From Gammaproteobacteria bacterium Milos-ODIII6 (GTDB lineage Bacteria > Pseudomonadota > Gammaproteobacteria > Chromatiales > Chromatiaceae), in assembly GCA_029228645.1 (NCBI GenBank), contig JAPTHR010000011.1, positions 183 through 64,182 on the forward strand: DNA of 64,000 bases. The letters are read 5' to 3'. The notes beneath the pieces were generated by a model that was given only the letters and a program-made list of their open reading frames with translations, ran no database searches and had not been told where the DNA came from. Both the position numbers and the translations under genes were made by a program. This document shows, piece by piece, positions 1 to 64,000 of the stretch (its first letter is position 1; every line of letters starts with the position of its first letter).

Positions 1-287
1 TGTTCACCGCTCAAGGTCATCACCTCATCTTCCAGGCGCGGCCAGCGGAACTTCTCCTCGGCCAATGCCTTGTAGTACAGCACGAAGCCGTTGTCCTCCC
101 ACATCAGCAGCTTGATCTTGTCGCGGCGCCGATTGGTGAAGGCATACAGGCCGCCGTCAAACGGATTGTGGCCGAGTTCCTGTTCCACGATCGCGGCAAG
201 GCCACGGTAGCTTTTGCGAAAATCCACGGGATCCCGGTACAGGTAGATCCGCGGCATCGATGGCGCTGGTCGGAGATAACGGTTCAT
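1..287 (-). CDS. tnpB: IS66 family accessory protein TnpB (partial)
   Basis: TnpB (Orf2) is an accessory protein needed for IS66 transposition; its biochemical role is not settled. The product begins MNRYLRPAPSMPRIYLYRDP and carries the family signature VDFRKSYRGLAAIVEQ, then LYAFTNRRRDKIKLLMWEDNG and LYYKALAEEKFRWPR. The C-terminal end runs off the window. The ATG at 287 overlaps the tnpA stop as ATGA, so the two genes are translationally coupled. About 95 residues are visible against roughly 115 for the family, so only a short tail is missing. Identification rests on the conserved core motif and gene order. Confidence 0.93.
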   Translation of the reverse strand, partial: MNRYLRPAPSMPRIYLYRDPVDFRKSYRGLAAIVEQELGHNPFDGGLYAFTNRRRDKIKLLMWEDNGFVLYYKALAEEKFRWPRLEDEVMTLSGE

Positions 288-604
288 CACAGACGTGCCA
301 GCAGTTGCTCTACCACGGACAGATTCTGTTCGGTCACGCCGCGCAGTTCGATCCCATTGGGTAGGTGTACGGTCAGGCCGCTACCCGTCGAGGAGGCCAC
401 GACCGGTACGAAACCGCCTGCCCGACGCGGTGCTGCGGCCACCATTCCCTGGCGACGGAACTTGCGTAGCCAATAGCCGAAGCGCGGATAGATCAGATCA
501 TTGGCCTTGCAGAAGGCCCGCTGGCTTTGACCCGATGCCTGCCAGGCATCGATCTGTGCTGTCCAGTACTGGGTGCGGTTATCGGCAGTTGCCTGGTCGC
601 TCAT
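287..604 (-). CDS. tnpA: IS66 family accessory protein TnpA
   Basis: This is the first gene of the IS66 trio, a small protein with a helix-turn-helix-like N-terminus that probably binds DNA. The sequence around WQASGQSQRAFCKANDLIYPRF is typical of IS66 Orf1. A hydrophobic beta region (GLTVHLPNGIELRGV) lies near the C-terminus. The ATG at 604 is preferred over one 42 bases upstream because AGGAG (minus strand, about 611-615) sits at ideal spacing. That gives about 105 residues. The stop overlaps the start of tnpB. Confidence 0.9.
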   Translation of the reverse strand: MSDQATADNRTQYWTAQIDAWQASGQSQRAFCKANDLIYPRFGYWLRKFRRQGMVAAAPRRAGGFVPVVASSTGSGLTVHLPNGIELRGVTEQNLSVVEQLLARL

Positions 605-688
605 GTTGCTCTCCTGACGTGGGTGACAGGAGGCAGTGTTCGTCATGCGTGCGCGGGAAAATAGACGTCGATTTGAGGGCGCTTACCG

Positions 689-970
689 TTAAGAAAGTTC
701 GATAATGATATTAAAAAAAACGTTTTTCAGTGCGCGCTCGATGTCGACGGGGTGAGTGTCGTGGCCTTCGATGGGGTTGCTGTAGTAGCAGTTCATCGCC
801 CGCACCAGATCTGCCAGGGCTGCAAGTACACCCTTCGCGAGCCTCCGGCGAAATCCTGCGGAATGTGCCGCCAGTTCGACGGCCAGCTCGTTGAGCTCCC
901 CGCGATGGCGAGAGCTTTCCGAAATCCTCATTGGTTCCATCAACAGAGCTGGATCTTGGCTTCGAGGCAT
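689..970 (-). pseudogene. Truncated Fic-family protein (N-terminal fragment)
   Basis: Fic proteins transfer AMP or other phosphate groups onto target proteins. The first 83 residues match the N-terminus of a Fic-family protein, ending in [21 protein letters not shown]64-N-P-I-E68-G69 fits the inhibitory [S/T]xxxE[G/N] helix motif that blocks ATP binding in class II/III Fic enzymes. After position 722 the homology stops and a low-complexity AT-rich tail ([10 protein letters not shown]) leads to a stop. The IS66 end lies about 35 bases further. The catalytic HPFxxGN loop is absent, so the fragment cannot be an active enzyme. The remaining 3' part may lie beyond the insertion element. Confidence 0.8.
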
Positions 971-1022
971 TGCTTTTGTTTGAGCAGGGCTCTTAGCCTT
1001 ATCTATACATGAATAATCCAGG

Positions 1023-1189
1023 CTAGGAGTCTGCGCGGTAGAAACGATCGAAGCGAAAAGGCGATAGGGATTATCAGGTCAGTTTATCGAACGAGACGAA
1101 TAGTGGGCCTATTTAACGAGTTGGATAAGCTGAGATGATGATTCATGGCGCTTTTGCAGCAGATTGATTTCTGCCGCGCAGACTCCTAG
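1023..1189. mobile_element. 167-bp MITE-like element, copy 1
   Basis: This non-coding element is bounded by terminal inverted repeats that begin CTAGGAGTCTGCGCGG and extend about 22 bp with one internal mismatch. CTAG at each outer end could be a 4-bp target duplication of the type made by IS5-like elements, or part of the repeat. The whole 167 bp is identical, in reverse complement, to 10854-11020. The interior has no credible gene. It lies just downstream of corA, so transcripts of that gene would run into it. Confidence 0.88.
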
Positions 1190-1233
1190 TGAGCCCCTTG
1201 TGGCTGTTTCAGCAGCCTCTTGTCCAGGCGTGG

Positions 1234-2325
1234 TCACAGCCAGCGTTTTCGCCAGAAGTAGAACAGCATGCCGAACGCTACTCCGATCATCAGCAGCCAG
1301 ACCAGTGGGTAAGCGTAATACCAGTTCAGCTCGGGCATCGCCCAAGGACTCTTGCTGTTGTTGGCGAAGTTCATTCCATAGACGCCGACAATGAACGTCA
1401 GGGGTATGAAGATGGTCGCGATCACGGTCAGTACCCCCATGATCTCGTTCATGCGGTTGCTGATACTGGAAAGGTAGATGTCCAACATGCTGACGCTCAT
1501 GTCGCGATAGGTTTCGAGCAGGTCCATTATTTGGATTGTATGGTCGTAGCAATCGCGTAGGTAAACCCGTGTGTCGTCGCCGATCAGATCGCCTTCCTCG
1601 CGCAGCAGCGTATTCAGGACTTCGCGCTGCGGCCATAGCATCCGTCGCAACAGGATCAATTCACGTTTGATGGTGTGAATCTGCACCAGGGTGTCGCGTG
1701 AGGCGTTGGTGAGGATATTGTCTTCGAGATCTTCCAGTTGCAGGCCAAAGGCTTCAAGTACCGGAAAACCTTGGTCGATCACGGTGTCGAGCAGGGCGTA
1801 CAGCAGGTAGTCGGAACCCCGGCCCCGTAGTTTTCCTGCGCTTTCCTGGATACGGCGGAGTACGGGTGTGAAGGGATCGAAGGGGCCTTCGCAGAAGCTC
1901 AATACGTAACTGCTCGCGAAAAAGAAACTGGCCTGGTGGACTTCAACCTGTCCATCGTTGTAAAGAGGTAAGGAGAGGACTGCAAATACCTGGCCGTCGA
2001 ACTCCTCAACCTTTGGGCGTTGTCCGGAATTGTGCACATCCTCGAGTGCCAGCGCGTGCAGATCGAAGTGTTCGCCGATCGTGTCGAGTAGTTCGCTGGA
2101 TGGGCGTCCCTGCACGTGCAGCCAGGTCAGCGGCGTCTCATCAGTGGCGTGGGCGTCTGCAGGTACAAAGTCATCTCTCTCTGACACGTGGACTGCGGCT
2201 TTTCCGTATCGCACCAGGCGCACGTGATACGCCGCTTCCGTCGGCGTTTCATGCTGTTGTAACGATCCGGGCGCGGTGCCGGGGGGATGATAGCGTTTGG
2301 CGAAGAATGGCATGACAGGCCTCAT
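1234..2325 (-). CDS. corA: CorA-family magnesium/cobalt (or zinc) transporter
   Basis: CorA proteins are pentameric inner-membrane channels carrying Mg2+, Co2+ or related divalent cations. The product is 363 aa with a large cytoplasmic N-terminal domain, a long helical stalk (roughly 190-290) and two C-terminal membrane helices. The family-defining GMN triplet is at residues 317-319, after the first helix (IFIPLTFIVGVY). The tail FYFWRKRWL is the usual basic C-terminus. MPFFAKR at residue 5 is an alternative start. The gene is alone on its strand between a glucoamylase remnant upstream and a MITE downstream. Family membership is certain; the substrate is not shown by the sequence. Confidence 0.95.
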   Translation of the reverse strand: MRPVMPFFAKRYHPPGTAPGSLQQHETPTEAAYHVRLVRYGKAAVHVSERDDFVPADAHATDETPLTWLHVQGRPSSELLDTIGEHFDLHALALEDVHNSGQRPKVEEFDGQVFAVLSLPLYNDGQVEVHQASFFFASSYVLSFCEGPFDPFTPVLRRIQESAGKLRGRGSDYLLYALLDTVIDQGFPVLEAFGLQLEDLEDNILTNASRDTLVQIHTIKRELILLRRMLWPQREVLNTLLREEGDLIGDDTRVYLRDCYDHTIQIMDLLETYRDMSVSMLDIYLSSISNRMNEIMGVLTVIATIFIPLTFIVGVYGMNFANNSKSPWAMPELNWYYAYPLVWLLMIGVAFGMLFYFWRKRWL

Positions 2326-2344
2326 ACAGGTTGCAGTGCTCGGC

Positions 2345-2860
2345 TTATTCCTTTTCTATCGTCTCTGGCAGGATGTCAATCGGGTAACCGCGCGCCGGTA
2401 TATCAGTCGAAATCCGGAATTTCAGTAGCCGGCTGTTCGCAGTGAACGGCGGAAGCCGCGCAATTTGCACGACCAGATCGGCGTCATTCGTGACGGTTTC
2501 ACCGCTTTCGCCCTGATTCAATTCCCAGGATATATGCGCCGGCGCGGGCGCCGGCGGGCAGATGGCTAACCTGAATATTGCACCAGCATCCGGGATGATC
2601 GCGCCGGCCAAGTGCAAGCGTGCCTGGGCAAGCGAGTTTGACGTATTCCGCGTAAGCCCACGCAAGGAGTGTGGCGGAACCTTTAGCCCGCGGCGATGCC
2701 GTCGATGCGCGGGCACATCGTCTCCATCCCAGGCCTGTTCCGGCAACGTGCCCGCACCGGCGACCATCTCGGTCATCGTCTGCAGGTAGGGCAGGGCATC
2801 TTCGCCGCGCTCCCCATAACCATCGCCGGTGTAAGGGTACCAATATGGCCGCTGTGCCAT
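2345..2860 (-). pseudogene. Degraded GH15 glucoamylase-like C-terminal remnant
   Basis: Glucoamylases of family GH15 release glucose from alpha-glucans. The reading frame keeps YTGDGYGE, LPYLQTMTEM and a LPEQAWDGDD block resembling the GH15 catalytic-domain C-terminus. A neighbouring frame on the same strand continues with SATLLAWAYAEYVKL, the segment that should follow, so there is a frameshift near 2680. The span usually found between GDGYGE and LPYLQ is missing, an internal deletion. The last 60 residues look like a beta-rich C-terminal domain. No N-terminal two-thirds is present, and an in-frame stop lies just upstream of 2860. Confidence 0.6.
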
Positions 2861-3045
2861 TTCTTTGCTTTCCTATCCACAATGTCGGGGCCGTTGGCGT
2901 GGATTGTGTGTCGAGTCACGGAACCTGCGCTCGACATCCGTACACTCTGTCGGTGGTTAGTGACCCAAGCCCAGCCACTCGAGGCTGTTGTGGGTGGCTG
3001 CCGCTCCAACCGATGCCATCATGTTTTTTTACAGAGGATGTTCCT

Positions 3046-3552
3046 ATGCGTTTTTTGCCGACTTTCGGACTTGTGCTACTCACTTGCTCTCCATTGATGT
3101 CCCATGCGGACGATGACTGCGAACGACGAGGGGAGGTCAGTGGCTATGTGGAAACGGTCAACCTGAATGAGCTGTTGCAATACGGTGTTGCGGCTATCCA
3201 CATTGAAAGGAAGGGCAAGACCTTTTTCGAAGGTGAAGGAGTCATTATCGGGCAAGTAGTAGGTTCCCACACCCCGCCGGGGTTTCCGGAACCTCTCCCG
3301 ATCCTGAATCACACAATTTACTTCTCGGACGGGACGAAACTCCAGACCTTCGGTGACAAAGTGGAGAGCCTGATCTCAACCGGACCATGCACATTCAGCG
3401 CGGTGGAAAAGATCACCAATGCGGAGGGCACGAAAAAGCTGAAGAAGTTGGAGGATGACGGCCATGCGATTCTGGCGATAGGCACGGTGAGCTATTGTCC
3501 GGATAACCCCAGGAACTCGTTCAATCTGGAAGGCACCGTCTGCTTCGATTGA
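3046..3552 (+). CDS. Hypothetical secreted protein
   Basis: The 168-aa product starts MRFLPTFGLVLLTCSPLMSHA, a clear Sec signal peptide with probable cleavage after SHA, so the mature protein should be periplasmic or secreted. The rest is polar and beta-rich with four or five cysteines (including DDDCERRG, GPCTFS, SYCPDN and TVCFD) that could form disulfides. The ATG at 3046 is chosen because of AGAGGA at 3032-3037 and because the signal peptide starts there. I do not recognise a family. It converges with the sox operon and is separated from it by a strong hairpin. Confidence 0.7.
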   Translation: MRFLPTFGLVLLTCSPLMSHADDDCERRGEVSGYVETVNLNELLQYGVAAIHIERKGKTFFEGEGVIIGQVVGSHTPPGFPEPLPILNHTIYFSDGTKLQTFGDKVESLISTGPCTFSAVEKITNAEGTKKLKKLEDDGHAILAIGTVSYCPDNPRNSFNLEGTVCFD

Positions 3553-3600
3553 TGATCTGATGACGCTTCACGCATTCGTTAAACAACGAGCTCGCAGGTC

Positions 3601-3636
3601 GCGATAGAGACCCCGCCTGTGCGGGGTCTCTATCGC
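3601..3636. terminator. Strong hairpin, probable bidirectional terminator
   Basis: A perfect 16-bp stem (GCGATAGAGACCCCGC paired with its complement) closes a CTGT loop. It lies between the ends of the convergent secreted-protein gene (stop 3552) and soxZ (stop 3755). There is no long T-run on either side, so termination efficiency is uncertain, but the position fits a shared terminator. Confidence 0.7.
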
Positions 3637-3754
3637 ACGATAAGGCACGCAGCATCATTGCCAGCCAGCGCGTTTCGGTGTGACCCTCGGGACAAGCTGT
3701 GTCGCTGAGTGCTGCACTTTCTCGCACCAAGCGGTGCGCCGGTGTCTGCTCAGT

Positions 3755-4072
3755 TCATTTGATCGTCGTGCTGCCAGAGCCGGTTTCGCCGAGGTTGTCC
3801 CGCCAGCTCACCTCCAGGGTGTCGCCCTTGACGCCATCCTCCAGCTCGAAATTGATGAAGGGGTTGGCGGAAACGGTGACGCCCATTTCCAGGGTCGCCT
3901 TTTCTGCACCATTGTGTTTGCAAATGACCTCCTGGATGAAGTGTGCCGGGATGGGTTTTCCGGTTTTCTTGTCCTTCCTCAGGCCTGTCTCCATGGGATG
4001 CGAGATCAGTATCTTGACCTTGGTTATGCCCTGTTTTTCCCGGGCGCGGACTTTGACTGGTTTCGTGCTCAT
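3755..4072 (-). CDS. soxZ: Thiosulfate oxidation carrier subunit SoxZ
   Basis: SoxZ pairs with SoxY to form the periplasmic SoxYZ carrier that holds sulfur intermediates during thiosulfate oxidation. The 105-aa product has the family's Ig-like fold pattern, with VKILISHPMETGLRKD, PAHFIQEV, and a C-terminal LEVSWRDNLGETGS segment. There is no signal peptide, as expected, because SoxZ is co-exported with the Tat substrate SoxY. It is last in the operon after soxY, with a 64-base gap and a GAGGCGG ribosome-binding site. A 6-bp hairpin at 3723-3738, just downstream, may help end the transcript. Confidence 0.95.
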   Translation of the reverse strand: MSTKPVKVRAREKQGITKVKILISHPMETGLRKDKKTGKPIPAHFIQEVICKHNGAEKATLEMGVTVSANPFINFELEDGVKGDTLEVSWRDNLGETGSGSTTIK

Positions 4073-4136
4073 TTCTGCCGCCTCTATTCGAATGCGTTGA
4101 TGGGGGAAATCTGCCGCATGAGATGGTCTGCCATCG

Positions 4137-4613
4137 TCAGCCGCCGCAACCGCCCGCGGTGACCTTGACCTTGATGCGCGCCATATGCAGCTTGCCTTGC
4201 GATTTCACCACCGCGATGGCGTCACCGGATTTGGCCATCTTGATGCGCAGCAACACCTTGGCGCGAACCCCCGGCCCCGGATGGAACATGGCGGCAAAGG
4301 GTCTCGGGTTTTCCTCCGAGAAAAGGGCGATCGTCTCCACCTCTGGCAAATTCGTCTGGATGGTGATCGGTACCGAGCTACCATTCTCGGCAATTTCCGG
4401 CGCCTTGAGGGTCACCTGGTCCGACAGGGTTACAGGCGTGTCGCCGAAGGCCGCTTGCAGGCCCTTCATCACCTTGGTCGATTCGAGCGCCTTCTGATTC
4501 CAGGCCGCGAATGCGGCTACCGGCTTCAGCAGGCCACTTAACAGACCGATGCCTCCAATGGCGATGGTCAGCGTTGATTTCAATACAGTTCTGCGTGATT
4601 TCATTACTTCCAT
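4137..4613 (-). CDS. soxY: Thiosulfate oxidation carrier protein SoxY
   Basis: SoxY carries the growing sulfur adduct on a C-terminal cysteine in the periplasmic Sox pathway. The 158-aa product ends in the diagnostic GGCGG swinging arm (C156). It begins with a Tat-type leader containing SRRTVLKS followed by a hydrophobic stretch. The ATG at 4613 is favoured by AGGAGG about 8 bases upstream; an in-frame ATG three codons later is also possible. It follows the ankyrin-thioredoxin gene by 18 bases and precedes soxZ. No soxA, soxX, soxB or soxCD is in the window, so partner enzymes must be encoded elsewhere. Confidence 0.96.
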   Translation of the reverse strand: MEVMKSRRTVLKSTLTIAIGGIGLLSGLLKPVAAFAAWNQKALESTKVMKGLQAAFGDTPVTLSDQVTLKAPEIAENGSSVPITIQTNLPEVETIALFSEENPRPFAAMFHPGPGVRAKVLLRIKMAKSGDAIAVVKSQGKLHMARIKVKVTAGGCGG

Positions 4614-4631
4614 GGTGTTTTCCTCCTTCGC

Positions 4632-6185
4632 TCATTTGATCTGCTCGAACAGTTCGCGTGCGCGCTCACGCCGCCAGCGTTGCAGCTGCACACCCTTCTC
4701 AAGATAGTCCTTATCGAGCACAAGTTGCAGCGACCCCTGCATTCGATAGCGCTTGGTTTCGGAATCGAGCCGCATGCCCTCGCTGCCGGATTCATCGAAC
4801 AGCAGTACCGCCGGGCTGTAGGACAATTCGAGCTGCTCGTACCATTCCGCCGGGGAGAGGACGTCTCCGCGCGGGGTCATGACCCTGCTGTTGGTGTCGT
4901 TCACATCCAGCTGCACGGCCTCGAACTCCCGCACCAGGGGACGCACCCTTTCGTCCTGCAACACGTTCGCGTGGAAGCGTTCACAGGCCGGGCAGTCGGC
5001 CGTTTCGAATACCACCATCAGGGGCTGGCTCGCCGGTCCGGCGCGGCGATCGAGCTGGTACGGTGGGCTTGAAAACAAATCCTTGTCGAGAATAATCCCG
5101 CGGTGCGCAGCTGCCGGAGTAGGGCTGGCCTTTTGCAGGTACACCCTCAGAGGTTCCTCTCGATAGCGCTCGCGTTCAAGGTAGTCGAGCACCTGTCGAA
5201 AGCGCTCTGGTGGGTAATAGCCGACGATTTTCAGCAGAGGCTCTGTCTGGGCGCCATAGAAGATCAACGTTGGTGTGTAGGCTGCCTGCGTGGCGTCGAC
5301 GAATTCCTTCACCCGGTAGACCCGGCCAGCCGGGTCAGTCATCTCGCTGTCGTCGAAGATCTCCATGCCGATGACGTCGAAGGCATTGTTCAGGCGCTCC
5401 CGAATGTCCGCTACCTGCAGAGAATTGTCGATGAACGCCTTGCAGTAGCTGCAGTTGCGAGCGCTTAGGAACAGCAGGATGCCTCGCTTGCCTGCGTCGA
5501 CCGCCTCCTGGAGGTCCTCGCTCAGGTCCAGGAAACTAAACTTGAACCAAGGCGGAAACTTGACCTCGACATAGGCGTCCTCATCGAAATCGGGTCCACT
5601 GGCGTTGGCGAGTGCGCCGGTCTGCTGGAATCTCTGCTCCAGCAACCGGGTCAATCGCGGGTCGCCGCCGCGCCGCGACCAGTCGATCACTGTCTCGCCC
5701 CGGTAATCGCGGATGTCCACACGCGCACCGGCACCCAAGAGCCAATAGACCACGTCCGTGCGTCCATGTCCCGCCGCAAGCATGAGGGGTGAAATGCCGC
5801 CGGCATCCCGCAGGTTCACATCCGCTCCGGCGTCGATCAGCTGTTGGCTGATTTCAGCAGATCCGGTGACCGCCAGATGCAGTGGCGTTCGTCCCAGTCG
5901 GTCGGCGATATTTGCTGAGGCGCCGGCACCCAGCAGCTGCGATATCGCCTCCGAGTCGTTGTTTTCGGTGGCGACATGCAATGCGGTCCAGCCCTCGCGG
6001 CGCTGGCTTTCGACCGAATCCCGGCGGCTGTCGGCGGATGCCGCTGCCAACCGTTTTCCGCCTTCAACATCGCTCGACTCAGGGGCAGCAGCGGGGACAT
6101 TGGCGAACAGAAACCCCGCGAGCAAGCCGACCAGGGCCAGCGTCCCTGCCGGCCGCAAGCGCTGTCTTGCGTTACGTGGGCACAT
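4632..6185 (-). CDS. Ankyrin-repeat protein with two thioredoxin-like domains (SoxW-like role?)
   Basis: The 517-aa product starts with a hydrophobic signal or anchor (GTLALVGLLAGFLFANVPA). Three to four ankyrin repeats follow at about residues 62-180 (GWTALHVA, GRTPLHLA, GISPLMLAAGHGR, GETVIDWS). Two thioredoxin-fold domains then carry CSYC (245-248) and CPAC (398-401), each followed by a cis-Pro-type segment such as YTPTLIFYG. Sox operons often encode a periplasmic thioredoxin (SoxW) or disulfide carrier that keeps SoxYZ reduced. The position directly before soxY suggests that job here. The fusion to ankyrin repeats is unusual. The ATG at 6185 is 11 bases after the cupin stop; an upstream ATG at 6212 would overlap it. 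Confidence 0.8.
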   Translation of the reverse strand: MCPRNARQRLRPAGTLALVGLLAGFLFANVPAAAPESSDVEGGKRLAAASADSRRDSVESQRREGWTALHVATENNDSEAISQLLGAGASANIADRLGRTPLHLAVTGSAEISQQLIDAGADVNLRDAGGISPLMLAAGHGRTDVVYWLLGAGARVDIRDYRGETVIDWSRRGGDPRLTRLLEQRFQQTGALANASGPDFDEDAYVEVKFPPWFKFSFLDLSEDLQEAVDAGKRGILLFLSARNCSYCKAFIDNSLQVADIRERLNNAFDVIGMEIFDDSEMTDPAGRVYRVKEFVDATQAAYTPTLIFYGAQTEPLLKIVGYYPPERFRQVLDYLERERYREEPLRVYLQKASPTPAAAHRGIILDKDLFSSPPYQLDRRAGPASQPLMVVFETADCPACERFHANVLQDERVRPLVREFEAVQLDVNDTNSRVMTPRGDVLSPAEWYEQLELSYSPAVLLFDESGSEGMRLDSETKRYRMQGSLQLVLDKDYLEKGVQLQRWRRERARELFEQIK

Positions 6186-6195
6186 GGTCGAACAC

Positions 6196-6666
6196 TTACT
6201 TCTTGGGCGCATGTTCCGGGTCGACGAAGTCGACCGCGGTCGGTCCCGTGCCGGTAATCTGAACGACGGTCTCTCCGTCGGGGGTGGAGATGAAATGAGG
6301 CACGCCTGCCGGCTCCGTGTAGAAGCTTCCGGCGGGCAGGGCCGTCAGTTTGTTCGGGTCGTACTTTTCGCCCCACCCGATATACCAAGTGCCTGAAATG
6401 ACCGTGTAAGTTCGGTCGTCGGGGTGGCTGTGCGCCTGCACCACCCGTCCCTTGGGAAAACGCACGCGGTGGATGAATGGGCCGGCTTTTTTTGCGTGGC
6501 CGGTGATGTGGGCCACGCCCAAACCGGGAACCCGCGGGTTGTCCTTCCATTGAAGTTCTCCGGGTATGAGCATCACGCCCTGCCCGGGGGCCTCTTGTGC
6601 GAACCCCGCGAGAGGGGCGGCGAGACCGATGGCTCCCAGCGCCAAAAGTGAGGGTATACCTTTCAT
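6196..6666 (-). CDS. Secreted cupin-domain protein
   Basis: The 156-aa product starts with a signal peptide (MKGIPSLLALGAIGLAAPLAGFAQ). One small beta-barrel cupin follows, with a metal-site-like motif HSHPDDRTYTVISGTWYIG and a second histidine in AGVPHFI. Such proteins bind a metal and may act as dioxygenases, isomerases or sensors; the substrate cannot be told. The ATG at 6666 is chosen because AGGAG precedes it by 6 bases and the signal peptide begins there. It is the first gene of the minus-strand sox operon and is divergent from a membrane transcription regulator. Its role in sulfur metabolism is inferred from position only. Confidence 0.8.
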   Translation of the reverse strand: MKGIPSLLALGAIGLAAPLAGFAQEAPGQGVMLIPGELQWKDNPRVPGLGVAHITGHAKKAGPFIHRVRFPKGRVVQAHSHPDDRTYTVISGTWYIGWGEKYDPNKLTALPAGSFYTEPAGVPHFISTPDGETVVQITGTGPTAVDFVDPEHAPKK

Positions 6667-6855
6667 GTCCGTCTCCTGTGATTTTGACAGTCTGGCCACG
6701 GTGGGATACCGGGGCTTGCGACAGGAGGTTTAGTGCTAGTATTCGGGGAATTCCTGAAGAAAAACCACCGGTTTTCTTTCCGAGATATTTTTCAATAAAT
6801 ACAATGACCTTCAGGCGTTCCTGGCGCGCTTCGACAGGTTTTTGGGGGAGCCCGT
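6667..6855. promoter_or_regulatory. Divergent control region between cupin-sox operon and regulator
   Basis: This 189-bp gap separates the sox-containing operon from the divergent winged-helix regulator. It holds two short symmetric motifs that could be operators: GGAATTCC at 6747-6754 and AAAACC-acc-GGTTTT at 6761-6775. No confident -35/-10 pair was found on either strand. Autoregulation or control of the sox operon from here is an inference. Confidence 0.4.
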
Positions 6856-8565
6856 TTGGCGGAGTCAGAGGAAGGCCTGCTGGGTATTCGCTCTTTCCGG
6901 GTTGCCGGCCACCGCGTCGACCCGCCGATGCTGCGCGTCACAATCGACGGCAAGGCGGCGCGCCTCGAACCGCGCAGCATGCAGCTCCTGGTCTACCTTG
7001 CCCGCCACGCCGGCCGGGTTATCAGCCGGGCCGAGCTGGAAGAGAAGGTTTGGGGAACGGTGGTGGGCGACGAGGCGCTTACCAACAGCATCTCCAAACT
7101 GCGGCGCATCTTTGGGGACGACGCCCGCGCACCTCGCTTCATAGAGACCCTGCCCAAGACGGGCTACCGCTTTCTTGCACAGGTGGACTGGGAGCCTGAG
7201 AAAACGCGTCCGAGCGAAGAGGGTGTAACGCCTGCACGAGCAAGGTCGCTGTGGCCCCGGTTCCGAAATACGGCAATCGTGCTGGCGATCCTTGCCGTGC
7301 TCGTTGTAGTGCTTGTGGGGGGGCGGGCCTTGCTCCCGGGCAAACCGACGGGCGGGCCGGACACACAGGCAATGGTCCGGGAAAAGCCCGCCATCGCAAT
7401 CCTCCCATTCGAGAACTTCGGCCTGCGCCCGGCTGAGGACTATTTCGCCAATGGCATCACGGTTGACCTGATCACCGACCTGGCCAGATACCCGCAACTG
7501 CTGGTGATCGCGCCGGGCTCGGTATTCTCTTACCGGGGCGGCGACCCGGATGGATCGCAGTTATCCCGTGAGCTGAACGTGGACTACGTTGTGCGCGGGA
7601 GTGTGCAGCGCCAGGAAGAGCGGGTTCGCATCAATGTCCAGCTGATCCAGGCGGCTGGCGAACGCGCGCTTTGGGCAGTGCGTTATGAGGGGGAGCTGGG
7701 CGGCGTGTTCGCGTTCCAGGAGAACGTGATCGACGGTCTGTTATCCGCGCTGAGTGTGAACCCGTTGCCTGATACGGAGAGCTTCCCAGGGCGGCACCCG
7801 GTCGGGAGCCCGGAAGCCTACGATCTTTTCCTGCGCGGCCTGGAGGCCTACGGTCGGCTGACCCCCGACAGCAACCAGACCGCGAAGGCGCTTTACGAGG
7901 AGGCCATCGCACTTGCGCCGGACTTCGCACGCGCCATCGCGGGCCTGGCTCTCGCCCATGCGCGCGATGCCATCGATGGCTGGACGGCAACACCGGATGA
8001 ATCGCTGGCCCGGGCGGAGTCTCTGGCGGCGCGCGCCGAGGCCATCAATCCGAGTATCCCGCAGGTACATTTCGTGGTCGGGCAGGTGGCGCTGTTCAGA
8101 GGCAGGTTCGAGCTCGCGCTCGCGGCTACTCGTCGTGCGATCGCCCTCAGCCCGAATTATGCGGACGCCTATGCGCTGCTCGGGTGGACACTCAACTACT
8201 CGGGAGAATCTGATGAGGCGATTGCCGCCCTGGAAACCGCTGCACGTCTCAACCCCATCATCCCGGCCCCCTATTCGGTGCTCCTCGGTGAAATCCGGTT
8301 CTCCCAGGGCGACTATGCCGCTGCCATCGCTGAGTTCCGCCGGACCCTGTCTATCAACCCCGTACACATGCGCGCCCGCATGTGGCTGATTGCGGCGCTT
8401 GCCGAGACCGGTGACGCGGACGAATTGGAATGGCAGGTGGAGGAGTTGCTCAGCTCGCATCCCGGCTTTTCCCTGCGAATGCTCGACTACACCTTCCCGT
8501 TCAGGGATGTCTCGCTGCGGGATCGTGCAATGCGCCTGCTGCAAGAGGCCGGTCTGCCGGATTGA
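6856..8565 (+). CDS. Membrane-bound winged-helix regulator with TPR domain (CadC/ToxR-like)
   Basis: The 569-aa product starts with an OmpR/PhoB-type winged helix (about residues 18-112: RLEPRSMQLLVYLARHAGRVISRAELEEKVW, then FIETLPKTGYRF). One membrane helix follows (about 136-158). Next is a TolB/FlgO-like module (KPAIAILPFENFG to VDYVVRGSVQ), then several TPR repeats. Architectures of this type sense an extracytoplasmic signal and act directly on DNA. The start is a TTG at 6856 with GGGGGAG five bases upstream. The gene is divergent from the cupin-sox operon, which it may control; that is inference. The stop is 21 bases from the convergent YdcF-like gene. Confidence 0.85.
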   Translation: MAESEEGLLGIRSFRVAGHRVDPPMLRVTIDGKAARLEPRSMQLLVYLARHAGRVISRAELEEKVWGTVVGDEALTNSISKLRRIFGDDARAPRFIETLPKTGYRFLAQVDWEPEKTRPSEEGVTPARARSLWPRFRNTAIVLAILAVLVVVLVGGRALLPGKPTGGPDTQAMVREKPAIAILPFENFGLRPAEDYFANGITVDLITDLARYPQLLVIAPGSVFSYRGGDPDGSQLSRELNVDYVVRGSVQRQEERVRINVQLIQAAGERALWAVRYEGELGGVFAFQENVIDGLLSALSVNPLPDTESFPGRHPVGSPEAYDLFLRGLEAYGRLTPDSNQTAKALYEEAIALAPDFARAIAGLALAHARDAIDGWTATPDESLARAESLAARAEAINPSIPQVHFVVGQVALFRGRFELALAATRRAIALSPNYADAYALLGWTLNYSGESDEAIAALETAARLNPIIPAPYSVLLGEIRFSQGDYAAAIAEFRRTLSINPVHMRARMWLIAALAETGDADELEWQVEELLSSHPGFSLRMLDYTFPFRDVSLRDRAMRLLQEAGLPD

Positions 8566-8586
8566 CGATGGCCTGCATGTGGCGCC

Positions 8587-9345
8587 TCATGCCTCTGCTG
8601 CGCGCAGCCGGTACCAGACCCGCCCGAGGTATTCGTGGATCGCAAAGTAACTGCGTTGCAATGCGCCGACGCCCGGGAGGAAATCGTCGGCCTGCAGCCC
8701 GTCGCTGCCGTCGCGGGTCTCGAAGACGGTCGGTGCAGGCGTCACGCGCAAGCCATGACGCTCGAACGCCTCCACCGCGCGCGGCAGATGCCAGGCGCTG
8801 CTGACCAGCAGGATCTTTTCGAGCTTCATCGCTCGCAGGGTCTCGGCCGTAAAGGCGGCATTTTCGAGGGTGTTGCGGCTGCGGTCCTCCACTGCGGCGA
8901 CCGGGACCCGGAACTCCTGCTCCAGGACGTCGCGCATCAGGGTGCCGGTTGCCGGCTGCTTTTCGGTCGGACTGCTGCCACTGACGATCAGCGGCAGCCG
9001 GGTGCGCCGCTGCAACCAGGCGGCATAACGTATCCGCTGCAGGGTGGTGCCACCGATGCTGTCTCCGCCGTACTCCGGCGCGCCGGTGTAGCGACCCGCG
9101 GCGAGCACCACGATGGCCTGCGGTTTGGCCGCCACGACGTCCGCTCCCGTCAACGCCGGGTAGGGCTCGAGCGGCTGGATCATGCGATGCGACACGATCG
9201 GCAGGCTCAGCGCCAGCAGGAGTAGGGCAGACACCAGCACCAGGCCGCGCCCAAGGCGATAGCGCCACCACTTAACCCCCAGCAGGATCAGCAGGAACAA
9301 GCCGACAGGCGGCAGTAGCAGGGCCTTGGCAAGGGTGTAGAGCAT
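8587..9345 (-). CDS. YdcF/ElyC-like DUF218 membrane protein
   Basis: The 252-aa product has two N-terminal membrane helices (about residues 7-24 and 35-52) and then a DUF218 domain. The domain includes AIVVLAAGRY, PLIVSGSSP, EDRSRNTLENA and ILLVSSAWHLPRA. DUF218 proteins include ElyC, linked to envelope and peptidoglycan homeostasis in E. coli, and SanA, linked to vancomycin permeability; the exact reaction is unknown. The ATG at 9345 begins MLYTLAKALLLPP; a GTG four codons earlier is possible. A much longer upstream open frame is the antisense shadow of the dehydrogenase gene and is ignored. Confidence 0.85.
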   Translation of the reverse strand: MLYTLAKALLLPPVGLFLLILLGVKWWRYRLGRGLVLVSALLLLALSLPIVSHRMIQPLEPYPALTGADVVAAKPQAIVVLAAGRYTGAPEYGGDSIGGTTLQRIRYAAWLQRRTRLPLIVSGSSPTEKQPATGTLMRDVLEQEFRVPVAAVEDRSRNTLENAAFTAETLRAMKLEKILLVSSAWHLPRAVEAFERHGLRVTPAPTVFETRDGSDGLQADDFLPGVGALQRSYFAIHEYLGRVWYRLRAAEA

Positions 9346-9444
9346 CTCGTTGTTCACTTGGTAATGACGGAGGGGTGGATGATAACGTCTCCGCATCCCC
9401 GGACTGCTACGCTGGCATGGGCGAGCCGCAATATGGAGACCAGG

Positions 9445-10818
9445 ATGAATTCTCACCTCTTTGAATCGATCGACCCGACCAGCGGTGCAACTGTTGCGAC
9501 CCACGCTGCGCTCCCGGCAGAGGGCCTGGAGCAACGGCTCGAACAGGCGCACGTGCAGGCGCGGCGCTCGGCCGAAATGCCCGTGGAAACGCGTTGTGAG
9601 CTGCTTCGCCGGGTGGCCGATCAACTCGAGGCCGAGCGTGAATCCCTGGCCGCGGAGATGACCCGGGAGATGGGCAAGCTCACCCGGGAGGCGCTTGCCG
9701 AGGTGGATAAATGCGCCTGGGTGTGCCGCTACTACGCCGATCAGGCGCCGGACATGCTGGCCGATCAGCTGATTGCCACGGATGCCCGGCGAAGCCTGGT
9801 GGCCAGGCAGCCGCTGGGCGTCATCCTCGCGGTGATGCCATGGAACTTCCCCCTCTGGCAGGTCTTTCGCGCTGCAGCGCCAGCGATCGCGGCCGGCAAC
9901 GTACTGCTGCTCAAACACGCCTCCAACGTGACCGCTTGCGGCAAGGCCATCGCCGCGATCTTCGAGCACGCCGGCCTGCCGCCGGGCATCTTCACCCATC
10001 TCCCGGTGCCCTCCAGCCGGATTGCCGGGATCATCGCCGATCGGCGGGTTCAGGCGGTGACTCTGACCGGCAGCGATGCCGCCGGTCGCGCGGTCGCCTC
10101 CGCCGCCGGGCAGGCGCTCAAGAAGAGCGTGCTCGAACTGGGGGGATCGGATGCCTTCGTGGTTCTGGAGGACGCGGACCTCGAGCGTAGCGTGGAAAAG
10201 GCGGTCGCCTCGCGATTCCTCAACTGCGGTCAGAGCTGCATTGCGGCCAAGCGCTTCATCGTGCTGGATTCGGTCGCAGACGCATTCAGCGAGCGTCTCA
10301 GCGAGCGTATCCGGGCACTGCGCCTGGGCGACCCACGCGATCCCGCCACGGATATCGGCCCGATGGCGCGATTCGATCTGCGCGAGCAACTGCATGCCCA
10401 GGTGAGCGACGCGGTTGCGAAGGGCGCCGGGGTTCTGCTCGGCGGTGAGCCTGCAGCCGGCCCCGGTTTCTTCTATCAACCGACGCTGCTCACCGATATT
10501 CACCCTGGGATGCGGGCCTACAGCGAGGAGCTGTTCGGGCCGGTCGCGACGCTTTACCGGGTGCCGGACGAGGAGGCCGCGCTGGAATTGAGCAACGATG
10601 TTGCCTTCGGCCTCGGCGGCAGCGTCTGGACCGACGACCGGGAACGGGGGGAGGCGTTCGCGCGGCGCCTGGCCTGCGGCTGTGCCTTCGTCAACGAGCT
10701 GGTCAAGAGTGATCCGCGTCTGCCCTTCGGTGGGATCCGCGAGTCCGGATACGGGCGCGAGCTGTCGCTGCTCGGACTGCACGAATTCGTCAACCACAAG
10801 AGCATCTGGGTGGACTGA
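9445..10818 (+). CDS. sad: NAD(P)-dependent succinate-semialdehyde dehydrogenase (Sad/YneI-like)
   Basis: The enzyme oxidises succinate semialdehyde to succinate, the last step of GABA or related amine breakdown. The 457-aa product has the aldehyde dehydrogenase pattern: VILAVMPWNFPLWQVFR, LLLKHASNV, TLTGSDAAG, the glutamate in LELGGSD (E231) and the nucleophile in CGQSCIAAKRF (C265). The length and the LLKHASNV and AKRFI segments resemble E. coli Sad (YneI) more than GabD. The ATG at 9445 is chosen for GGAGACCAGG upstream and the match to family N-termini. No GABA transaminase lies nearby. A MITE lies 35 bases after the stop. Confidence 0.88.
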   Translation: MNSHLFESIDPTSGATVATHAALPAEGLEQRLEQAHVQARRSAEMPVETRCELLRRVADQLEAERESLAAEMTREMGKLTREALAEVDKCAWVCRYYADQAPDMLADQLIATDARRSLVARQPLGVILAVMPWNFPLWQVFRAAAPAIAAGNVLLLKHASNVTACGKAIAAIFEHAGLPPGIFTHLPVPSSRIAGIIADRRVQAVTLTGSDAAGRAVASAAGQALKKSVLELGGSDAFVVLEDADLERSVEKAVASRFLNCGQSCIAAKRFIVLDSVADAFSERLSERIRALRLGDPRDPATDIGPMARFDLREQLHAQVSDAVAKGAGVLLGGEPAAGPGFFYQPTLLTDIHPGMRAYSEELFGPVATLYRVPDEEAALELSNDVAFGLGGSVWTDDRERGEAFARRLACGCAFVNELVKSDPRLPFGGIRESGYGRELSLLGLHEFVNHKSIWVD

Positions 10819-10853
10819 GGACCGTCGCTGTTCAGTCCAGGCCGCGTGCAGGG

Positions 10854-11020
10854 CTAGGAGTCTGCGCGGCAGAAATCAATCTGCTGCAAAAGCGCCATGA
10901 ATCATCATCTCAGCTTATCCAACTCGTTAAATAGGCCCACTATTCGTCTCGTTCGATAAACTGACCTGATAATCCCTATCGCCTTTTCGCTTCGATCGTT
11001 TCTACCGCGCAGACTCCTAG
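10854..11020. mobile_element. 167-bp MITE-like element, copy 2 (inverted)
   Basis: This is the reverse complement of the element at 1023-1189, with all 167 positions identical. It has the same terminal repeats (CTAGGAGTCTGCGCGG inwards) and CTAG at each end. It sits between the dehydrogenase stop and the promoter region of the radical SAM gene, in a 299-bp intergenic stretch that holds nothing else recognisable except a -10-like box. Confidence 0.88.
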
Positions 11021-11082
11021 GCCGGCAGTCGACATCAGCGTAACAACCCCGGCATGCAGGGGATTTGTTGTGCCGGGCTGGC

Positions 11083-11088
11083 TATAAT
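11083..11088 (+). promoter_or_regulatory. Possible sigma-70 -10 box for the radical SAM gene
   Basis: A perfect TATAAT lies 29 bases before the ATG of the radical SAM gene. No good -35 hexamer is found at 16-18 bp; TTGTTG at 11065-11070 is too close. The box lies between the MITE and the gene. Confidence 0.45.
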
Positions 11089-11117
11089 CCTCAATTCATT
11101 TATCGCCAGGGTCGCCC

Positions 11118-12845
11118 ATGTCCGCCAGCCCGGAAAGCGTGTTACAGGATGCGCAGCAGCAGACCCTGCTGGGTATCTATCTGCCCGCCATACGCCAGCG
11201 GTTCAAGGCCGAGGTCAACCGGCTCAGTCGTGGCGGGATGTTGCAGCTCCTCGGGCCGCGCGCCGACGGGGACGATCTCGCCTTTCTCCTGACCTACCTT
11301 TATGCCTGGCACTGGCTGCGGCAGCACGTGGCGGAGGACTACCGCGAGGCTGTGCTGGCGGCCTTCCGGGCGCCCGAGCGCCTTTTCCTGATGCGCCTGC
11401 TGGTGCAGGCGAAAACCGCCCGGGAATTTGTCGATGGCTACGTGCAGCATTGGCTACAGGCGCCGCCCGGCGGCCCTGTGCAGCAGGCGCAGTTGTTACG
11501 TCTGCTGCAGGGCCAGGGTGGTGACCCGGCGGCCTTGAGTCAGCATGTCCTGGAAGCCTGGCGTTCGCTCGGGCTCTTCACCGAGACGATCAAGGTGGCC
11601 TATGCCGGTCTCGCCCGCCAGGAGCGCGACCGCTACGGCGATATGCTGAGCGATCCCGATCTGGAGCGTCTCGCGCTGGTGGACGATCTGCCGGATCCGG
11701 GGCCGCGGCAGGGCCAGCGTTTCGCCAAGTTGGGCATTATCCCGGCCATGGGGTGTCCGCAGACCTGCCGGCACTGCATGTTCATCTGGCGACCGCTCAA
11801 ACCCACCGACGCCGACCCGCAGCGCATCTACAGCATCGTTGAGGGTCTGACCGACAATGTGCTGTTCACCGGTGGCGATCTGACCAAACACATGGACGCC
11901 TTCTACGACGGCATCCGCGCGATGCGCCATGTCACCACCTTTGCGATCCTGCTGAACGGCGATTTTGCCAACGACCCGGAGACCACTGAAAGGGTGATCG
12001 GCGCAATGGCGGCCGCCATCGAGGGCCGTCCCGCCCACTGGCCCAAGGCGCGGGTGTTGCTGCAGATCAGTTTCGACGAGTTTCACCAGGAGGTGATCGT
12101 CGACAAGCACGGCCGGCTCAAGGAACGCATCCCGGTGGCCAAGATCGCCAACATCGTGGAGTGCGCGCCGCGCTATGCGGATCAGTTGCAGCTTGCCCTG
12201 CTGCACAAGCAGACCGGGCTCAATTTTTCCATGGACGTCCTGCAGAAGGGCGTGTTCGCGCGCCTCGCCGCGGAGTTGGGGGCACGCGGCCACCAGGTGC
12301 AGGTGCTCTCCACGGCGCCATCGGGTCGCCTCAAGACGCACCCCCTCACGGGTGAACGCGGCAAGATCCTGAAGGACGCCAGCTTTGTGCTCGCCGCCCA
12401 CCCGGATGCCCCCATCCTGATGACCAGTTCGACCATCGATGGCTACGGCCGGGCGGAGCTCATGGAAGAGGGCGAGACCGTCAAGGAGCGCGAGCTGTTG
12501 CAGCAGGTGCTGACACAGGGAGCGCCAGCGGGGGAGTCTTTCGATATCGACCTGATGTTCTGGTTCAACGGCTGGGTGACCCTGTTCAACGCGGTTCACA
12601 TGTGTCTCGGGGACGTCTACCGGGATGGTGTCGATCGCATCCTCGCGCGCCAGCGCAAGGATCCGCTGAGCCACGCCCTGCATCGCTTCGACCGACGTCT
12701 GCCGGAACTGTATGCCGAGGTGCGTCCGGACCTGGAGCAACTGCTGGAGAAGGCCACCGGCCCGCATCACCTGTTCCATACCCTGACCGAAGACGCCGAG
12801 GTGCGCTTGCACATGACCCGCCGCCTGATCGCCCTCGGAAGCTGA
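11118..12845 (+). CDS. Radical SAM protein of unknown function
   Basis: The 575-aa product carries a canonical CxxxCxxC iron-sulfur motif in MGCPQTCRHCMF (C213, C217, C220), which binds the 4Fe-4S cluster that cleaves S-adenosylmethionine. It is followed by VLFTGGDLTKHMDAF, a GGE-like strand, and a barrel with VLLQISFDEFHQEVIVDKHGR. About 190 N-terminal residues are helical with no recognised fold. The C-terminal part (LMFWFNGWVTLFNAVHMCLGDVYRDG) may add another cysteine ligand but lacks a clear SPASM pattern. The gene stands alone, with no precursor peptide or partner enzyme nearby. The substrate is unknown. Confidence 0.82.
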   Translation: MSASPESVLQDAQQQTLLGIYLPAIRQRFKAEVNRLSRGGMLQLLGPRADGDDLAFLLTYLYAWHWLRQHVAEDYREAVLAAFRAPERLFLMRLLVQAKTAREFVDGYVQHWLQAPPGGPVQQAQLLRLLQGQGGDPAALSQHVLEAWRSLGLFTETIKVAYAGLARQERDRYGDMLSDPDLERLALVDDLPDPGPRQGQRFAKLGIIPAMGCPQTCRHCMFIWRPLKPTDADPQRIYSIVEGLTDNVLFTGGDLTKHMDAFYDGIRAMRHVTTFAILLNGDFANDPETTERVIGAMAAAIEGRPAHWPKARVLLQISFDEFHQEVIVDKHGRLKERIPVAKIANIVECAPRYADQLQLALLHKQTGLNFSMDVLQKGVFARLAAELGARGHQVQVLSTAPSGRLKTHPLTGERGKILKDASFVLAAHPDAPILMTSSTIDGYGRAELMEEGETVKERELLQQVLTQGAPAGESFDIDLMFWFNGWVTLFNAVHMCLGDVYRDGVDRILARQRKDPLSHALHRFDRRLPELYAEVRPDLEQLLEKATGPHHLFHTLTEDAEVRLHMTRRLIALGS

Positions 12846-13056
12846 CACAAGCCCCGCGACCATGGATGGGGGTCGGGTATCGATCCCGAACCCGGCGCCC
12901 TGAAAGCAAGGCGGCAGGCCAGGCACGCTCAAGTTGTGGGCCTGTCGGCCCCGCTGTGGTTTCGCCCGGCGCGCAGGGGTATTCTTGCAGCCTGGAAGCG
13001 ATCGCAGAATCGCCGCCGCTTGTCCCCCCATCCAACACCAGGTCCGCTCACCACTG

Positions 13057-16000
13057 ATGAATGCCCGTTTCGTCCACCTGCATGTTCATTCCGAGTTCTC
13101 GCTGGTGGATGGGAGTGCACGGATCAAGCCCCTTGTGGGCGCGGTCGCGAACAAGGGGATGCCGGCGCTGGCGCTGACCGATCAGTCCAATATGTTTGCC
13201 CTGGTGCGCTTCTACAGGGCGGCAATGGCGGCGGGACTGAAGCCGATCTGCGGGGTGGATCTGCTGCTGCGCAATCCCGAGGATCTCAACCAACCCTTCC
13301 GACTGGTGCTCCTGGTGCAGTCGAACGTCGGCTACCGCCACCTGACCGAGCTGGTCTCGCGCAGCTATCGTGAAGGGCAACACCTGGGCCGCCCGATGGT
13401 CGACCTGTCCTGGCTGACGCGCGCCAACTGCGAGGGCCTGATCGCGCTCTCCGGCGGGCGGGATGGGGACGTCGGTCGGGCGCTGTTGGCAGGGAACGCG
13501 GTCCTGGCGGAGGAGCGCCTGCGGCACTGGCTGGGCCTGTTCGGCGATCGCTACTACCTGCAACTGGTGCGCACCGGGCGCGAAGCCGAAGAAGCCTGTC
13601 TGCATGCCAGCGTGGGCCTCGCGGCGCAGCACGACGTCCCGGTAGTGGCGACCAATGCGGTGTGCTTCCTTTCGCCGGACGAATTCGGTGCGCACGAAGT
13701 GCGTGTGTGCATCAACGAGGGGCGCACCCTGGATGATCCACGCCGTCCGCGGCGCTATTCGGAACACCAGTACCTGCGCAGCCCGGAAGAGATGGTCGAG
13801 CTCTTCAGCGACATTCCCGAGGCGCTCGAAAACACGGTCGAGGTGGCGCGCCGCTGCAACCTGGAGCTCACCCTGGGCAAGAATTTCCTGCCCGATTACC
13901 CGGTGCCGGAGGGGATGAGCATCGGCGAGTTCCTCACCCAGGAGTCGCGCAAGGGCCTGGAGTCGCGCCTGGATCGGATCTTCGATCGTGATGATCCGGC
14001 GTTCGCCGAACAGCGCAGGCCCTACGACGAACGCCTCCAGATCGAACTGGACGTGATCAACAGCATGGGCTTTCCCGGCTACTTCCTGATCGTCGCGGAC
14101 TTCATCCAGTGGGCCAAGGACCACGATGTGCCGGTCGGTCCGGGGCGTGGCTCCGGCGCCGGCTCGCTGGTGGCCTACGCATTGAATATCACCGACCTGG
14201 ACCCGCTCGATCTGGACCTGCTGTTCGAGCGCTTTCTCAACCCCGAACGGGTATCGATGCCGGACTTCGACGTCGATTTCTGCATGGATAAGCGCGACCG
14301 CGTGATCGATTACGTCGCGCGCACCTACGGGCGCGACGCGGTCTCGCAGATCATCACCTTCGGTTCCATGGCCGCCAAGGCGGTGGTGCGCGACGTGGGT
14401 CGCGTGCTGGGTCACCCCTACGGCTTTACCGACCGGGTCGCCAAGATGGTGCCTCCGGACCTGGGTATGACCCTGAAAAAGGCCCTCGAGGAGTCCGAGG
14501 AGCTGGCCACCGCTTACCGTGACGACGAAGAGGTCACCCAGCTGATCGACATGGCCCTGCGTCTCGAGGGGCTCGCGCGCAACCCCGGCAAGCACGCCGG
14601 CGGGGTGGTGATTGCGCCGGGTAAATTGACCGACTTCGCGCCGCTTTACTGCGAGGCGGACGGCTCCAACCTGGTAACCCAGTACGATAAGGACGACGTC
14701 GAGCTGGCCGGTCTGGTCAAGTTCGACTTTCTCGGCCTGCGGACCCTGACCATCATCGACTGGGCCCTGGAGACCATCAACGCGCAGCGTCTGGCGCATG
14801 GCGAGGCGGCGATCGATATCTCGGCCATCCCGCTGGACGACAAGGCCTCCTTCGATCTGCTCAAGACCGGCAACACCACGGCCGTCTTCCAGCTCGAATC
14901 CGAGGGGATGCAGAAGTTGATCGTGAAGCTCGCTCCGGACAACTTTGACGAAATCACCGCGCTCGTGGCGCTGTACCGGCCCGGTCCGCTGCAATCGGGC
15001 ATGGTCGACAACTTCATCGACCGCAAGCACGGCCGGGAGAAGGTTTCCTTCCCCGATCCGCACTATCAGCACGAGTGTCTCCACCCGATCCTGGAATCGA
15101 CCTACGGGGTCATCCTGTACCAGGAGCAGGTGATGCAGATCGCGCAGGTGATGGCCGGTTACACCCTCGGCGGCGCGGACCTGCTGCGCCGCGCGATGGG
15201 CAAGAAAAAGCCCGAGGAGATGGCCAAGCAGCGCGCGGTTTTCGAGAAGGGCGCCCAGGAAAACGGCATCGACCCCGATCTCGCGATGAAGATCTTCGAC
15301 CTGGTGGAGAAATTCGCGGGCTACGGCTTCAACAAGTCCCACTCGGCCGCCTACGCCCTGGTCTCCTACCAGACGCTGTGGCTCAAGACGCATTATCCGG
15401 CCGCCTTCATGGCGGCGGTGCTGTCGTCCGACATGGACAATACCGACAAGGTGGTCACCTTCATCGAGGAATGCCGCAAGATGGGCCTCGCGGTGGAGCC
15501 ACCGGACGTCAATCGATCCCAGTACCGCTTCACCGCGGATGGCGACGCCAGCATCGTGTATGGACTCGGCGCCATCAAGGGCGTGGGGGAAGCCGCGATC
15601 GAGGGCATCATCGAGGCACGCGCCAGCAAGGGTCCCTTTCGCGACCTGTTCGACTTCTGCCGCCGCATCGACCTGAAGAAGGCCAACCGGCGCGTGCTCG
15701 AGTCGCTCATCCGCGCCGGTGCGCTGGACCACCTTGGCAGCAACCGCGCCACCCTGATGATCCAGCTGCCGCTGGCGCTCAAGGTGGCGGAAAAGCAGGA
15801 GCAGGACCGTTCCGCGGGGATGAGCGACCTGTTCGGCGACCCGGTTGCGGAAGAGGCCTCTCCGGCGCTGGTCGTGGTCCCGGAGGACAGCGAGGAGTGG
15901 GACGACCAGCTGCGCCTGCAGGGTGAAAAAGACACCCTGGGGCTGTTCCTGACCGGGCATCCCATCGACCGCTACCGGTCGCAGATCGACCAGATACTGG

Positions 16001-16638
16001 GTGCGCGTATCGCGGGCTTGAACCTGGACGACGTGAAAGGCCCGCGTGGCCGACGCAGTGGCAAGAAGGTCAGGGTCGCGGGACTGGCGATGATGGTCGC
16101 CAAGCGCAATACCCAGAAAGGCCCGATGGCCTCGGTGTTGCTGGACGACAAGAGCGGACGCATCGAGGCCACGCTGTTCAGCGAGACCTACGAGCGCTAC
16201 CGCGATCTGGTGGCACCCGATCGGATCCTGGTGGTCGAAGGCTCGCTGGTCCCGGATGACTATCGTGGCGGGCTCTCGATACGCGTCGATCAGGTGCATT
16301 CCTTCCAGGACTTTCGCGAGGCCTGCTGCGCCGGCCTGCAGATCAGCGTGCGCGAGCGCTGGGTGCGAGGGGAGGGGCTTGCGGTGGTCGACCTCGTGAC
16401 CCGGCTGAAGGAGATCCTCGGTCCCCATCGGGGCGGCGCCTGTCGTGTCGGGGTGCGCTACCAGCGCCTCGACGCCGAGGCCAGCCTGCAGCTGGGTGCG
16501 GAGTGGTCGGTCAGCCTGTGCGATGAATTGCTGCGCGAACTGGAACGCTGGCTCGGCGAGGATGCCCTGCAGCTCCGGTTCCGTCCCCCGGACCCCTTGC
16601 CCGAGCCGGCGCGCCGATCCTGGGCCGGTTCCGCTTGA
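13057..16638 (+). CDS. dnaE: DNA polymerase III subunit alpha
   Basis: This is the catalytic subunit of the replicative polymerase. The 1193-aa product has an N-terminal PHP domain (FVHLHVHSEFSLVDGSA), the polymerase core with VGPGRGSGAGSLVAY and the acidic PDFDVDFC motif near residues 402-409, then a helix-hairpin-helix segment and an OB-fold (VAGLAMMVAKRNTQKGPMA). Length matches the family (about 1160-1190). The ATG at 13057 is selected by alignment to MxxRFVHLxVHS; no strong Shine-Dalgarno is seen. accA follows after 153 bp, a common gammaproteobacterial order. Confidence 0.98.
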   Translation: MNARFVHLHVHSEFSLVDGSARIKPLVGAVANKGMPALALTDQSNMFALVRFYRAAMAAGLKPICGVDLLLRNPEDLNQPFRLVLLVQSNVGYRHLTELVSRSYREGQHLGRPMVDLSWLTRANCEGLIALSGGRDGDVGRALLAGNAVLAEERLRHWLGLFGDRYYLQLVRTGREAEEACLHASVGLAAQHDVPVVATNAVCFLSPDEFGAHEVRVCINEGRTLDDPRRPRRYSEHQYLRSPEEMVELFSDIPEALENTVEVARRCNLELTLGKNFLPDYPVPEGMSIGEFLTQESRKGLESRLDRIFDRDDPAFAEQRRPYDERLQIELDVINSMGFPGYFLIVADFIQWAKDHDVPVGPGRGSGAGSLVAYALNITDLDPLDLDLLFERFLNPERVSMPDFDVDFCMDKRDRVIDYVARTYGRDAVSQIITFGSMAAKAVVRDVGRVLGHPYGFTDRVAKMVPPDLGMTLKKALEESEELATAYRDDEEVTQLIDMALRLEGLARNPGKHAGGVVIAPGKLTDFAPLYCEADGSNLVTQYDKDDVELAGLVKFDFLGLRTLTIIDWALETINAQRLAHGEAAIDISAIPLDDKASFDLLKTGNTTAVFQLESEGMQKLIVKLAPDNFDEITALVALYRPGPLQSGMVDNFIDRKHGREKVSFPDPHYQHECLHPILESTYGVILYQEQVMQIAQVMAGYTLGGADLLRRAMGKKKPEEMAKQRAVFEKGAQENGIDPDLAMKIFDLVEKFAGYGFNKSHSAAYALVSYQTLWLKTHYPAAFMAAVLSSDMDNTDKVVTFIEECRKMGLAVEPPDVNRSQYRFTADGDASIVYGLGAIKGVGEAAIEGIIEARASKGPFRDLFDFCRRIDLKKANRRVLESLIRAGALDHLGSNRATLMIQLPLALKVAEKQEQDRSAGMSDLFGDPVAEEASPALVVVPEDSEEWDDQLRLQGEKDTLGLFLTGHPIDRYRSQIDQILGARIAGLNLDDVKGPRGRRSGKKVRVAGLAMMVAKRNTQKGPMASVLLDDKSGRIEATLFSETYERYRDLVAPDRILVVEGSLVPDDYRGGLSIRVDQVHSFQDFREACCAGLQISVRERWVRGEGLAVVDLVTRLKEILGPHRGGACRVGVRYQRLDAEASLQLGAEWSVSLCDELLRELERWLGEDALQLRFRPPDPLPEPARRSWAGSA

Positions 16639-16791
16639 TGTGACATCCAGGGTCCCGCGCCAGTCTGAACACTATGCATATAGCCGTGTCGTTGTGTGAC
16701 AACGCCGGTTTGTCAGGTGAAACCCGGGCCCGAGACAACTTTTTCAGATGGCTGGGTTATCATTACCATCGATCAACGATAAGCTCAGCCA

Positions 16792-17751
16792 ATGAACCTC
16801 GACTTCCTCGATTTCGAACAGCCGATCGCCGAACTGCAGGCCAAGATACAGGAGTTGCGCCTGGTCGGCAGCGACAACGAGATCAACATCCAGGAGGAAA
16901 TCGAGAAGCTCGAAGGCAAGAGCCGCTCGCTCACCGAGTCGATCTTCTCCAAGCTCTCTCCCTGGCAGATTTCGCAGCTGGCACGCCATCCTCTGCGTCC
17001 CTACACCCTTGACTATGTCGAGCGCGTGGTGGAGGATTTCGAGGAACTGCACGGTGACCGGACCTTCGCCGACGACCATGCCATCGTAGGAGGGCTGGGC
17101 CGCATCGACGGCAGGTCGGTGATGATCATCGGGCACCAGAAGGGGCGCGATACCAAGGAAAAGATCCACCGTAACTTCGGCATGCCGCGGCCCGAGGGTT
17201 ATCGCAAGGCCTTGCGCCTGATGAAGATGGCAGAGCGTTTCCGCATCCCGGTGGTGACCTTCATCGACACCCCCGGCGCCTATCCCGGGATCGGCGCCGA
17301 GGAGCGCGGACAGTCGGAGGCGATTGCGCGCAATCTGTGGGAGATGTCCGGTCTGCGCACGCCGATCATCGCCACCGTGATTGGCGAGGGTGGTTCCGGT
17401 GGTGCGCTCGCGATCGGCGTGGCGGATCGTCTCCTGATGCTCGAGTACAGCACCTACTCGGTGATCTCGCCCGAAGGCTGCGCCTCGATCCTGTGGAAGG
17501 ACCCGGAAAAGGCCTCCCTGGCGGCCGATGCGATGGCGATCACCTCGCGCGATCTCAAGGGACACGAACTGATCGACGACATCATCCCCGAACCGCTGGG
17601 CGGGGCGCATCGCGACCCCGACAGCATGGCCCGCAGCCTGCGCAACAGCCTGGTCGAGGCGCTCGATGCCCTCGAACCGGAACCCCTGGACCGCCTCATG
17701 GAAAACCGCTACGGGCGTCTCATGGCTTACGGCGTGTTCAACAACGGCTGA
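16792..17751 (+). CDS. accA: Acetyl-CoA carboxylase carboxyltransferase subunit alpha
   Basis: With AccD this subunit moves the carboxyl group from biotin to acetyl-CoA, giving malonyl-CoA for fatty-acid synthesis. The 319-aa product shows [14 protein letters not shown] at the N-terminus, [35 protein letters not shown] and [14 protein letters not shown], all standard for AccA. The start is the ATG at 16792, in the family's usual place. It is 7 bases upstream of tilS, so the two are likely co-transcribed. The 153-bp leader after dnaE contains a small palindrome CGTTGT-gtg-ACAACG at 16690-16704 of unknown meaning. Confidence 0.98.
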
Positions 17752-17758
17752 GTGCCGC

Positions 17759-19138
17759 ATGGGCTTCGACGAAGCCGCACTCCGCCGCATCCTCGCCAGC
17801 CTGCCGCGGCCGTCTGCCTGGGTGATCGCCTTCAGCGGCGGACTCGATTCCAGTGTCCTGTTGCATTCCCTGGCGCGGCAACAGGCCACGCTGCATGTGT
17901 CGCTGCGCGCGGTCCACGTTCATCATGGCCTGCTGCCCGCGGCCGAACAATGGAGTCAGCACTGCGAGACGGTCTGTCGCGAACTGCAGGTCCCGCTCGA
18001 GGTGGCCCGGCTCAATCTGCAGGTGCCACCCGGCGAGAGCCTGGAGGCCTTCGCCCGGGACGCGCGCTATGCCGCCCTGGCCGAATCCCTGCAGCCCGGA
18101 GAGATGCTGCTGACGGCCCAGCACCAGGATGACCAGGCCGAGACCCTGCTGCTGCAACTGCTGCGCGGCTCCGGCATCGAGGGTCTCGCCGGGATGCCGC
18201 GTTGCCGCACCTGGCAGGCAGGCTGGCATGCGCGCCCACTGCTCGATTTCCCGCGCGCGCAGCTTCGGGATTGGGCGCAGGCGGAGCGGATTGCGTGGGT
18301 CGAGGACGCGAGCAACCGGGACACGCGCTTCGATCGTAACTTCCTGCGCCACGAGCTGATGCCCGTGCTGTGCCGGCGTTGGCCGGCGGCCGCCAGGACC
18401 ATCGCCCGCAGCGCGGATCATCTCGCCGCCAGCCTGGGTGTGCTGCAGGAGGAGGCGCAGCAGGACCTGCAAGGCTGCCGCGATGGCGATGTCCTGCGAC
18501 AGGATCGGCTTCTGGCGCTCTCGCCGGCGCGCAGCGCAATGGTCCTGCGCGCCTGGTGCGCCGCGCTCGGCTATCCGCCGCCAGACCAGCGCCGCATGCG
18601 CAGCATCGAGTCGCAGCTTGCCTCGAGTTCGGCGGATGCCTCGCCGAGGATCGACTGGGGCCCGGTCAGCCTGCGGCGCTACCGTGATCGGCTCTATCTC
18701 ACCCCCAATCCTCTCCCCTTGATCCCGCAGGGGCCGTTTGCCTGGCCCGAGGCCGCCTCCCTGGCGCTTCCGGAAGGCTGTGGCGAACTGCGCCTGGATG
18801 CGTGTTCGCCGGGACTGCCGGAACGCCTCTGGCGGGAGGGTCGGGTCTCGGTGCGCTGGCCGGTCGAGGGCATGCGCCTGCACCTGCCGGGGCGCGCCGG
18901 TTCGCGCAGCTTCAAGAAACTCTGCCAGGCCTGGGGTGTCCCACCCTGGGTTCGTCCGTACCTGCCGCTGGTGTTCGTCGATGACCGCCTGGCGGCAATC
19001 GCGGGATTCACCCTGTGCGGCGATATCCCGAGCGGGGAGGGCCCCGGCCTGTGTCCGGATTGGCGCGGATTCGCCTCCTTTTTACCTGTGGGGGCTGGCG
19101 GCTCCGACTCGCCACCGGATCGGGCTGGAGGATCATGA
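17759..19138 (+). CDS. tilS: tRNA(Ile)-lysidine synthase
   Basis: TilS modifies the wobble C34 of the CAU-anticodon isoleucine tRNA to lysidine, so that it reads AUA. The 459-aa product has the N-terminal PP-loop ATPase motif AFSGGLDSSVLLH (residues 24-36), HVHHGL, and the LLTAQHQDDQAETLLLQLLRGSGIEGL block. The C-terminal TilS domain follows, with SRSFKKLCQAWGVPPWVRPYLPLVF. The ATG at 17759 is 7 bases after accA. The stop overlaps the start of the PqiA-like gene as ATGA, so the two are coupled. Confidence 0.97.
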   Translation: MGFDEAALRRILASLPRPSAWVIAFSGGLDSSVLLHSLARQQATLHVSLRAVHVHHGLLPAAEQWSQHCETVCRELQVPLEVARLNLQVPPGESLEAFARDARYAALAESLQPGEMLLTAQHQDDQAETLLLQLLRGSGIEGLAGMPRCRTWQAGWHARPLLDFPRAQLRDWAQAERIAWVEDASNRDTRFDRNFLRHELMPVLCRRWPAAARTIARSADHLAASLGVLQEEAQQDLQGCRDGDVLRQDRLLALSPARSAMVLRAWCAALGYPPPDQRRMRSIESQLASSSADASPRIDWGPVSLRRYRDRLYLTPNPLPLIPQGPFAWPEAASLALPEGCGELRLDACSPGLPERLWREGRVSVRWPVEGMRLHLPGRAGSRSFKKLCQAWGVPPWVRPYLPLVFVDDRLAAIAGFTLCGDIPSGEGPGLCPDWRGFASFLPVGAGGSDSPPDRAGGS

Positions 19139-19644
19139 GTTTTCGCAACAGCTATGCCTTCCGCCATCCCCGCCAGGGGCTGCTGCTCAATCTCCTCCTG
19201 CTACTGGCGATCGGGCTGCTGTGCGCGGGTCTTTATCTGCCGCTGCTCACCCTGGAGAAATTTTACCTTTTCAGTAACACGGTCAGTCTGTATTCGGCAC
19301 TGGTACAGCTTGCAGTCGAGCACGAGTGGGGCCTGTTTCTTCTGGTCGGGGTATTCAGCGTGTTGTTCCCGTTTGCCAAGCTGATCCTGTTGGTGCTGGT
19401 GTGGAACCTCGAGGCGGGTGACAGCCCGGCCCACCGTCGCCACCTGCATTGGCTGAGTGAATACAGCCGCTGGTCGATGCTCGACGTGTTCGTGGTCGCC
19501 CTGCTGGTCGTCTCGGTCAAGCTCGGTGCCCTGGCGCAGGCGCATGTCGGGATCGGGATTTACTTCTTCGCCGCCAGCGTCGTGCTCAGCATGCTGCTGT
19601 CCAACTGGATCGGACGGCATGCGGTCGATGGTCGAGTGGGTTAG
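19135..19644 (+). CDS. Paraquat-inducible protein A-like membrane protein
   Basis: The 169-aa product has four predicted membrane helices with the PqiA-family pattern: LLCAGLYLPLLTLEKFYLF, a helix with FPFAKLILLVLVW, the conserved HWLSEYSRWSMLDVFVVALLVVSVKLGALA, and a C-terminal helix. PqiA-type proteins work with MCE/PqiB proteins in lipid transport across the envelope; no MCE partner is nearby. It is single-domain, half the size of E. coli PqiA. The start overlaps the tilS stop, and prfB follows 29 bases later. Confidence 0.85.
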   Translation: MSFRNSYAFRHPRQGLLLNLLLLLAIGLLCAGLYLPLLTLEKFYLFSNTVSLYSALVQLAVEHEWGLFLLVGVFSVLFPFAKLILLVLVWNLEAGDSPAHRRHLHWLSEYSRWSMLDVFVVALLVVSVKLGALAQAHVGIGIYFFAASVVLSMLLSNWIGRHAVDGRVG

Positions 19645-19673
19645 AATCCGCGGCTTGCTTTTCGAGGTGCAGC

Positions 19674-20772
19674 ATGCAGGACATCAACCCGATCAGGAAT
19701 ACTATCGTCGACCTTCGAGGGCGCATCGAAGCCCTTAGGGGGTACCTTTGACTATGAGGTGAAACGCGAGCGTCTCGAGGAGGTCATGGGCGAACTCGAG
19801 GATCCCGAGGTGTGGAACGATCCGGACCGTGCCCAGGCGCTCGGCAAGGAACGCGCCTCGCTCGAGGCGGTGGTCAACGGCATCGACGAGCTCAGCGGCG
19901 GACTCGCAGACGCCGGCGATCTGCTCGAGTTGGCCGTCGAGGAGGGCGATGCCGAGACGGTCGATGCGATTGCGCAGGACGTCGAGAAGTTCGGCAAACG
20001 CGTCGCGGACCTCGAGTTCCGGCGCATGTTTTCCGGCGAAATGGACGGCAACAACGCATTCCTGGATATCCAGGCCGGCTCCGGTGGTACCGAGGCGCAG
20101 GATTGGGCGGAAATGCTGTTGCGGATGTACCTGCGCTGGGGTGAGGGGCACGGATTCAAGACCGAGCTGATGGAGGCCTCCGCGGGTGATGTGGCGGGGA
20201 TCAAGTCGGCGACGGTCCGCTTCGAGGGCGAATACGCCTTCGGCTGGTTGCGTACCGAGACCGGCGTGCACCGCCTGGTGCGCAAATCACCGTTCGATTC
20301 GGGTGGCCGTCGGCACACCTCCTTCAGCTCGGTATTCGTGTCTCCGGAGATCGATGATTCGGTGGAAATCGAGATCAACCCGGCCGACGTGCGCACCGAC
20401 ACCTACCGCGCCTCCGGCGCCGGGGGTCAGCACGTCAACAAGACGGATTCGGCGGTGCGCCTGACCCACGAGCCGACCGGTATCGTGGTGCAGTGCCAGA
20501 ACGATCGCTCGCAGCACAAAAACCGGGACCAGGCCTGGAAACAGCTGAAGGCCAAGTTGTACGAACTGGAGATGCAGAAGCGCAGCGAAAGCGCGCAGGC
20601 GCTGGAGGACACCAAGGCGGATATCGGCTGGGGCAGCCAGATCCGTTCCTACGTGCTCGACCAGTCGCGCATCAAGGATCTGCGCACCGGGGTTGAGACC
20701 GGAAACACCCAGGCGGTCCTGGATGGCGGCCTGGATATGTTCATCGAGGCCAGCCTCAAAAGCGGTTTGTGA
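19674..20772 (+). CDS. prfB: Peptide chain release factor 2 (programmed +1 frameshift)
   Basis: RF2 ends translation at UGA and UAA. Translation starts at ATG 19674 and runs 25 codons to an in-frame TGA at 19749-19751. A +1 shift on CTT-T then continues as [11 protein letters not shown] to 20772, giving 365 residues, the same length as E. coli RF2. The product contains the stop-codon recognition tripeptide SPF ([16 protein letters not shown]) and the catalytic GGQ ([11 protein letters not shown]). lysS follows, the usual partner in a prfB-lysS operon, here separated by a palindromic repeat. Annotating only the second frame would lose the first 25 residues. Confidence 0.97.
19737..19752 (+). 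promoter_or_regulatory. prfB: prfB programmed +1 frameshift site
   Basis: The layout AGGGGG, three bases, CTT, TGA, C is the same as in E. coli. The Shine-Dalgarno-like AGGGGG at 19737-19742 pairs with 16S rRNA and pushes the ribosome from CTT into the +1 frame when RF2 is scarce. This is autoregulation of RF2 level. Confidence 0.96.
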
Positions 20773-20778
20773 ATATTC

Positions 20779-20900
20779 ACCGCCAAGTGCGCGAAGAACG
20801 CAAAGGTATCTTGTGCTGACCAATCATTGCGGCCTGCCAACGTGCACCGGCATTCACGACTATTGAAACTTGGCGCTCTTGGCGTCCTTTGCGGTTAATT
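20779..20900. repeat. Dispersed palindromic intergenic repeat, copy 1
   Basis: The left arm (20779-20806, ACCGCCAAGTGCGCGAAG and onward) and the right arm (20869-20900, CTTGGCGCTCTTGGCG and onward) are inverted copies of a 9-nt periodic unit, roughly CGCAAAGGA / CGCCAAGGA. They flank about 62 bp of unrelated spacer. A related element lies at 51934-52072. Here it fills the prfB-lysS gap and ends 6 bases before the lysS start, so it would fold in the mRNA leader. Confidence 0.8.
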
Positions 20901-20906
20901 GAAACC

Positions 20907-22388
20907 ATGACTGAACAACAGCAAGACGAGAACAAACTGATCGCGCAGCGGCGCGAGAAGCTCCAGGCCATTCGCGAGCAGGGCGAGGCATTTCCCAACC
21001 ATTTCCGGCGGGACGCGCTCGCGGCGGATCTGCAGGCCCTCTTCGGGGAGAAGAGCAAGGAAGAGCTCGAATCGCTCGGCCAGCGCGCCAGTGTGGCTGG
21101 CCGCATCATGGCCCAGCGGGGGCCGTTCCTGGTCATCCAGGACATGTCCGGCAGGATCCAGTTCTACATCGACAAGAAGAAACTGCCGGCCGATCTGGCG
21201 GCGCGGATCAAGGCGTGGGACATCGGCGACATCGTCGGCGGGGAAGGACCGATTCACAAGTCCGGCAAGGGCGATCTCTACATCTATCTGGACGAGGCAC
21301 ACCTTCTGACCAAGGCGCTGCGGCCCCTGCCGGAGAAGTGGCACGGGCTGGCCGACCAGGAACAGCGCTACCGCCAGCGCTACGTGGACCTGATCGTCAA
21401 CGAGGATTCCCGCCACATCTTCCAACTGCGCTCGAAGATCATCGGGTACATACGGAACTACTTCAACGCGGCCGGTTTTCTCGAGGTGGAAACGCCGATG
21501 ATGCAGGTGATTCCCGGGGGCGCTACGGCGAAACCCTTTGTCACCCACCACAACGCGCTCGACATGCAGCTGTACCTGCGAATCGCGCCCGAGCTTTATC
21601 TCAAGCGCCTGGTCGTGGGCGGCTTCGAGCGGGTCTATGAGATCAACCGCAGTTTCCGCAACGAGGGTCTGTCCACGCGGCACAACCCCGAGTTCACCAT
21701 GATCGAGTTCTACGAGGCCTACGTGGATTACCGCGATCTGATGGACCGCACCGAGGCGCTCCTCAGGGGCATCGCCCAGGATGTGATCGGGCAGGCGCAG
21801 ATCGAGTACCAGGGTGAGACCTACGACTTCGGCAAGCCCTTCGCGCGCATGACGGTCAGGGAGTCCATCCTGCACTACAACCCGGAAATCAGTGATGCCG
21901 ACCTGGATGATCGCGAGCTTGCAGCGGGGCATGCCGAACGTCTCGGTATCGAGGTGCGGCCGAGCTACGGTCTGGGCAAGGTGCAGATCGAGATCTTCGA
22001 GAAGACCGTGGAACACCGTCTCAGCGACCCGACCTTCATCACTGCCTATCCGACCGAGGTCTCACCGTTGGCGCGGCGCAGCGACGACGATCCCTTCGTC
22101 ACGGACCGCTTCGAGTTCTTCGTCGGCGGGCGCGAGATAGCCAACGGATTCTCGGAGCTCAACGACCCCGAGGACCAGGCGGAACGGTTCCGCAAGCAGG
22201 TCGAGGAAAAGGAGGCCGGCGACGAGGAGGCGATGCACTTCGACGTTGATTACATCCGCGCCCTGGAGCACGGCCTGCCCCCGACAGCGGGCGAGGGGAT
22301 TGGCATCGACCGGCTGGTGATGCTTTTCACCAACGCGCCTTCGATCCGGGACGTGCTGCTTTTCCCGCACCTGCGTCCGGAGGGCTGA
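20907..22388 (+). CDS. lysS: Lysine-tRNA ligase (class II)
   Basis: The enzyme charges tRNA(Lys). The 493-aa product has an OB-fold anticodon-binding domain ([20 protein letters not shown]), class II motif 1 ([15 protein letters not shown]), motif 2 ([33 protein letters not shown], within [11 protein letters not shown]) and motif 3 ([14 protein letters not shown]). The ATG at 20907 gives the family N-terminus. There is no clear Shine-Dalgarno because the leader is occupied by the repeat arm. It converges with the HDOD gene, whose stop is 9 bases away. Confidence 0.98.
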
Positions 22389-22397
22389 TCGGACGGT

Positions 22398-23255
22398 TCA
22401 GCCGCCGAGCATGCTGCGCACTTCGGCGATCTGATCGGCGGATTCCTCGCTTTCCAGTACGGTGACCTCGGTTTCGATGCCGATGCGGCCGAAGGCCGAG
22501 TACCCCTCCCAGCGGGTCAGGCAGGTGTTACGGTCGCTCCGTCCGGTCGACACCAGGTGTTGCAGGCGTGCCACCAGCACCAGGTCGGCGTAATCGGGTT
22601 CGGCAGGCGAGCGTGTCAGGTCGAGGCAGTCCCTGGGAATGTTCAGAAGGGGTTCGGCGAAGTCCCACTTGCGTAGCATCTCGCACCCCAGGTCCGGCGC
22701 GTGCTCGGCCATCAGCCGGGCGATCACGACGGCATCGGTTTCATAGCCGAAATCGTGGTCCAGCTTGGTGAGTATCGGCAGGGCGCCGATGTTGTGCACC
22801 AGTCCCGCGAGCATTGCCTGTTCCGGTTCCAGCGAGTCGACGTTGTAGGACAGCACGCGCGCGATCGCGGCGATCTCCAGGCTGTCGGACCAGAGGTCGC
22901 GAAAGGCCTTGTCCAGAGCCTCCGAGGTGGCCTGGAAGATTTGTTTCATCGCGAGCGTGATGACCAGTTGCTTGACCAGTTTGACACCCAGGCGAGTGAC
23001 GGCCATCTGCACATTGTCAATGGCGACCCGCCCGCGGTAGGTCGGACTGTTGGCCACCTGCAACAGGCGCGCTGTCAGCGCCGGATCGCGGGTGATGATC
23101 CCGGCAACCTCGATGGCGGTGCTGTTCTCATTCTCGACTGCCTCGCGGACCTGCAGCGCGACCTCGGGAAGCGTCGGCAACTGAATGCGATTGGCAGCGA
23201 TGTCCTCGCGTAGCTGATCGGCGAAATCGGGCATGTAGGCGACGGTCTGGAGCAT
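22398..23255 (-). CDS. HDOD-domain signalling protein
   Basis: HDOD domains are catalytically inactive relatives of HD phosphohydrolases found in signalling and stress-regulatory proteins. The 285-aa product is nearly all HDOD domain: LPTLPEVALQVREAVE, IITRDPALTARLLQVANSP, and VTRLGVKLVKQLVITLAM. The motif LAGLVHNIGALPIL retains an HN instead of HD. A short C-terminal tail follows. RBS AAAGGA precedes the ATG at 23255. No partner domain or regulator lies nearby, so the input and output are unknown. Confidence 0.9.
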   Translation of the reverse strand: MLQTVAYMPDFADQLREDIAANRIQLPTLPEVALQVREAVENENSTAIEVAGIITRDPALTARLLQVANSPTYRGRVAIDNVQMAVTRLGVKLVKQLVITLAMKQIFQATSEALDKAFRDLWSDSLEIAAIARVLSYNVDSLEPEQAMLAGLVHNIGALPILTKLDHDFGYETDAVVIARLMAEHAPDLGCEMLRKWDFAEPLLNIPRDCLDLTRSPAEPDYADLVLVARLQHLVSTGRSDRNTCLTRWEGYSAFGRIGIETEVTVLESEESADQIAEVRSMLGG

Positions 23256-23377
23256 GGTTCGTGTCCTTTTGCGACGGATGCCTCTCTATCGGTTGATATT
23301 CGCTTTTCTTGAACCTGCAAAGGGCCTCGAAGCTCGCCCTGGCAGGCACCCCGATACCCCCCGACGTGTTGCTGCAG

Positions 23378-23406
23378 TTGCCCGTCGGGCGATCAGCGCC
23401 TAATGT
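23378..23406 (+). promoter_or_regulatory. Possible promoter of the OmpA-like lipoprotein gene
   Basis: TTGCCC at 23378-23383 and TAATGT at 23401-23406 are spaced by 17 bp, about 37 bases before the start codon. The match to sigma-70 consensus is moderate. Confidence 0.4.
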
Positions 23407-23442
23407 TGTCCCGTGGAAGAAATCACTCACGAAGGATGCAAG

Positions 23443-24102
23443 ATGAAAGCCTCGAAACTCGCTGTCTCTGTCGCCGTGGCGGCTCTCCTGGCCGGGTGCC
23501 AGACGATCGACCCCTACACCCAGGAGAGCAAGACCTCCAACACCGCCAAGGGGGCCGGAATCGGGGCTGTCGCGGGCGGTATCGCCGGGGCCTTGATCAA
23601 GAAAGACGATCGCGGCAAGGGCGCGGTCATCGGCGCCGCGCTGGGTGCCGGCGTGGGTGGCGGTGTCGGTTACTACATGGACCAGCAGGAAACCCAGCTG
23701 CGCCAGACCCTGGCCGGCAGCGGCGTCAGCGTGACCCGCGTGGGGGACACCATCATTCTCAACATGCCGGGCAATATAACCTTCGATACGGATCGCTTCG
23801 ACGTGCGCAGTGACTTCTATCCAGTGCTCGACTCGGTGGTGCTGGTGCTGGAGAAGTTCAACCAGACCCGGGTGCGCGTCTCCGGTCACACCGACAGCAC
23901 CGGCAGCCAGCAGCACAACCAGGCGCTGTCGCTGCAGCGAGCCCGGTCGGTTACCGCCTACCTCGAAAGCCGCGGCGTGGCGCCGTTGCGGATGGAGACC
24001 GTGGGATACGGCGAGGACCGGCCGATCGCAGACAACGCCACAGCCGCGGGGCGCAGTCAGAACCGTCGTGTGGAGATAGAAATCCTGCCGCCGAGCGCGT
24101 GA
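23443..24102 (+). CDS. OmpA-family outer-membrane lipoprotein (YiaD-like)
   Basis: The 219-aa product begins with a lipoprotein signal (MKASKLAVSVAVAALLAGC; lipobox LAGC). A glycine-rich segment follows (GAGIGAVAGGIAGALI and GAALGAGVGGGVGYY). The C-terminal OmpA domain binds peptidoglycan: NITFDTDRFDVR, VRVSGHTDSTGS, LSLQRARSVTAYLESRGV and GRSQNRRVEIEI. It should anchor the outer membrane to the cell wall, as YiaD does. GAAGGA at 23431-23436 fixes the start at 23443. It is divergent from the HDOD gene and converges with ygfZ. Confidence 0.92.
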   Translation: MKASKLAVSVAVAALLAGCQTIDPYTQESKTSNTAKGAGIGAVAGGIAGALIKKDDRGKGAVIGAALGAGVGGGVGYYMDQQETQLRQTLAGSGVSVTRVGDTIILNMPGNITFDTDRFDVRSDFYPVLDSVVLVLEKFNQTRVRVSGHTDSTGSQQHNQALSLQRARSVTAYLESRGVAPLRMETVGYGEDRPIADNATAAGRSQNRRVEIEILPPSA

Positions 24103-24114
24103 GTCCGGGTCCGC

Positions 24115-25110
24115 TTAGTCGTCCCCGTTCCCGTTGACCGGGTAGGGGAGATCGAGGAACTCCAGGCGCGCACCCTCGGGACTGCCGAGGTGGACCGCGC
24201 CACTGTCCGCCACGCTGATCTCGATCACGGCCAGCGCTTCGTGGCCGCCTTGCGGTGCGGGCGCAACGCTCACCAGCCTGCCGGCCCCCTGGCCGGATGC
24301 GCTGTGCTCGGAGAACAACTCAGCCCCGGCGCCGGGTGCCGCCGGGCTTTCGATCCGGACGCGGTACATGCGGCGCTTGAGTTTTCCGAGGTACTGCATG
24401 CGGGCGACGATTTCCTGCCCGGTGTAACAGCCCTTGGTGAAGCTCACGCCCTTGACGGCCTGGAGGTTGGCCATCTGAGGAACGAATGCCTCAACCGTCT
24501 CTTCCCACACGCTGGGGATGCCGGCGCGGATGTCCAGGAGCTTCCAGGCAGCAAAGCCCGTTGGAGTGGCACGCGTGGCCGCTTCCTTCCAGAGGGCCTC
24601 GATCTGCGACGGCGGTGCGATCACCTCGAAGCGTGGACGATCGCCGGCGATTCGGATCACGCTGTAACCGTCCTGGAAGGTGATCGCATCGTCCTCGGCC
24701 GGCGGCTCGACAGGCAGCAGATCGAGCGCACACTCACCGCTCAATTCGACCCGGGCGAGCTCGCCGCTGGCGTCCTCGAGCTTCGCCCTGGATCTCAGGA
24801 CGAACATGCGCAGGCGCTTGAGCACGGCTTCCAGGCGTTCCATCGGTAGCATCAGGAGCAGGTCGCCGTCGCGCTCCAGGATGCGGAAACTGGTGAGCAT
24901 GCGCCCCTTCGGACTGCAGTAACTGCTCAGCTGACTGCGCCCGGCATCGACCTGGTTGATGTCGTTGGTCAGTTGCCCCTGCAGGAACTGGCGCGCATCC
25001 TCGCCGCTGACCCGGATCAGGCCGAGTCCCGACAGGTCGCTCAGGGCACATTCGGCGATCGGCGCCTGGCTGAGACTCTGGTTACTCAGGAAATCCTGCC
25101 AGTCCTGCAT
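24115..25110 (-). CDS. ygfZ: tRNA-modifying / Fe-S assembly protein YgfZ
   Basis: YgfZ is a folate-binding GcvT-like protein that helps make or repair certain Fe-S enzymes such as MiaB. The 331-aa product carries the signature KGCYTGQEIVARMQYLGKLKRR with the functional cysteine. N-terminal segments LIRVSGEDARQFLQGQLTNDI and SYCSPKGRMLTSFRIL are typical. The gene is divergent from the RNase II-like gene with 97 bases between. Confidence 0.95.
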   Translation of the reverse strand: MQDWQDFLSNQSLSQAPIAECALSDLSGLGLIRVSGEDARQFLQGQLTNDINQVDAGRSQLSSYCSPKGRMLTSFRILERDGDLLLMLPMERLEAVLKRLRMFVLRSRAKLEDASGELARVELSGECALDLLPVEPPAEDDAITFQDGYSVIRIAGDRPRFEVIAPPSQIEALWKEAATRATPTGFAAWKLLDIRAGIPSVWEETVEAFVPQMANLQAVKGVSFTKGCYTGQEIVARMQYLGKLKRRMYRVRIESPAAPGAGAELFSEHSASGQGAGRLVSVAPAPQGGHEALAVIEISVADSGAVHLGSPEGARLEFLDLPYPVNGNGDD

Positions 25111-25207
25111 TCAACTTCTCCCACATTGGCGTTTTGACTCGACGACCGCGTTATCATAGCCCAATCCCATTCACCCTGAACTTGCAGTAATCCGAGGGAA
25201 ATCATCC

Positions 25208-27019
25208 GTGTCATCGTCGCTGGGCGCAGGCGCCCTGGTCATCTATAAGAGTCAGCCAGCGCTGGTCGCCTCCGTAGGCGAGAAAATCGAAATCCGAACC
25301 CCTTCGGGGAAGGATCGCAAGGTGCGGCCCAAAGACGTGCAGTTGCTGCATCCGGGCCCGCTCCAGTCACTTTCTTCGCTGCGTGACCCGCAGGCCAACC
25401 TCGACGAGAGCTGGGAGCTGCTGCAGGGCGAGCAGCCCGGCTTCGAGGATTTGGCCGAGCTGGTTTTCGGCGAGTTCTCACCGTCCTCCGCGTGGGCCTG
25501 CTGGCAGTTGTTGCAGGATGGTCTCTATTTCCGCGGCGACATGCACGCCATCGCGGTCGTCACGCCGGCCGAATTCTCGCAGGAAAGTGAGCGGCGTGAG
25601 AGCCAGGCGCGCGAGGCCCGGGAGTGGGATGACTTCATCTCGCGCGTGCAGGCTGGCGACCTGCAGGAGAGCGATCGCAAGCGCCTGGCCGAGGTCGAGC
25701 GCGTCGCCCTCGGGGCGTCCGAGCACAGCCGGATACTCGCAACGCTCAAGACAGAGGCGACTCCGGATGCGGCGCACCGATTCCTGCTGCGCTGCGCTTA
25801 CTGGTCGCCGGAGGAGAACCCCTGGCCGCGCCGTGCAGGGCTGAACCTGTCGCCTCCGGAGATCGGCGTGCCGGATCTGCCGCAGGAGGAGCGCCTCGAT
25901 CTGACTCACCTGGCCGCTTGGGCGATCGATGATGTTGGCAACCAGGATCCAGATGATGCGATCAGCCTGGACGGCGATTATCTCTGGGTACACATTGCCG
26001 ACGTCGCCGCGCTGGTGCGTCCGGATGGTCACCTCGATCGGGAGGCGAGGGAGCGCTCGGCGAATCTGTACCTCCCTGAACAAACCGTGCCAATGTTGCC
26101 GGATTCAGTTACGCAGCAGCTTGGCCTCGGCCTGCTGGAGGAATCCCCGGCGCTCTCGATCGGTATGCGTTTGCTGGCCGGGGAGCCTGCCGACATCCGC
26201 ATCGAGCGCACCCGCGTAAAGGTGAATCGCACCAGCTACGACGAAGTCAACGGCCGCATGAGCGAATCACCCTTCGCGCAGATTGCGGCCATCACCGATG
26301 CCTACCGCCAGCGGCGCCTGGCGCGCAATGCGGCGCGACTCGATCTGCCCGAAGCCTCTGTGCGCGTTGTCGACGGGGATATCCGGATTCGGCCGCTGCC
26401 CAAGACGGCCAGCCGTGACATGGTGACCGATGCCATGTTGATGGCGGGTGAGGCGGTGGCGATGTTTGCCGAACAGCACGACCTGGCGATTCCATTCGCG
26501 ATGCAGCCGGAGCCGGAAGAGATCCGCCACCCGGCAACTGCCTCGGAGATGTATGCCTACCGGCGCCTGTTCAAGCCCAGCAACACGGTGCTGCATCCGG
26601 AACCTCATTTCGGTCTGGGTCTGCCACGCTACGCGCGCGCCACCAGCCCCCTGAGACGCTATGCGGACCTCCTGGTGCACCAGCAGTTGCGGGCTTTCGT
26701 CAGTGGCGCTGAGCCCATGTCGCGCGAGCTGATGGCCGAGCGCATCGCCGGCATCGACGTGACCAATGCGCGCATCCGGCGCGCCGAACGGCAATCCAAT
26801 CTGCACTGGAAACTGGTTTACCTGCAGCGCCACCCCGATTGGCAAGGCGATGCCGTCGTGGCGTCGCTGGAGGAGCGCAAGGCGGTGTTGCTGATTCCCG
26901 AACTGGCGATGGAGGTCAAGGTCCGGCTGCACGATAAATTCGCCCTCGACGGGGGGGTTCGGATTCGATTGCGTGAGACCGATACGGTGACTCAGGATGC
27001 GTGGTTCAGGGTGCTGTGA
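25208..27019 (+). CDS. Ribonuclease II family protein (RNB domain)
   Basis: Enzymes of this family degrade RNA 3' to 5'. The 603-aa product has a divergent N-terminal part in place of clear cold-shock domains. The RNB catalytic domain follows, with AIDDVGNQDPDDAISLDGD supplying the acidic metal ligands and LPRYARATSPLRRYADLLVHQQL near its end. The C-terminus is a short S1-like barrel. It is shorter than E. coli RNase II (644 aa). It begins at a GTG with GAGGGAAA upstream (25193-25200). It may be RNase II itself or a paralogue, so no symbol is assigned. Confidence 0.88.
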   Translation: MSSSLGAGALVIYKSQPALVASVGEKIEIRTPSGKDRKVRPKDVQLLHPGPLQSLSSLRDPQANLDESWELLQGEQPGFEDLAELVFGEFSPSSAWACWQLLQDGLYFRGDMHAIAVVTPAEFSQESERRESQAREAREWDDFISRVQAGDLQESDRKRLAEVERVALGASEHSRILATLKTEATPDAAHRFLLRCAYWSPEENPWPRRAGLNLSPPEIGVPDLPQEERLDLTHLAAWAIDDVGNQDPDDAISLDGDYLWVHIADVAALVRPDGHLDREARERSANLYLPEQTVPMLPDSVTQQLGLGLLEESPALSIGMRLLAGEPADIRIERTRVKVNRTSYDEVNGRMSESPFAQIAAITDAYRQRRLARNAARLDLPEASVRVVDGDIRIRPLPKTASRDMVTDAMLMAGEAVAMFAEQHDLAIPFAMQPEPEEIRHPATASEMYAYRRLFKPSNTVLHPEPHFGLGLPRYARATSPLRRYADLLVHQQLRAFVSGAEPMSRELMAERIAGIDVTNARIRRAERQSNLHWKLVYLQRHPDWQGDAVVASLEERKAVLLIPELAMEVKVRLHDKFALDGGVRIRLRETDTVTQDAWFRVL

Positions 27020-27094
27020 CGGGGCGTCCGTGTACACCGACAGCCCTGCCTGAACCGGCTATACTCAGGCCTTTCAAGCGAGCAGGAGTTTGGC

Positions 27095-27292
27095 GTGGAC
27101 GACATGAAATCCGGCAACAACGTGAGAAAACCACACGACAGAACCTCCTCGGAAGAATTCACCAGTTTTTGTGAAGCCGAATTCGAACGCCGTCGTAACT
27201 CCGGAACCAGTTTCGACGAACAACGTTATCAGCAGGCCATGAACCTGGTCATGGAAAAGCTGCGTCGATTGGAAGAAGGGGGGGCGGCATGA
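27095..27292 (+). CDS. Small hypothetical protein coupled to SMC-like ATPase
   Basis: The 65-aa product is highly charged and helical, with FTSFCEAEFERRRNSGTSFDEQ followed by YQQAMNLVMEKLRRLEEGG. No signal peptide or membrane segment is present. It starts at a GTG with AGGAG six bases upstream and ends in an ATGA overlap with the next gene. That indicates translational coupling and suggests the two proteins are made together. I do not recognise a family. A TATACT box at 27060-27065 could be part of a promoter. Confidence 0.72.
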   Translation: MDDMKSGNNVRKPHDRTSSEEFTSFCEAEFERRRNSGTSFDEQRYQQAMNLVMEKLRRLEEGGAA

Positions 27293-29193
27293 TCATCACG
27301 CGTCTCGAGGCCAGCAACGTGCTCAAGTACCGGCGGCTCTCCCTGAGTCTTCCGGAGAAGGGTCTCATTGCCATCAGCGGGCAAAACGAATCGGGCAAGA
27401 GCAGCATTGGCGAGTCGGTCTGTTTCGCGCTCTTCGGCCGGACTTTTTCGGTTGGCCCGGATGATCTGCACAAGGTGGTTCGCTGGGGCGAGAATCATTG
27501 CGTGGTGCGCCTGGATTTCCGCATCGCTGACCAGAGTTACACGTTGTCACGTTTTCTCGATCGCGATGGTAATCACAGTGCCAAGCTTGCGCTCGAGGGT
27601 GAAGAAGAGCCCTTCGCGCGCGGCGTGACGCACGTCAACGAACTGCTGGTCGGCCTGCTGGGTTTCGAGTACGAGCAGTTCGTCGAGTCTTTCTATCTCG
27701 CGCAGCGCGAGATAACCACCCCGCACCCGCACAGCCAGGCGGTCAAGATCATGGCCGGGGTGGCGCCGCTCGAGCAGGTGGATAGGGAGATCGGTAACGA
27801 GATCGCCGAACGCAAGGAACTGCTCGAGGAAGTGGAAGCGGAATGCGATGCCCTGCGACAGGAGATGGACGACCTGGGCGTGCAGGAGGGCTACCTGGAT
27901 CGACTCCGCGAGCACAGGGCCGAGACCCTGGAAGAACGGGAACAGGTGGTCGCTCAGGTGGATGAATTGCGCGAACGCGTGGCTGTCTACGAGCACAACA
28001 CGCGCGCGGCTTACAAGGCGGAACAGGCGCGCTCACGGGCCTCATTCCTGCGCTTTCTGTTCTTCCTGCTGGCGGCCCTCGTCGGGGGTTCCTGGTGGCT
28101 GCTGGTACCGGGGCGAGAAACGCCCGCGGGCGAGCAGTTCCCCACCTTGCTCGACCAGTACCTGCCGCAGTGGCAGCAGGTGCCGCCCGAGTGGTTGTTG
28201 TGGGGTGCGGCCGGGTCCGTGGTCCTGTTCCTGCTGATGTGGATTCGCGTGGCCGTCAAGAGAGGCCGGGTGGGTCGCCTGCGCGCCGAAGCGGGACTGC
28301 TGGCCGAGAGCCTGCAGAAGGCGAGAACCTTCGATCTGGAGGTCGAGCAGGAGGCAGAACCGGTGGCGGTCGCCACTGAGGCGGAGGCCCCGGAAGATCC
28401 GGATGTCCTGGAGGCAGACGAGTTGCCAGCGGTGGAGTCGGTACCGGTGCGCCCGGATGCTTCCGAGCTGGAAGACATCGCGGCTTCGGTCGCCACGGGT
28501 GAGGCGACCGTGCGCCGGGTCCTGGAGTACGCCGAGCCGGAGATGGCCTGGCTCGGCTACGTGGGTGGATTGCTGGGTGATCAGGCGGTGGACCTCGAGC
28601 AGGCGATTGCGACCGAGGAGGAGCGCGTGCGCGAGCAGCGCAGTCTGCTCGAGGTGCAGGCCGGTATTCGCGGGAAGCGGGAGGATGTACTGGCCCGCAT
28701 CGACTTGCGGCTCAAGGCGCAGGAGTTGCTGCAGGGGTCGATTGCCCATCTGTCCAACAACTTCAATCGCGACATCAAAGACCTGGTGGCGCGCATGCTG
28801 CCGCGTTTCACCGACGAACGCTACGAGCATCTGCAGATCGACCAGGACCTGAGGGTGCGCGTTTTCTCGGCAGAGAAACGCGATTTCATGGATCTCGAAG
28901 AGGTTTCCAGTGGCACCCAGCGTCAGATAATGCTGGCCCTGCGCCTGGCGCTGTCGCAGAAGCTGCTCAGCCGTAAAATCACGGGCAAACAGTTCGCTTT
29001 CCTGGATGAGCCGTTCGCGTTTTTCGACGAGGACAGGACCCGCAAGGCGCTCGCGGCGCTGGCGGATCTGTCAGCGGATATCAGCCAGGTCTGGATCGTC
29101 GCGCAGTCGTTTCCCGTGGATAGCGCGGTTGGCTTCGATGCGCACATCGTGTGTGAGCGCGGTTCGGAGGAACTGGTACTCGAGGCCGGATAA
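27289..29193 (+). CDS. Membrane-anchored Rad50/SbcC-like AAA ATPase
   Basis: The 634-aa product resembles SMC/Rad50/YhaN ATPases. The order is Walker A GQNESGKSS (31-39), Q-loop SFYLAQREI (near 139) and a coiled-coil arm (about 165-250). Two membrane helices follow (about 253-273 and 302-322). An acidic linker (350-400) and a second coiled-coil (430-485) lead to the ABC signature SSGTQRQ (540-546) and Walker B FAFLDEPFAFFDED (569-582). Rad50-type proteins tether or process DNA ends, usually with a nuclease such as SbcD; none is nearby. The membrane hairpin where a zinc hook would sit is unusual. The gene overlaps the 65-aa gene by four bases. Confidence 0.85.
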   Translation: MIITRLEASNVLKYRRLSLSLPEKGLIAISGQNESGKSSIGESVCFALFGRTFSVGPDDLHKVVRWGENHCVVRLDFRIADQSYTLSRFLDRDGNHSAKLALEGEEEPFARGVTHVNELLVGLLGFEYEQFVESFYLAQREITTPHPHSQAVKIMAGVAPLEQVDREIGNEIAERKELLEEVEAECDALRQEMDDLGVQEGYLDRLREHRAETLEEREQVVAQVDELRERVAVYEHNTRAAYKAEQARSRASFLRFLFFLLAALVGGSWWLLVPGRETPAGEQFPTLLDQYLPQWQQVPPEWLLWGAAGSVVLFLLMWIRVAVKRGRVGRLRAEAGLLAESLQKARTFDLEVEQEAEPVAVATEAEAPEDPDVLEADELPAVESVPVRPDASELEDIAASVATGEATVRRVLEYAEPEMAWLGYVGGLLGDQAVDLEQAIATEEERVREQRSLLEVQAGIRGKREDVLARIDLRLKAQELLQGSIAHLSNNFNRDIKDLVARMLPRFTDERYEHLQIDQDLRVRVFSAEKRDFMDLEEVSSGTQRQIMLALRLALSQKLLSRKITGKQFAFLDEPFAFFDEDRTRKALAALADLSADISQVWIVAQSFPVDSAVGFDAHIVCERGSEELVLEAG

Positions 29194-29258
29194 GGGCGCC
29201 TCGGTGGTGCTGCCGTCCCCGGGGCGCATCGTGGGGGGGCGTTTCCCGGGAGCGAAAA

Positions 29259-29597
29259 TCAGCGAGCCTTTCTGACTTCCTCGAAGGGATCGGTCTCGCT
29301 CTCGCTCGGCGGGACCTGATGGTCCTGGGGGCTCCAGCTGTCATGGCACTTGTCCGCCTGCACGCCCTGCAGCGTCAGCAGGGTCCAGACCGCGGCAATT
29401 GCCCACATGCCAAGACCCAAACCCACGGTATACCAGTTGACCCCGGGCACGTTGGTTGGGCCACCCATGAGGCCGTAAGCGACGCTCACCACACCAAACA
29501 ACCAGAAGACCGTGATGGCGGGTGTGCAGTGGGTGCCGCAGCCATAGCGGCAGGCGCCAATCGGCGGAAACAATGTGGAGGTGAAGATGCCCTTCAT
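29259..29597 (-). CDS. Small membrane protein with cysteine cluster
   Basis: The 112-aa product has an N-terminal cysteine cluster (IGACRYGCGTHC). Two membrane helices follow (about AITVFWLFGVVSVAYGLMGG and YTVGLGLGMWAIAAVWTLLTL), then a charged cytoplasmic tail. The ATG at 29597 is preferred because GGAAGAG lies upstream; one ten codons earlier lacks a ribosome-binding site. The three clustered cysteines could bind a metal, but no family was recognised. It lies between the convergent ATPase gene and suhB. Confidence 0.65.
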   Translation of the reverse strand: MKGIFTSTLFPPIGACRYGCGTHCTPAITVFWLFGVVSVAYGLMGGPTNVPGVNWYTVGLGLGMWAIAAVWTLLTLQGVQADKCHDSWSPQDHQVPPSESETDPFEEVRKAR

Positions 29598-29748
29598 GCC
29601 GTTCTCTTCCGTAATTCGATCAACCATTAATGTCGAGCCGGGCCGCCGTTTTCCGGCAGCAAACAGGCGCCTCTAGACCAGTGGATGAAAACACAGCGGC
29701 TTTCGGGGGACAACAGGGTAATCCAGCACCTCGCGGGCAAAGCGGGGC

Positions 29749-30546
29749 TCAGAAGCGCATTGCCTCAGGGACATGTGGCGCAAGCCGGCGAACCATCTCG
29801 GTGTGGACTTTCAAGTTGCCAGCGATCACGTTGCCGCTCTCGAGGTGGCGGCTGCCACCTCGGATATCGCTGACCACGCCACCGGCTTCGCGCACGATCA
29901 GGGTTCCGGCGGCAAAATCCCATGCGGACAAGCCGAGTTCCCAGAAACCATCCATGCGGCCGGCGGCAACCCAGGCGAAGTCGAGTGCCGCGGACCCGGG
30001 GCGGCGAATGCCCGCGGTGTCGGTGATCATGGCGCGCATCATTGCCAGGTAGCTGTCCACGTAACGCTGGTCGCGGAAGGGAATGCCGGTGCCGATGAGT
30101 GCGCCCTTGAGCGTGCGCTGTTGGCTGACGCGCAGCCGGCGGTCGTTGAGCAGCGCCCCGTTGCCCCGACTGGCGGTAAACATCTCGTCCCGTACCGGGT
30201 CGAAGACCACCGCGCTGATCAGCTCATCCCGATGCTGCAGGGCGATCGAAACCGAGAACTGCGGCAGTCCGTGCAGGTAATTGGTGGTGCCGTCGAGCGG
30301 ATCGATGATCCATTGGTACTCGTTGCCGGCATGCGCGCCGCTCTCCTCGGCGAGCACGGCATGGTTTGGATAGGCTCGCCGGATCGTGTCGAGAATCGCC
30401 TCCTCGGCGGCACGATCCACCTCGGAAACGTAGTCGTTGCTCTGTTTCTCGGCAACATTCAGGGTCTCGACGCGATGGAACGATCGCATGATGATGGAGC
30501 CGGCCTTGCGAGCGGCGCGAACTGCAATATTGGTTGTCGGATTCAT
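29749..30546 (-). CDS. suhB: Inositol-1-monophosphatase SuhB
   Basis: SuhB hydrolyses inositol phosphate and also acts in rRNA antitermination and ribosome maturation in E. coli. The 265-aa product has metal-binding motifs AVLAEESG, WIIDPLDGTTNYLHGLPQFSVS and SAWDFAAGTLIVREAGG. The ATG at 30546 (MNPTTNIAVRAARKAG) fits the family; longer upstream reading is unsupported. It is divergent from trmJ (73 bases), the usual gammaproteobacterial arrangement. Confidence 0.96.
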   Translation of the reverse strand: MNPTTNIAVRAARKAGSIIMRSFHRVETLNVAEKQSNDYVSEVDRAAEEAILDTIRRAYPNHAVLAEESGAHAGNEYQWIIDPLDGTTNYLHGLPQFSVSIALQHRDELISAVVFDPVRDEMFTASRGNGALLNDRRLRVSQQRTLKGALIGTGIPFRDQRYVDSYLAMMRAMITDTAGIRRPGSAALDFAWVAAGRMDGFWELGLSAWDFAAGTLIVREAGGVVSDIRGGSRHLESGNVIAGNLKVHTEMVRRLAPHVPEAMRF

Positions 30547-30619
30547 GGCGCGCGAGGATACGGCAATTGCTGTCCCGCAGCTACAACCGTTACCCATGGA
30601 GTGCAGTAAGATACCGGAC

Positions 30620-31402
30620 ATGCTGAGCAATATTCGAGTCGTGCTGGTCGAAACCTCTCATCCGGGCAATATCGGCGCGGTCGCGCGCGCGCTGAAAAAC
30701 ATGTGCCTGCACGAGCTCGTGCTGGTCAACCCGCTCCATTTCCCGTCCAGCGAGGCGGATGCGCGCGCGTCCGGCGCTCAGGACGTCCTGAAAAACGCGC
30801 GCGTGGTGCAGTCACTGGAGGAGGCCGTCGGTGATTGCCCGCTCGTGATCGGCGCCAGCGCGCGCAAGCGCTCGGGTCTGTGGGATCCGCTCCTGCCGGG
30901 TGAAGCCGCGCAGCGCGCCCTGGCGCAGGCGAGGTCCGCTCCAGTGGCCCTGGTTTTCGGTCGTGAGAGTTCGGGGTTGACCGCGGCCGAACTGGACCGT
31001 TGCACCCATCTGATGCATATCCCGGCCAACCCCGAGTATTCCTCGCTCAATATCGCCATGGCGGTTCAGGTGCTCAGCTACGAGTTGCGCATCCGCTCCT
31101 TGCAGGCTGGCGAATCCCAAGGGGAGCCGGTACAGCAGGATCAGCCGCGACCAGAGGGAGCGAATCAGGCATCGGTGGCGCAGATGGAGGGTCTGTTCAA
31201 GCACCTGGAACAGGCGATGAAGGATTTTGGCTTCCTGCAGGCCGGACGCGAGGGCCGGATTATGCAGCGACTGCGCCGCCTGTTTCATCGTGCCGCCCCC
31301 GACGAGCGGGAAGTCAATATACTGCGTGGCATCCTGAGTTCGGCCCAGGGGAGAAAGTCCATGCGCGCTGCTGAACACCCGCAGTCGGACGAGCCGCGAT
31401 AA
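30620..31402 (+). CDS. trmJ: tRNA (cytidine/uridine-32-2'-O)-methyltransferase TrmJ
   Basis: TrmJ methylates the ribose of nucleotide 32 in tRNAs, using S-adenosylmethionine and a SPOUT knot fold. The 260-aa product has [22 protein letters not shown] at the start and the knot motifs [19 protein letters not shown] and [24 protein letters not shown]-terminal extension follows ([13 protein letters not shown] to ILRGIL). The ATG at 30620 matches family starts. cysE follows 26 bases later, consistent with co-transcription. Confidence 0.96.
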
Positions 31403-31428
31403 CGACAAAGACCGTCGAGCGAGTAGTC

Positions 31429-32259
31429 ATGTTCAACAAACTCCGAGAAGATATCCAGGCTGTGTTCGATCGGGATCCGGCCGCGCGCAATACCCTCGAA
31501 ATCCTGACCGCCTACCCGGGAGTGCACGCTCTGCTGTTTCACCGCCTGGCGCACGCCGTCTGGAATCTGGGGGCGAAATGGCTCGCGCGGGTCATCGCCC
31601 ATCTGGCACGCTGGTTGACCGGGATCGAGATTCACCCCGCGGCCACTATCGGGCGTCGCTTTTTCATCGATCACGGCATGGGCGTGGTTATCGGTGAGAC
31701 CGCGGTGATCGGTGACGACTGCACCCTGTATCACGGCGTGACCCTCGGTGGAACCAGTTGGCAGAAGGGCAAGCGTCATCCGACCCTGGGTGACGGCGTG
31801 GTTGTCGGTGCCGGCGCCAAGGTCCTCGGGCCGATCGAGATCGGTGACGGTGCGCGCATCGGGTCGAACGCGGTGGTGGTCAAGTCCGTGCCTGCCGACA
31901 GTACGGTGGTCGGCGTCCCTGGACGCCTGATCGAAGCCAAGCGAGGGCCGCGTGACACGGCGCACCGCGAACACATGGCGAGCAAGATGGGCTTCGATGC
32001 CTACGGCGTGACACGCGATGCGCCTGACCCCGTCGCGCATGCGATCAATTGCATGCTCGATCATCTGCATGTCATGGAGTCGCGCATGAAACAGATGTGC
32101 GAGGCAATGCGCGAGATGGGAGTGGAATCCCCGGTGAGCGGCGACATGCCCGAGGTGCCGACCTGCGAGATCGTTTCGACCGCCGAGGAACTGAATCGCA
32201 TGCACCTGGATGAGGATGCGGAAGAGGTGTTTCCGGACAACAGCGAGCAGAATAAATAA
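31429..32259 (+). CDS. cysE: Serine O-acetyltransferase
   Basis: CysE makes O-acetylserine, the direct precursor of cysteine. The 276-aa product has the N-terminal helical domain ([27 protein letters not shown]) and a left-handed beta-helix of hexapeptide repeats ([33 protein letters not shown], then [22 protein letters not shown]). About 60 extra C-terminal residues are acidic and not conserved. Its position just before iscR couples cysteine supply to the Fe-S assembly operon, as is common in gammaproteobacteria. Confidence 0.96.
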
Positions 32260-32282
32260 CCCGGACAAGGGTGCGCTTGAGA

Positions 32283-32314
32283 ATACTTGACTAATTTAGT
32301 CGGCATTGTATAGT
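32283..32314 (+). promoter_or_regulatory. isc operon promoter overlapped by IscR type-1 box
   Basis: The stretch 32283-32307 matches the type-1 IscR consensus (ATASYYGACTRWWWYAGTCRRSTAT) at 23 of 25 positions. It covers a promoter made of TTGACT (32287-32292), a 16-bp spacer and TATAGT (32309-32314). IscR carrying its [2Fe-2S] cluster should therefore repress the operon when Fe-S supply is adequate. Confidence 0.92.
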
Positions 32315-32347
32315 TCCGCGCATTCAACTGAGTCGGAGTCCGGTGTC

Positions 32348-32821
32348 GTGAGATTGACCACCAAGGGCCGCTACGCGGTGACCGCCATGCTGGATCTCGC
32401 CATGCATGATGGCAAAGGCCCCATCACCCTGGCCGATATTGCGCAGCGACAGGGGATATCCCTTTCGTACCTGGAACAGCTCTTCTCCAGGCTTCGCAAA
32501 CAATCGCTGGTGAGCAGCGTGCGAGGTCCGGGTGGGGGCTATACCCTGGGTCGCGACGCAGCCTCGATTTTCGTTGCCGAGGTGATCTCCGCGGTGGACG
32601 AGAACGTCGACACGACTCGCTGCGCGGGAGCGCACAATTGCCAGGACAACCAACAGTGCCTGACGCATGACCTGTGGCAGGATCTCAGCACCCGGATTTA
32701 TGATTATCTCAGCCAGATCAGTCTCCAGGACCTGATGCAGCGCAGAGGAGTTCAGGAGGTGGCGCGTCGCCAACAGGACGAGTCGCCGAGTGTTTCCGCC
32801 GAGGCAATCAGTGCCCGTTAA
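32348..32821 (+). CDS. iscR: Fe-S cluster regulator IscR
   Basis: IscR is an Rrf2-family repressor and activator that senses Fe-S status. The 157-aa product starts at GTG 32348 ([18 protein letters not shown]). The winged helix has [13 protein letters not shown], and the cluster ligands are C92, C98, C104 and H107, in the same numbering as E. coli. An IscR box lies over its own promoter, so it should autoregulate. It is the first gene of the isc operon. Confidence 0.97.
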
Positions 32822-32845
32822 GTTTGTGGTTTAGGTTCAGAAACT

Positions 32846-34060
32846 ATGAAATTCCCGCTTTATCTCGATTACTCCGCCACCACCCCAGTGGATCCGCGTG
32901 TGGCTGAGAAAATGTGTGCCTGTCTCACCCCGGACGGCGTTTTCGGCAATCCCGCTTCTCGCTCCCACCCGTTCGGATGGGAAGCTGAAAAGCTCGTCGA
33001 CCAGGCGCGTGCGGATGTTGCCGCACTGGTCAATGCGAACCCCAAGGAGATTGTCTGGACCTCGGGCGCGACCGAGTCCGATAACCTGGCGATCAAGGGT
33101 GCGGCCCATTTCTATCAGAAGAAAGGCAAGCACATCATCACCCTGAAGACCGAACACAAGGCGGTCCTGGATACCTGTCGCCAGCTGGAGCGCGAGGGTT
33201 TCGAGGTCAGCTACCTCGATGTGCGCGATGATGGCTTGTTGGACCTTGACGCGTTCCGCGATGCGATTCGCGAAGACACCATTCTTGCGTCGGTGATGCA
33301 CGTGAACAACGAGATCGGCGTCATTCAGGATATCGAGTCCATCGGCAACATCTGCCGGGAAAACAAGATCATTTTCCACGTGGATGCAGCCCAGAGTCCG
33401 GGCAAGGTGGAGATCGACCTGGAACGCCTGCCGGTCGACCTGATGAGCTTTTCGGCACACAAGATTTACGGTCCCAAGGGGATCGGCGCCTTGTACGTCC
33501 AGCGCAAGCCGCGGGTGCGCATTGAGGCCCAGATGCACGGTGGCGGTCACGAGCGCGGTATGCGCTCCGGCACTCTCGCCACGCATCAGATCGTCGGCAT
33601 GGGGGAGGCCTTCCGGATTGCCAGGGAAGAGATGGCGAGTGAGAACGAACGCCTGTTCGCCTTGAGACAGCGCCTCTGGGACGGCTTTAAGGACATGGAG
33701 GAGGTCTACATAAACGGGGATCTCGAGCACCGCATCGCGGGCAACCTCAATGTCAGTTTCAATTTCGTCGAGGGCGAGTCGCTCATGATGGCCCTCAAGG
33801 ACATGGCGGTGTCATCCGGCAGCGCCTGCACCTCCGCCAGCCTGGAGCCCAGTTACGTGCTGCGCGCGCTGGGCCGTTCGGACGAGTTGGCGCATAGCTC
33901 GCTGCGTTTTACGATGGGCCGGTTCACGACTGCCGAGGAAGTCGATTACGTGATCGCTGAGGTGCGCAAGCAGGTCGAGCGTCTGCGCGAACTGAGCCCG
34001 CTATGGGACATGTTCAAGGACGGGGTCGACCTCAGCACCGTCCAGTGGGCTGCTCACTGA
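32846..34060 (+). CDS. iscS: Cysteine desulfurase IscS
   Basis: IscS takes sulfur from cysteine for Fe-S clusters, thiamine and tRNA thiolation. The 404-aa product has the PLP lysine K206 in [13 protein letters not shown]104 in KTEHKAVLD, and the persulfide cysteine C328 in [14 protein letters not shown]. These match E. coli numbering and length. It lies 24 bases after iscR. Unusually, iscU does not follow directly: a hairpin region and an RRM gene intervene. Confidence 0.98.
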
Positions 34061-34094
34061 CTAAAGCAATCGCTTGCTGTATCATTTGAAAATT

Positions 34095-34116
34095 CGGGCC
34101 CGGCTCTTGGGGCCCG
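34095..34116 (+). terminator. GC-rich hairpin after iscS
   Basis: CGGGCCC (34095-34101) pairs with GGGCCCG (34110-34116) around an 8-nt loop, 35 bases after the iscS stop. The downstream sequence is only weakly T-rich (GTTATTA), so it may attenuate rather than fully stop transcription. Confidence 0.55.
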
Positions 34117-34199
34117 GGCGTTATTACAAGGTGATTTCTCATCTTCAGCGGTTTTCCGTCAGGGTGCAGCACACTTGTCATTTCGCGCGAGCAGAATCA

Positions 34200-34221
34200 A
34201 CCATGCCAGCAAGGGCATGGT
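34200..34221 (+). promoter_or_regulatory. Hairpin in the RRM gene leader
   Basis: ACCATGCC (34200-34207) and GGCATGGT (34214-34221) form a perfect 8-bp stem with loop AGCAAG, about 80 bases before the RRM start codon. It may be a leader structure controlling translation or stability of the mRNA, for example with temperature; this is inference. Confidence 0.4.
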
Positions 34222-34300
34222 GATCCCCGGGCAGGTGGGTGACTCGGTCTGTCAGGAGATTTGAAAGTGACGAGGCACGGTTTTTATTGAGAACGATCTG

Positions 34301-34564
34301 ATGAAGAATATTTACGTAGGAAATCTGGCTTACAGCGTTTCGGACGATGATTTGCACGAGGCGTTTTCGGCATTTGGCGAAGTGGCCAGGGCAAAGGTGA
34401 TCATGGACCGGGATACCGGTCGCTCCAAGGGGTTCGGCTTCGTTGAGATGCCGGACGATGCGGAGGCCCAGGCGGCCATCTCGGGGCTCAATGAGCAACC
34501 GATCAACGGTCGCAACGTGCGGGTCAACGAAGCGCGTCCACGCGAAGATAGCCCGCGTCGCTGA
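34301..34564 (+). CDS. Single-RRM RNA-binding protein
   Basis: The 87-aa product is one RNA-recognition motif, with RNP2 IYVGNL (residues 4-9) and RNP1 KGFGFVEM. It has no glycine-rich tail. Bacterial proteins of this type bind single-stranded RNA and some are cold-induced. The gene interrupts the isc operon between iscS and iscU, with hairpins before (34095-34116, 34200-34221) and a strong terminator after (34577-34603). The ribosome-binding site is weak (TGAGAAC). Whether it regulates isc mRNA is unknown. Confidence 0.92.
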   Translation: MKNIYVGNLAYSVSDDDLHEAFSAFGEVARAKVIMDRDTGRSKGFGFVEMPDDAEAQAAISGLNEQPINGRNVRVNEARPREDSPRR

Positions 34565-34576
34565 TTGCGCTGGGTC

Positions 34577-34603
34577 CCGGGGAGCGTCTGTGGCGCTCCC
34601 CGG
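34577..34603 (+). terminator. Rho-independent terminator after the RRM gene
   Basis: CCGGGGAGCG pairs perfectly with CGCTCCCCGG around a 7-nt loop and is followed by TTTCCGTTCCC. It lies 12 bases after the RRM stop and 40 bases before iscU, so iscU must depend on read-through or on an unrecognised promoter. Confidence 0.75.
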
Positions 34604-34642
34604 TTTCCGTTCCCTTACTTGGCTGTAAAGAGGTGTGGGCGA

Positions 34643-35026
34643 ATGGCTTACAGTGACAAGGTTATCGAACATTACGAGAACCCGCGCAATGTCGGGACGC
34701 TCGACAAGGACGCCAGCAATGTCGGGACCGGCATGGTTGGCGCGCCGGCTTGCGGTGACGTAATGCGTCTGCAGATCCAGGTCAACGATGACGGTGTCAT
34801 CGAGGACGCCAAGTTCAAGACCTACGGTTGCGGATCCGCGATCGCTTCCAGTTCCCTGCTCACCGAGTGGGTCAAGGGCAAGACGCTGGATGAGGCGCGC
34901 GCGATCAAAAACACCGAAATCGCTGAAGAGTTGGCGCTGCCGCCGGTCAAGGTGCATTGTTCCGTCCTCGCTGAAGATGCGATAAAGGCGGCGATCGAAG
35001 ACCTGCACGGCAAGCAGGCCGACTGA
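34643..35026 (+). CDS. iscU: Fe-S cluster scaffold IscU
   Basis: IscU is the scaffold on which [2Fe-2S] clusters are built before transfer by HscA/HscB. The 127-aa product has C37, D39, C63 and C106, the cluster site, and the HscA-recognition motif LPPVK (99-103). The ATG at 34643 has AAAGAGGTG upstream. It is followed by iscA. Confidence 0.98.
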
Positions 35027-35049
35027 CTGATTGGTATTTGGGAGGCTTT

Positions 35050-35373
35050 ATGGCGATCACGCTCAGCGATGCAGCGGCAGATCGGGTCAGGCTTTTCCTC
35101 GATAGCCGCGGATCCGGTTTTGGGGTTCGCCTCGGGGTAAAGACGTCCGGGTGTTCCGGCATGGCCTATGTGCTGGAGTTCGTCGATGATCTGAACGAGG
35201 ACGATGTGGTCTTCGAGGACCATGGCGTCAAGGTGATCATCGATCAGAAAAGTCTCGTCTATCTGGACGGCACGCAACTCGACTACGGTAAAGAAGGCCT
35301 CAACGAGGGCTTCCTGTTCAACAATCCCAACGTCAAGGATGAGTGCGGCTGCGGCGAAAGTTTCACCGTCTGA
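35050..35373 (+). CDS. iscA: Fe-S cluster carrier IscA
   Basis: IscA is an A-type carrier that delivers clusters or iron to target proteins. The 107-aa product has the three conserved cysteines C35, C99 and C101 (SGCSGM and DECGCGESF). GGAGG at 35040-35044 sets the start at 35050. A 7-bp hairpin (35399-35416) lies between it and hscB, perhaps tuning relative expression. Confidence 0.97.
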
Positions 35374-35432
35374 TCCGGGCCTTCCGGCTTCTCCCAGGCG
35401 CCCGCGCAAGCGGGCGTCGTCAGTTGAGTACG

Positions 35433-35978
35433 ATGATCGATCTAAGCAAGAACCACTTTGATCTTTTCGGCTTGCCGGTGGCTTTCGTGCTTGACGTCGC
35501 CGAGCTGTCCGGGCGCTATCGCGAGTTGCAGCGGGTCGTGCATCCGGACCGCTTTGCCAGCGCATCCGATCAGGAACAACGTCTGGCGCTGCAGCAGGCG
35601 ACCCAGGTCAACGAGGCTTTCGAGATCTTGCGTGACCCGCTCAAGCGGGCGATCTACCTGCTGCAACTGCAGGGGGTCGACACCGATCAGGCAACGGCTA
35701 CTACGCGTGATGCGGCTTTCCTCATGCAGCAAATGGAGCTTCGTGAGGCCTTGGCGGAGACGCGTTCGGATCCCAATCCGCTTGCCCGCCTGGACGACCT
35801 GATGCGAAAAATTGGCGCCATGTTGCAGTCCCAGGTGGCTGAGCTGGCAGTACAGCTGGAGACCGGTACCCCCGAACAGCTCGAATCCGCCCGGGAGTCG
35901 GTAAGCAAGATGCAGTTTCTGAATAAATTGTTTAACGAGGCCGAGGCGCTGGAAGCCGAATTGGAAGAGGCGAACTGA
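35433..35978 (+). CDS. hscB: Fe-S co-chaperone HscB
   Basis: HscB is the J-domain partner that brings IscU to HscA. The 181-aa product has an N-terminal J domain with the HPD motif at residues 37-39 (VVHPDRF). A C-terminal helical bundle follows that binds IscU ([11 protein letters not shown] and later helices). The ATG at 35433 gives the family N-terminus (HFDLFGLP). The stop overlaps the hscA start as TGATG, so the two are coupled. Confidence 0.96.
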
Positions 35979-37852
35979 TGGCTTTGTTGCAGATAGCCGA
36001 ACCCGGGCAGTCAACCGCGCCGCACCAACACCGCCTGGCAGCCGGGATCGACCTGGGAACGACCAACTCGCTGGTTGCCTCGGTGCGCAGCGGCGTGGCC
36101 GAGACACTGCCGGACCAGCAAGGCAGGCACCTCCTGCCTTCCGTGGTGCGCTATACCTCCGACGGCGTCGTGGTGGGAGAGGGTGCACGCGCGGCATCCG
36201 CGCTGGACCCGGACAACACGATTGTGTCGGTCAAGCGGATCATCGGCCGGGGCCTCGACGACCTCCGCCACATCGGCGGCAGGCTGCCATACCACTTCGT
36301 CGACACCGACAGCGCCGTGCCCCGCATTCAGACGGTGGTCGGTCCCGTCAGCGCGGTCGAGGTTTCCGCCGAGATACTCAAGAACCTGGCGGCGCGCGCG
36401 GAGGTGACCCTCGGTGGCGAGTTGTCCGGGGTGGTGATTACGGTGCCGGCCTACTTCGACGATGCCCAGCGGCAGGCAACCAAGGATGCCGCCAAGCTTG
36501 CCGGCCTGAAGGTGTTCCGGCTGTTGAACGAACCGACCGCCGCCGCGGTTGCCTACGGCCTGGATCGCGAGGCGGAGGGCCTGCACGCGATTTATGACCT
36601 CGGTGGTGGAACTTTCGATATCTCGATCCTGCGGCTGAACAAGGGGGTCTTCGAGGTCATGGCGACCGGGGGGGATTCCGCGCTCGGAGGTGACGATTTC
36701 GACCACGTGCTTGCCGAGTGGATCATGCAGCAGGCCGGTATCGGCCCGGACGCCGATTCCGGTCTGCTACGCACCCTGATGAATAAGGCGAGGGAGGCGA
36801 AGGAGTCACTTGCCTCTGATCGGGTTGCGACGATCGAAGTCGATGTCCGCGGCGCCGCTCCCTGGCGTGGCGAGCTATCCCGCGAGACCTTCAATCAGCT
36901 GATCGACCCCCTGGTGCGTCGGACCATCAGCGCCTGCCGGCGGGCGCTGCGTGATGCGGGCGTCGGCGCCGGGGAAATCGCGGACGTGGTCATGGTGGGT
37001 GGATCGACGCGCACCCTGTATGTACGCGAGAAGGTGGGCGAATTTTTTGCCACCGAGCCGTTGGTGGATATCGACCCGGACCGGGTCGTGGCCATCGGAG
37101 CGGCCCTGCAGGCGGATGTGCTCGCCGGCAACAAGCCGGAAGACGAGATGCTGTTGCTGGACGTCATTCCGCTCTCGCTCGGGATCGAGACCATGGGTGG
37201 GCTGGTCGAGAAGATCATCCCGCGCAACACCACCATTCCAGTCGCCAGGGCGCAGGAATTCACCACCTTCAAGGACGGTCAGACCGCGATGGCGGTGCAT
37301 GTGTTGCAGGGAGAGCGCGAGCTGGTGTCCGACTGCCGCTCGCTGGCGCGATTCGAACTGCGTGGCATTCCGCCGATGGTCGCTGGCGCGGCGCGCATCA
37401 GGGTGACCTTCGCGGTGGATGCGGATGGCCTGCTCCAGGTCGAAGCGGAGGAGTTGAGCCAGGGGGTGCGTGCCAGCGTCGAAGTCAAACCCTCCTATGG
37501 GCTGACCGATCAGGAAATCGCCGATATGCTGCGCGCCTCGATCGAGCATGCGGGCGAGGATATCGCGGCGCGTCGCCTGGCGGAGCAGAAGGTCGAAGCC
37601 GCGCGAGTGATCGAGGCCCTGCAGGCGGCGCTCGCCTCGGATGGGGACGAACTGCTCAACGACGAGGAGCGTGCCAGGGTGGACGGCGCCCTCGAGGACT
37701 TGCGCAAGCTGGCCGAAAGCGCTGGCGAGGCCGACGCGATCAAGAAGGGGATCGAAGGGCTCGAGAAGTCCTGCGAGTTCTACGTCGAAAGGCGCATGAA
37801 CAGTAACATCCGCAAGGCCATGGCCGGCCACAAGGTGGATGAGTTTGAATAA
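35978..37852 (+). CDS. hscA: Fe-S chaperone HscA (Hsp70 family)
   Basis: HscA is a specialised Hsp70 that uses ATP to release clusters from IscU. The 624-aa product has the Hsp70 nucleotide-binding motifs [60 protein letters not shown] and [18 protein letters not shown] substrate-binding domain and helical lid follow. It overlaps hscB by one base and is followed by a short hairpin and fdx. Confidence 0.98.
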
Positions 37853-37856
37853 CAGC

Positions 37857-37877
37857 GGCGCGCTTTTTTTGCGCGCC
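37857..37877 (+). terminator. Small hairpin with poly-T loop between hscA and fdx
   Basis: GGCGCGC (37857-37863) and GCGCGCC (37871-37877) flank a loop of seven Ts. It lies five bases after the hscA stop. The run of Ts is in the loop rather than after the stem, so it is more likely an attenuator or RNA-stability element than a true terminator. Confidence 0.4.
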
Positions 37878-37895
37878 TGAATCGGAGTTTGGCCA

Positions 37896-38234
37896 ATGCC
37901 CAAGATTATCTTCCTGCCTCACGAGGAGGTTTGTCCGGACGGCGCCTTGATCGAGGTCGAATCGGGCACCACCATCTGTGACGCCGCGCTTGCGGGCGAT
38001 ATCGAAATCGAACATGCCTGCGAGAAGTCCTGTGCCTGCACCACCTGCCACGTGATCGTGCGCGAAGGCTTCGATTCCCTGAACGAGCCGACCGAAGATG
38101 AGGAGGACATGCTGGACAAGGCATGGGGGCTCGAGCCGGAGTCGCGTCTTTCCTGTCAGGCGGTGGTCGATGACGAGGATCTCGTGGTGGAGATACCGAA
38201 ATACACCATCAATCACGCCAAGGAACATCACTGA
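37896..38234 (+). CDS. fdx: [2Fe-2S] ferredoxin of the isc system
   Basis: Fdx gives electrons for cluster assembly on IscU. The 112-aa product has the adrenodoxin-type ligand pattern C42, C48, C51 and C87 (CEKSCACTTC and LSCQAV). It lies between hscA and iscX, as in other gammaproteobacteria. Confidence 0.97.
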   Translation: MPKIIFLPHEEVCPDGALIEVESGTTICDAALAGDIEIEHACEKSCACTTCHVIVREGFDSLNEPTEDEEDMLDKAWGLEPESRLSCQAVVDDEDLVVEIPKYTINHAKEHH

Positions 38235-38245
38235 GGAGGTGGATC

Positions 38246-38449
38246 GTGGGCCTGAAGTGGACCGATACCCTGGATATCGCGATCGAACTCGATGAGACGC
38301 ACCCGGATGTGGATCCGTTGCATGTCAATTTCGTGGATCTCATGAACTGGGTAATGCAGTTGCCCGATTTCGAGGATGAAAAAGACCATTGTGGAGAGAA
38401 GATCCTCGAAGCCATCCAGATGGCCTGGATAGAGGAACGCGAAGATTGA
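38246..38449 (+). CDS. iscX: Fe-S assembly regulator IscX
   Basis: IscX binds iron and IscS and modulates cluster assembly. The 67-aa product is very acidic with the family pattern LKWTDTLDIAIELDETHPDVDP and RF/NFVDLMNWVMQLPDF. It starts at a GTG with GAGGAGGT seven bases upstream. It is the last recognised isc gene; relA follows 18 bases later. Confidence 0.95.
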   Translation: MGLKWTDTLDIAIELDETHPDVDPLHVNFVDLMNWVMQLPDFEDEKDHCGEKILEAIQMAWIEERED

Positions 38450-38467
38450 TCCAACCCAGGCGCTGAT

Positions 38468-40684
38468 GTGGTTTCGGTAGTAACCCAGCTGCCGGTCGAG
38501 GGAGCGCCGCCCGACGAGGTCGTGCAAGCCTGGTTGCAAATGCTGTCCGAACGTCGTCCCCCCGATGAGGTCCGGCGCATCGGGCAGGCGCTGCAGGAGG
38601 CGCGCCGCGCCCATCGTGGCCAGGTGCTGGTCGACGGCATGGACCGGACCCTCGCCCTGATGCACACCGCGGATACCCTGAACGGCCTGAAGCTCGACAG
38701 CGACACCCTGATTGCCGCCATTCTCTCGGAGTTGCCCGTGGTTGGCGGCTACGATCCGGAGCACGTGCGCAAGCATTACGGTGCGGATGTGTTACGCATG
38801 GTGGAGCAGGTCAGTCGCATCCGTGAGCTTTCCGCGTCCAGCGTCCACGAGGTCAAGCAGGACATTGAAAAACTGCGCAGGCTGCTGCTCGACCTGGCCA
38901 CGGATGTGCGCTCCATCCTGGTGTTGTTGGCCAAGCGCCTGCGCCTGATGCGGCGACTCAAACACACCTCGGCAGAATTCCAGGCCCAGGCGGCCCTGGA
39001 GACCAGGCAGGTGCATGCGCCGCTGGCGAATCGCCTCGGTATCTGGCAGATGAAATGGGAGCTCGAAGACCTCTGCCTGCGTTACCTGGAGCCGGATGTC
39101 TACAAGGATCTCGCCTCGCGCCTGGAAGGCAAGCGCAGCGAGCGTATCGCCTTCATCCACGACGTCGTGGAGCGCCTCGGGCAGCTTTGCCGCGAGCAGG
39201 GGATAGCGGCAGAGGTGACCGGTCGGCCCAAGCATATCCACAGCATCCTGGCCAAGATGCGCAACAAGGGGCTGGACTTCGACCAGGTCTACGATGTGCG
39301 TGCGGTGCGAGTACTGGTGGATACCGTGCCGCAGTGCTACGAAGTGCTCGGGATGGCGCATAGCCTGTGGCGCCCGATCCCCGGCGAGTTCGATGACTAC
39401 ATCGCGCGTCCCAAACCGAACGGTTACCAATCGCTGCACACCGCGGTCATCAGCGCGGATGGCCGCCCCCTGGAGATACAGGTGCGCACGCGGGATATGC
39501 ACGAGCTGGCGGAGCGCGGCGTCGCGGCCCATTGGCGTTACAAGGAGAACGATCGCGCGGATGCGGAACTCGAGCGGCGTATCGCCTGGATGCGCGCCTG
39601 GCTGGAGCAGCAGGACCAGGACGGCAATACGGCGGGCGAGGGGCAGCTGCCGTCGGAGGACGATTTCGAGGTCCGCCGTATATTTGTTCTGACGCCGAAC
39701 AGCAAGGTCATCGAGTTGCCCAGCGGCGCTACCCCGATCGACTTTGCCTACGCGATACATACCGACATCGGGCATAGCTGCAGGGGCGCCAAGGTGAACG
39801 GGCGGATCGTGCCGCTCGCGCGCCCGCTGCAGAGCGGTGACAGGGTCGAGATACTGACCGGGCGTGAAGGCGGGCCGAGTCGCGATTGGCTCAATCCGCA
39901 TAACGGCTATGTCGCCTCCTCGAGGGCGCGCAACCGTATCCGCCAGTGGTTCAAACTCCAGGACCACGAGCAACATGTGCACATGGGACGGTCTCTGCTG
40001 GAACGCGAATGCGTTCGCCTGGGTCTGCCCAGGCCGGAACTGGAAACCGTTGCGCGCAGCTTTAATTTCTCCGAGGTCAACGATTTCCTGGCCGCGCTGG
40101 GGCGCGGTGAGGTTTCCGCCATTCAGGCGGCGAGGCGCCAGTCGGCGCTTGCCCCGGCCAGCCCGCGAGCGGAGCGACAGGGTTCGATCACCGAGACGGT
40201 GCGGCGGCGCAAGGTGCCGCGCAGTGATGCCGCGCCCGCGGTTATCGTCGAGGGGGTCAGCGACCTCCTCACCCAGATGGCGCGTTGCTGTAAACCCGTC
40301 CCACCGGATCCCATCGTCGGCTACATCACGCGGGGGCGTGGGATCACGATTCATCGCCAGGATTGCCGGGTGGTGCAGAAGATGGATGCGGAAAACCGTT
40401 CCCGCCTGGTGGGCGCCGTCTGGGACGAGGCCCAGGAAGGTTCAAACTTCGTCACCGACATTCAGCTGTTCGCGGGTGACCGCAAGGGATTGCTGCGCGA
40501 TGTCACCTCGGTGCTGGCCAACGCTGAGATATCCGTACTCGCAGTCAACAGTCAGACGGACAAGCGGGAGGCCCGCGCCAATATGCGCATCACCATCGAG
40601 GTGCAGGGCATCGAGGAAATGGGCCGGGTGATGGGCATGCTGGCGCAGATTCCGGACGTCATTGACGTGCGGCGCCAGGTGTAA
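38468..40684 (+). CDS. relA: GTP pyrophosphokinase RelA (monofunctional)
   Basis: RelA makes (p)ppGpp on stalled ribosomes under amino-acid starvation. The 738-aa product has a degenerate N-terminal HD domain, with ILSELPVV where a hydrolase would have HD. The synthetase domain includes VYDVRAVRVLVD, EFDD at residues 307-310 and RPKPNGYQSLHTAV. TGS and a zinc-finger region (CCKPVPPDPIVGY) follow, then a C-terminal ACT domain. EFDD fits the EXDD signature of monofunctional RelA rather than RXKD of bifunctional SpoT. It starts at GTG 38468. Its place between iscX and ndk is unusual. Confidence 0.95.
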   Translation: MVSVVTQLPVEGAPPDEVVQAWLQMLSERRPPDEVRRIGQALQEARRAHRGQVLVDGMDRTLALMHTADTLNGLKLDSDTLIAAILSELPVVGGYDPEHVRKHYGADVLRMVEQVSRIRELSASSVHEVKQDIEKLRRLLLDLATDVRSILVLLAKRLRLMRRLKHTSAEFQAQAALETRQVHAPLANRLGIWQMKWELEDLCLRYLEPDVYKDLASRLEGKRSERIAFIHDVVERLGQLCREQGIAAEVTGRPKHIHSILAKMRNKGLDFDQVYDVRAVRVLVDTVPQCYEVLGMAHSLWRPIPGEFDDYIARPKPNGYQSLHTAVISADGRPLEIQVRTRDMHELAERGVAAHWRYKENDRADAELERRIAWMRAWLEQQDQDGNTAGEGQLPSEDDFEVRRIFVLTPNSKVIELPSGATPIDFAYAIHTDIGHSCRGAKVNGRIVPLARPLQSGDRVEILTGREGGPSRDWLNPHNGYVASSRARNRIRQWFKLQDHEQHVHMGRSLLERECVRLGLPRPELETVARSFNFSEVNDFLAALGRGEVSAIQAARRQSALAPASPRAERQGSITETVRRRKVPRSDAAPAVIVEGVSDLLTQMARCCKPVPPDPIVGYITRGRGITIHRQDCRVVQKMDAENRSRLVGAVWDEAQEGSNFVTDIQLFAGDRKGLLRDVTSVLANAEISVLAVNSQTDKREARANMRITIEVQGIEEMGRVMGMLAQIPDVIDVRRQV

Positions 40685-40781
40685 GCGGGCGGTCAGGGTC
40701 CATGTGCTTGGCAGAAGAGTTCTCAAGCAGTTAAACTAAGCCAAAGATTTAACAAGAAAAATCCAGCAGTCCCGATGTTCT

Positions 40782-40817
40782 GAAAACACTGCCATGCGGC
40801 GGTGTTTTCGCGTTTTT
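40782..40817 (+). terminator. Rho-independent terminator after relA
   Basis: GAAAACACTGCC pairs with GGCGGTGTTTTC (one T-G wobble) around loop ATGC at 40782-40809, followed by GCGTTTTT. It lies about 100 bases after the relA stop and separates the isc-relA unit from ndk. Confidence 0.8.
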
Positions 40818-40917
40818 CGCACGCCGGGCAGAATCCGGCCGCTGTGTGGCGTGGATGCTCTTAATGATTCGTCTTGGGAATGCCGCGCAACCTTCTGTAA
40901 AGTAAAGAATTAAATTT

Positions 40918-41346
40918 ATGGCGATTGAGAAAACCTTATCGATTATCAAGCCCGACGCGGTGGCGAAGAACGTCATTGGCGACATCTACGGCCGCTTCGA
41001 GCGAGCCGGGCTCCAGATCGTGGCGGCGAAGATGCTGCACCTCAGCCCGGAGCAGGCGGGTGAGTTCTATGCGGTGCACAGGGAGAGGCCCTTCTACCCG
41101 GACCTGGTCGCGTTCATGAGCTCCGGTCCGGTGATGGTGCAGGTCCTGCAGGGGGAGAATGCGATCGCCAGGAACCGCGAGTTGATGGGTGCCACCAATC
41201 CGCAGGAGGCGGCCGCCGGAACCATTCGCGCGGAGCATGCCAGCACGGTCGACGAGAACGCGGTGCATGGGTCGGATGCCCCTGAAACTGCCGCCGTGGA
41301 GATCGCATTCTTCTTTCCCCAGGGCGTCTGCGAGCGTACCCGCTGA
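40918..41346 (+). CDS. ndk: Nucleoside-diphosphate kinase
   Basis: Ndk transfers phosphate among nucleoside di- and triphosphates. The 142-aa product has [14 protein letters not shown] at the start and the active histidine H117 in NAVHGSD. The 233-bp gap upstream holds the relA terminator and an AT-rich stretch (TAAAGTAAAGAATTAAATTT) that could include a promoter. It starts the ndk-rlmN-pilW-rodZ-hisS-yfgM-bamB-der block. Confidence 0.98.
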
Positions 41347-41351
41347 ACGGC

Positions 41352-42440
41352 ATGGTGATGGAAGCGAGCACACGTACCAATCTGCTGGATCTCGATCTCA
41401 AGGGGATGGAGGCGCTTGCGGTGGAACTCGGCGCCAAACCGTTCCACGGGCGGAACCTGCTCAAATGGATCCACAAGCACGGGGTGACCGATTTCGAGCA
41501 GATGTCGGACCTGCCGCGGTCCCTGCGGGAACAACTCGAGTCGCGTTACGAGGTGGCGCCGCCCGAGATCGTCTTCGAGCAGCCCGCGTTCGATGGAACC
41601 ACCAAGTGGGTACTGGAACTGCGTGACGGTCAACGCATCGAGACGGTCTACATACCCGACGGCGACCGCAGCACGATTTGCGTGTCGTCCCAGGTCGGTT
41701 GCGCGCTGGATTGCTCCTTCTGCTCCACCGCGCAGCAGGGTTTCAACCGAAATCTGAGCGCCGGCGAGATTATCGGCCAGGTGTGGCAGGCGACCCGGGA
41801 GCTGGGGCGTCCACCCACCAACGTCGTGATGATGGGTATGGGTGAGCCGTTGGCCAATTACGATGCCGTGGTGACCGCCATGGACCTGATGATGGAGGAC
41901 CTGGCCTACATGATCTCCAAGACCCGGGTCACCCTGAGCACCTCGGGGATCGTGCCCGCGCTGCTGCGCCTGCGCGAACATACCGACGTGAGCCTCGCGG
42001 TGTCGCTGCATGCGCCGGACAACGCGCTGCGGGACCAGCTGGTGCCGATCAACCGCAAGTACCCGCTGGAGGAACTTATTCCCGCCTGCAAGTCCTACCT
42101 GGAGGGCGAGAAGCGTCGCAAGATCACCTGGGAATACGTCATGCTCGATGGGGTCAACGACAGCATTTCGCACGCCAAGGCGCTGATCCGCCTGCTGCAG
42201 GGGGTCCCCTCCAAGGTCAACCTGATCCCTTTCAATCCCTTCCCGGGAACCGGGTATCGCAGCTCGCCGGCGGATCGTATCGATGCCTTCCGCGAACGCC
42301 TCATGCGCGCCGGGATCATCACCATCACCCGCAAGACGCGTGGTGAGGACATCGATGCGGCCTGTGGACAGCTGGTCGGGCGGGTGCGGGACCGCAGTCG
42401 CCGCCAGTTGCGCTCATCCGATGCAAACGCAAAGGTCTGA
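41352..42440 (+). CDS. rlmN: Dual-specificity rRNA/tRNA adenine C2-methyltransferase RlmN
   Basis: RlmN methylates A2503 of 23S rRNA and A37 of certain tRNAs by radical SAM chemistry. The 362-aa product has the cluster motif C117xxxC121xxC124 ([20 protein letters not shown]) and [12 protein letters not shown]. Near the C-terminus, [15 protein letters not shown] contains the methyl-carrying cysteine. The ATG at 41352 or 41358 may be used. pilW starts at the base after its stop. Confidence 0.97.
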
Positions 42441-43232
42441 ATGAAGACGCACACTCGCATTGCCCTGATTCTGCTGTTGCTCGCTCTGGCCGGCTGCCAG
42501 GGCGGAAACGTGCGTCCGGACGCGGAGGGCGGCAATCTCGACCGAACCGGTGGCCTTGGAGACCCGGTCCGGCGCGTCAGCCCCGCCGATGTATACGTCG
42601 AATTGGGTACCGCCTACCTGGCCGAAGGCCGGATCAATGAGGCCTTCAAGAATGCCCGCAAGGCGGTATTGATCGATCCGAAGCTGGCTTCCGGACATAC
42701 CCTGCTGGGGGTCCTGCATCAGCGACTGGGGCAGACCTCGGAAGCGGGCAGGCATTTTCAAACGGCGGTTAAGCTCGCGCCGCAAGACCCCTACGCGCTG
42801 AATGCGCTGGGCTCCTTTCTGTGCGCGCGGGGTGATTTTTCCGAGGCGGACCAGTATTTCCGCCGCGCGCTGGAAAACCCCCTCTATCCCACACCCTGGG
42901 TGGCACTGCACAATGCGGGTTCCTGCGGTGAAAAAAGCGGCAAGCTGGGCCAGGCGGAGATGGACTACCGTGCCGCGCTGCGACGGAATCCGCGTTTCGC
43001 GCCGTCGCTGCTGCAGATGGCGGAGCTCAGCTTCAGCAAGGATAATTACCTGTCTGCGCGTGCCTACCTGCAGCGTTACCTCGCCGAGGCCGCGCATACC
43101 GCGGAATCCCTCTGGCTGGGCGTGCGGACAGAGAGACAACTTGGTGACATGCAGCAGATGGCGGTCTACGCTGCCAAATTGCGTGCCCAATTCCCCGATT
43201 CCGAACAGGTCAGACACCTGGAGGCCTTGTGA
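42441..43232 (+). CDS. pilW: Type IV pilus biogenesis lipoprotein PilW/PilF
   Basis: This outer-membrane lipoprotein stabilises the PilQ secretin for type IV pili. The 263-aa product begins with a lipoprotein signal (MKTHTRIALILLLLALAGC). Six or so TPR repeats follow (ELGTAYLAEGRINEAFKNARKA and others). The position between rlmN and rodZ is the conserved place for pilW. The stop overlaps the rodZ GTG start. Confidence 0.93.
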   Translation: MKTHTRIALILLLLALAGCQGGNVRPDAEGGNLDRTGGLGDPVRRVSPADVYVELGTAYLAEGRINEAFKNARKAVLIDPKLASGHTLLGVLHQRLGQTSEAGRHFQTAVKLAPQDPYALNALGSFLCARGDFSEADQYFRRALENPLYPTPWVALHNAGSCGEKSGKLGQAEMDYRAALRRNPRFAPSLLQMAELSFSKDNYLSARAYLQRYLAEAAHTAESLWLGVRTERQLGDMQQMAVYAAKLRAQFPDSEQVRHLEAL

Positions 43233-44293
43233 ACACCATGAGCGCAGTGAAGGCTGAACAACAGCAGGAGGGGGCGATTCCACTTGGCGTGCCCGGTTTG
43301 GGCGAGCGCCTGCGAAGTGCCCGCATGGCAAGAGATGTGGATGTATCCAAGATGGCGGAGCGCATCCACCTCACAGTGGATATGGTCGACTCGCTGGAAC
43401 ACGACGATTACTCTGAAATGCCGGCGCGGGTGTTCGTTCGCGGTTACATCCGTAATTACGCCCGCACGGTCGAGTTGCCCCTCGATTCGGTGCTGGCGCA
43501 ATTCGATGCCATTTGGCCGGACGAGGATGCGCCGGTGACGATTTCGCCCTCTCCGCGGCTGGCCTCCGACGGTCAGGCGGACAAGAGCTGGCACCGTGTG
43601 ATGAGCTGGTTGCTGGTGCTGGTGATGTTGGTGCTGTTCCTGACCTGGTGGCAGGGTTATCTCGACCGCTTCATCGATACCTGGAGAGAGTCGTCGGGCG
43701 ACAGCGTGCCGGCGACACCCTTCCAGGGTTTCAGCCTGGATGAACAACCGTCAGGGGACGGCTTTCTGCCCCTGCCCGCTGCGATGATCGGGAACGAGAA
43801 CACCCGTTTGTCGCTGGCGCCGGCACAAGCCCCGGCGCCGTCAGCGGAAAGCGACGCCCCGGTCCCCGAGCGGGATGGTTCCAGCGGTGACCGGGATGCG
43901 CGCGAGTCGGCGGCAGCGGCCGTTGAGCCTGGCGAGCTCTCGCGGCCAGCCGGGTTGACGCTAGCGGCCGATGCCGAACCGCGCGCCGAACTGGAGACAA
44001 GGCCGGCGCAAGCGGCAGCTGAAGAGGGTCCTGTTGCCTCCGCAGAGCCGGCGGTCGAAGGTATCCTGGTGCGCTTCAATCAGGATTGCTGGGTGGACAT
44101 ACGCGACAGTGCACGCACGTTCAAGCTGTTTGGCACCATGCGCGGCGGTTCGGAGAGAAAACTGGAGGGGACACCGCCCTACAAGGTCGTTCTCGGCAAT
44201 GCTTCCGGGGTGGAGATATCGATCAATGGCGAGGCCTTCGATCTCGCATCCCAAACGGTCAACAACGTGGCCCGTTTCACCCTCGATCCCTGA
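43229..44293 (+). CDS. rodZ: Cytoskeletal protein RodZ
   Basis: RodZ links the MreB cytoskeleton to the membrane and keeps rod shape. The 354-aa product has a cytoplasmic helix-turn-helix domain (GLGERLRSARMARDVDVSKMAERIHLTVDMVDSLE) and one membrane helix (about 131-147, WLLVLVMLVLFLTWW). A long Ala/Pro/Glu-rich linker and a C-terminal DUF4115 domain follow (VRFNQDCWVDIRDSARTFKLFG). The start is GTG 43229, overlapping pilW; the ATG at 43238 is also possible. ispG, often next, is absent here. Confidence 0.93.
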   Translation: MNTMSAVKAEQQQEGAIPLGVPGLGERLRSARMARDVDVSKMAERIHLTVDMVDSLEHDDYSEMPARVFVRGYIRNYARTVELPLDSVLAQFDAIWPDEDAPVTISPSPRLASDGQADKSWHRVMSWLLVLVMLVLFLTWWQGYLDRFIDTWRESSGDSVPATPFQGFSLDEQPSGDGFLPLPAAMIGNENTRLSLAPAQAPAPSAESDAPVPERDGSSGDRDARESAAAAVEPGELSRPAGLTLAADAEPRAELETRPAQAAAEEGPVASAEPAVEGILVRFNQDCWVDIRDSARTFKLFGTMRGGSERKLEGTPPYKVVLGNASGVEISINGEAFDLASQTVNNVARFTLDP

Positions 44294-44359
44294 TTGGCTC
44301 GACGCTCCCACTGTAAACTAGAGCGCCCAGCATAAGGCGCGCGCCGGCAGTTCAGAACA

Positions 44360-45649
44360 ATGGCAAAAAATATCCAGGCAATCCGTGGCATGCATGATGT
44401 CCTGCCCGGCGAATCCGCTCAATGGCAGTTCCTCGAAACCCGGGTACGCGATGTCCTGAATCGGTATGGGTATGAAGAGATCCGGATGCCGATCGTCGAG
44501 TTCACCGAGCTCTTCAAGCGCTCCATCGGCGAGGTCACAGACATCGTCGAAAAGGAGATGTACACCTTCGACGACCGCAACGGGGACAGCCTCACTTTAC
44601 GCCCGGAGGGAACCGCGGGCTGCGTTCGGGCGGCGATGGAAAACGGCCTGCTGCACAACCAGACGCAACGGCTCTGGTACCAGGGACCGATGTTTCGCCA
44701 CGAACGCCCGCAGAAGGGGCGCTATCGACAGTTTCATCAGGTGGGGGTCGAGACCTTCGGCCTGGCGGGGCCGGATATCGATGCGGAGCTGATTCTGCTC
44801 TCGGCGCGGCTGTGGCGCGAACTGGGGGTACAGGGGCTGCAACTGCAGCTGAATTCCCTGGGCACCCTGCAGGAACGCAAGACATACCGCGCCGTATTGA
44901 TCGATTATTTTTCGGCGCATGCGGATCAACTGGACGAGGACAGCCAGCGCCGCCTGCACAGCAACCCCCTGCGGATACTGGATAGCAAGAACCCGAAAAT
45001 GGCGGAGCTGGTGGCACAGGCCCCCTCGCTCAACGATCATCTCGGAGACCAGTCCAGGGCGCATTTCGAGGCCCTGTGCGGCCGCCTGGACGAGTGCGGG
45101 GTCGAATACATCCTCAACCCGCGGCTGGTGCGCGGCCTGGACTACTATTCGCTGACCGTATTCGAGTGGGTGACCGACGAGCTGGGCGCGCAGGGCACGG
45201 TCTGTGCCGGCGGACGCTACGACGGCCTGGTCGAGCAACTCGGCGGCCGCGCCACTCCGGCGGTGGGCTTTGCGATGGGCCTGGAGCGTCTGCTGGCGGT
45301 CATGCAGGCACAGGACGCGCTACCGCAGACGGCCCGGGCGGACGCCTACCTCGTGCTGATGGGCGAGAAAGCCGAGCGTGCCGGCCTGGCGCTTGCGGAA
45401 CGCCTGCGGGATGCGCTGCCGGGCCTGCGCCTGCTGACGCACTGCGGCGGCGGGGGATTCAAGGCGCAGTTCAAACGTGCGGACCGCAGTGGCGCGCGTG
45501 TCGCTCTCATCCTGGGAGAGGACGAACTTGCGCGGGGACAAATCAGTATCAAGTACCTGCGGGAGGAGTTGCCGCAGGAGAATATGGCCATCGATGATCT
45601 TGCACAGCATCTCGCTGCACGGGTGCAAATACAGGAATCAAGCAAATGA
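44360..45649 (+). CDS. hisS: Histidine-tRNA ligase
   Basis: The enzyme charges tRNA(His). The 429-aa product has class II motif 1 ([23 protein letters not shown]), motif 2 ([21 protein letters not shown]), histidine motifs [12 protein letters not shown] and [16 protein letters not shown], and motif 3 ([12 protein letters not shown]). The C-terminal anticodon domain is present. It overlaps yfgM by four bases. Confidence 0.98.
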
Positions 45650-46278
45650 CAAGCTACATGAACGAAGACGAACAACTCGAAGCGGTCAAGAAGTGGTGGA
45701 AGGAGAACGGGACCTCGATTGTCATCGGCGTGGTGCTGGGCCTGGCCGTCCTGTTCGGCTGGCAGGGCTGGAAGTCCTACCGGGTTGCCGAGGGGCAGGC
45801 CGCATCCAATCTTTATTTCAGCATGCAGAATCAGGGCGCTTCCGGTGACGTCGATGCAGCGCTGATTACCGGCAAGCGTCTGCTCGGTGAACATACCGGG
45901 TCGGTGTATGCGAGTTTCGCCGCGCTCAAGCTGGCGCAGCTGGCCTACGCCCGCGGCGACAAGGCCAGCGCGGTCGAGAACCTGGGCTGGGTGGTGGCCA
46001 ATGCGCCTGACCGGGTGATCGCGGATCTCGCCCGGGTGCGTCTGGCGCGCGCCTATCTGGACCAGGGGCAATGGGACCTGGCGAGCGCCCAGCTGGACGC
46101 CCTGGAGAAAAGCTTCATGCCGGGAAGCGTAGCGGAGATGCGTGGTGATATCGCGCAGGCCAGGGGTGACCTGGAGGCTGCACGACGGGCTTATGCCGAG
46201 GCCCTGGCCTCGCCGGACGAGGTCCTGGGAACGGTGCGTCTCAAGCTGCAGGCGCTGGGCACAGGGGAGCCGTCGTGA
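45646..46278 (+). CDS. yfgM: Ancillary SecYEG translocon subunit YfgM
   Basis: YfgM is a membrane-anchored TPR protein that associates with SecYEG and periplasmic chaperones. The 210-aa product has a short cytoplasmic N-terminus ([16 protein letters not shown]), one membrane helix ([19 protein letters not shown]) and a periplasmic TPR domain. It starts in an ATGA overlap with hisS and ends in a GTGA overlap with bamB, so it is tightly coupled to both. Confidence 0.95.
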
Positions 46279-47447
46279 TCGTGTCGCTTGTCAGACGAAC
46301 CCTGATTCTTGCCCTGGGGGCGTTGGCCCTGGGTGGGTGCACCTCGATAACAGACTGGATTTCGCCGGCCAAGCAGGATCCACCGGCGGAGCTGCAGGAC
46401 ATCGAGCCACGCGTCTCGATCAATACGCTGTGGCGAACCGATGTCGGCAGCGGGAGTGACGACAAGCGCCTCAACCTGGTGCCCTTCATCGCGGACGGCA
46501 GGTTGTATATCGCCGAGGCGGACGGCGCCCTGATGGCCCTGGATGCGGCCAATGGCAGCCGCCTCTGGCGCGTCGAGCTGGATGCGCCGCTTTCCGGCGG
46601 TCCCGGCGTAGGCGAGGGTCTGGTGGTGGTGGGCACCACCGACGCGGAGGTGATCGCCGTATCCGCGGTGGACGGCAGCCTGCAGTGGCGCGCGCCGGTG
46701 AGCAGCGAGGTGCTGTCCACGCCGGTGGTGGCCGATGCGCGCGTGGTGGTCAGCACCATCGACGGCAAAATCGATGGCCTGGACGCCGCCTCGGGTGAGC
46801 GCCGCTGGCGCTACGAGCGGGAGATTCCGACCTTGACCCTGCGCGGTTCAGGGTCCCCGGTCCTCAGCGGTGACCACGTATTGTGTGGCATGCCCGGAGG
46901 CAAGCTGGTCAGTCTTCAGGTGAGCGACGGCACCGTGCTCTGGGACGCGTCCGTGTCGGTTCCCAGCGGTCGTTCCGAACTGGAAAGACTCTCAGACATC
47001 GATGGCGATCCGCTGGTGCGGGGCGGCATCATCTATGCGGCCTCCTACCAGGGAGAGGTGGCCGCGCTCGAGGAGTCCTCCGGCGAGCTGCTATGGCGGC
47101 GCAAGTTCTCTTCCTACAGCCGCATGGGGGCGGATCGCTACAACGTCTACGCGAGCGATGCGGAAGGCATCCTGTGGGCCCTGGATGCCGACAATGGCTC
47201 GGCCCTGTGGCGCCAGGAGGGCCTGCGCAATCGCCAGCTGTCGGATGTCGGCATGATTTCGGGTTACGTGGCCGCGGGTGATTTCGAGGGCTACGTGCAT
47301 TTTCTCTCGCCCGAAGACGGCTCACTCGTGGGGCGTACCCGCGTCGGTGGCGAGCCGATCACCAAGGGTCTACTGACTGCCGCTGACGTCCTGTACGTCA
47401 TGGGGGATGCCGGCGAGCTGGCGGCCCTTCAGGTCACAACCCTTTGA
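46275..47447 (+). CDS. bamB: Outer-membrane assembly lipoprotein BamB
   Basis: BamB is an eight-bladed propeller lipoprotein of the BAM complex that inserts outer-membrane proteins. The 390-aa product has a lipoprotein signal ([13 protein letters not shown]). PQQ-like repeats follow, such as [30 protein letters not shown] and [11 protein letters not shown]. It starts at GTG 46275. der follows 13 bases later. Confidence 0.96.
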
Positions 47448-47460
47448 CGGGATACCTATC

Positions 47461-48867
47461 ATGCTCCCGGTCATCGCTCTGGTCGGTCGTCCCAACGTGG
47501 GTAAATCGACTCTCTTCAATCGTCTCACCCGCAGCCGGGATGCCCTGGTTGCCGATCAACCGGGACTGACCCGCGATCGGCAATACGGCACCGGGCAACT
47601 CGGTAAGCGCCCCTACCTGGTGGTCGATACGGGAGGCATCAGCGGCGACAGCCAGGGCGTGGAAGTGCTCATGGAGCGCCAGGTCGCGGCAGCGATAAGC
47701 GAAGCGGATCACCTGGTCTTCATGCTGGACGGCCGGGGCGGCCTGAGCGGTGGTGATCAGATCATCGCGGAACAGTTGCGACGTACCGGCAAGCCGATCA
47801 CGGTCGCGGTCAACAAGAGCGAAAACCTCGACTGGGACACCCTCAAGGCGGATTTCTATGCCCTTGGGCTGGGGGAGCCGCATGCGCTGGCGGCGGTCCA
47901 TGGCCGCGGGGTCAAGTCGCTGATCAACGATGTGCTGGACCAGCTGCCGCAGTCCGGGGCGGTTGTGGAGGAGGAGAGTGGCGCAAGCGGCGAACAGCAG
48001 GGCGTACAGATTGCGGTGGTTGGGCGACCGAACGTCGGCAAGTCCACCCTGATCAATCGTCTCCTCGGCGAGGAGCGCGTGGTTGCCTTCGACCAGCCGG
48101 GAACCACCCGCGATTCCATTTTCATCCCTTTCGAGCGCGACGGGCGCACCTACACCCTGATCGATACCGCAGGCGTGCGGCGCCGTGCGCGGGTCAGCGA
48201 GGCGATCGAGAAGTTCAGCGTGATCAAGACGCTGCAGGCGATCGAACAGGCCAACGTGGTCCTGCTGGTGCTGGACGCCCACCAGGGGATCAGCGAACAG
48301 GACGCCACCCTCGCGGGCCATGTGCTCGAGAGCGGGCGCGCGGTGGTGGTCGTGATCAACAAGTGGGATGGTCTCCAGCCGGATGAGCGCGAGCACATCA
48401 AGAGCGAGATGCAGCGCCGCCTGCCGTTCCTCTCCTTCGCCGACTGGCGTTTCATCTCCGCGCTGCATGGCAGCGGGGTGGGGCACCTGATCGAGGCGGT
48501 CGATGCCGCCTATCGCGCCGCCATGATCGATCTGCGCACCCCGGAGCTGACCCGGGTGCTGGAGATGGCGGTCCAGGAACACCAGCCACCGCTGGTGCGC
48601 GGTCGCCGGATCAAACTGCGCTATGCGCACCAGGGCGGCAAGAACCCACCGATCATCGTGATCCATGGCAACCAGACCGAGGAAGTTCCGGGAAGCTATC
48701 AGCGCTATCTGGTCAACCGCTTCCGCGAGACTTTCGACCTGCATGGTACGCCGCTGCGGGTGGAATTCCGCACCGGCGAGAACCCCTACCAGGGCCGCAG
48801 GAACAAACTGACCAAGCGCCAGGTGGATAAGCGCCGGCGCCTCATGAAGCACGTCAGGAAGCGCTAA
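47461..48867 (+). CDS. der: Ribosome biogenesis GTPase Der
   Basis: Der (EngA) is an essential double GTPase for 50S maturation. The 468-aa product has two G domains, each with [10 protein letters not shown] (first near residue 8, second near 186). G3 motifs are DTGGI and DTAGV, and G4 motifs NKSE and NKWD. A C-terminal KH-like domain ends basic ([12 protein letters not shown]). Start ATG 47461 is in the usual family position. It converges with xseA. Confidence 0.98.
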
Positions 48868-48962
48868 AGGCCTTTGAGAATCCTTCGCCCCAGGGCGCGC
48901 TGAGGTGTACCACACAGGGGGGTTGGAGCCGGTCCGCGTCCGACCCCGGCACGCCCCGCGCT

Positions 48963-50330
48963 TCAGGAGCGTTTCGGCGACTCTCCGGCCTCGTTAGCGA
49001 CGCTCTCCACGGTCGCCGTCAATTCCCCGGAGGCCAGGCGTATCCGGACCGCGTCGCCCACCGCGACCTGGGTGCTGTTGCGCACCACATCAGCGTCTTC
49101 GCCCCGGAACACGATGCTGTAACCCCTCTCCAGAGTGGCCAGGGGGCTGACCACCTGCAGGGCGCGCAGCATCGATTGCAGACGCTCCCGGCGGGCCTGC
49201 AGCGCGCGCTGCATGCTCCTCTGCAGTTGTCGATGCAGTTGTTCCAGGCGTCCTTTCAGGTCGCGCAGTTCGCGCTGCGGATGCAAGGCGCGCAGTCTTT
49301 CCAGGGCATGCTGGAGCGCCCTCTCGCGGTTGGCGAGCACCAGCTGGATGCTGCGTGCCAGGCGAACCTGTATCTCGTCCAGGCGCTGCTGCTGCTGGTA
49401 AAGGCGGGTCTGTGGACTGACCCGCTGCAAGCGCCCGTGCAGCTGTTGCAGCGCCGTCCGGGCGCCTTTCAACTCGCGCCGCACCGATTGGCGCAGCCGG
49501 TTTTCCAGCTGCGCGCAATGCCTTGCCAGGTTGGCCCCGTCAGGGGTGGCCAGTTCGGCAGCGGCCGAGGGTGTGGGGGCTCGCCGGTCGGCGACGAAAT
49601 CCGCGATGGTGAAGTCGGTTTCGTGACCGACGGCCGAGATCACCGGGATCGTGCTGGCGGCAATCGCACGCGCGAGCGCCTCGTCGTTGAAGACCGCGAG
49701 ATCCTCTTCCGAGCCACCACCGCGACCGATTATCAATACGTCGACTTCCTTGCGGGTCAGCGCGAGTTGCAGTGCCTCGCGTAGCTCGGCGGGTGCGGCT
49801 GCCCCCTGTACCGCGGCGGGATAGAGGATCACCCCGGCCGCTGGGAAGCGCCGACGCAGCACGTGCAGGATGTCGCGCACCGCGGCCCCCGAGGGCGAGC
49901 TGATAACCCCAATATTGCCGGGGTAGGCCGGCAACGGGAGTTTGCGCTCGCTCTCGAACAGACCCTCGGCCTGGAGCTTCGCCTTGAGGTCCTCGAAGGC
50001 CTGGCGCAGCGATCCCACGCCGGCCGGTTCCATGTGCTCGACAATCAGCTGGCAGTCGCCGCGCGGCTCGTACAACGCGACCCGGGCGCGCAGCAACACC
50101 TCGTCACCGTTTGCGGGTGCGAAACGCAGCAGATTGCGCTTGTTGCGGAACAGGGCGCAGCGGATCTGGGCGTGGCTGTCCTTGAGGCTGAAATAGAGGT
50201 GGCCGGAGCGCGGCGCACTGAGGTTGGAGATCTCACCCTGGACCCAGAGCAGGGGAAAACTGCCTTCCAGCACCTGCCGCAGTTCGCTGTTCAGGCGGCT
50301 GATGGTGTAGATGTCGCGCCGGGTCTCCAT
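48963..50330 (-). CDS. xseA: Exodeoxyribonuclease VII large subunit
   Basis: XseA with XseB degrades single-stranded DNA. The product is about 455 aa with an N-terminal OB-fold (LLWVQGEISNLSAPRSGHLYFSLKD). The catalytic core has GVISSPSGAAVRDIL and IGRGGGSEEDLAVFNDE; SAVGHETDFTIADFVADRRAPTPSAAAEL follows. A long coiled-coil and a C-terminal strand region complete it. The start at 50330 (METRRDIYTISRLN) is chosen over one four codons earlier by family alignment. It is divergent from guaB. Confidence 0.95.
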   Translation of the reverse strand: METRRDIYTISRLNSELRQVLEGSFPLLWVQGEISNLSAPRSGHLYFSLKDSHAQIRCALFRNKRNLLRFAPANGDEVLLRARVALYEPRGDCQLIVEHMEPAGVGSLRQAFEDLKAKLQAEGLFESERKLPLPAYPGNIGVISSPSGAAVRDILHVLRRRFPAAGVILYPAAVQGAAAPAELREALQLALTRKEVDVLIIGRGGGSEEDLAVFNDEALARAIAASTIPVISAVGHETDFTIADFVADRRAPTPSAAAELATPDGANLARHCAQLENRLRQSVRRELKGARTALQQLHGRLQRVSPQTRLYQQQQRLDEIQVRLARSIQLVLANRERALQHALERLRALHPQRELRDLKGRLEQLHRQLQRSMQRALQARRERLQSMLRALQVVSPLATLERGYSIVFRGEDADVVRNSTQVAVGDAVRIRLASGELTATVESVANEAGESPKRS

Positions 50331-50391
50331 CCCCGGGATCATAAGCGCAAACGCCCGGCTGTCGGAAACGGTCGCAAGGTGTCCAGTCCGG

Positions 50392-51928
<1,537 letters not shown>

Positions 51929-51933
51929 GGAAT

Positions 51934-52072
51934 AACCGCGAAGGACGCCAAGGACGCAAAGTTTTTGGTGTCTGCGGTTTCAGAGCGCAACCAGCTGATC
52001 ATGGGCCTGCGGCCTCTTGGAATGCGGCAACCGTGATTTCTTGGCGTACTTCGCGTCCTTTGCGGTTTAATT
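51934..52072. repeat. Dispersed palindromic intergenic repeat, copy 2
   Basis: The left arm (51934-51961, AACCGCGAAGGACGCCAAGG and onward) and right arm (52040-52072, CTTGGCGTACTTCGCGTCC and onward) are inverted copies of the 9-nt periodic unit seen at 20779-20900. They flank about 78 bp of unrelated sequence. It fills the guaB-guaA gap and ends 15 bases before the guaA start. Confidence 0.82.
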
Positions 52073-52087
52073 ATCTTGGAATGACCC

Positions 52088-53665
52088 ATGACCACTGACA
52101 TCCACGCCCATCGCATCCTGATCATCGATTTTGGCTCGCAATACACCCAGCTGATCGCGCGCAGGGTGCGCGAGATCGGGGTCTACTGCGAGATCTGGCC
52201 TTATGACAACTGCGAGGAGCAGATCCTGTCGCAACGGCCGCGCGGCATCATCCTCTCCGGCGGCCCCGAGACGGTCACCGGGGAATCGACCCCGCGCGCG
52301 CCCCAGGCCGTGTTCGATCTGGGGGTGCCGGTACTGGGTATCTGCTATGGCATGCAGACCATGGCGGCCCAGCTCGGCGGGCGGGTGGAGTCCTCGGACA
52401 AGCACGAATACGGGTATGCGCAGGTGCGCGCGCGCGGCCATTCGGCCCTGCTGCGCGATATCGAGGACCACACCACCGAAGAGGGTTGGGGCCTGCTGGA
52501 TGTATGGATGAGCCACGGCGACCGGGTCATCGAGCCGCCGCCGGAATTCAGGATCATCGCCAGCACCGACAATGCGCCGATCGCCGGCATGGCGGACGAG
52601 AACCGGCATTACTACGGCATCCAGTTCCATCCCGAGGTGACCCATACCCGCCAGGGCGGACGCATCCTGGAGCGCTTCGTGCGCGTCATCTGTGGCTGCG
52701 AGGCGCTCTGGAACCCGAGCAACATCATCGATGACAGTATCGCCCAGATGCAGGCCCAGGTCGGCGACGGCCAGGTGGTGCTGGGGCTTTCCGGCGGGGT
52801 CGATTCCTCGGTGGTGGCGGCGCTGCTGCACCGCGCCATCGGCGACCGTCTGACCTGCATCTTCGTTGACAACGGTCTGCTGCGGCTCAACGAGGGCGAC
52901 CAGGTGATGGCGACCTTCGCCCGGCACATGGGGGTCAAGGTGATTCGGGTGGATGCGGCGGACCGCTTCTATGCCGGGCTCGAGGGTATCGCGGACCCGG
53001 AAAAGAAACGCAAGATCATCGGCAACCTGTTCATCGACATCTTCGAGGAAGAGGCCAACAAGCTGGATGATGTCGGTTTCCTCGCTCAGGGGACCATCTA
53101 CCCGGACGTGATCGAATCGGCCGGTGCCGCCTCTGGCAAGGCGCACGTGATCAAGTCGCATCACAACGTCGGTGGGCTGCCCGACTACATGAAGCTGGAA
53201 CTGGTCGAGCCCCTGCGCGAGCTGTTCAAGGACGAGGTGCGCAAGATCGGCGTCGAGCTGGGTTTGCCGAGCGACATGGTCTACCGCCATCCCTTCCCGG
53301 GGCCGGGTCTCGGGGTGCGTATCCTCGGCGAGGTGAACAAGGAATACGCCGACATCCTGCGCGAGGCCGATCACATCTTCATCGAAGAGCTGCGCAACGC
53401 GGACCTGTACGACGAGGTCAGCCAGGCCTTCGTGGTCTTTCTGCCGGTCAAGTCGGTCGGCGTGGTCGGGGACGCGCGCCGCTACGAATACGTGGTCAGC
53501 CTGCGCGCGGTCAAGACCATCGACTTCATGACCGCGAGCTTCGCGCACCTGCCGTTCGAACTGCTCGAGACCGTGTCCCGCCGCATCATCAACGAGGTCA
53601 GCGGCGTGTCACGGGTGGCCTATGACATCTCGAGCAAGCCGCCTGCGACCATCGAGTGGGAGTAG
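52088..53665 (+). CDS. guaA: GMP synthase (glutamine-hydrolysing)
   Basis: GuaA aminates XMP to GMP with glutamine. The 525-aa product has a class I amidotransferase domain with C86 in [10 protein letters not shown] and the histidine in [11 protein letters not shown]. The ATP-pyrophosphatase domain has the P-loop [16 protein letters not shown]. The dimerisation domain ends in PPATIEWE, the conserved C-terminus. The 3' end of guaA is a known integration hotspot, and the sequence beyond it changes in character. Confidence 0.98.
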
Positions 53666-53672
53666 GCAGGCG

Positions 53673-53773
53673 TCTGGCACTGACTGGCACTCACAGGCAC
53701 CAATTCACAGCAAGCTAGCAGAACCAATCACTTATCCTCATTTTTGTCTGGCAACATCTGGCACTGGCTGGCA
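53673..53773. repeat. Imperfect direct repeats downstream of guaA
   Basis: TCTGGCACTGACTGGCA (53673-53689) recurs as TCTGGCACTGGCTGGCA (53757-53773), 16 of 17 bases identical, 84 bases apart. Further partial copies of TGGCA lie in between and after. The function is unknown. The 226-bp gap between guaA and hipB holds these repeats and the hip operator region. Confidence 0.6.
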
Positions 53774-53835
53774 TCGGCAAGCAGCTAGTGCCATTTTCCA
53801 ATGGGATAGGTCATGGCACGGCGATTTCACATTGC

Positions 53836-53892
53836 TTAATGTATTATTCATGTTACATTAAAAGCATTTAATGTCACCTTAATAAAACATTA
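53836..53892 (+). promoter_or_regulatory. Putative hipBA operators
   Basis: Two related palindromes sit just before hipB. TTAATGTA (53836-53843) pairs with TACATTAA (53854-53861), and TAATGT (53869-53874) with ACATTA (53887-53892). The second overlaps the start codon. Autorepression by HipB binding here is expected from the family but not shown. Confidence 0.6.
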
Positions 53893-54227
53893 TGCCAAAA
53901 CCACATATGACGTCTTCAGCTGTCAGGCGTGTCTTGCGCAAGTTGGGTACTGATCTACGCGAAGCCCGGCAGCGGCGTCGTTTGACCATGGCTGTGGTCG
54001 CAGAGCGTGCCTTTACCAGCCGGGCTACCCTGCAGCGGATTGAGGCGGGGGATCCGGGTGTGAGTATGGGGATTTACGCTGCGGTCTTGCAGGCGCTGGG
54101 CTTGCTGGACAGGCTAGATCAGCTCGCCGATCCGGCCCATGATGAAATCGGTCAGGCGCTCGCTTCCGGGGAACTTCCCAAGCGCGTGCGAATGTCGACG
54201 AAGCGCAGGAACAAATCGGATGACTGA
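53892..54227 (+). CDS. hipB: HipB-like antitoxin / transcription regulator
   Basis: HipB neutralises HipA and represses the operon. The 111-aa product has an Xre-type helix-turn-helix (LGTDLREARQRRRLTMAVVAERAFTSRATLQRIEAGDPGVSMG). A polar C-terminal tail follows (LPKRVRMSTKRRNKSDD). The ATG at 53892 gives 13 residues before the domain. It overlaps hipA by 8 bases. Base composition is lower in GC than guaA, which suggests acquisition. Confidence 0.88.
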   Translation: MPKPHMTSSAVRRVLRKLGTDLREARQRRRLTMAVVAERAFTSRATLQRIEAGDPGVSMGIYAAVLQALGLLDRLDQLADPAHDEIGQALASGELPKRVRMSTKRRNKSDD

Positions 54228-55467
54228 CGTAGAGGTCCATATTGATCTGGAAGGGCAGGTACGACCCCTCGGGATACTTCATCGTCAGGCATCACGCCGT
54301 GGAGAGACCGTTACCTTTGAATATGACGAGACTTGGCTTGGCGATGCAAACCGGTTTTCGATCGAGCCGGCACTGACTCTGACTGCAGGGGCATTCCCGC
54401 CGCAGGCGGGCCAGCCCATATTCGGGTCGATTGGCGACTCGGCACCGGATACCTGGGGCAGACGCCTGATGCAGCGTGCCGAACGACGTCTGGCGGAACG
54501 TGAGGGACGGCAGGTGCGTACGCTTGGGGAGCTGCATTATTTGCTTGGTGTAGCAGATGTAACCCGCCCGGGTGCGCTCAGGTTTCGTTGGCGTGGTGAG
54601 GAGGTATTTCAGTCGCCCGTACGTGACGGTGTTCCTGCGCTGATTGAGCTGGGTCGTCTGCTTCAGATCACTGAACGGATAGAACGTGACGAAGAGACGG
54701 ATGATGATTTGCAACTGATTTTCGCGCCGGGGTCGTCACTGGGTGGCGCTCGTCCCAAGGCATCCGTGATCGATCAGCATGGCCATCTGTCGATCGCGAA
54801 ATTTCCCAAGGAGTCCGATGACTACAGCATTGAAACCTGGGAAGAAATCGCGCTCAGATTGGCGGAGCAGGCGGGTATTCAAACCCCCAGGCATGCATTG
54901 CTGCAGGTTGCCGGTAAACAGGTGCTGTTGTCGCGCCGTTTTGATCGTGACAACGGCTGGCGAATTCCCTTTCTGTCAGCGATGTCGATGACGGGGTCAC
55001 GCGACGGTGAACGTGGCAGTTACCCCGAACTGGTCGATGCTTTGACGGCACATGGTGCCCAGGCCAAGCAAGATGCGTGGCAGCTTTATCGCCGTGTGGT
55101 TTTTAATGTCCTGGTGTCCAACGTTGACGATCACTTGCGCAACCATGGGTTCCTGTGGTCAGGGCAGGGGGGCTGGATCCTTTCGCCTGCCTATGATCTC
55201 AATCCGACACCGGTGGATGTGAAGGCACGGATACTGACAACAAACATTGACCTTGATGAAGGTACTTGCTCAGTGGAGTTGTTGCAGGAAACGGCTGATT
55301 ATTTTGGCCTTGGCGACAGGCAGTCGCGCACGATTATCCGTGAAGTGGCAGAGGTAACACGCAGCTGGAAGGCAGTGGCGGCAGAGGTGGGTGCACGGCG
55401 TGCTGAGATCACACGCATGGCCAGTGCATTCGAGCACGAAGATCTACAGGCAGCATTAACATTATAG
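54220..55467 (+). CDS. hipA: HipA-like serine/threonine kinase toxin
   Basis: HipA kinases phosphorylate translation factors such as GltX and cause growth arrest or persistence. The 415-aa product has the N-terminal HipA segment (FSIEPALTLTAGAFPP to GDSAPDTWGRRLM). A phosphate loop GSSLGGARPKASV and kinase motifs NVLVSNVDDHLRNHGF (catalytic loop) and LSPAYDLNPTP (metal binding) follow. All key residues look intact, so it is probably active. The ATG at 54220 overlaps hipB as ATGACTGA, so the two are coupled. Confidence 0.92.
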   Translation: MTDVEVHIDLEGQVRPLGILHRQASRRGETVTFEYDETWLGDANRFSIEPALTLTAGAFPPQAGQPIFGSIGDSAPDTWGRRLMQRAERRLAEREGRQVRTLGELHYLLGVADVTRPGALRFRWRGEEVFQSPVRDGVPALIELGRLLQITERIERDEETDDDLQLIFAPGSSLGGARPKASVIDQHGHLSIAKFPKESDDYSIETWEEIALRLAEQAGIQTPRHALLQVAGKQVLLSRRFDRDNGWRIPFLSAMSMTGSRDGERGSYPELVDALTAHGAQAKQDAWQLYRRVVFNVLVSNVDDHLRNHGFLWSGQGGWILSPAYDLNPTPVDVKARILTTNIDLDEGTCSVELLQETADYFGLGDRQSRTIIREVAEVTRSWKAVAAEVGARRAEITRMASAFEHEDLQAALTL

Positions 55468-55528
55468 GGTGACGAGGAATCCAGTTTTTTGAAGGAATTT
55501 CTGAGCATGGTATTCTCGATTAGAAGGA

Positions 55529-55568
55529 AAATAAGCCATTGCATTTAAAGGATAAAAAAGGCTTATTT
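55529..55568. terminator. Hairpin between convergent hipA and dgkA
   Basis: AAATAAGCC (55529-55537) and GGCTTATTT (55560-55568) form a perfect 9-bp stem around a 22-nt A-rich loop. Its position between two convergent genes suggests a shared terminator, but the stem is weak and the loop is long. Confidence 0.4.
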
Positions 55569-55881
55569 ACAATCGAGTGGACATGATCAATACTGTACCG
55601 GCGGTCATGTCTTTGATTTTTCCGATTGCCGGGTGATGTTCGGGGTGCAGATGATCCGCGAGTGCCTCAATACCGGAATTCATCAATTCCGCTGCTAGTG
55701 CCAACGCAATCACGAGAACGATCATTCCCCACCAATAGGCGGGCAAACCCCACCAGGCGAAGAACGACAAAGCAGCCAAGGCAATGCCGACTTGTGTCCG
55801 AAAGCTGCGTTCTCCCCGCCAGGTATGTTGGATACCAGCAAAAGCATTTTTGAGTCGTGTCATCAGTCCCCGATTTTTCAT
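55567..55881 (-). CDS. dgkA: Diacylglycerol/undecaprenol kinase, C-terminally truncated
   Basis: DgkA phosphorylates diacylglycerol (or undecaprenol) in the inner membrane. The 104-aa product keeps the N-terminal RLKNAFAGIQHTWRGERSFRTQ, two membrane helices and the catalytic AELMNSGIEALADHLHPEHHPAIGKIKDM. It then stops after TAGTVLIMSTRL, where the third membrane helix should begin. Family members are about 120 aa, so the last helix is missing. It overlaps the DedA-PAP2-LssY gene by four bases and must be its operon partner. It may be inactive. Confidence 0.82.
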   Translation of the reverse strand: MKNRGLMTRLKNAFAGIQHTWRGERSFRTQVGIALAALSFFAWWGLPAYWWGMIVLVIALALAAELMNSGIEALADHLHPEHHPAIGKIKDMTAGTVLIMSTRL

Positions 55882-58025
55882 TGTCGGTTTCCTTCTTCAC
55901 TACAGACCCCTGGAGGTATCTGTCCAACAAAATCCAGTATATGCATCCTCCCATTGCTGAAGAACGGCATCCCCAGCAGGTAGCTGCCAATCTCTGCCTT
56001 ACCCAGTTTGACCTCACAGTTGGCTGGCTGATACTTCGCTGTACTGAATGATTTGAGTAACCGCTGAGTGGCCGCATCGGTATCCGGTGCAATACGATGC
56101 AGTAAACCCCAGTACATGCCGGTATAGCTGCGCTCCACGCCGACATACACCGACATTCCATCCACCCGCCAGGCCGTCTTCCAAAGCCGCAGGGTATCGA
56201 TGATCCTTTCACCATCCACCACAGCCGCTCGTTCGAAGCCCAGGTCATTGATTCGTCCATTCCAGAACACAGGCGCCAGCGGGGCATTCACATAGCCCAT
56301 CCCCTGCCGTAGCAGTTTGAGGAAATTGCCAGGTGCAGGTGGCTCAGCTGGCTGCCATCCCACAGCCTCGAGTCGCTGCACTAACGTGGTCTCATCTGCT
56401 GTAATAAAGGCCAGCGACAAAGGCTGTGAGGGTGTGCCGAGCAGGGTTTCGGTATGCTCGAGTTTTTTCTGCCGGATGAAGTCGGCCAGCGGTGTATCCA
56501 CAGATTCCGCGACAACCGGTGGCGGCGTGAACGTCTTGGGGTGCCATTGCACGGTATAAAAGGCGTACCAGGCTATCGCTGCGAGTCCCAGCAACCATAA
56601 TAGGCCCCGCCGTTTCGCATCGAGCGTCGACTGCCAATCGATCCAGTGACTGCGGGTGGCCCATTCGCTAATAGTGATCGCGATTATCAGCCAGCCAGCC
56701 CCCACCAGGTAGCCTGCCCAGACATCGCTCAGATAATGCACGCCAAGCACAATCCGGCTCAACCCAATCGCCAGGATCGCCAAAAACGTCAATATCAGGC
56801 GATTGATGCGCGAGCGGAGATCGGGGGCTGTCCGCATAAACACATAGCCGAGAAACCCATAGAAACCCACGGCGATAGCCGCGTGTCCGCTGGGAAAAGA
56901 ATAAGACTGCTCGAGTAGAACGGCCTCGACAGGGCGCGGACGGTGAAAGGCCACCTTGCTTAATGCTGTGAAGATGGCCGTTCCGGCAGCTGATACCAAC
57001 AGGGAAATCGTCAGCCACCGTCCCCTTGCAAGCCAGGTTCCAGTCAGCGAAACCAGGATCAGTGGCGCCGCTACCTTCGTAATGCCAAGGGCGGTGATCC
57101 AGGTGAATAGTGGTACCAAGTCCGGCGGGCGGAAGCGTGCCACCAGTTGGGCCACAGCATGATCCACTGCCACAATGGGGTCGGATGTCAGGAAGTCCTC
57201 GACGACACCCCCAAAGAGGATAGCGATGTATAGCAGGGACAGTGACAGCAGGGTCAAGGATAATCCCGAAAAACGGCTGCGATCGAGTCGTTGGCTGACA
57301 AATCCAATCACGCGAGGGTGGCGGCGTTTGAACTGTTTCAGATAAGGATTGGCCGCCAGCGCCGTGCTAAACGTACGGTACAGGGACTTCAGCATCAGCC
57401 AGATCTGTGGTCCCTGGCGGACCAGAATATGCTTTACATACCACAGCAGCAGCCACAGCAATAGAATCGCAAGGAACAGCAGGCCGATGCGCGACATCCA
57501 GGCCTGGGCCAGTGTCAGCGACTGGCCAAACAGGTAACCCCCACCGATCCACTGCAGACCCCACCCGATACCACCGAGCAGATTCCAGAACAGAAAAGTC
57601 CCCTGGTGCATACCGACGGAGCCGGCGACAAAGGGGGCGATCTCCTTGATACTGGGAATAAAGCGGCCGAGAAAGACGCTCTTGGCACCGTTCCGGTTAA
57701 AGAACTCATGCGCCTGTTCGAAGTGCTCGGGCTTGAGAAACCAGACACCGGTCTTGAGCCAGCGCTGCCCATAACGCCTGCCCAGCCAGTAGTTGAGGTT
57801 GTCACCGAGTACCGCCCCGGCCACCCCGAACCAGAAGATCCCGGCAAAATCGACCTTACCGGTAGCGGTGAGTGCGCCCAGCAGCAACAGCAGGGTAGAG
57901 CCGGGCACCAGCAAGCCGATCACCAACGCGGTCTCGGCAAAAGCCATCACGAAGGCCAACCAATAGGCCAGTGAATGGAAATGTTCGATACTGGGTAGTA
58001 TCGATTGAAAGAGCTGTTCGATCAT
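55878..58025 (-). CDS. DedA-PAP2-LssY fusion membrane protein
   Basis: The 715-aa product joins three modules. The N-terminal DedA/SNARE-associated domain (about 1-200) has ETALVIGLLVPGSTLLLLLG and FLGRFIPSIKEIAPFVAG; this family includes polyprenyl-phosphate flippases. The PAP2 phosphatase domain (about 300-480) has KVAFHRPRP, FPSGHA and SRIVLGVHYLSD. The C-terminal LssY domain (about 540-700) is of unknown role. The combination suggests recycling of undecaprenyl or diacylglycerol lipids, and the adjacent lipid kinase fits. That role is inferred from domains. Confidence 0.9.
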   Translation of the reverse strand: MIEQLFQSILPSIEHFHSLAYWLAFVMAFAETALVIGLLVPGSTLLLLLGALTATGKVDFAGIFWFGVAGAVLGDNLNYWLGRRYGQRWLKTGVWFLKPEHFEQAHEFFNRNGAKSVFLGRFIPSIKEIAPFVAGSVGMHQGTFLFWNLLGGIGWGLQWIGGGYLFGQSLTLAQAWMSRIGLLFLAILLLWLLLWYVKHILVRQGPQIWLMLKSLYRTFSTALAANPYLKQFKRRHPRVIGFVSQRLDRSRFSGLSLTLLSLSLLYIAILFGGVVEDFLTSDPIVAVDHAVAQLVARFRPPDLVPLFTWITALGITKVAAPLILVSLTGTWLARGRWLTISLLVSAAGTAIFTALSKVAFHRPRPVEAVLLEQSYSFPSGHAAIAVGFYGFLGYVFMRTAPDLRSRINRLILTFLAILAIGLSRIVLGVHYLSDVWAGYLVGAGWLIIAITISEWATRSHWIDWQSTLDAKRRGLLWLLGLAAIAWYAFYTVQWHPKTFTPPPVVAESVDTPLADFIRQKKLEHTETLLGTPSQPLSLAFITADETTLVQRLEAVGWQPAEPPAPGNFLKLLRQGMGYVNAPLAPVFWNGRINDLGFERAAVVDGERIIDTLRLWKTAWRVDGMSVYVGVERSYTGMYWGLLHRIAPDTDAATQRLLKSFSTAKYQPANCEVKLGKAEIGSYLLGMPFFSNGRMHILDFVGQIPPGVCSEEGNRQ

Positions 58026-58169
58026 CGGGCCGGTGACATTCTTTTATTCTTCAAAAACTCAACACTATATCGCTCAGCCTCCTGCTAATCTCCAAACTTG
58101 CCAAACGGTAATGTATGGATTTTTAACAACGACAGATAATACCGGTCTCAATACCAAATACGCAGGAAC

Positions 58170-59330
58170 ATGTTTAACCTGCCCAGAACGGTCGTTGTGC
58201 TTGGTTTCGTCTCATTTCTGAACGATGCCGCCAGTGAGATGATCACCCCCCTGCTGCCGCTGTTTCTGACTGCAACGCTGGGTGCCGGACCCGCAGTCGT
58301 CGGCCTGGTCGAAGGGGTGGCCGAGGCCACGGCCAGCCTGCTGAAACTGGCTTCGGGTCGATTGGTGGACCGGGGCTGGAATCACAAGGGACTGGTAATG
58401 GGTGGTTACAGCGTATCCAACCTTGCACGACCGTTGATCGGCATAGCCCTGGGGTGGACCTGGGTGCTGGTCCTGCGCTTCCTCGATCGGGTTGGCAAGG
58501 GCATTCGCACCTCGCCCCGTGATGCCCTGATAGCCGCCAGCACCGATGCCTCTAGACGCGGGCGCTCTTTCGGCTTCCATCGCGCACTGGATAATGCCGG
58601 CGCGATGGTTGGTCCGTTGATCGCCTTTGGACTACTTAGTGCTAACCTGCCTTTGCAGCAGGTCTTTCTCTGGTCGCTGGTGCCCGGTCTGCTGGTACTG
58701 GCCCTGCTTAACTGGGGGCTGGACGGGACCCCGGCTCCGGCTCCACCTCCGGTCAAGTCGCCATTACACTGGTCGATACTCGATAGCCGGGTGCGTGGGC
58801 TGATCATTGCGGCAGGTGGGCTGGCACTGGCCAGTGCGCCAGAGGCATTTCTGGTGCTGTGGGCAAGTGATCGCGGTCTGGCTATCGCCTGGGTGCCGCT
58901 GATCTGGGCCGGAGCCAGTGCGGTCAAGGCGGTGATCGCGGCGCCGGCAGGCGCTCTGTCAGATCGGTTCGGTCGGGTACCGGTACTGCTCACTGGCTGG
59001 GGTTTGCGCATCGCGCTGTTGCTAGCCCTGGCATTCAACGCCACTGGCCAGGGAGATAGGCTGACCTGGTTGCTGTTTCTCGCCTATGGCGGCGCACTGG
59101 CCATGACCGAAGGTGCCGAACGTGCCCTGATCGGGGATTTCAGCCAAGCCTCGCAACGAGGCACTGCCTTTGGTCTGTATCACATGATTAGCGGGCTGGC
59201 CGCTTTGCCTGGGGCCTTACTTTTTGGTGTGCTCTGGCAGGGTCTTGGTGCCACCACGGCCTTTTTCAGTGCAGCCGCCATTGCAACGCTCTCTGCCTTG
59301 ATACTTCTGCGTTCAACCAGCCAGCGCTAA
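58170..59330 (+). CDS. Major facilitator superfamily transporter
   Basis: The 386-aa product has about 12 membrane helices with the MFS pattern. Family motifs include GLVEGVAEATASLLKLASGRLVDRG between helices 2 and 3, and the second-half copy PAGALSDRFGRVPVLLTG. RVGKGIRTSPRDALIAAS is conserved in one MFS subgroup. The substrate cannot be told. The gene is divergent from the DedA fusion with 144 AT-rich bases between, where no firm promoter was identified. Confidence 0.9.
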   Translation: MFNLPRTVVVLGFVSFLNDAASEMITPLLPLFLTATLGAGPAVVGLVEGVAEATASLLKLASGRLVDRGWNHKGLVMGGYSVSNLARPLIGIALGWTWVLVLRFLDRVGKGIRTSPRDALIAASTDASRRGRSFGFHRALDNAGAMVGPLIAFGLLSANLPLQQVFLWSLVPGLLVLALLNWGLDGTPAPAPPPVKSPLHWSILDSRVRGLIIAAGGLALASAPEAFLVLWASDRGLAIAWVPLIWAGASAVKAVIAAPAGALSDRFGRVPVLLTGWGLRIALLLALAFNATGQGDRLTWLLFLAYGGALAMTEGAERALIGDFSQASQRGTAFGLYHMISGLAALPGALLFGVLWQGLGATTAFFSAAAIATLSALILLRSTSQR

Positions 59331-59452
59331 TTCGGCTTCGAGCCAAACCTTTCCAATCGGTAAGGTTCAGGCAAACAATCCGCAAGGGTGCTCCCGGCAT
59401 ACTTTCTCCAGCGTCAAAGCACCGACGCCCATTCATTCACAGGAGAAAGAGC

Positions 59453-59977
59453 ATGAAAAAGTTACACGCAACCGTAGTCGCCCTGACCGTGGGCAGTGTT
59501 CTCGCAGGCAGCAGCATCTATGCCTTTGCCGAAAGTGCGAAGAACGCCGAGGCCAAACTCTTCGAGGGTATCGTGGTCGAGGACATCGTGGTGGTAGACC
59601 AACTGCCTACAGAAGTGCAAAGCGGTTCGATCAAGGTAGGCAATGCCAACGAGCAGGCCATGGCGGACATGACCAAACTAAGTGCCTTCGATGCACTTCA
59701 GATCGCCACCAAGGCCAATCCCGGCAAGGTGGTCGAGCTGCAACTTGATGAAGAAAACGGTTTCCTGATCTGGGAAGTGACCAAGCAGACCGCTGATGGC
59801 CAGGAGTTGCAGCTCAAGCTGGACGCAGGTGACGGCCGCCTGCTGGCGGCGGAATCCGGTGATCAAAACGGTGACGAATCGGACGACGATCATGAAGACC
59901 GGGATGAAGGCAAGCACAGCAGTTGGAAGTTCTGGGAAGACAATGACCAAGACGAGAAAGGAGGTGATCGCGACTGA
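59453..59977 (+). CDS. PepSY-domain secreted protein
   Basis: The 174-aa product begins with a signal peptide (MKKLHATVVALTVGSVLAGSSIYAFA). A PepSY domain follows (LSAFDALQIATKANPGKVVELQLDEENGFLIWEV, then LKLDAGDGRLLA). The tail is very acidic (DQNGDESDDDHEDRDEGK), which could bind cations. PepSY domains are often protease inhibitors or metal-linked periplasmic modules. AGGAG precedes the start. It opens a gene group with ABC transporter genes, separated by a large hairpin. Confidence 0.85.
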   Translation: MKKLHATVVALTVGSVLAGSSIYAFAESAKNAEAKLFEGIVVEDIVVVDQLPTEVQSGSIKVGNANEQAMADMTKLSAFDALQIATKANPGKVVELQLDEENGFLIWEVTKQTADGQELQLKLDAGDGRLLAAESGDQNGDESDDDHEDRDEGKHSSWKFWEDNDQDEKGGDRD

Positions 59978-60005
59978 GACTGAGACAGTATCCGGCAAAT
60001 GACCG

Positions 60006-60044
60006 CTGGCTGGCGGTGCCGCCCCGCAAGGCGCCGCCAGCCAG
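60006..60044 (+). terminator. Long GC hairpin between PepSY and ABC ATPase genes
   Basis: CTGGCTGGCGG (60006-60016) pairs with CCGCCAGCCAG (60034-60044). Four more pairs, including one wobble, extend the stem inward to a 9-nt loop. No T-run follows. It may attenuate transcription or stabilise the PepSY mRNA relative to the ABC genes. Confidence 0.5.
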
Positions 60045-60073
60045 GGCCTCACACCTCATAGGGAGGAATGCAC

Positions 60074-61000
60074 ATGTTGATCGACGCCAACCATCTTGCA
60101 CTCACCTTGGACGGGAATACCATCCTCAAGGATGTGAGCCTGCACATGAAAAAGGGCGATGTCTATGGATTGCTCGGGCCGAACGGCGCCGGCAAAAGCA
60201 CCACCATCGCGCTTTTGTTGGGACTGTATTCCCCGGACAAGGGCCACCTTCAGCGCTTTTCCGAACAAGACACCGACATCGTGGCGATTCGCCAGCGCAT
60301 CGGCGTCATGCCGGAATTTGCCGGTTTTTATGAATGGATGAGCGCGAGGGAATACCTCATCTGGTATGCCGGGTTCTACGGCGGTTTGCAGGCGCAACCG
60401 GATAGTCTGCTCGAACGGGTCGGTCTTTCACGGACTGGTAGTCAACCTGTCGTGCAGTTTTCACGCGGCATGAAGCAGCGTTTGGCCCTTGCACGGTCGT
60501 TGGTGCATGCTCCGGAGCTGCTGATTCTCGATGAACCTACCAATGGCCTGGACCCACGTGGGCGACGGGAAATCCACGACCTGCTGATTGAGTTGGCGAC
60601 AAAGGAGCAGGTCGGCATCCTGTTATGCACCCACCTGCTGGACGATGTCGAAAGACTGTGCACACGAGTCGGCATTATCGATGACGGGCGAACCGTGCTG
60701 GAGGACGATCTCGAACACCTGCTGCGCGGTTCCGGCAGGCCCCGATACCGACTCCACATGACGGATGTCCCGGAAGGTCGCCCACTTCCTCCGTTGGTCC
60801 ACCTACTGGAATGGGACGACGCCTGGTGGACCTTTGAAGTTGATCTCCACAAAGGGATGACCATGGGGAAGATATGGGAGGACCTGTTGATCCATGGTTG
60901 GTCCTTCGACGAGATACACATCGAGAGCAATACACTGGAAGCACGCTATCTGGAACTGACAGGCACCGAGAAGCCGGCACAACAGGAGAAAGCCGCATGA
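60074..61000 (+). CDS. ABC transporter ATP-binding protein
   Basis: The 308-aa product is an ABC ATPase with Walker A GPNGAGKST, signature FSRGMKQRLALARSL, Walker B LLILDEPTNGLDP and switch histidine in CTHLLDDVERL. A C-terminal extension of about 85 residues follows. The type resembles exporters of the NosF/CcmA class. The ATG at 60074 is chosen because GGGAGG (60061-60066) lies seven bases away; the earlier ATG at 60068 is too close. It overlaps the permease gene by four bases. Confidence 0.93.
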   Translation: MLIDANHLALTLDGNTILKDVSLHMKKGDVYGLLGPNGAGKSTTIALLLGLYSPDKGHLQRFSEQDTDIVAIRQRIGVMPEFAGFYEWMSAREYLIWYAGFYGGLQAQPDSLLERVGLSRTGSQPVVQFSRGMKQRLALARSLVHAPELLILDEPTNGLDPRGRREIHDLLIELATKEQVGILLCTHLLDDVERLCTRVGIIDDGRTVLEDDLEHLLRGSGRPRYRLHMTDVPEGRPLPPLVHLLEWDDAWWTFEVDLHKGMTMGKIWEDLLIHGWSFDEIHIESNTLEARYLELTGTEKPAQQEKAA

Positions 61001-61752
61001 ACGCCTGTACTCTGATTGCAAAGAAGGAACGCCGCGCGCTGCTGCAAAACCAACGTGGTCTGGCCTGGCTGTTGGCCTATAGCGGAATTCTGTCGGCGTT
61101 TGCCCTGCTGTTGATCAGCAACCAGGAACTGAGCCTGCTCGACAACGCCCAGGTGGTGTACATGATGGCCGGTACGGTAACGGCGGCTGGAGCGTTGATC
61201 GCGGTGATCATGGGTGCGGATGCTTATGCGGGTGAGCGCGAGCGCGGCACCCTGGTGCCACTGCTCACCGCCCCGATATCCACTGTCGAACTGCTGATGG
61301 GCAAGGCGGCCGGCCTGGCCAGCGCCTGGGGCATCATGTACCTGCTCGCCATACCTTACCTTTGGGCGGTTGGCGCCGGTGGCCAAAACCTGGGTCAGGC
61401 CATTTTCTACCTCGGCCTGTTCGGTACGCCCGTGGTTCTGGGTTTCGGCTACCTGGCGATGGCCCTGTCCGCACGCAGTGGCAGCGTCATGTCCTCGCTA
61501 TTGACCAGCCTGATCGTACTCCTGTTCTCCGCCAGCCCGCTGCTGATCGGCCCCGGCCTGCGCAACAGCGCCGTCGGCAAGGCACTGGATGCGGTCAATC
61601 CGTTCTCGGGCGCACTCAACACCTACGACGCGGTCATTATCGACAGTGATCCTCTTACGTCGCAGCTGGGACGCCTGGCCCTGGTGCTGATCTGGCTTGG
61701 GCTGATGTTCGGTGTGGCACGGCTGAGCGCACGCCGCCCGGTCTTCCGTTAA
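60997..61752 (+). CDS. ABC transporter permease (NosY/ABC-2 type)
   Basis: The 251-aa product has about six membrane helices and the ABC-2 permease mark GADAYAGERERGTLVPLLTAPISTVELLMGK. The short cytoplasmic N-terminus (NACTLIAKKERRALLQNQRG) resembles NosY-like permeases. The ATG overlaps the ATPase stop as ATGA, so the two form one transporter. The substrate is unknown. Confidence 0.9.
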   Translation: MNACTLIAKKERRALLQNQRGLAWLLAYSGILSAFALLLISNQELSLLDNAQVVYMMAGTVTAAGALIAVIMGADAYAGERERGTLVPLLTAPISTVELLMGKAAGLASAWGIMYLLAIPYLWAVGAGGQNLGQAIFYLGLFGTPVVLGFGYLAMALSARSGSVMSSLLTSLIVLLFSASPLLIGPGLRNSAVGKALDAVNPFSGALNTYDAVIIDSDPLTSQLGRLALVLIWLGLMFGVARLSARRPVFR

Positions 61753-61777
61753 GCCGTCTATGGAAAGGAGACATGCC

Positions 61778-62308
61778 ATGAAACACTTCAAATACCTTCT
61801 GACCAGCCTTCTGCTGCTCTCGAGCTCTCTGGCCACAGCGGCCAGTTTGCAGCTGCAACTGCAGTCGGACACAGCCAATCCGACACACCCCACCATGGGC
61901 GACTGGATGCATTTCAACAGCGTCATCACCAACACCGGCCAGCAACCGATCGAGGGTCTGGTGGCCTGGATCAGCCTGGTGGAAGTTACACCCGGAAAGG
62001 AGCAACCGATGGATCTTGAGGACTGGAGCGCACACAAGGCGGTGACAGGAACCACGCTTCAATCAGATGCTTCCCTGCAGACTCAATGGCCGATGCGCCT
62101 GATCCAGAGTGGCGACTACCGGGTGGTGATCAGTGCCACCGACCGAAACAACAAGACCGTCTTTACCAGTCCGACACTGCAATTCCATGTGGCGCAGAAA
62201 CCTGTAGTGGAGTCAGCCCGGATTCTGCCGGTCGCATTGGGCATCCCTTTGTTGATCGGAGGGCTGTTAGGCGTGCAGAAGTTCCGGCGTCGGCACAAAA
62301 CCGGCTGA
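61778..62308 (+). CDS. Hypothetical secreted protein with C-terminal anchor
   Basis: The 176-aa product has a signal peptide (MKHFKYLLTSLLLLSSSLATAA) and a beta-sandwich-like middle (HFNSVITNTGQQPIEGLVAWISLVEV to GDYRVVISATDR). One C-terminal membrane helix (ILPVALGIPLLIGGLLGVQ) is followed by a basic tail. It would be periplasmic and anchored at its C-terminus. AAAGGAG seven bases upstream fixes the start at 61778. It follows the permease by 25 bases and probably works with it. I do not recognise a family beyond a CARDB-like pattern. Confidence 0.75.
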   Translation: MKHFKYLLTSLLLLSSSLATAASLQLQLQSDTANPTHPTMGDWMHFNSVITNTGQQPIEGLVAWISLVEVTPGKEQPMDLEDWSAHKAVTGTTLQSDASLQTQWPMRLIQSGDYRVVISATDRNNKTVFTSPTLQFHVAQKPVVESARILPVALGIPLLIGGLLGVQKFRRRHKTG

Positions 62309-62363
62309 AGGCCCCTTCGATCAAGTTCGTTTTTACCAACCCTAAATCTCAAGGCGTCACACG

Positions 62364-63164
62364 ATGACAGCAATCACTTCCGACACTATGAAACGGGCGC
62401 TGTTGCGCGTCCCCGAAGTCACCCTTGTTTTCTGGATTATCAAGACCCTGTCCACCACCGTCGGCGAGACCGGCGCCGATTTCCTGGCCTTTGATCTGCG
62501 CTGGGGTATGCCGATTACCACCGTGTTGATGGCCGGCATCATGGTCGTCCTGCTGTATCTGCAGTTCGCAAAATACAAACGCTATGTACCCGCCATCTAT
62601 TGGTCATTGGTGGTGCTGATGAGCGTAATTGGCACCCTGATCACCGATATGCTGGTCGATATGGCAGGCGTGAGCCTGGTCACCCTGAGTGTCGTATTCA
62701 CGGTGATGATGCTCTCTGGCTTTTATCTCTGGTACCGGGAGGAAGGCACCCTGTCGATCCACTCCATCGATACCGGTAAGCGCGAGGCCTGGTATTGGGT
62801 GGTCATCTTGCTGGCCTTTGCCCTCGGCACCGGTGTCGGCGATCTGATCTCCGAGTATTTTGCCCTGGGTTATGACAAGGCGCTGCTGCTATTCATTGGG
62901 TTGATCGCGACCGTGGCAGTGGCCCATTACGTATTCAAGCTGAACGCCGTCGCGGCGTTCTGGTTTGCCTACGTACTGACCCGCCCGCTTGGTGCCTCAC
63001 TGGGCGACTTTATGATCCAGGCCCCGGCCGATGGCGGTCTCGGCATCGATATGATGTCAATCAACATCGCTTTCCTTGCGGCAATTGTTTCGCTGGTCGC
63101 GTACGAGTTGTTCCGCATCAAGCAGGCCCTTTTGGCGGCACCGGTCGAAGCGGAATACGACTGA
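62364..63164 (+). CDS. COG4705-like multi-pass membrane protein
   Basis: The 266-aa product has about eight membrane helices and a twofold internal repeat. The halves are marked by FWIIKTLSTTVGETGADFLAF and, later, WYWVVILLAFALGTGVGDLISEYF. Each half shows a TG(E/V)xxxD-like motif that could line a pore or metal path. Function is unknown. It lies 55 bases after the anchored protein and ends before a strong terminator. Confidence 0.8.
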   Translation: MTAITSDTMKRALLRVPEVTLVFWIIKTLSTTVGETGADFLAFDLRWGMPITTVLMAGIMVVLLYLQFAKYKRYVPAIYWSLVVLMSVIGTLITDMLVDMAGVSLVTLSVVFTVMMLSGFYLWYREEGTLSIHSIDTGKREAWYWVVILLAFALGTGVGDLISEYFALGYDKALLLFIGLIATVAVAHYVFKLNAVAAFWFAYVLTRPLGASLGDFMIQAPADGGLGIDMMSINIAFLAAIVSLVAYELFRIKQALLAAPVEAEYD

Positions 63165-63189
63165 TCAAATCCGAGCGTTTATCACAATA

Positions 63190-63212
63190 GGGCCGGGCTC
63201 GTTACCCGGCCC
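63190..63212 (+). terminator. Rho-independent terminator after the COG4705-like gene
   Basis: GGGCCGGG (63190-63197) pairs perfectly with CCCGGCCC (63205-63212) around a 7-nt loop and is followed by CTTTATTG. It lies 25 bases after the stop codon and closes the PepSY-ABC gene group. Confidence 0.75.
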
Positions 63213-63239
63213 CTTTATTGATAACCGGGGAATAGCATT

Positions 63240-63692
63240 ATGATCGATTTGGCGCACATTCATCCGATGTTGGTGCACTTTCCATTGGCTTTGTTACCTG
63301 TCGCGTTGGGGGCTCAGGCCCTAGTGATTGCCAGAGGTAACAGTCTGTTTGAACGCAGTTGCGCCGCGCAGACCGGCTTTTGGTTGACGATGTTGGCAGC
63401 TATCGGCGCGCTTACCGCCGCTGTTTTTGGCGATCAGGCCCTGGACATCGCCCGTGAAGCCGGTTTTTCTATGGGGAAAATGGAAGGCCATGAGGAGCTG
63501 GGTATGCTGAGTGCATGGTTGTTGGCTGGTTTCGCCGCGATGTATGCCTTTTTCTACCGCAAGCAGACCGACTCACGCGTCTTGGCAATTGGCCTCCTAA
63601 TCACGGGCCTTTCCGTATTGGCACTACTCTTGACCACGGCCTGGTTTGGTGGGCAACTGGTCTACGATCTAGGTGTAAACGTGCGGGTATGA
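63240..63692 (+). CDS. DUF2231 membrane protein
   Basis: The 150-aa product has four membrane helices and the DUF2231 N-terminal signature IHPMLVHFPLALLPVALG. A conserved histidine lies in GHEELGML after the second helix. Such proteins are often found near redox or metal genes, but their role is not known. The gene ends in an ATGA overlap with the next gene. Confidence 0.88.
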   Translation: MIDLAHIHPMLVHFPLALLPVALGAQALVIARGNSLFERSCAAQTGFWLTMLAAIGALTAAVFGDQALDIAREAGFSMGKMEGHEELGMLSAWLLAGFAAMYAFFYRKQTDSRVLAIGLLITGLSVLALLLTTAWFGGQLVYDLGVNVRV

Positions 63693-64000
63693 CTGCAGCG
63701 GGTATACAAAGTCTCGGGCGCATCTTCTTTCATTACCTTAAGTGGCGGGTGAAACGGCACCCACCACACGCCAAAGGCTACCTGCGATTGGGCGATGGAA
63801 TCCTCCATTACCAGGTTTTCGGGGTCGGCTTTCCTGTCCTGCTACTACATGGTGGACTTAGCCGGCCGATCAGTTGGTTTGCCCAAATTCCAGTCCTGGT
63901 CGAATGTGGGTTGCAGGTGATCCTGGTGGCGACCCGGGGGCATGGCCTGTCGCGTTTTCGCCAGATCAACGCGGACTACTGGCTGTATGCCGACGATGTC
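63689..64000 (+). CDS. Alpha/beta hydrolase (partial, N-terminal part)
   Basis: The visible 104 residues open with RIFFHYLKWRVKRHPPHAKGYL. They continue as an alpha/beta-hydrolase start: YLRLGDGILHYQVFG, then PVLLLHGGLSRPISWFAQIPVL with the HGG oxyanion motif, and VILVATRGHGLS. The nucleophile elbow lies beyond the right edge. The start overlaps the DUF2231 stop as ATGA, so the genes are coupled. The substrate is unknown. Confidence 0.82.
   Translation, partial: MTAAGIQSLGRIFFHYLKWRVKRHPPHAKGYLRLGDGILHYQVFGVGFPVLLLHGGLSRPISWFAQIPVLVECGLQVILVATRGHGLSRFRQINADYWLYADDV

Follow-up and report, generated by a model that had tools for sequence, protein, structure and literature searches.

To our knowledge, the known SMC/Rad50-type machines are all cytoplasmic and have arms joined by a hinge or a zinc hook. 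The ATPase cycle of Rad50/SMC proteins is gated by the Mre11 helix-loop-helix or by the end of a kleisin. The locus described here lies in a 64,000-nt stretch of DNA (referred to as the window) and encodes a Rad50-like ATPase with two predicted membrane helices, preceded by a 65-aa protein (the partner). The features of the locus are as follows (window coordinates).

25208..27019, + strand: RNase II-type (RNB) gene; a recurrent upstream neighbour in the lineage (ancestral synteny), outside the invariant module.
27037..27065, + strand: weak match of promoter type (9 of 12) in the gap that separates the pair from the RNase II gene; no more than suggestive.
27095..27292, + strand: ORF of the 65-aa partner; GTG start; two-helix hairpin (helices 18-35 and 42-61).
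27289..27292, + strand: ATGA overlap of the partner stop and the ATPase start, read from the sequence; translational coupling.
27289..29193, + strand: ORF of the 634-aa membrane-anchored Rad50-like ATPase; ATG start; Pfam AAA_23 (5.8e-12) and Rad50 heads in the PDB.
27289..27762, + strand: N-terminal head half (residues 1-158) with Walker A GQNESGKSS and Q-loop YLAQRE, from alignments and AF2.
27763..28038, + strand: outgoing coiled-coil arm (residues 159-250) with a break near 197-201, from AF2.
28039..28110, + strand: TM helix 1 (about residues 251-274), from hydropathy; W269 conserved in 48/49 members.
28111..28185, + strand: short loop on the periplasmic side (about residues 275-299), in which P293 and W295 are conserved; from the positive-inside test and conservation.
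28186..28254, + strand: TM helix 2 (about residues 300-322), from hydropathy, AF2 and conservation.
28324..28458, + strand: acidic cytoplasmic linker (residues 346-390), 33% D/E, poorly conserved, low pLDDT.
28459..28809, + strand: returning coiled-coil arm (residues 391-507) with conserved E443, R446, L453, F492 and N493, from AF2 and the alignment.
28810..29190, + strand: C-terminal head half (residues 508-634) with signature SSGTQRQ, Walker B FLDEP, D-loop FFD and Gln606 at the H-loop position.

By sequence and by structure, the nearest PDB relatives of the ATPase are archaeal Rad50 heads. In the AlphaFold model (pLDDT 86.7) the N and C ends form a single Rad50-type ABC head, and comparison of the model with 3av0_B gave Z 31.5 and rmsd 5.2 over 353 aligned residues (26% identity). 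The ATPase resembles Rad50-Mre11/SbcCD in head fold (Z about 31), in the split ABC head with antiparallel arms, and in Walker A/B, Q-loop and D-loop, which are common to both. The partner, a small helical element, may stand in for the Mre11 helix-loop-helix. Rad50-Mre11/SbcCD differ in their CxxC hook (a membrane hairpin on short arms here), their nuclease subunit (none here) and their H-loop His (Gln here). The ATPase falls far below every curated Rad50/SbcC cut-off: the best match to the NCBIfam Rad50/SbcC/RecF models reached 76.6 bits versus 847, and the Pfam matches to SMC_N, SbcC_Walker_B and AAA_27 were all below cut-off. SMC-ScpAB, condensin and cohesin share with it a folded-back coiled-coil ABC protein (head Z about 26-30) and an extra subunit. 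They have a hinge and kleisin/KITE subunits, whereas neither is recognisable here and the arms end in the membrane. The ATPase gave no Pfam match to an SMC hinge domain, and its apex is the membrane hairpin. As to kleisin likeness, the partner has no Pfam or structural match, and its length of only 65 aa leaves room for a degenerate equivalent. YhaN (SbcE)/YhaO, with YhaN in AAA_27, likewise pairs a Rad50-like ATPase with a co-encoded protein, but that partner is a metallophosphoesterase, which the 65-aa protein is not, and the ATPase stays under the AAA_27 gathering score (19.3 versus 22 bits). MADS Mad3 is the nearest PADLOC profile and spans both head halves; unlike MADS Mad3 and Lamassu LmuB, the present locus has no defence effector or defence neighbourhood.

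The search for homologues of the ATPase gave 139 sequences, some of them near-identical (107 non-redundant). The Walker A Lys and the D-loop Asp are present in 139/139, and the Walker B Asp-Glu in 138/138. In loci L003 and L028 one copy is without the residues over Walker B (FLDEP), which may be an assembly error or a decayed gene. The preliminary description had stated that every nucleotide motif of Rad50/SMC proteins is kept. This proved too broad: the H-loop His is replaced by Gln in 136/139 homologues and the signature reads SSGTQ, not SGGxQ. With Gln at the H-loop position, hydrolysis may be slow or different.

Two hydrophobic helices are found in the ATPase (Kyte-Doolittle windows from residues 256 and 303), and in the AlphaFold model they lie at the junction of the two coiled-coil arms. 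The family mean for K/R is 4.3 ahead of TM1, falls to 0.8 in the periplasmic loop and is 3.3 after TM2. The hydropathy and the positive-inside rule hold family-wide, and the ATPase is predicted to be an inner-membrane protein with N-in/C-in topology. The TM pair, already proposed from the sequence of this one protein, is present in 138/139 homologues. Two forms differ in the start of TM1, which is near residue 257 in the short one (n=105) and near 363 in the long one (n=33). The arms are about 14 nm in the ATPase and longer in the second subfamily; as arm length varies by subfamily while head, hairpin and partner are constant, the arm would be a spacer between membrane and head. A CxxC zinc hook at the arm apex was found in 0/49 sequences of the ATPase alignment, and the CxxC motifs in 10/139 homologues are scattered and non-homologous. 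The acidic linker, which varies from 8 to 66 residues across homologues, had been placed where a zinc hook would be. The linker itself is real, but it lies in the cytoplasm, after TM2; it is the membrane hairpin that occupies the position of the hook.

The partner gene has a Shine-Dalgarno-like AGGAG immediately 5' of its GTG start. Its product is modelled by AF2 as a two-helix hairpin (pLDDT 80), with the family motif FxxYCEAEFERRRNSGxxFDExxYxxAMxLVxxKLxxLExEG. The partner gene lies directly 5' of the ATPase gene in 79/79 annotated-contig loci with upstream DNA (4-nt overlap, -4, in 73/79), in 18/18 divergent gammaproteobacterial loci and in 15/15 loci from another class of Pseudomonadota (-4 overlap in 13/15). 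Two of these 15 partners (L168 and L182) have weak profile scores but the same overlapping position. The ATGA overlap reported in the preliminary description was thus seen again here, and its suggestion of a dedicated subunit gains support: homologues with the same topology and neighbour were collected, homologues without the 65-aa protein were looked for, and none was found among the 79, 18 and 15 loci. For close pairs the dN/dS of the partner is 0.03-0.25, and distant pairs give higher or saturated values; judged by the close pairs, the partner is under purifying selection. The partner and the ATPase form a deeply conserved pair in which the small helical protein is always encoded with the ATPase. 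Profile searches with the partner gave no Pfam, NCBIfam or PADLOC family match, and a structure search gave no match below E 7 among known structures. Weak PDB sequence matches to cullin-3 (E about 0.03, 28 residues) were taken as chance. The sequence-weighted covariation of partner and ATPase (effective 66 sequences) was dominated by phylogeny and located no binding site. One Cys in the YCEAE motif (residue 26 of the partner, window 27170-27172) is conserved in >90% of 48 aligned members, in a protein predicted to be cytoplasmic with two helices.

One copy of the pair is found in its own genome (G000, 3.5 Mb, 25 contigs). The pair is carried by 8/8 genomes of the genus, by 24/55 relatives (patchy at the family level), by 36/369 genomes sampled across the class and by an additional 33 genomes that belong to another class of Pseudomonadota. 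A scan of genome contigs reported 216 related stretches; the 80 that were kept are gammaproteobacterial, e.g., from Chromatiales, Sedimenticola, Thiodiazotropha and animal symbionts. The pair was not found in the plasmid, phage or viral-contig collections. Across 33 loci, ATPase distances track the distances for the RNase II gene next to it (Mantel r 0.93). This fits vertical descent, although genes that lie side by side could also move as one unit. In the one-contig genome G005 of the same genus, the ATPase gene (locus L195, contig 1, 1536500-1541500) is broken near codon 68 by an insertion that carries a 299-aa transposase-like ORF and looks to be of the IS3 kind. The gene is therefore dispensable in G005.

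By a narrow balance we favour the reading that the pair represents an undescribed class of SMC/Rad50-like coiled-coil ABC complex, found in at least two classes of Pseudomonadota, in which a membrane hairpin takes the place of hinge or hook and a 65-aa subunit is obligatory. Such a complex would couple ATP-driven head engagement to the inner membrane, tethering DNA or signalling across the membrane. More specifically, and as a tentative proposal only, we infer a membrane-tethered SMC/Rad50-like ATPase complex that has a helical subunit of its own and probably clamps DNA at the membrane. The sequence and the model show that each ATPase chain folds back so that its N and C halves make one head with arms reaching to the inner membrane, and that the two-helix hairpin replaces the zinc hook or hinge. 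Two chains would pair via their heads, perhaps also via their hairpins; ATP-driven head engagement would close the clamp below the membrane, and the small protein would bind the head or arm base and gate the ATPase cycle. The cargo would most likely be chromosomal DNA, held or inspected at the membrane and not cut. The head is of a known kind; the membrane apex and the obligatory subunit are new. We found no paper on a membrane-anchored SMC/Rad50 protein in the open-licence literature, and no curated family naming the system. The partner gene is short and outside the curated families, so annotation offers no lead to the system. If the proposal is true, it would give a direct handle on DNA attachment or survey at the bacterial inner membrane; alternatively, the system would show a Rad50-type ATPase fold recruited for work across the envelope.

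The Rad50-type head, the conserved Walker A Lys and Walker B Asp-Glu, the conserved N-in/C-in hairpin, the arm that varies in length while the rest is kept, the universal partner under purifying selection, the lack of SbcC, SbcD and YhaN in the genome, and the core-gene setting with its vertical signal count for the ATPase-complex reading. The head and arms of the ATPase are net acidic, which counts against a DNA clamp, as do the Gln at the H-loop position, the patchy presence at the family level and the broken gene in G005. In the other class of Pseudomonadota, the ATPase gene is directly followed by a PBP_like_2 periplasmic binding-protein gene at 14/16 loci, and the two often overlap by 4 nt; this coupling points outwards and also counts against the clamp. 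It favours the main rival, a trans-envelope device in which ATP-driven head engagement would pull on the arms and hairpin and thereby transmit force or a signal into the periplasm, with DNA uninvolved. FtsEX-type mechanotransmission is the working analogue. The conserved Trp and Pro residues of the hairpin and its loop (W269, P293 and W295) are in line with it, but this periplasmic loop has just about 25-30 residues, the head belongs to the Rad50 type that handles DNA, and among Gammaproteobacteria the module shows no linkage with the binding protein (close homologues of the latter are found in four relatives with the ATPase and three without it). For the last reason, the binding protein was rejected as a universal third component. 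We consider the trans-envelope device rather doubtful. That the pair is decayed or accidental and functionless is extremely improbable. The interrupted gene in G005 and the copy without Walker B residues could be read in this way, but conservation strongly disfavours it: the partner is universal, its dN/dS in close pairs is low, and the catalytic residues are kept.

A DNA-binding clamp at the membrane must also be weighed against roles in defence and in repair. The preliminary description listed a defence module among its possibilities, and an anti-phage or anti-plasmid ATPase of the MADS/Lamassu kind acting at the membrane would agree with the PADLOC results (mad3 is the top match for 49/49 members, at 1.9e-24 for the ATPase described here; LmuB match in 45/49) and with the patchy presence within the family. 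These matches are ascribed to shared head ancestry, not to membership. No Lamassu or MADS effector gene was seen beside the ATPase in the neighbour lists or in the Pfam matches of the neighbours, the module has no constant effector gene, and all eight genomes of the genus carry the pair. The surrounding window genes, among them those that we take from their predicted proteins to be dnaE, lysS, ygfZ, the RNase II-type gene, suhB, trmJ, cysE, iscR, iscS, hscA, ndk, hisS, guaB and guaA, read as core chromosome. This housekeeping setting, the tracking of the RNase II gene and the lack of plasmid, phage or viral copies argue against a mobile defence system, and a defence role is unlikely. A repair ATPase in place of SbcC/Rad50, giving end recognition to an unlinked nuclease, would fit the Rad50 head fold, the adjacent RNase II-type gene in many loci and the own genome, which lacks both SbcCD and YhaN. 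A search of that whole genome found no SbcC, no AAA_27/YhaN protein and, for SbcD, a top score of only 20.4 bits against a cut-off of 77.65; the partner has no nuclease domain. The absence of an SbcD-type nuclease, first noted from the locus, thus extends to the genome, and an ordinary SbcC with a distant sbcD is ruled out there, as is identity with YhaN/YhaO. Among the relatives, SbcD is above cut-off in eight, and 5/8 also carry the ATPase, so the ATPase is no substitute for SbcCD. The missing zinc hook and the membrane anchor also speak against repair, and the nearness of RNase II, which is part of a larger conserved block, is lost in other lineages. A repair role is quite unlikely. The YhaN of one relative (G014) is 1162 aa long, has no TM helix, adjoins its phosphoesterase and coexists with the ATPase.

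The genes upstream of the pair vary. RNase II is found there in many Chromatiales and Sedimenticola loci and hslV-hslU in others; hemB, lysA, adk and cytochrome c assembly or sulfate permease genes are neighbours elsewhere. Only the pair is constant across loci. RNase II was rejected as a functional partner, its adjacency being part of the wider block (lysS, an HDOD gene, ygfZ and RNase II). In the other class, MFS and ATP-grasp genes lie 5' of the pair in about nine loci. The recurrent operon there (L168-L183) encodes an MFS transporter, an ATP-grasp protein, the partner, the ATPase and the PBP_like_2 protein, and its genes often overlap. In the window, an OmpA-like lipoprotein with a glycine-zipper stretch (23413-24102) adjoins ygfZ and appears ordinary.
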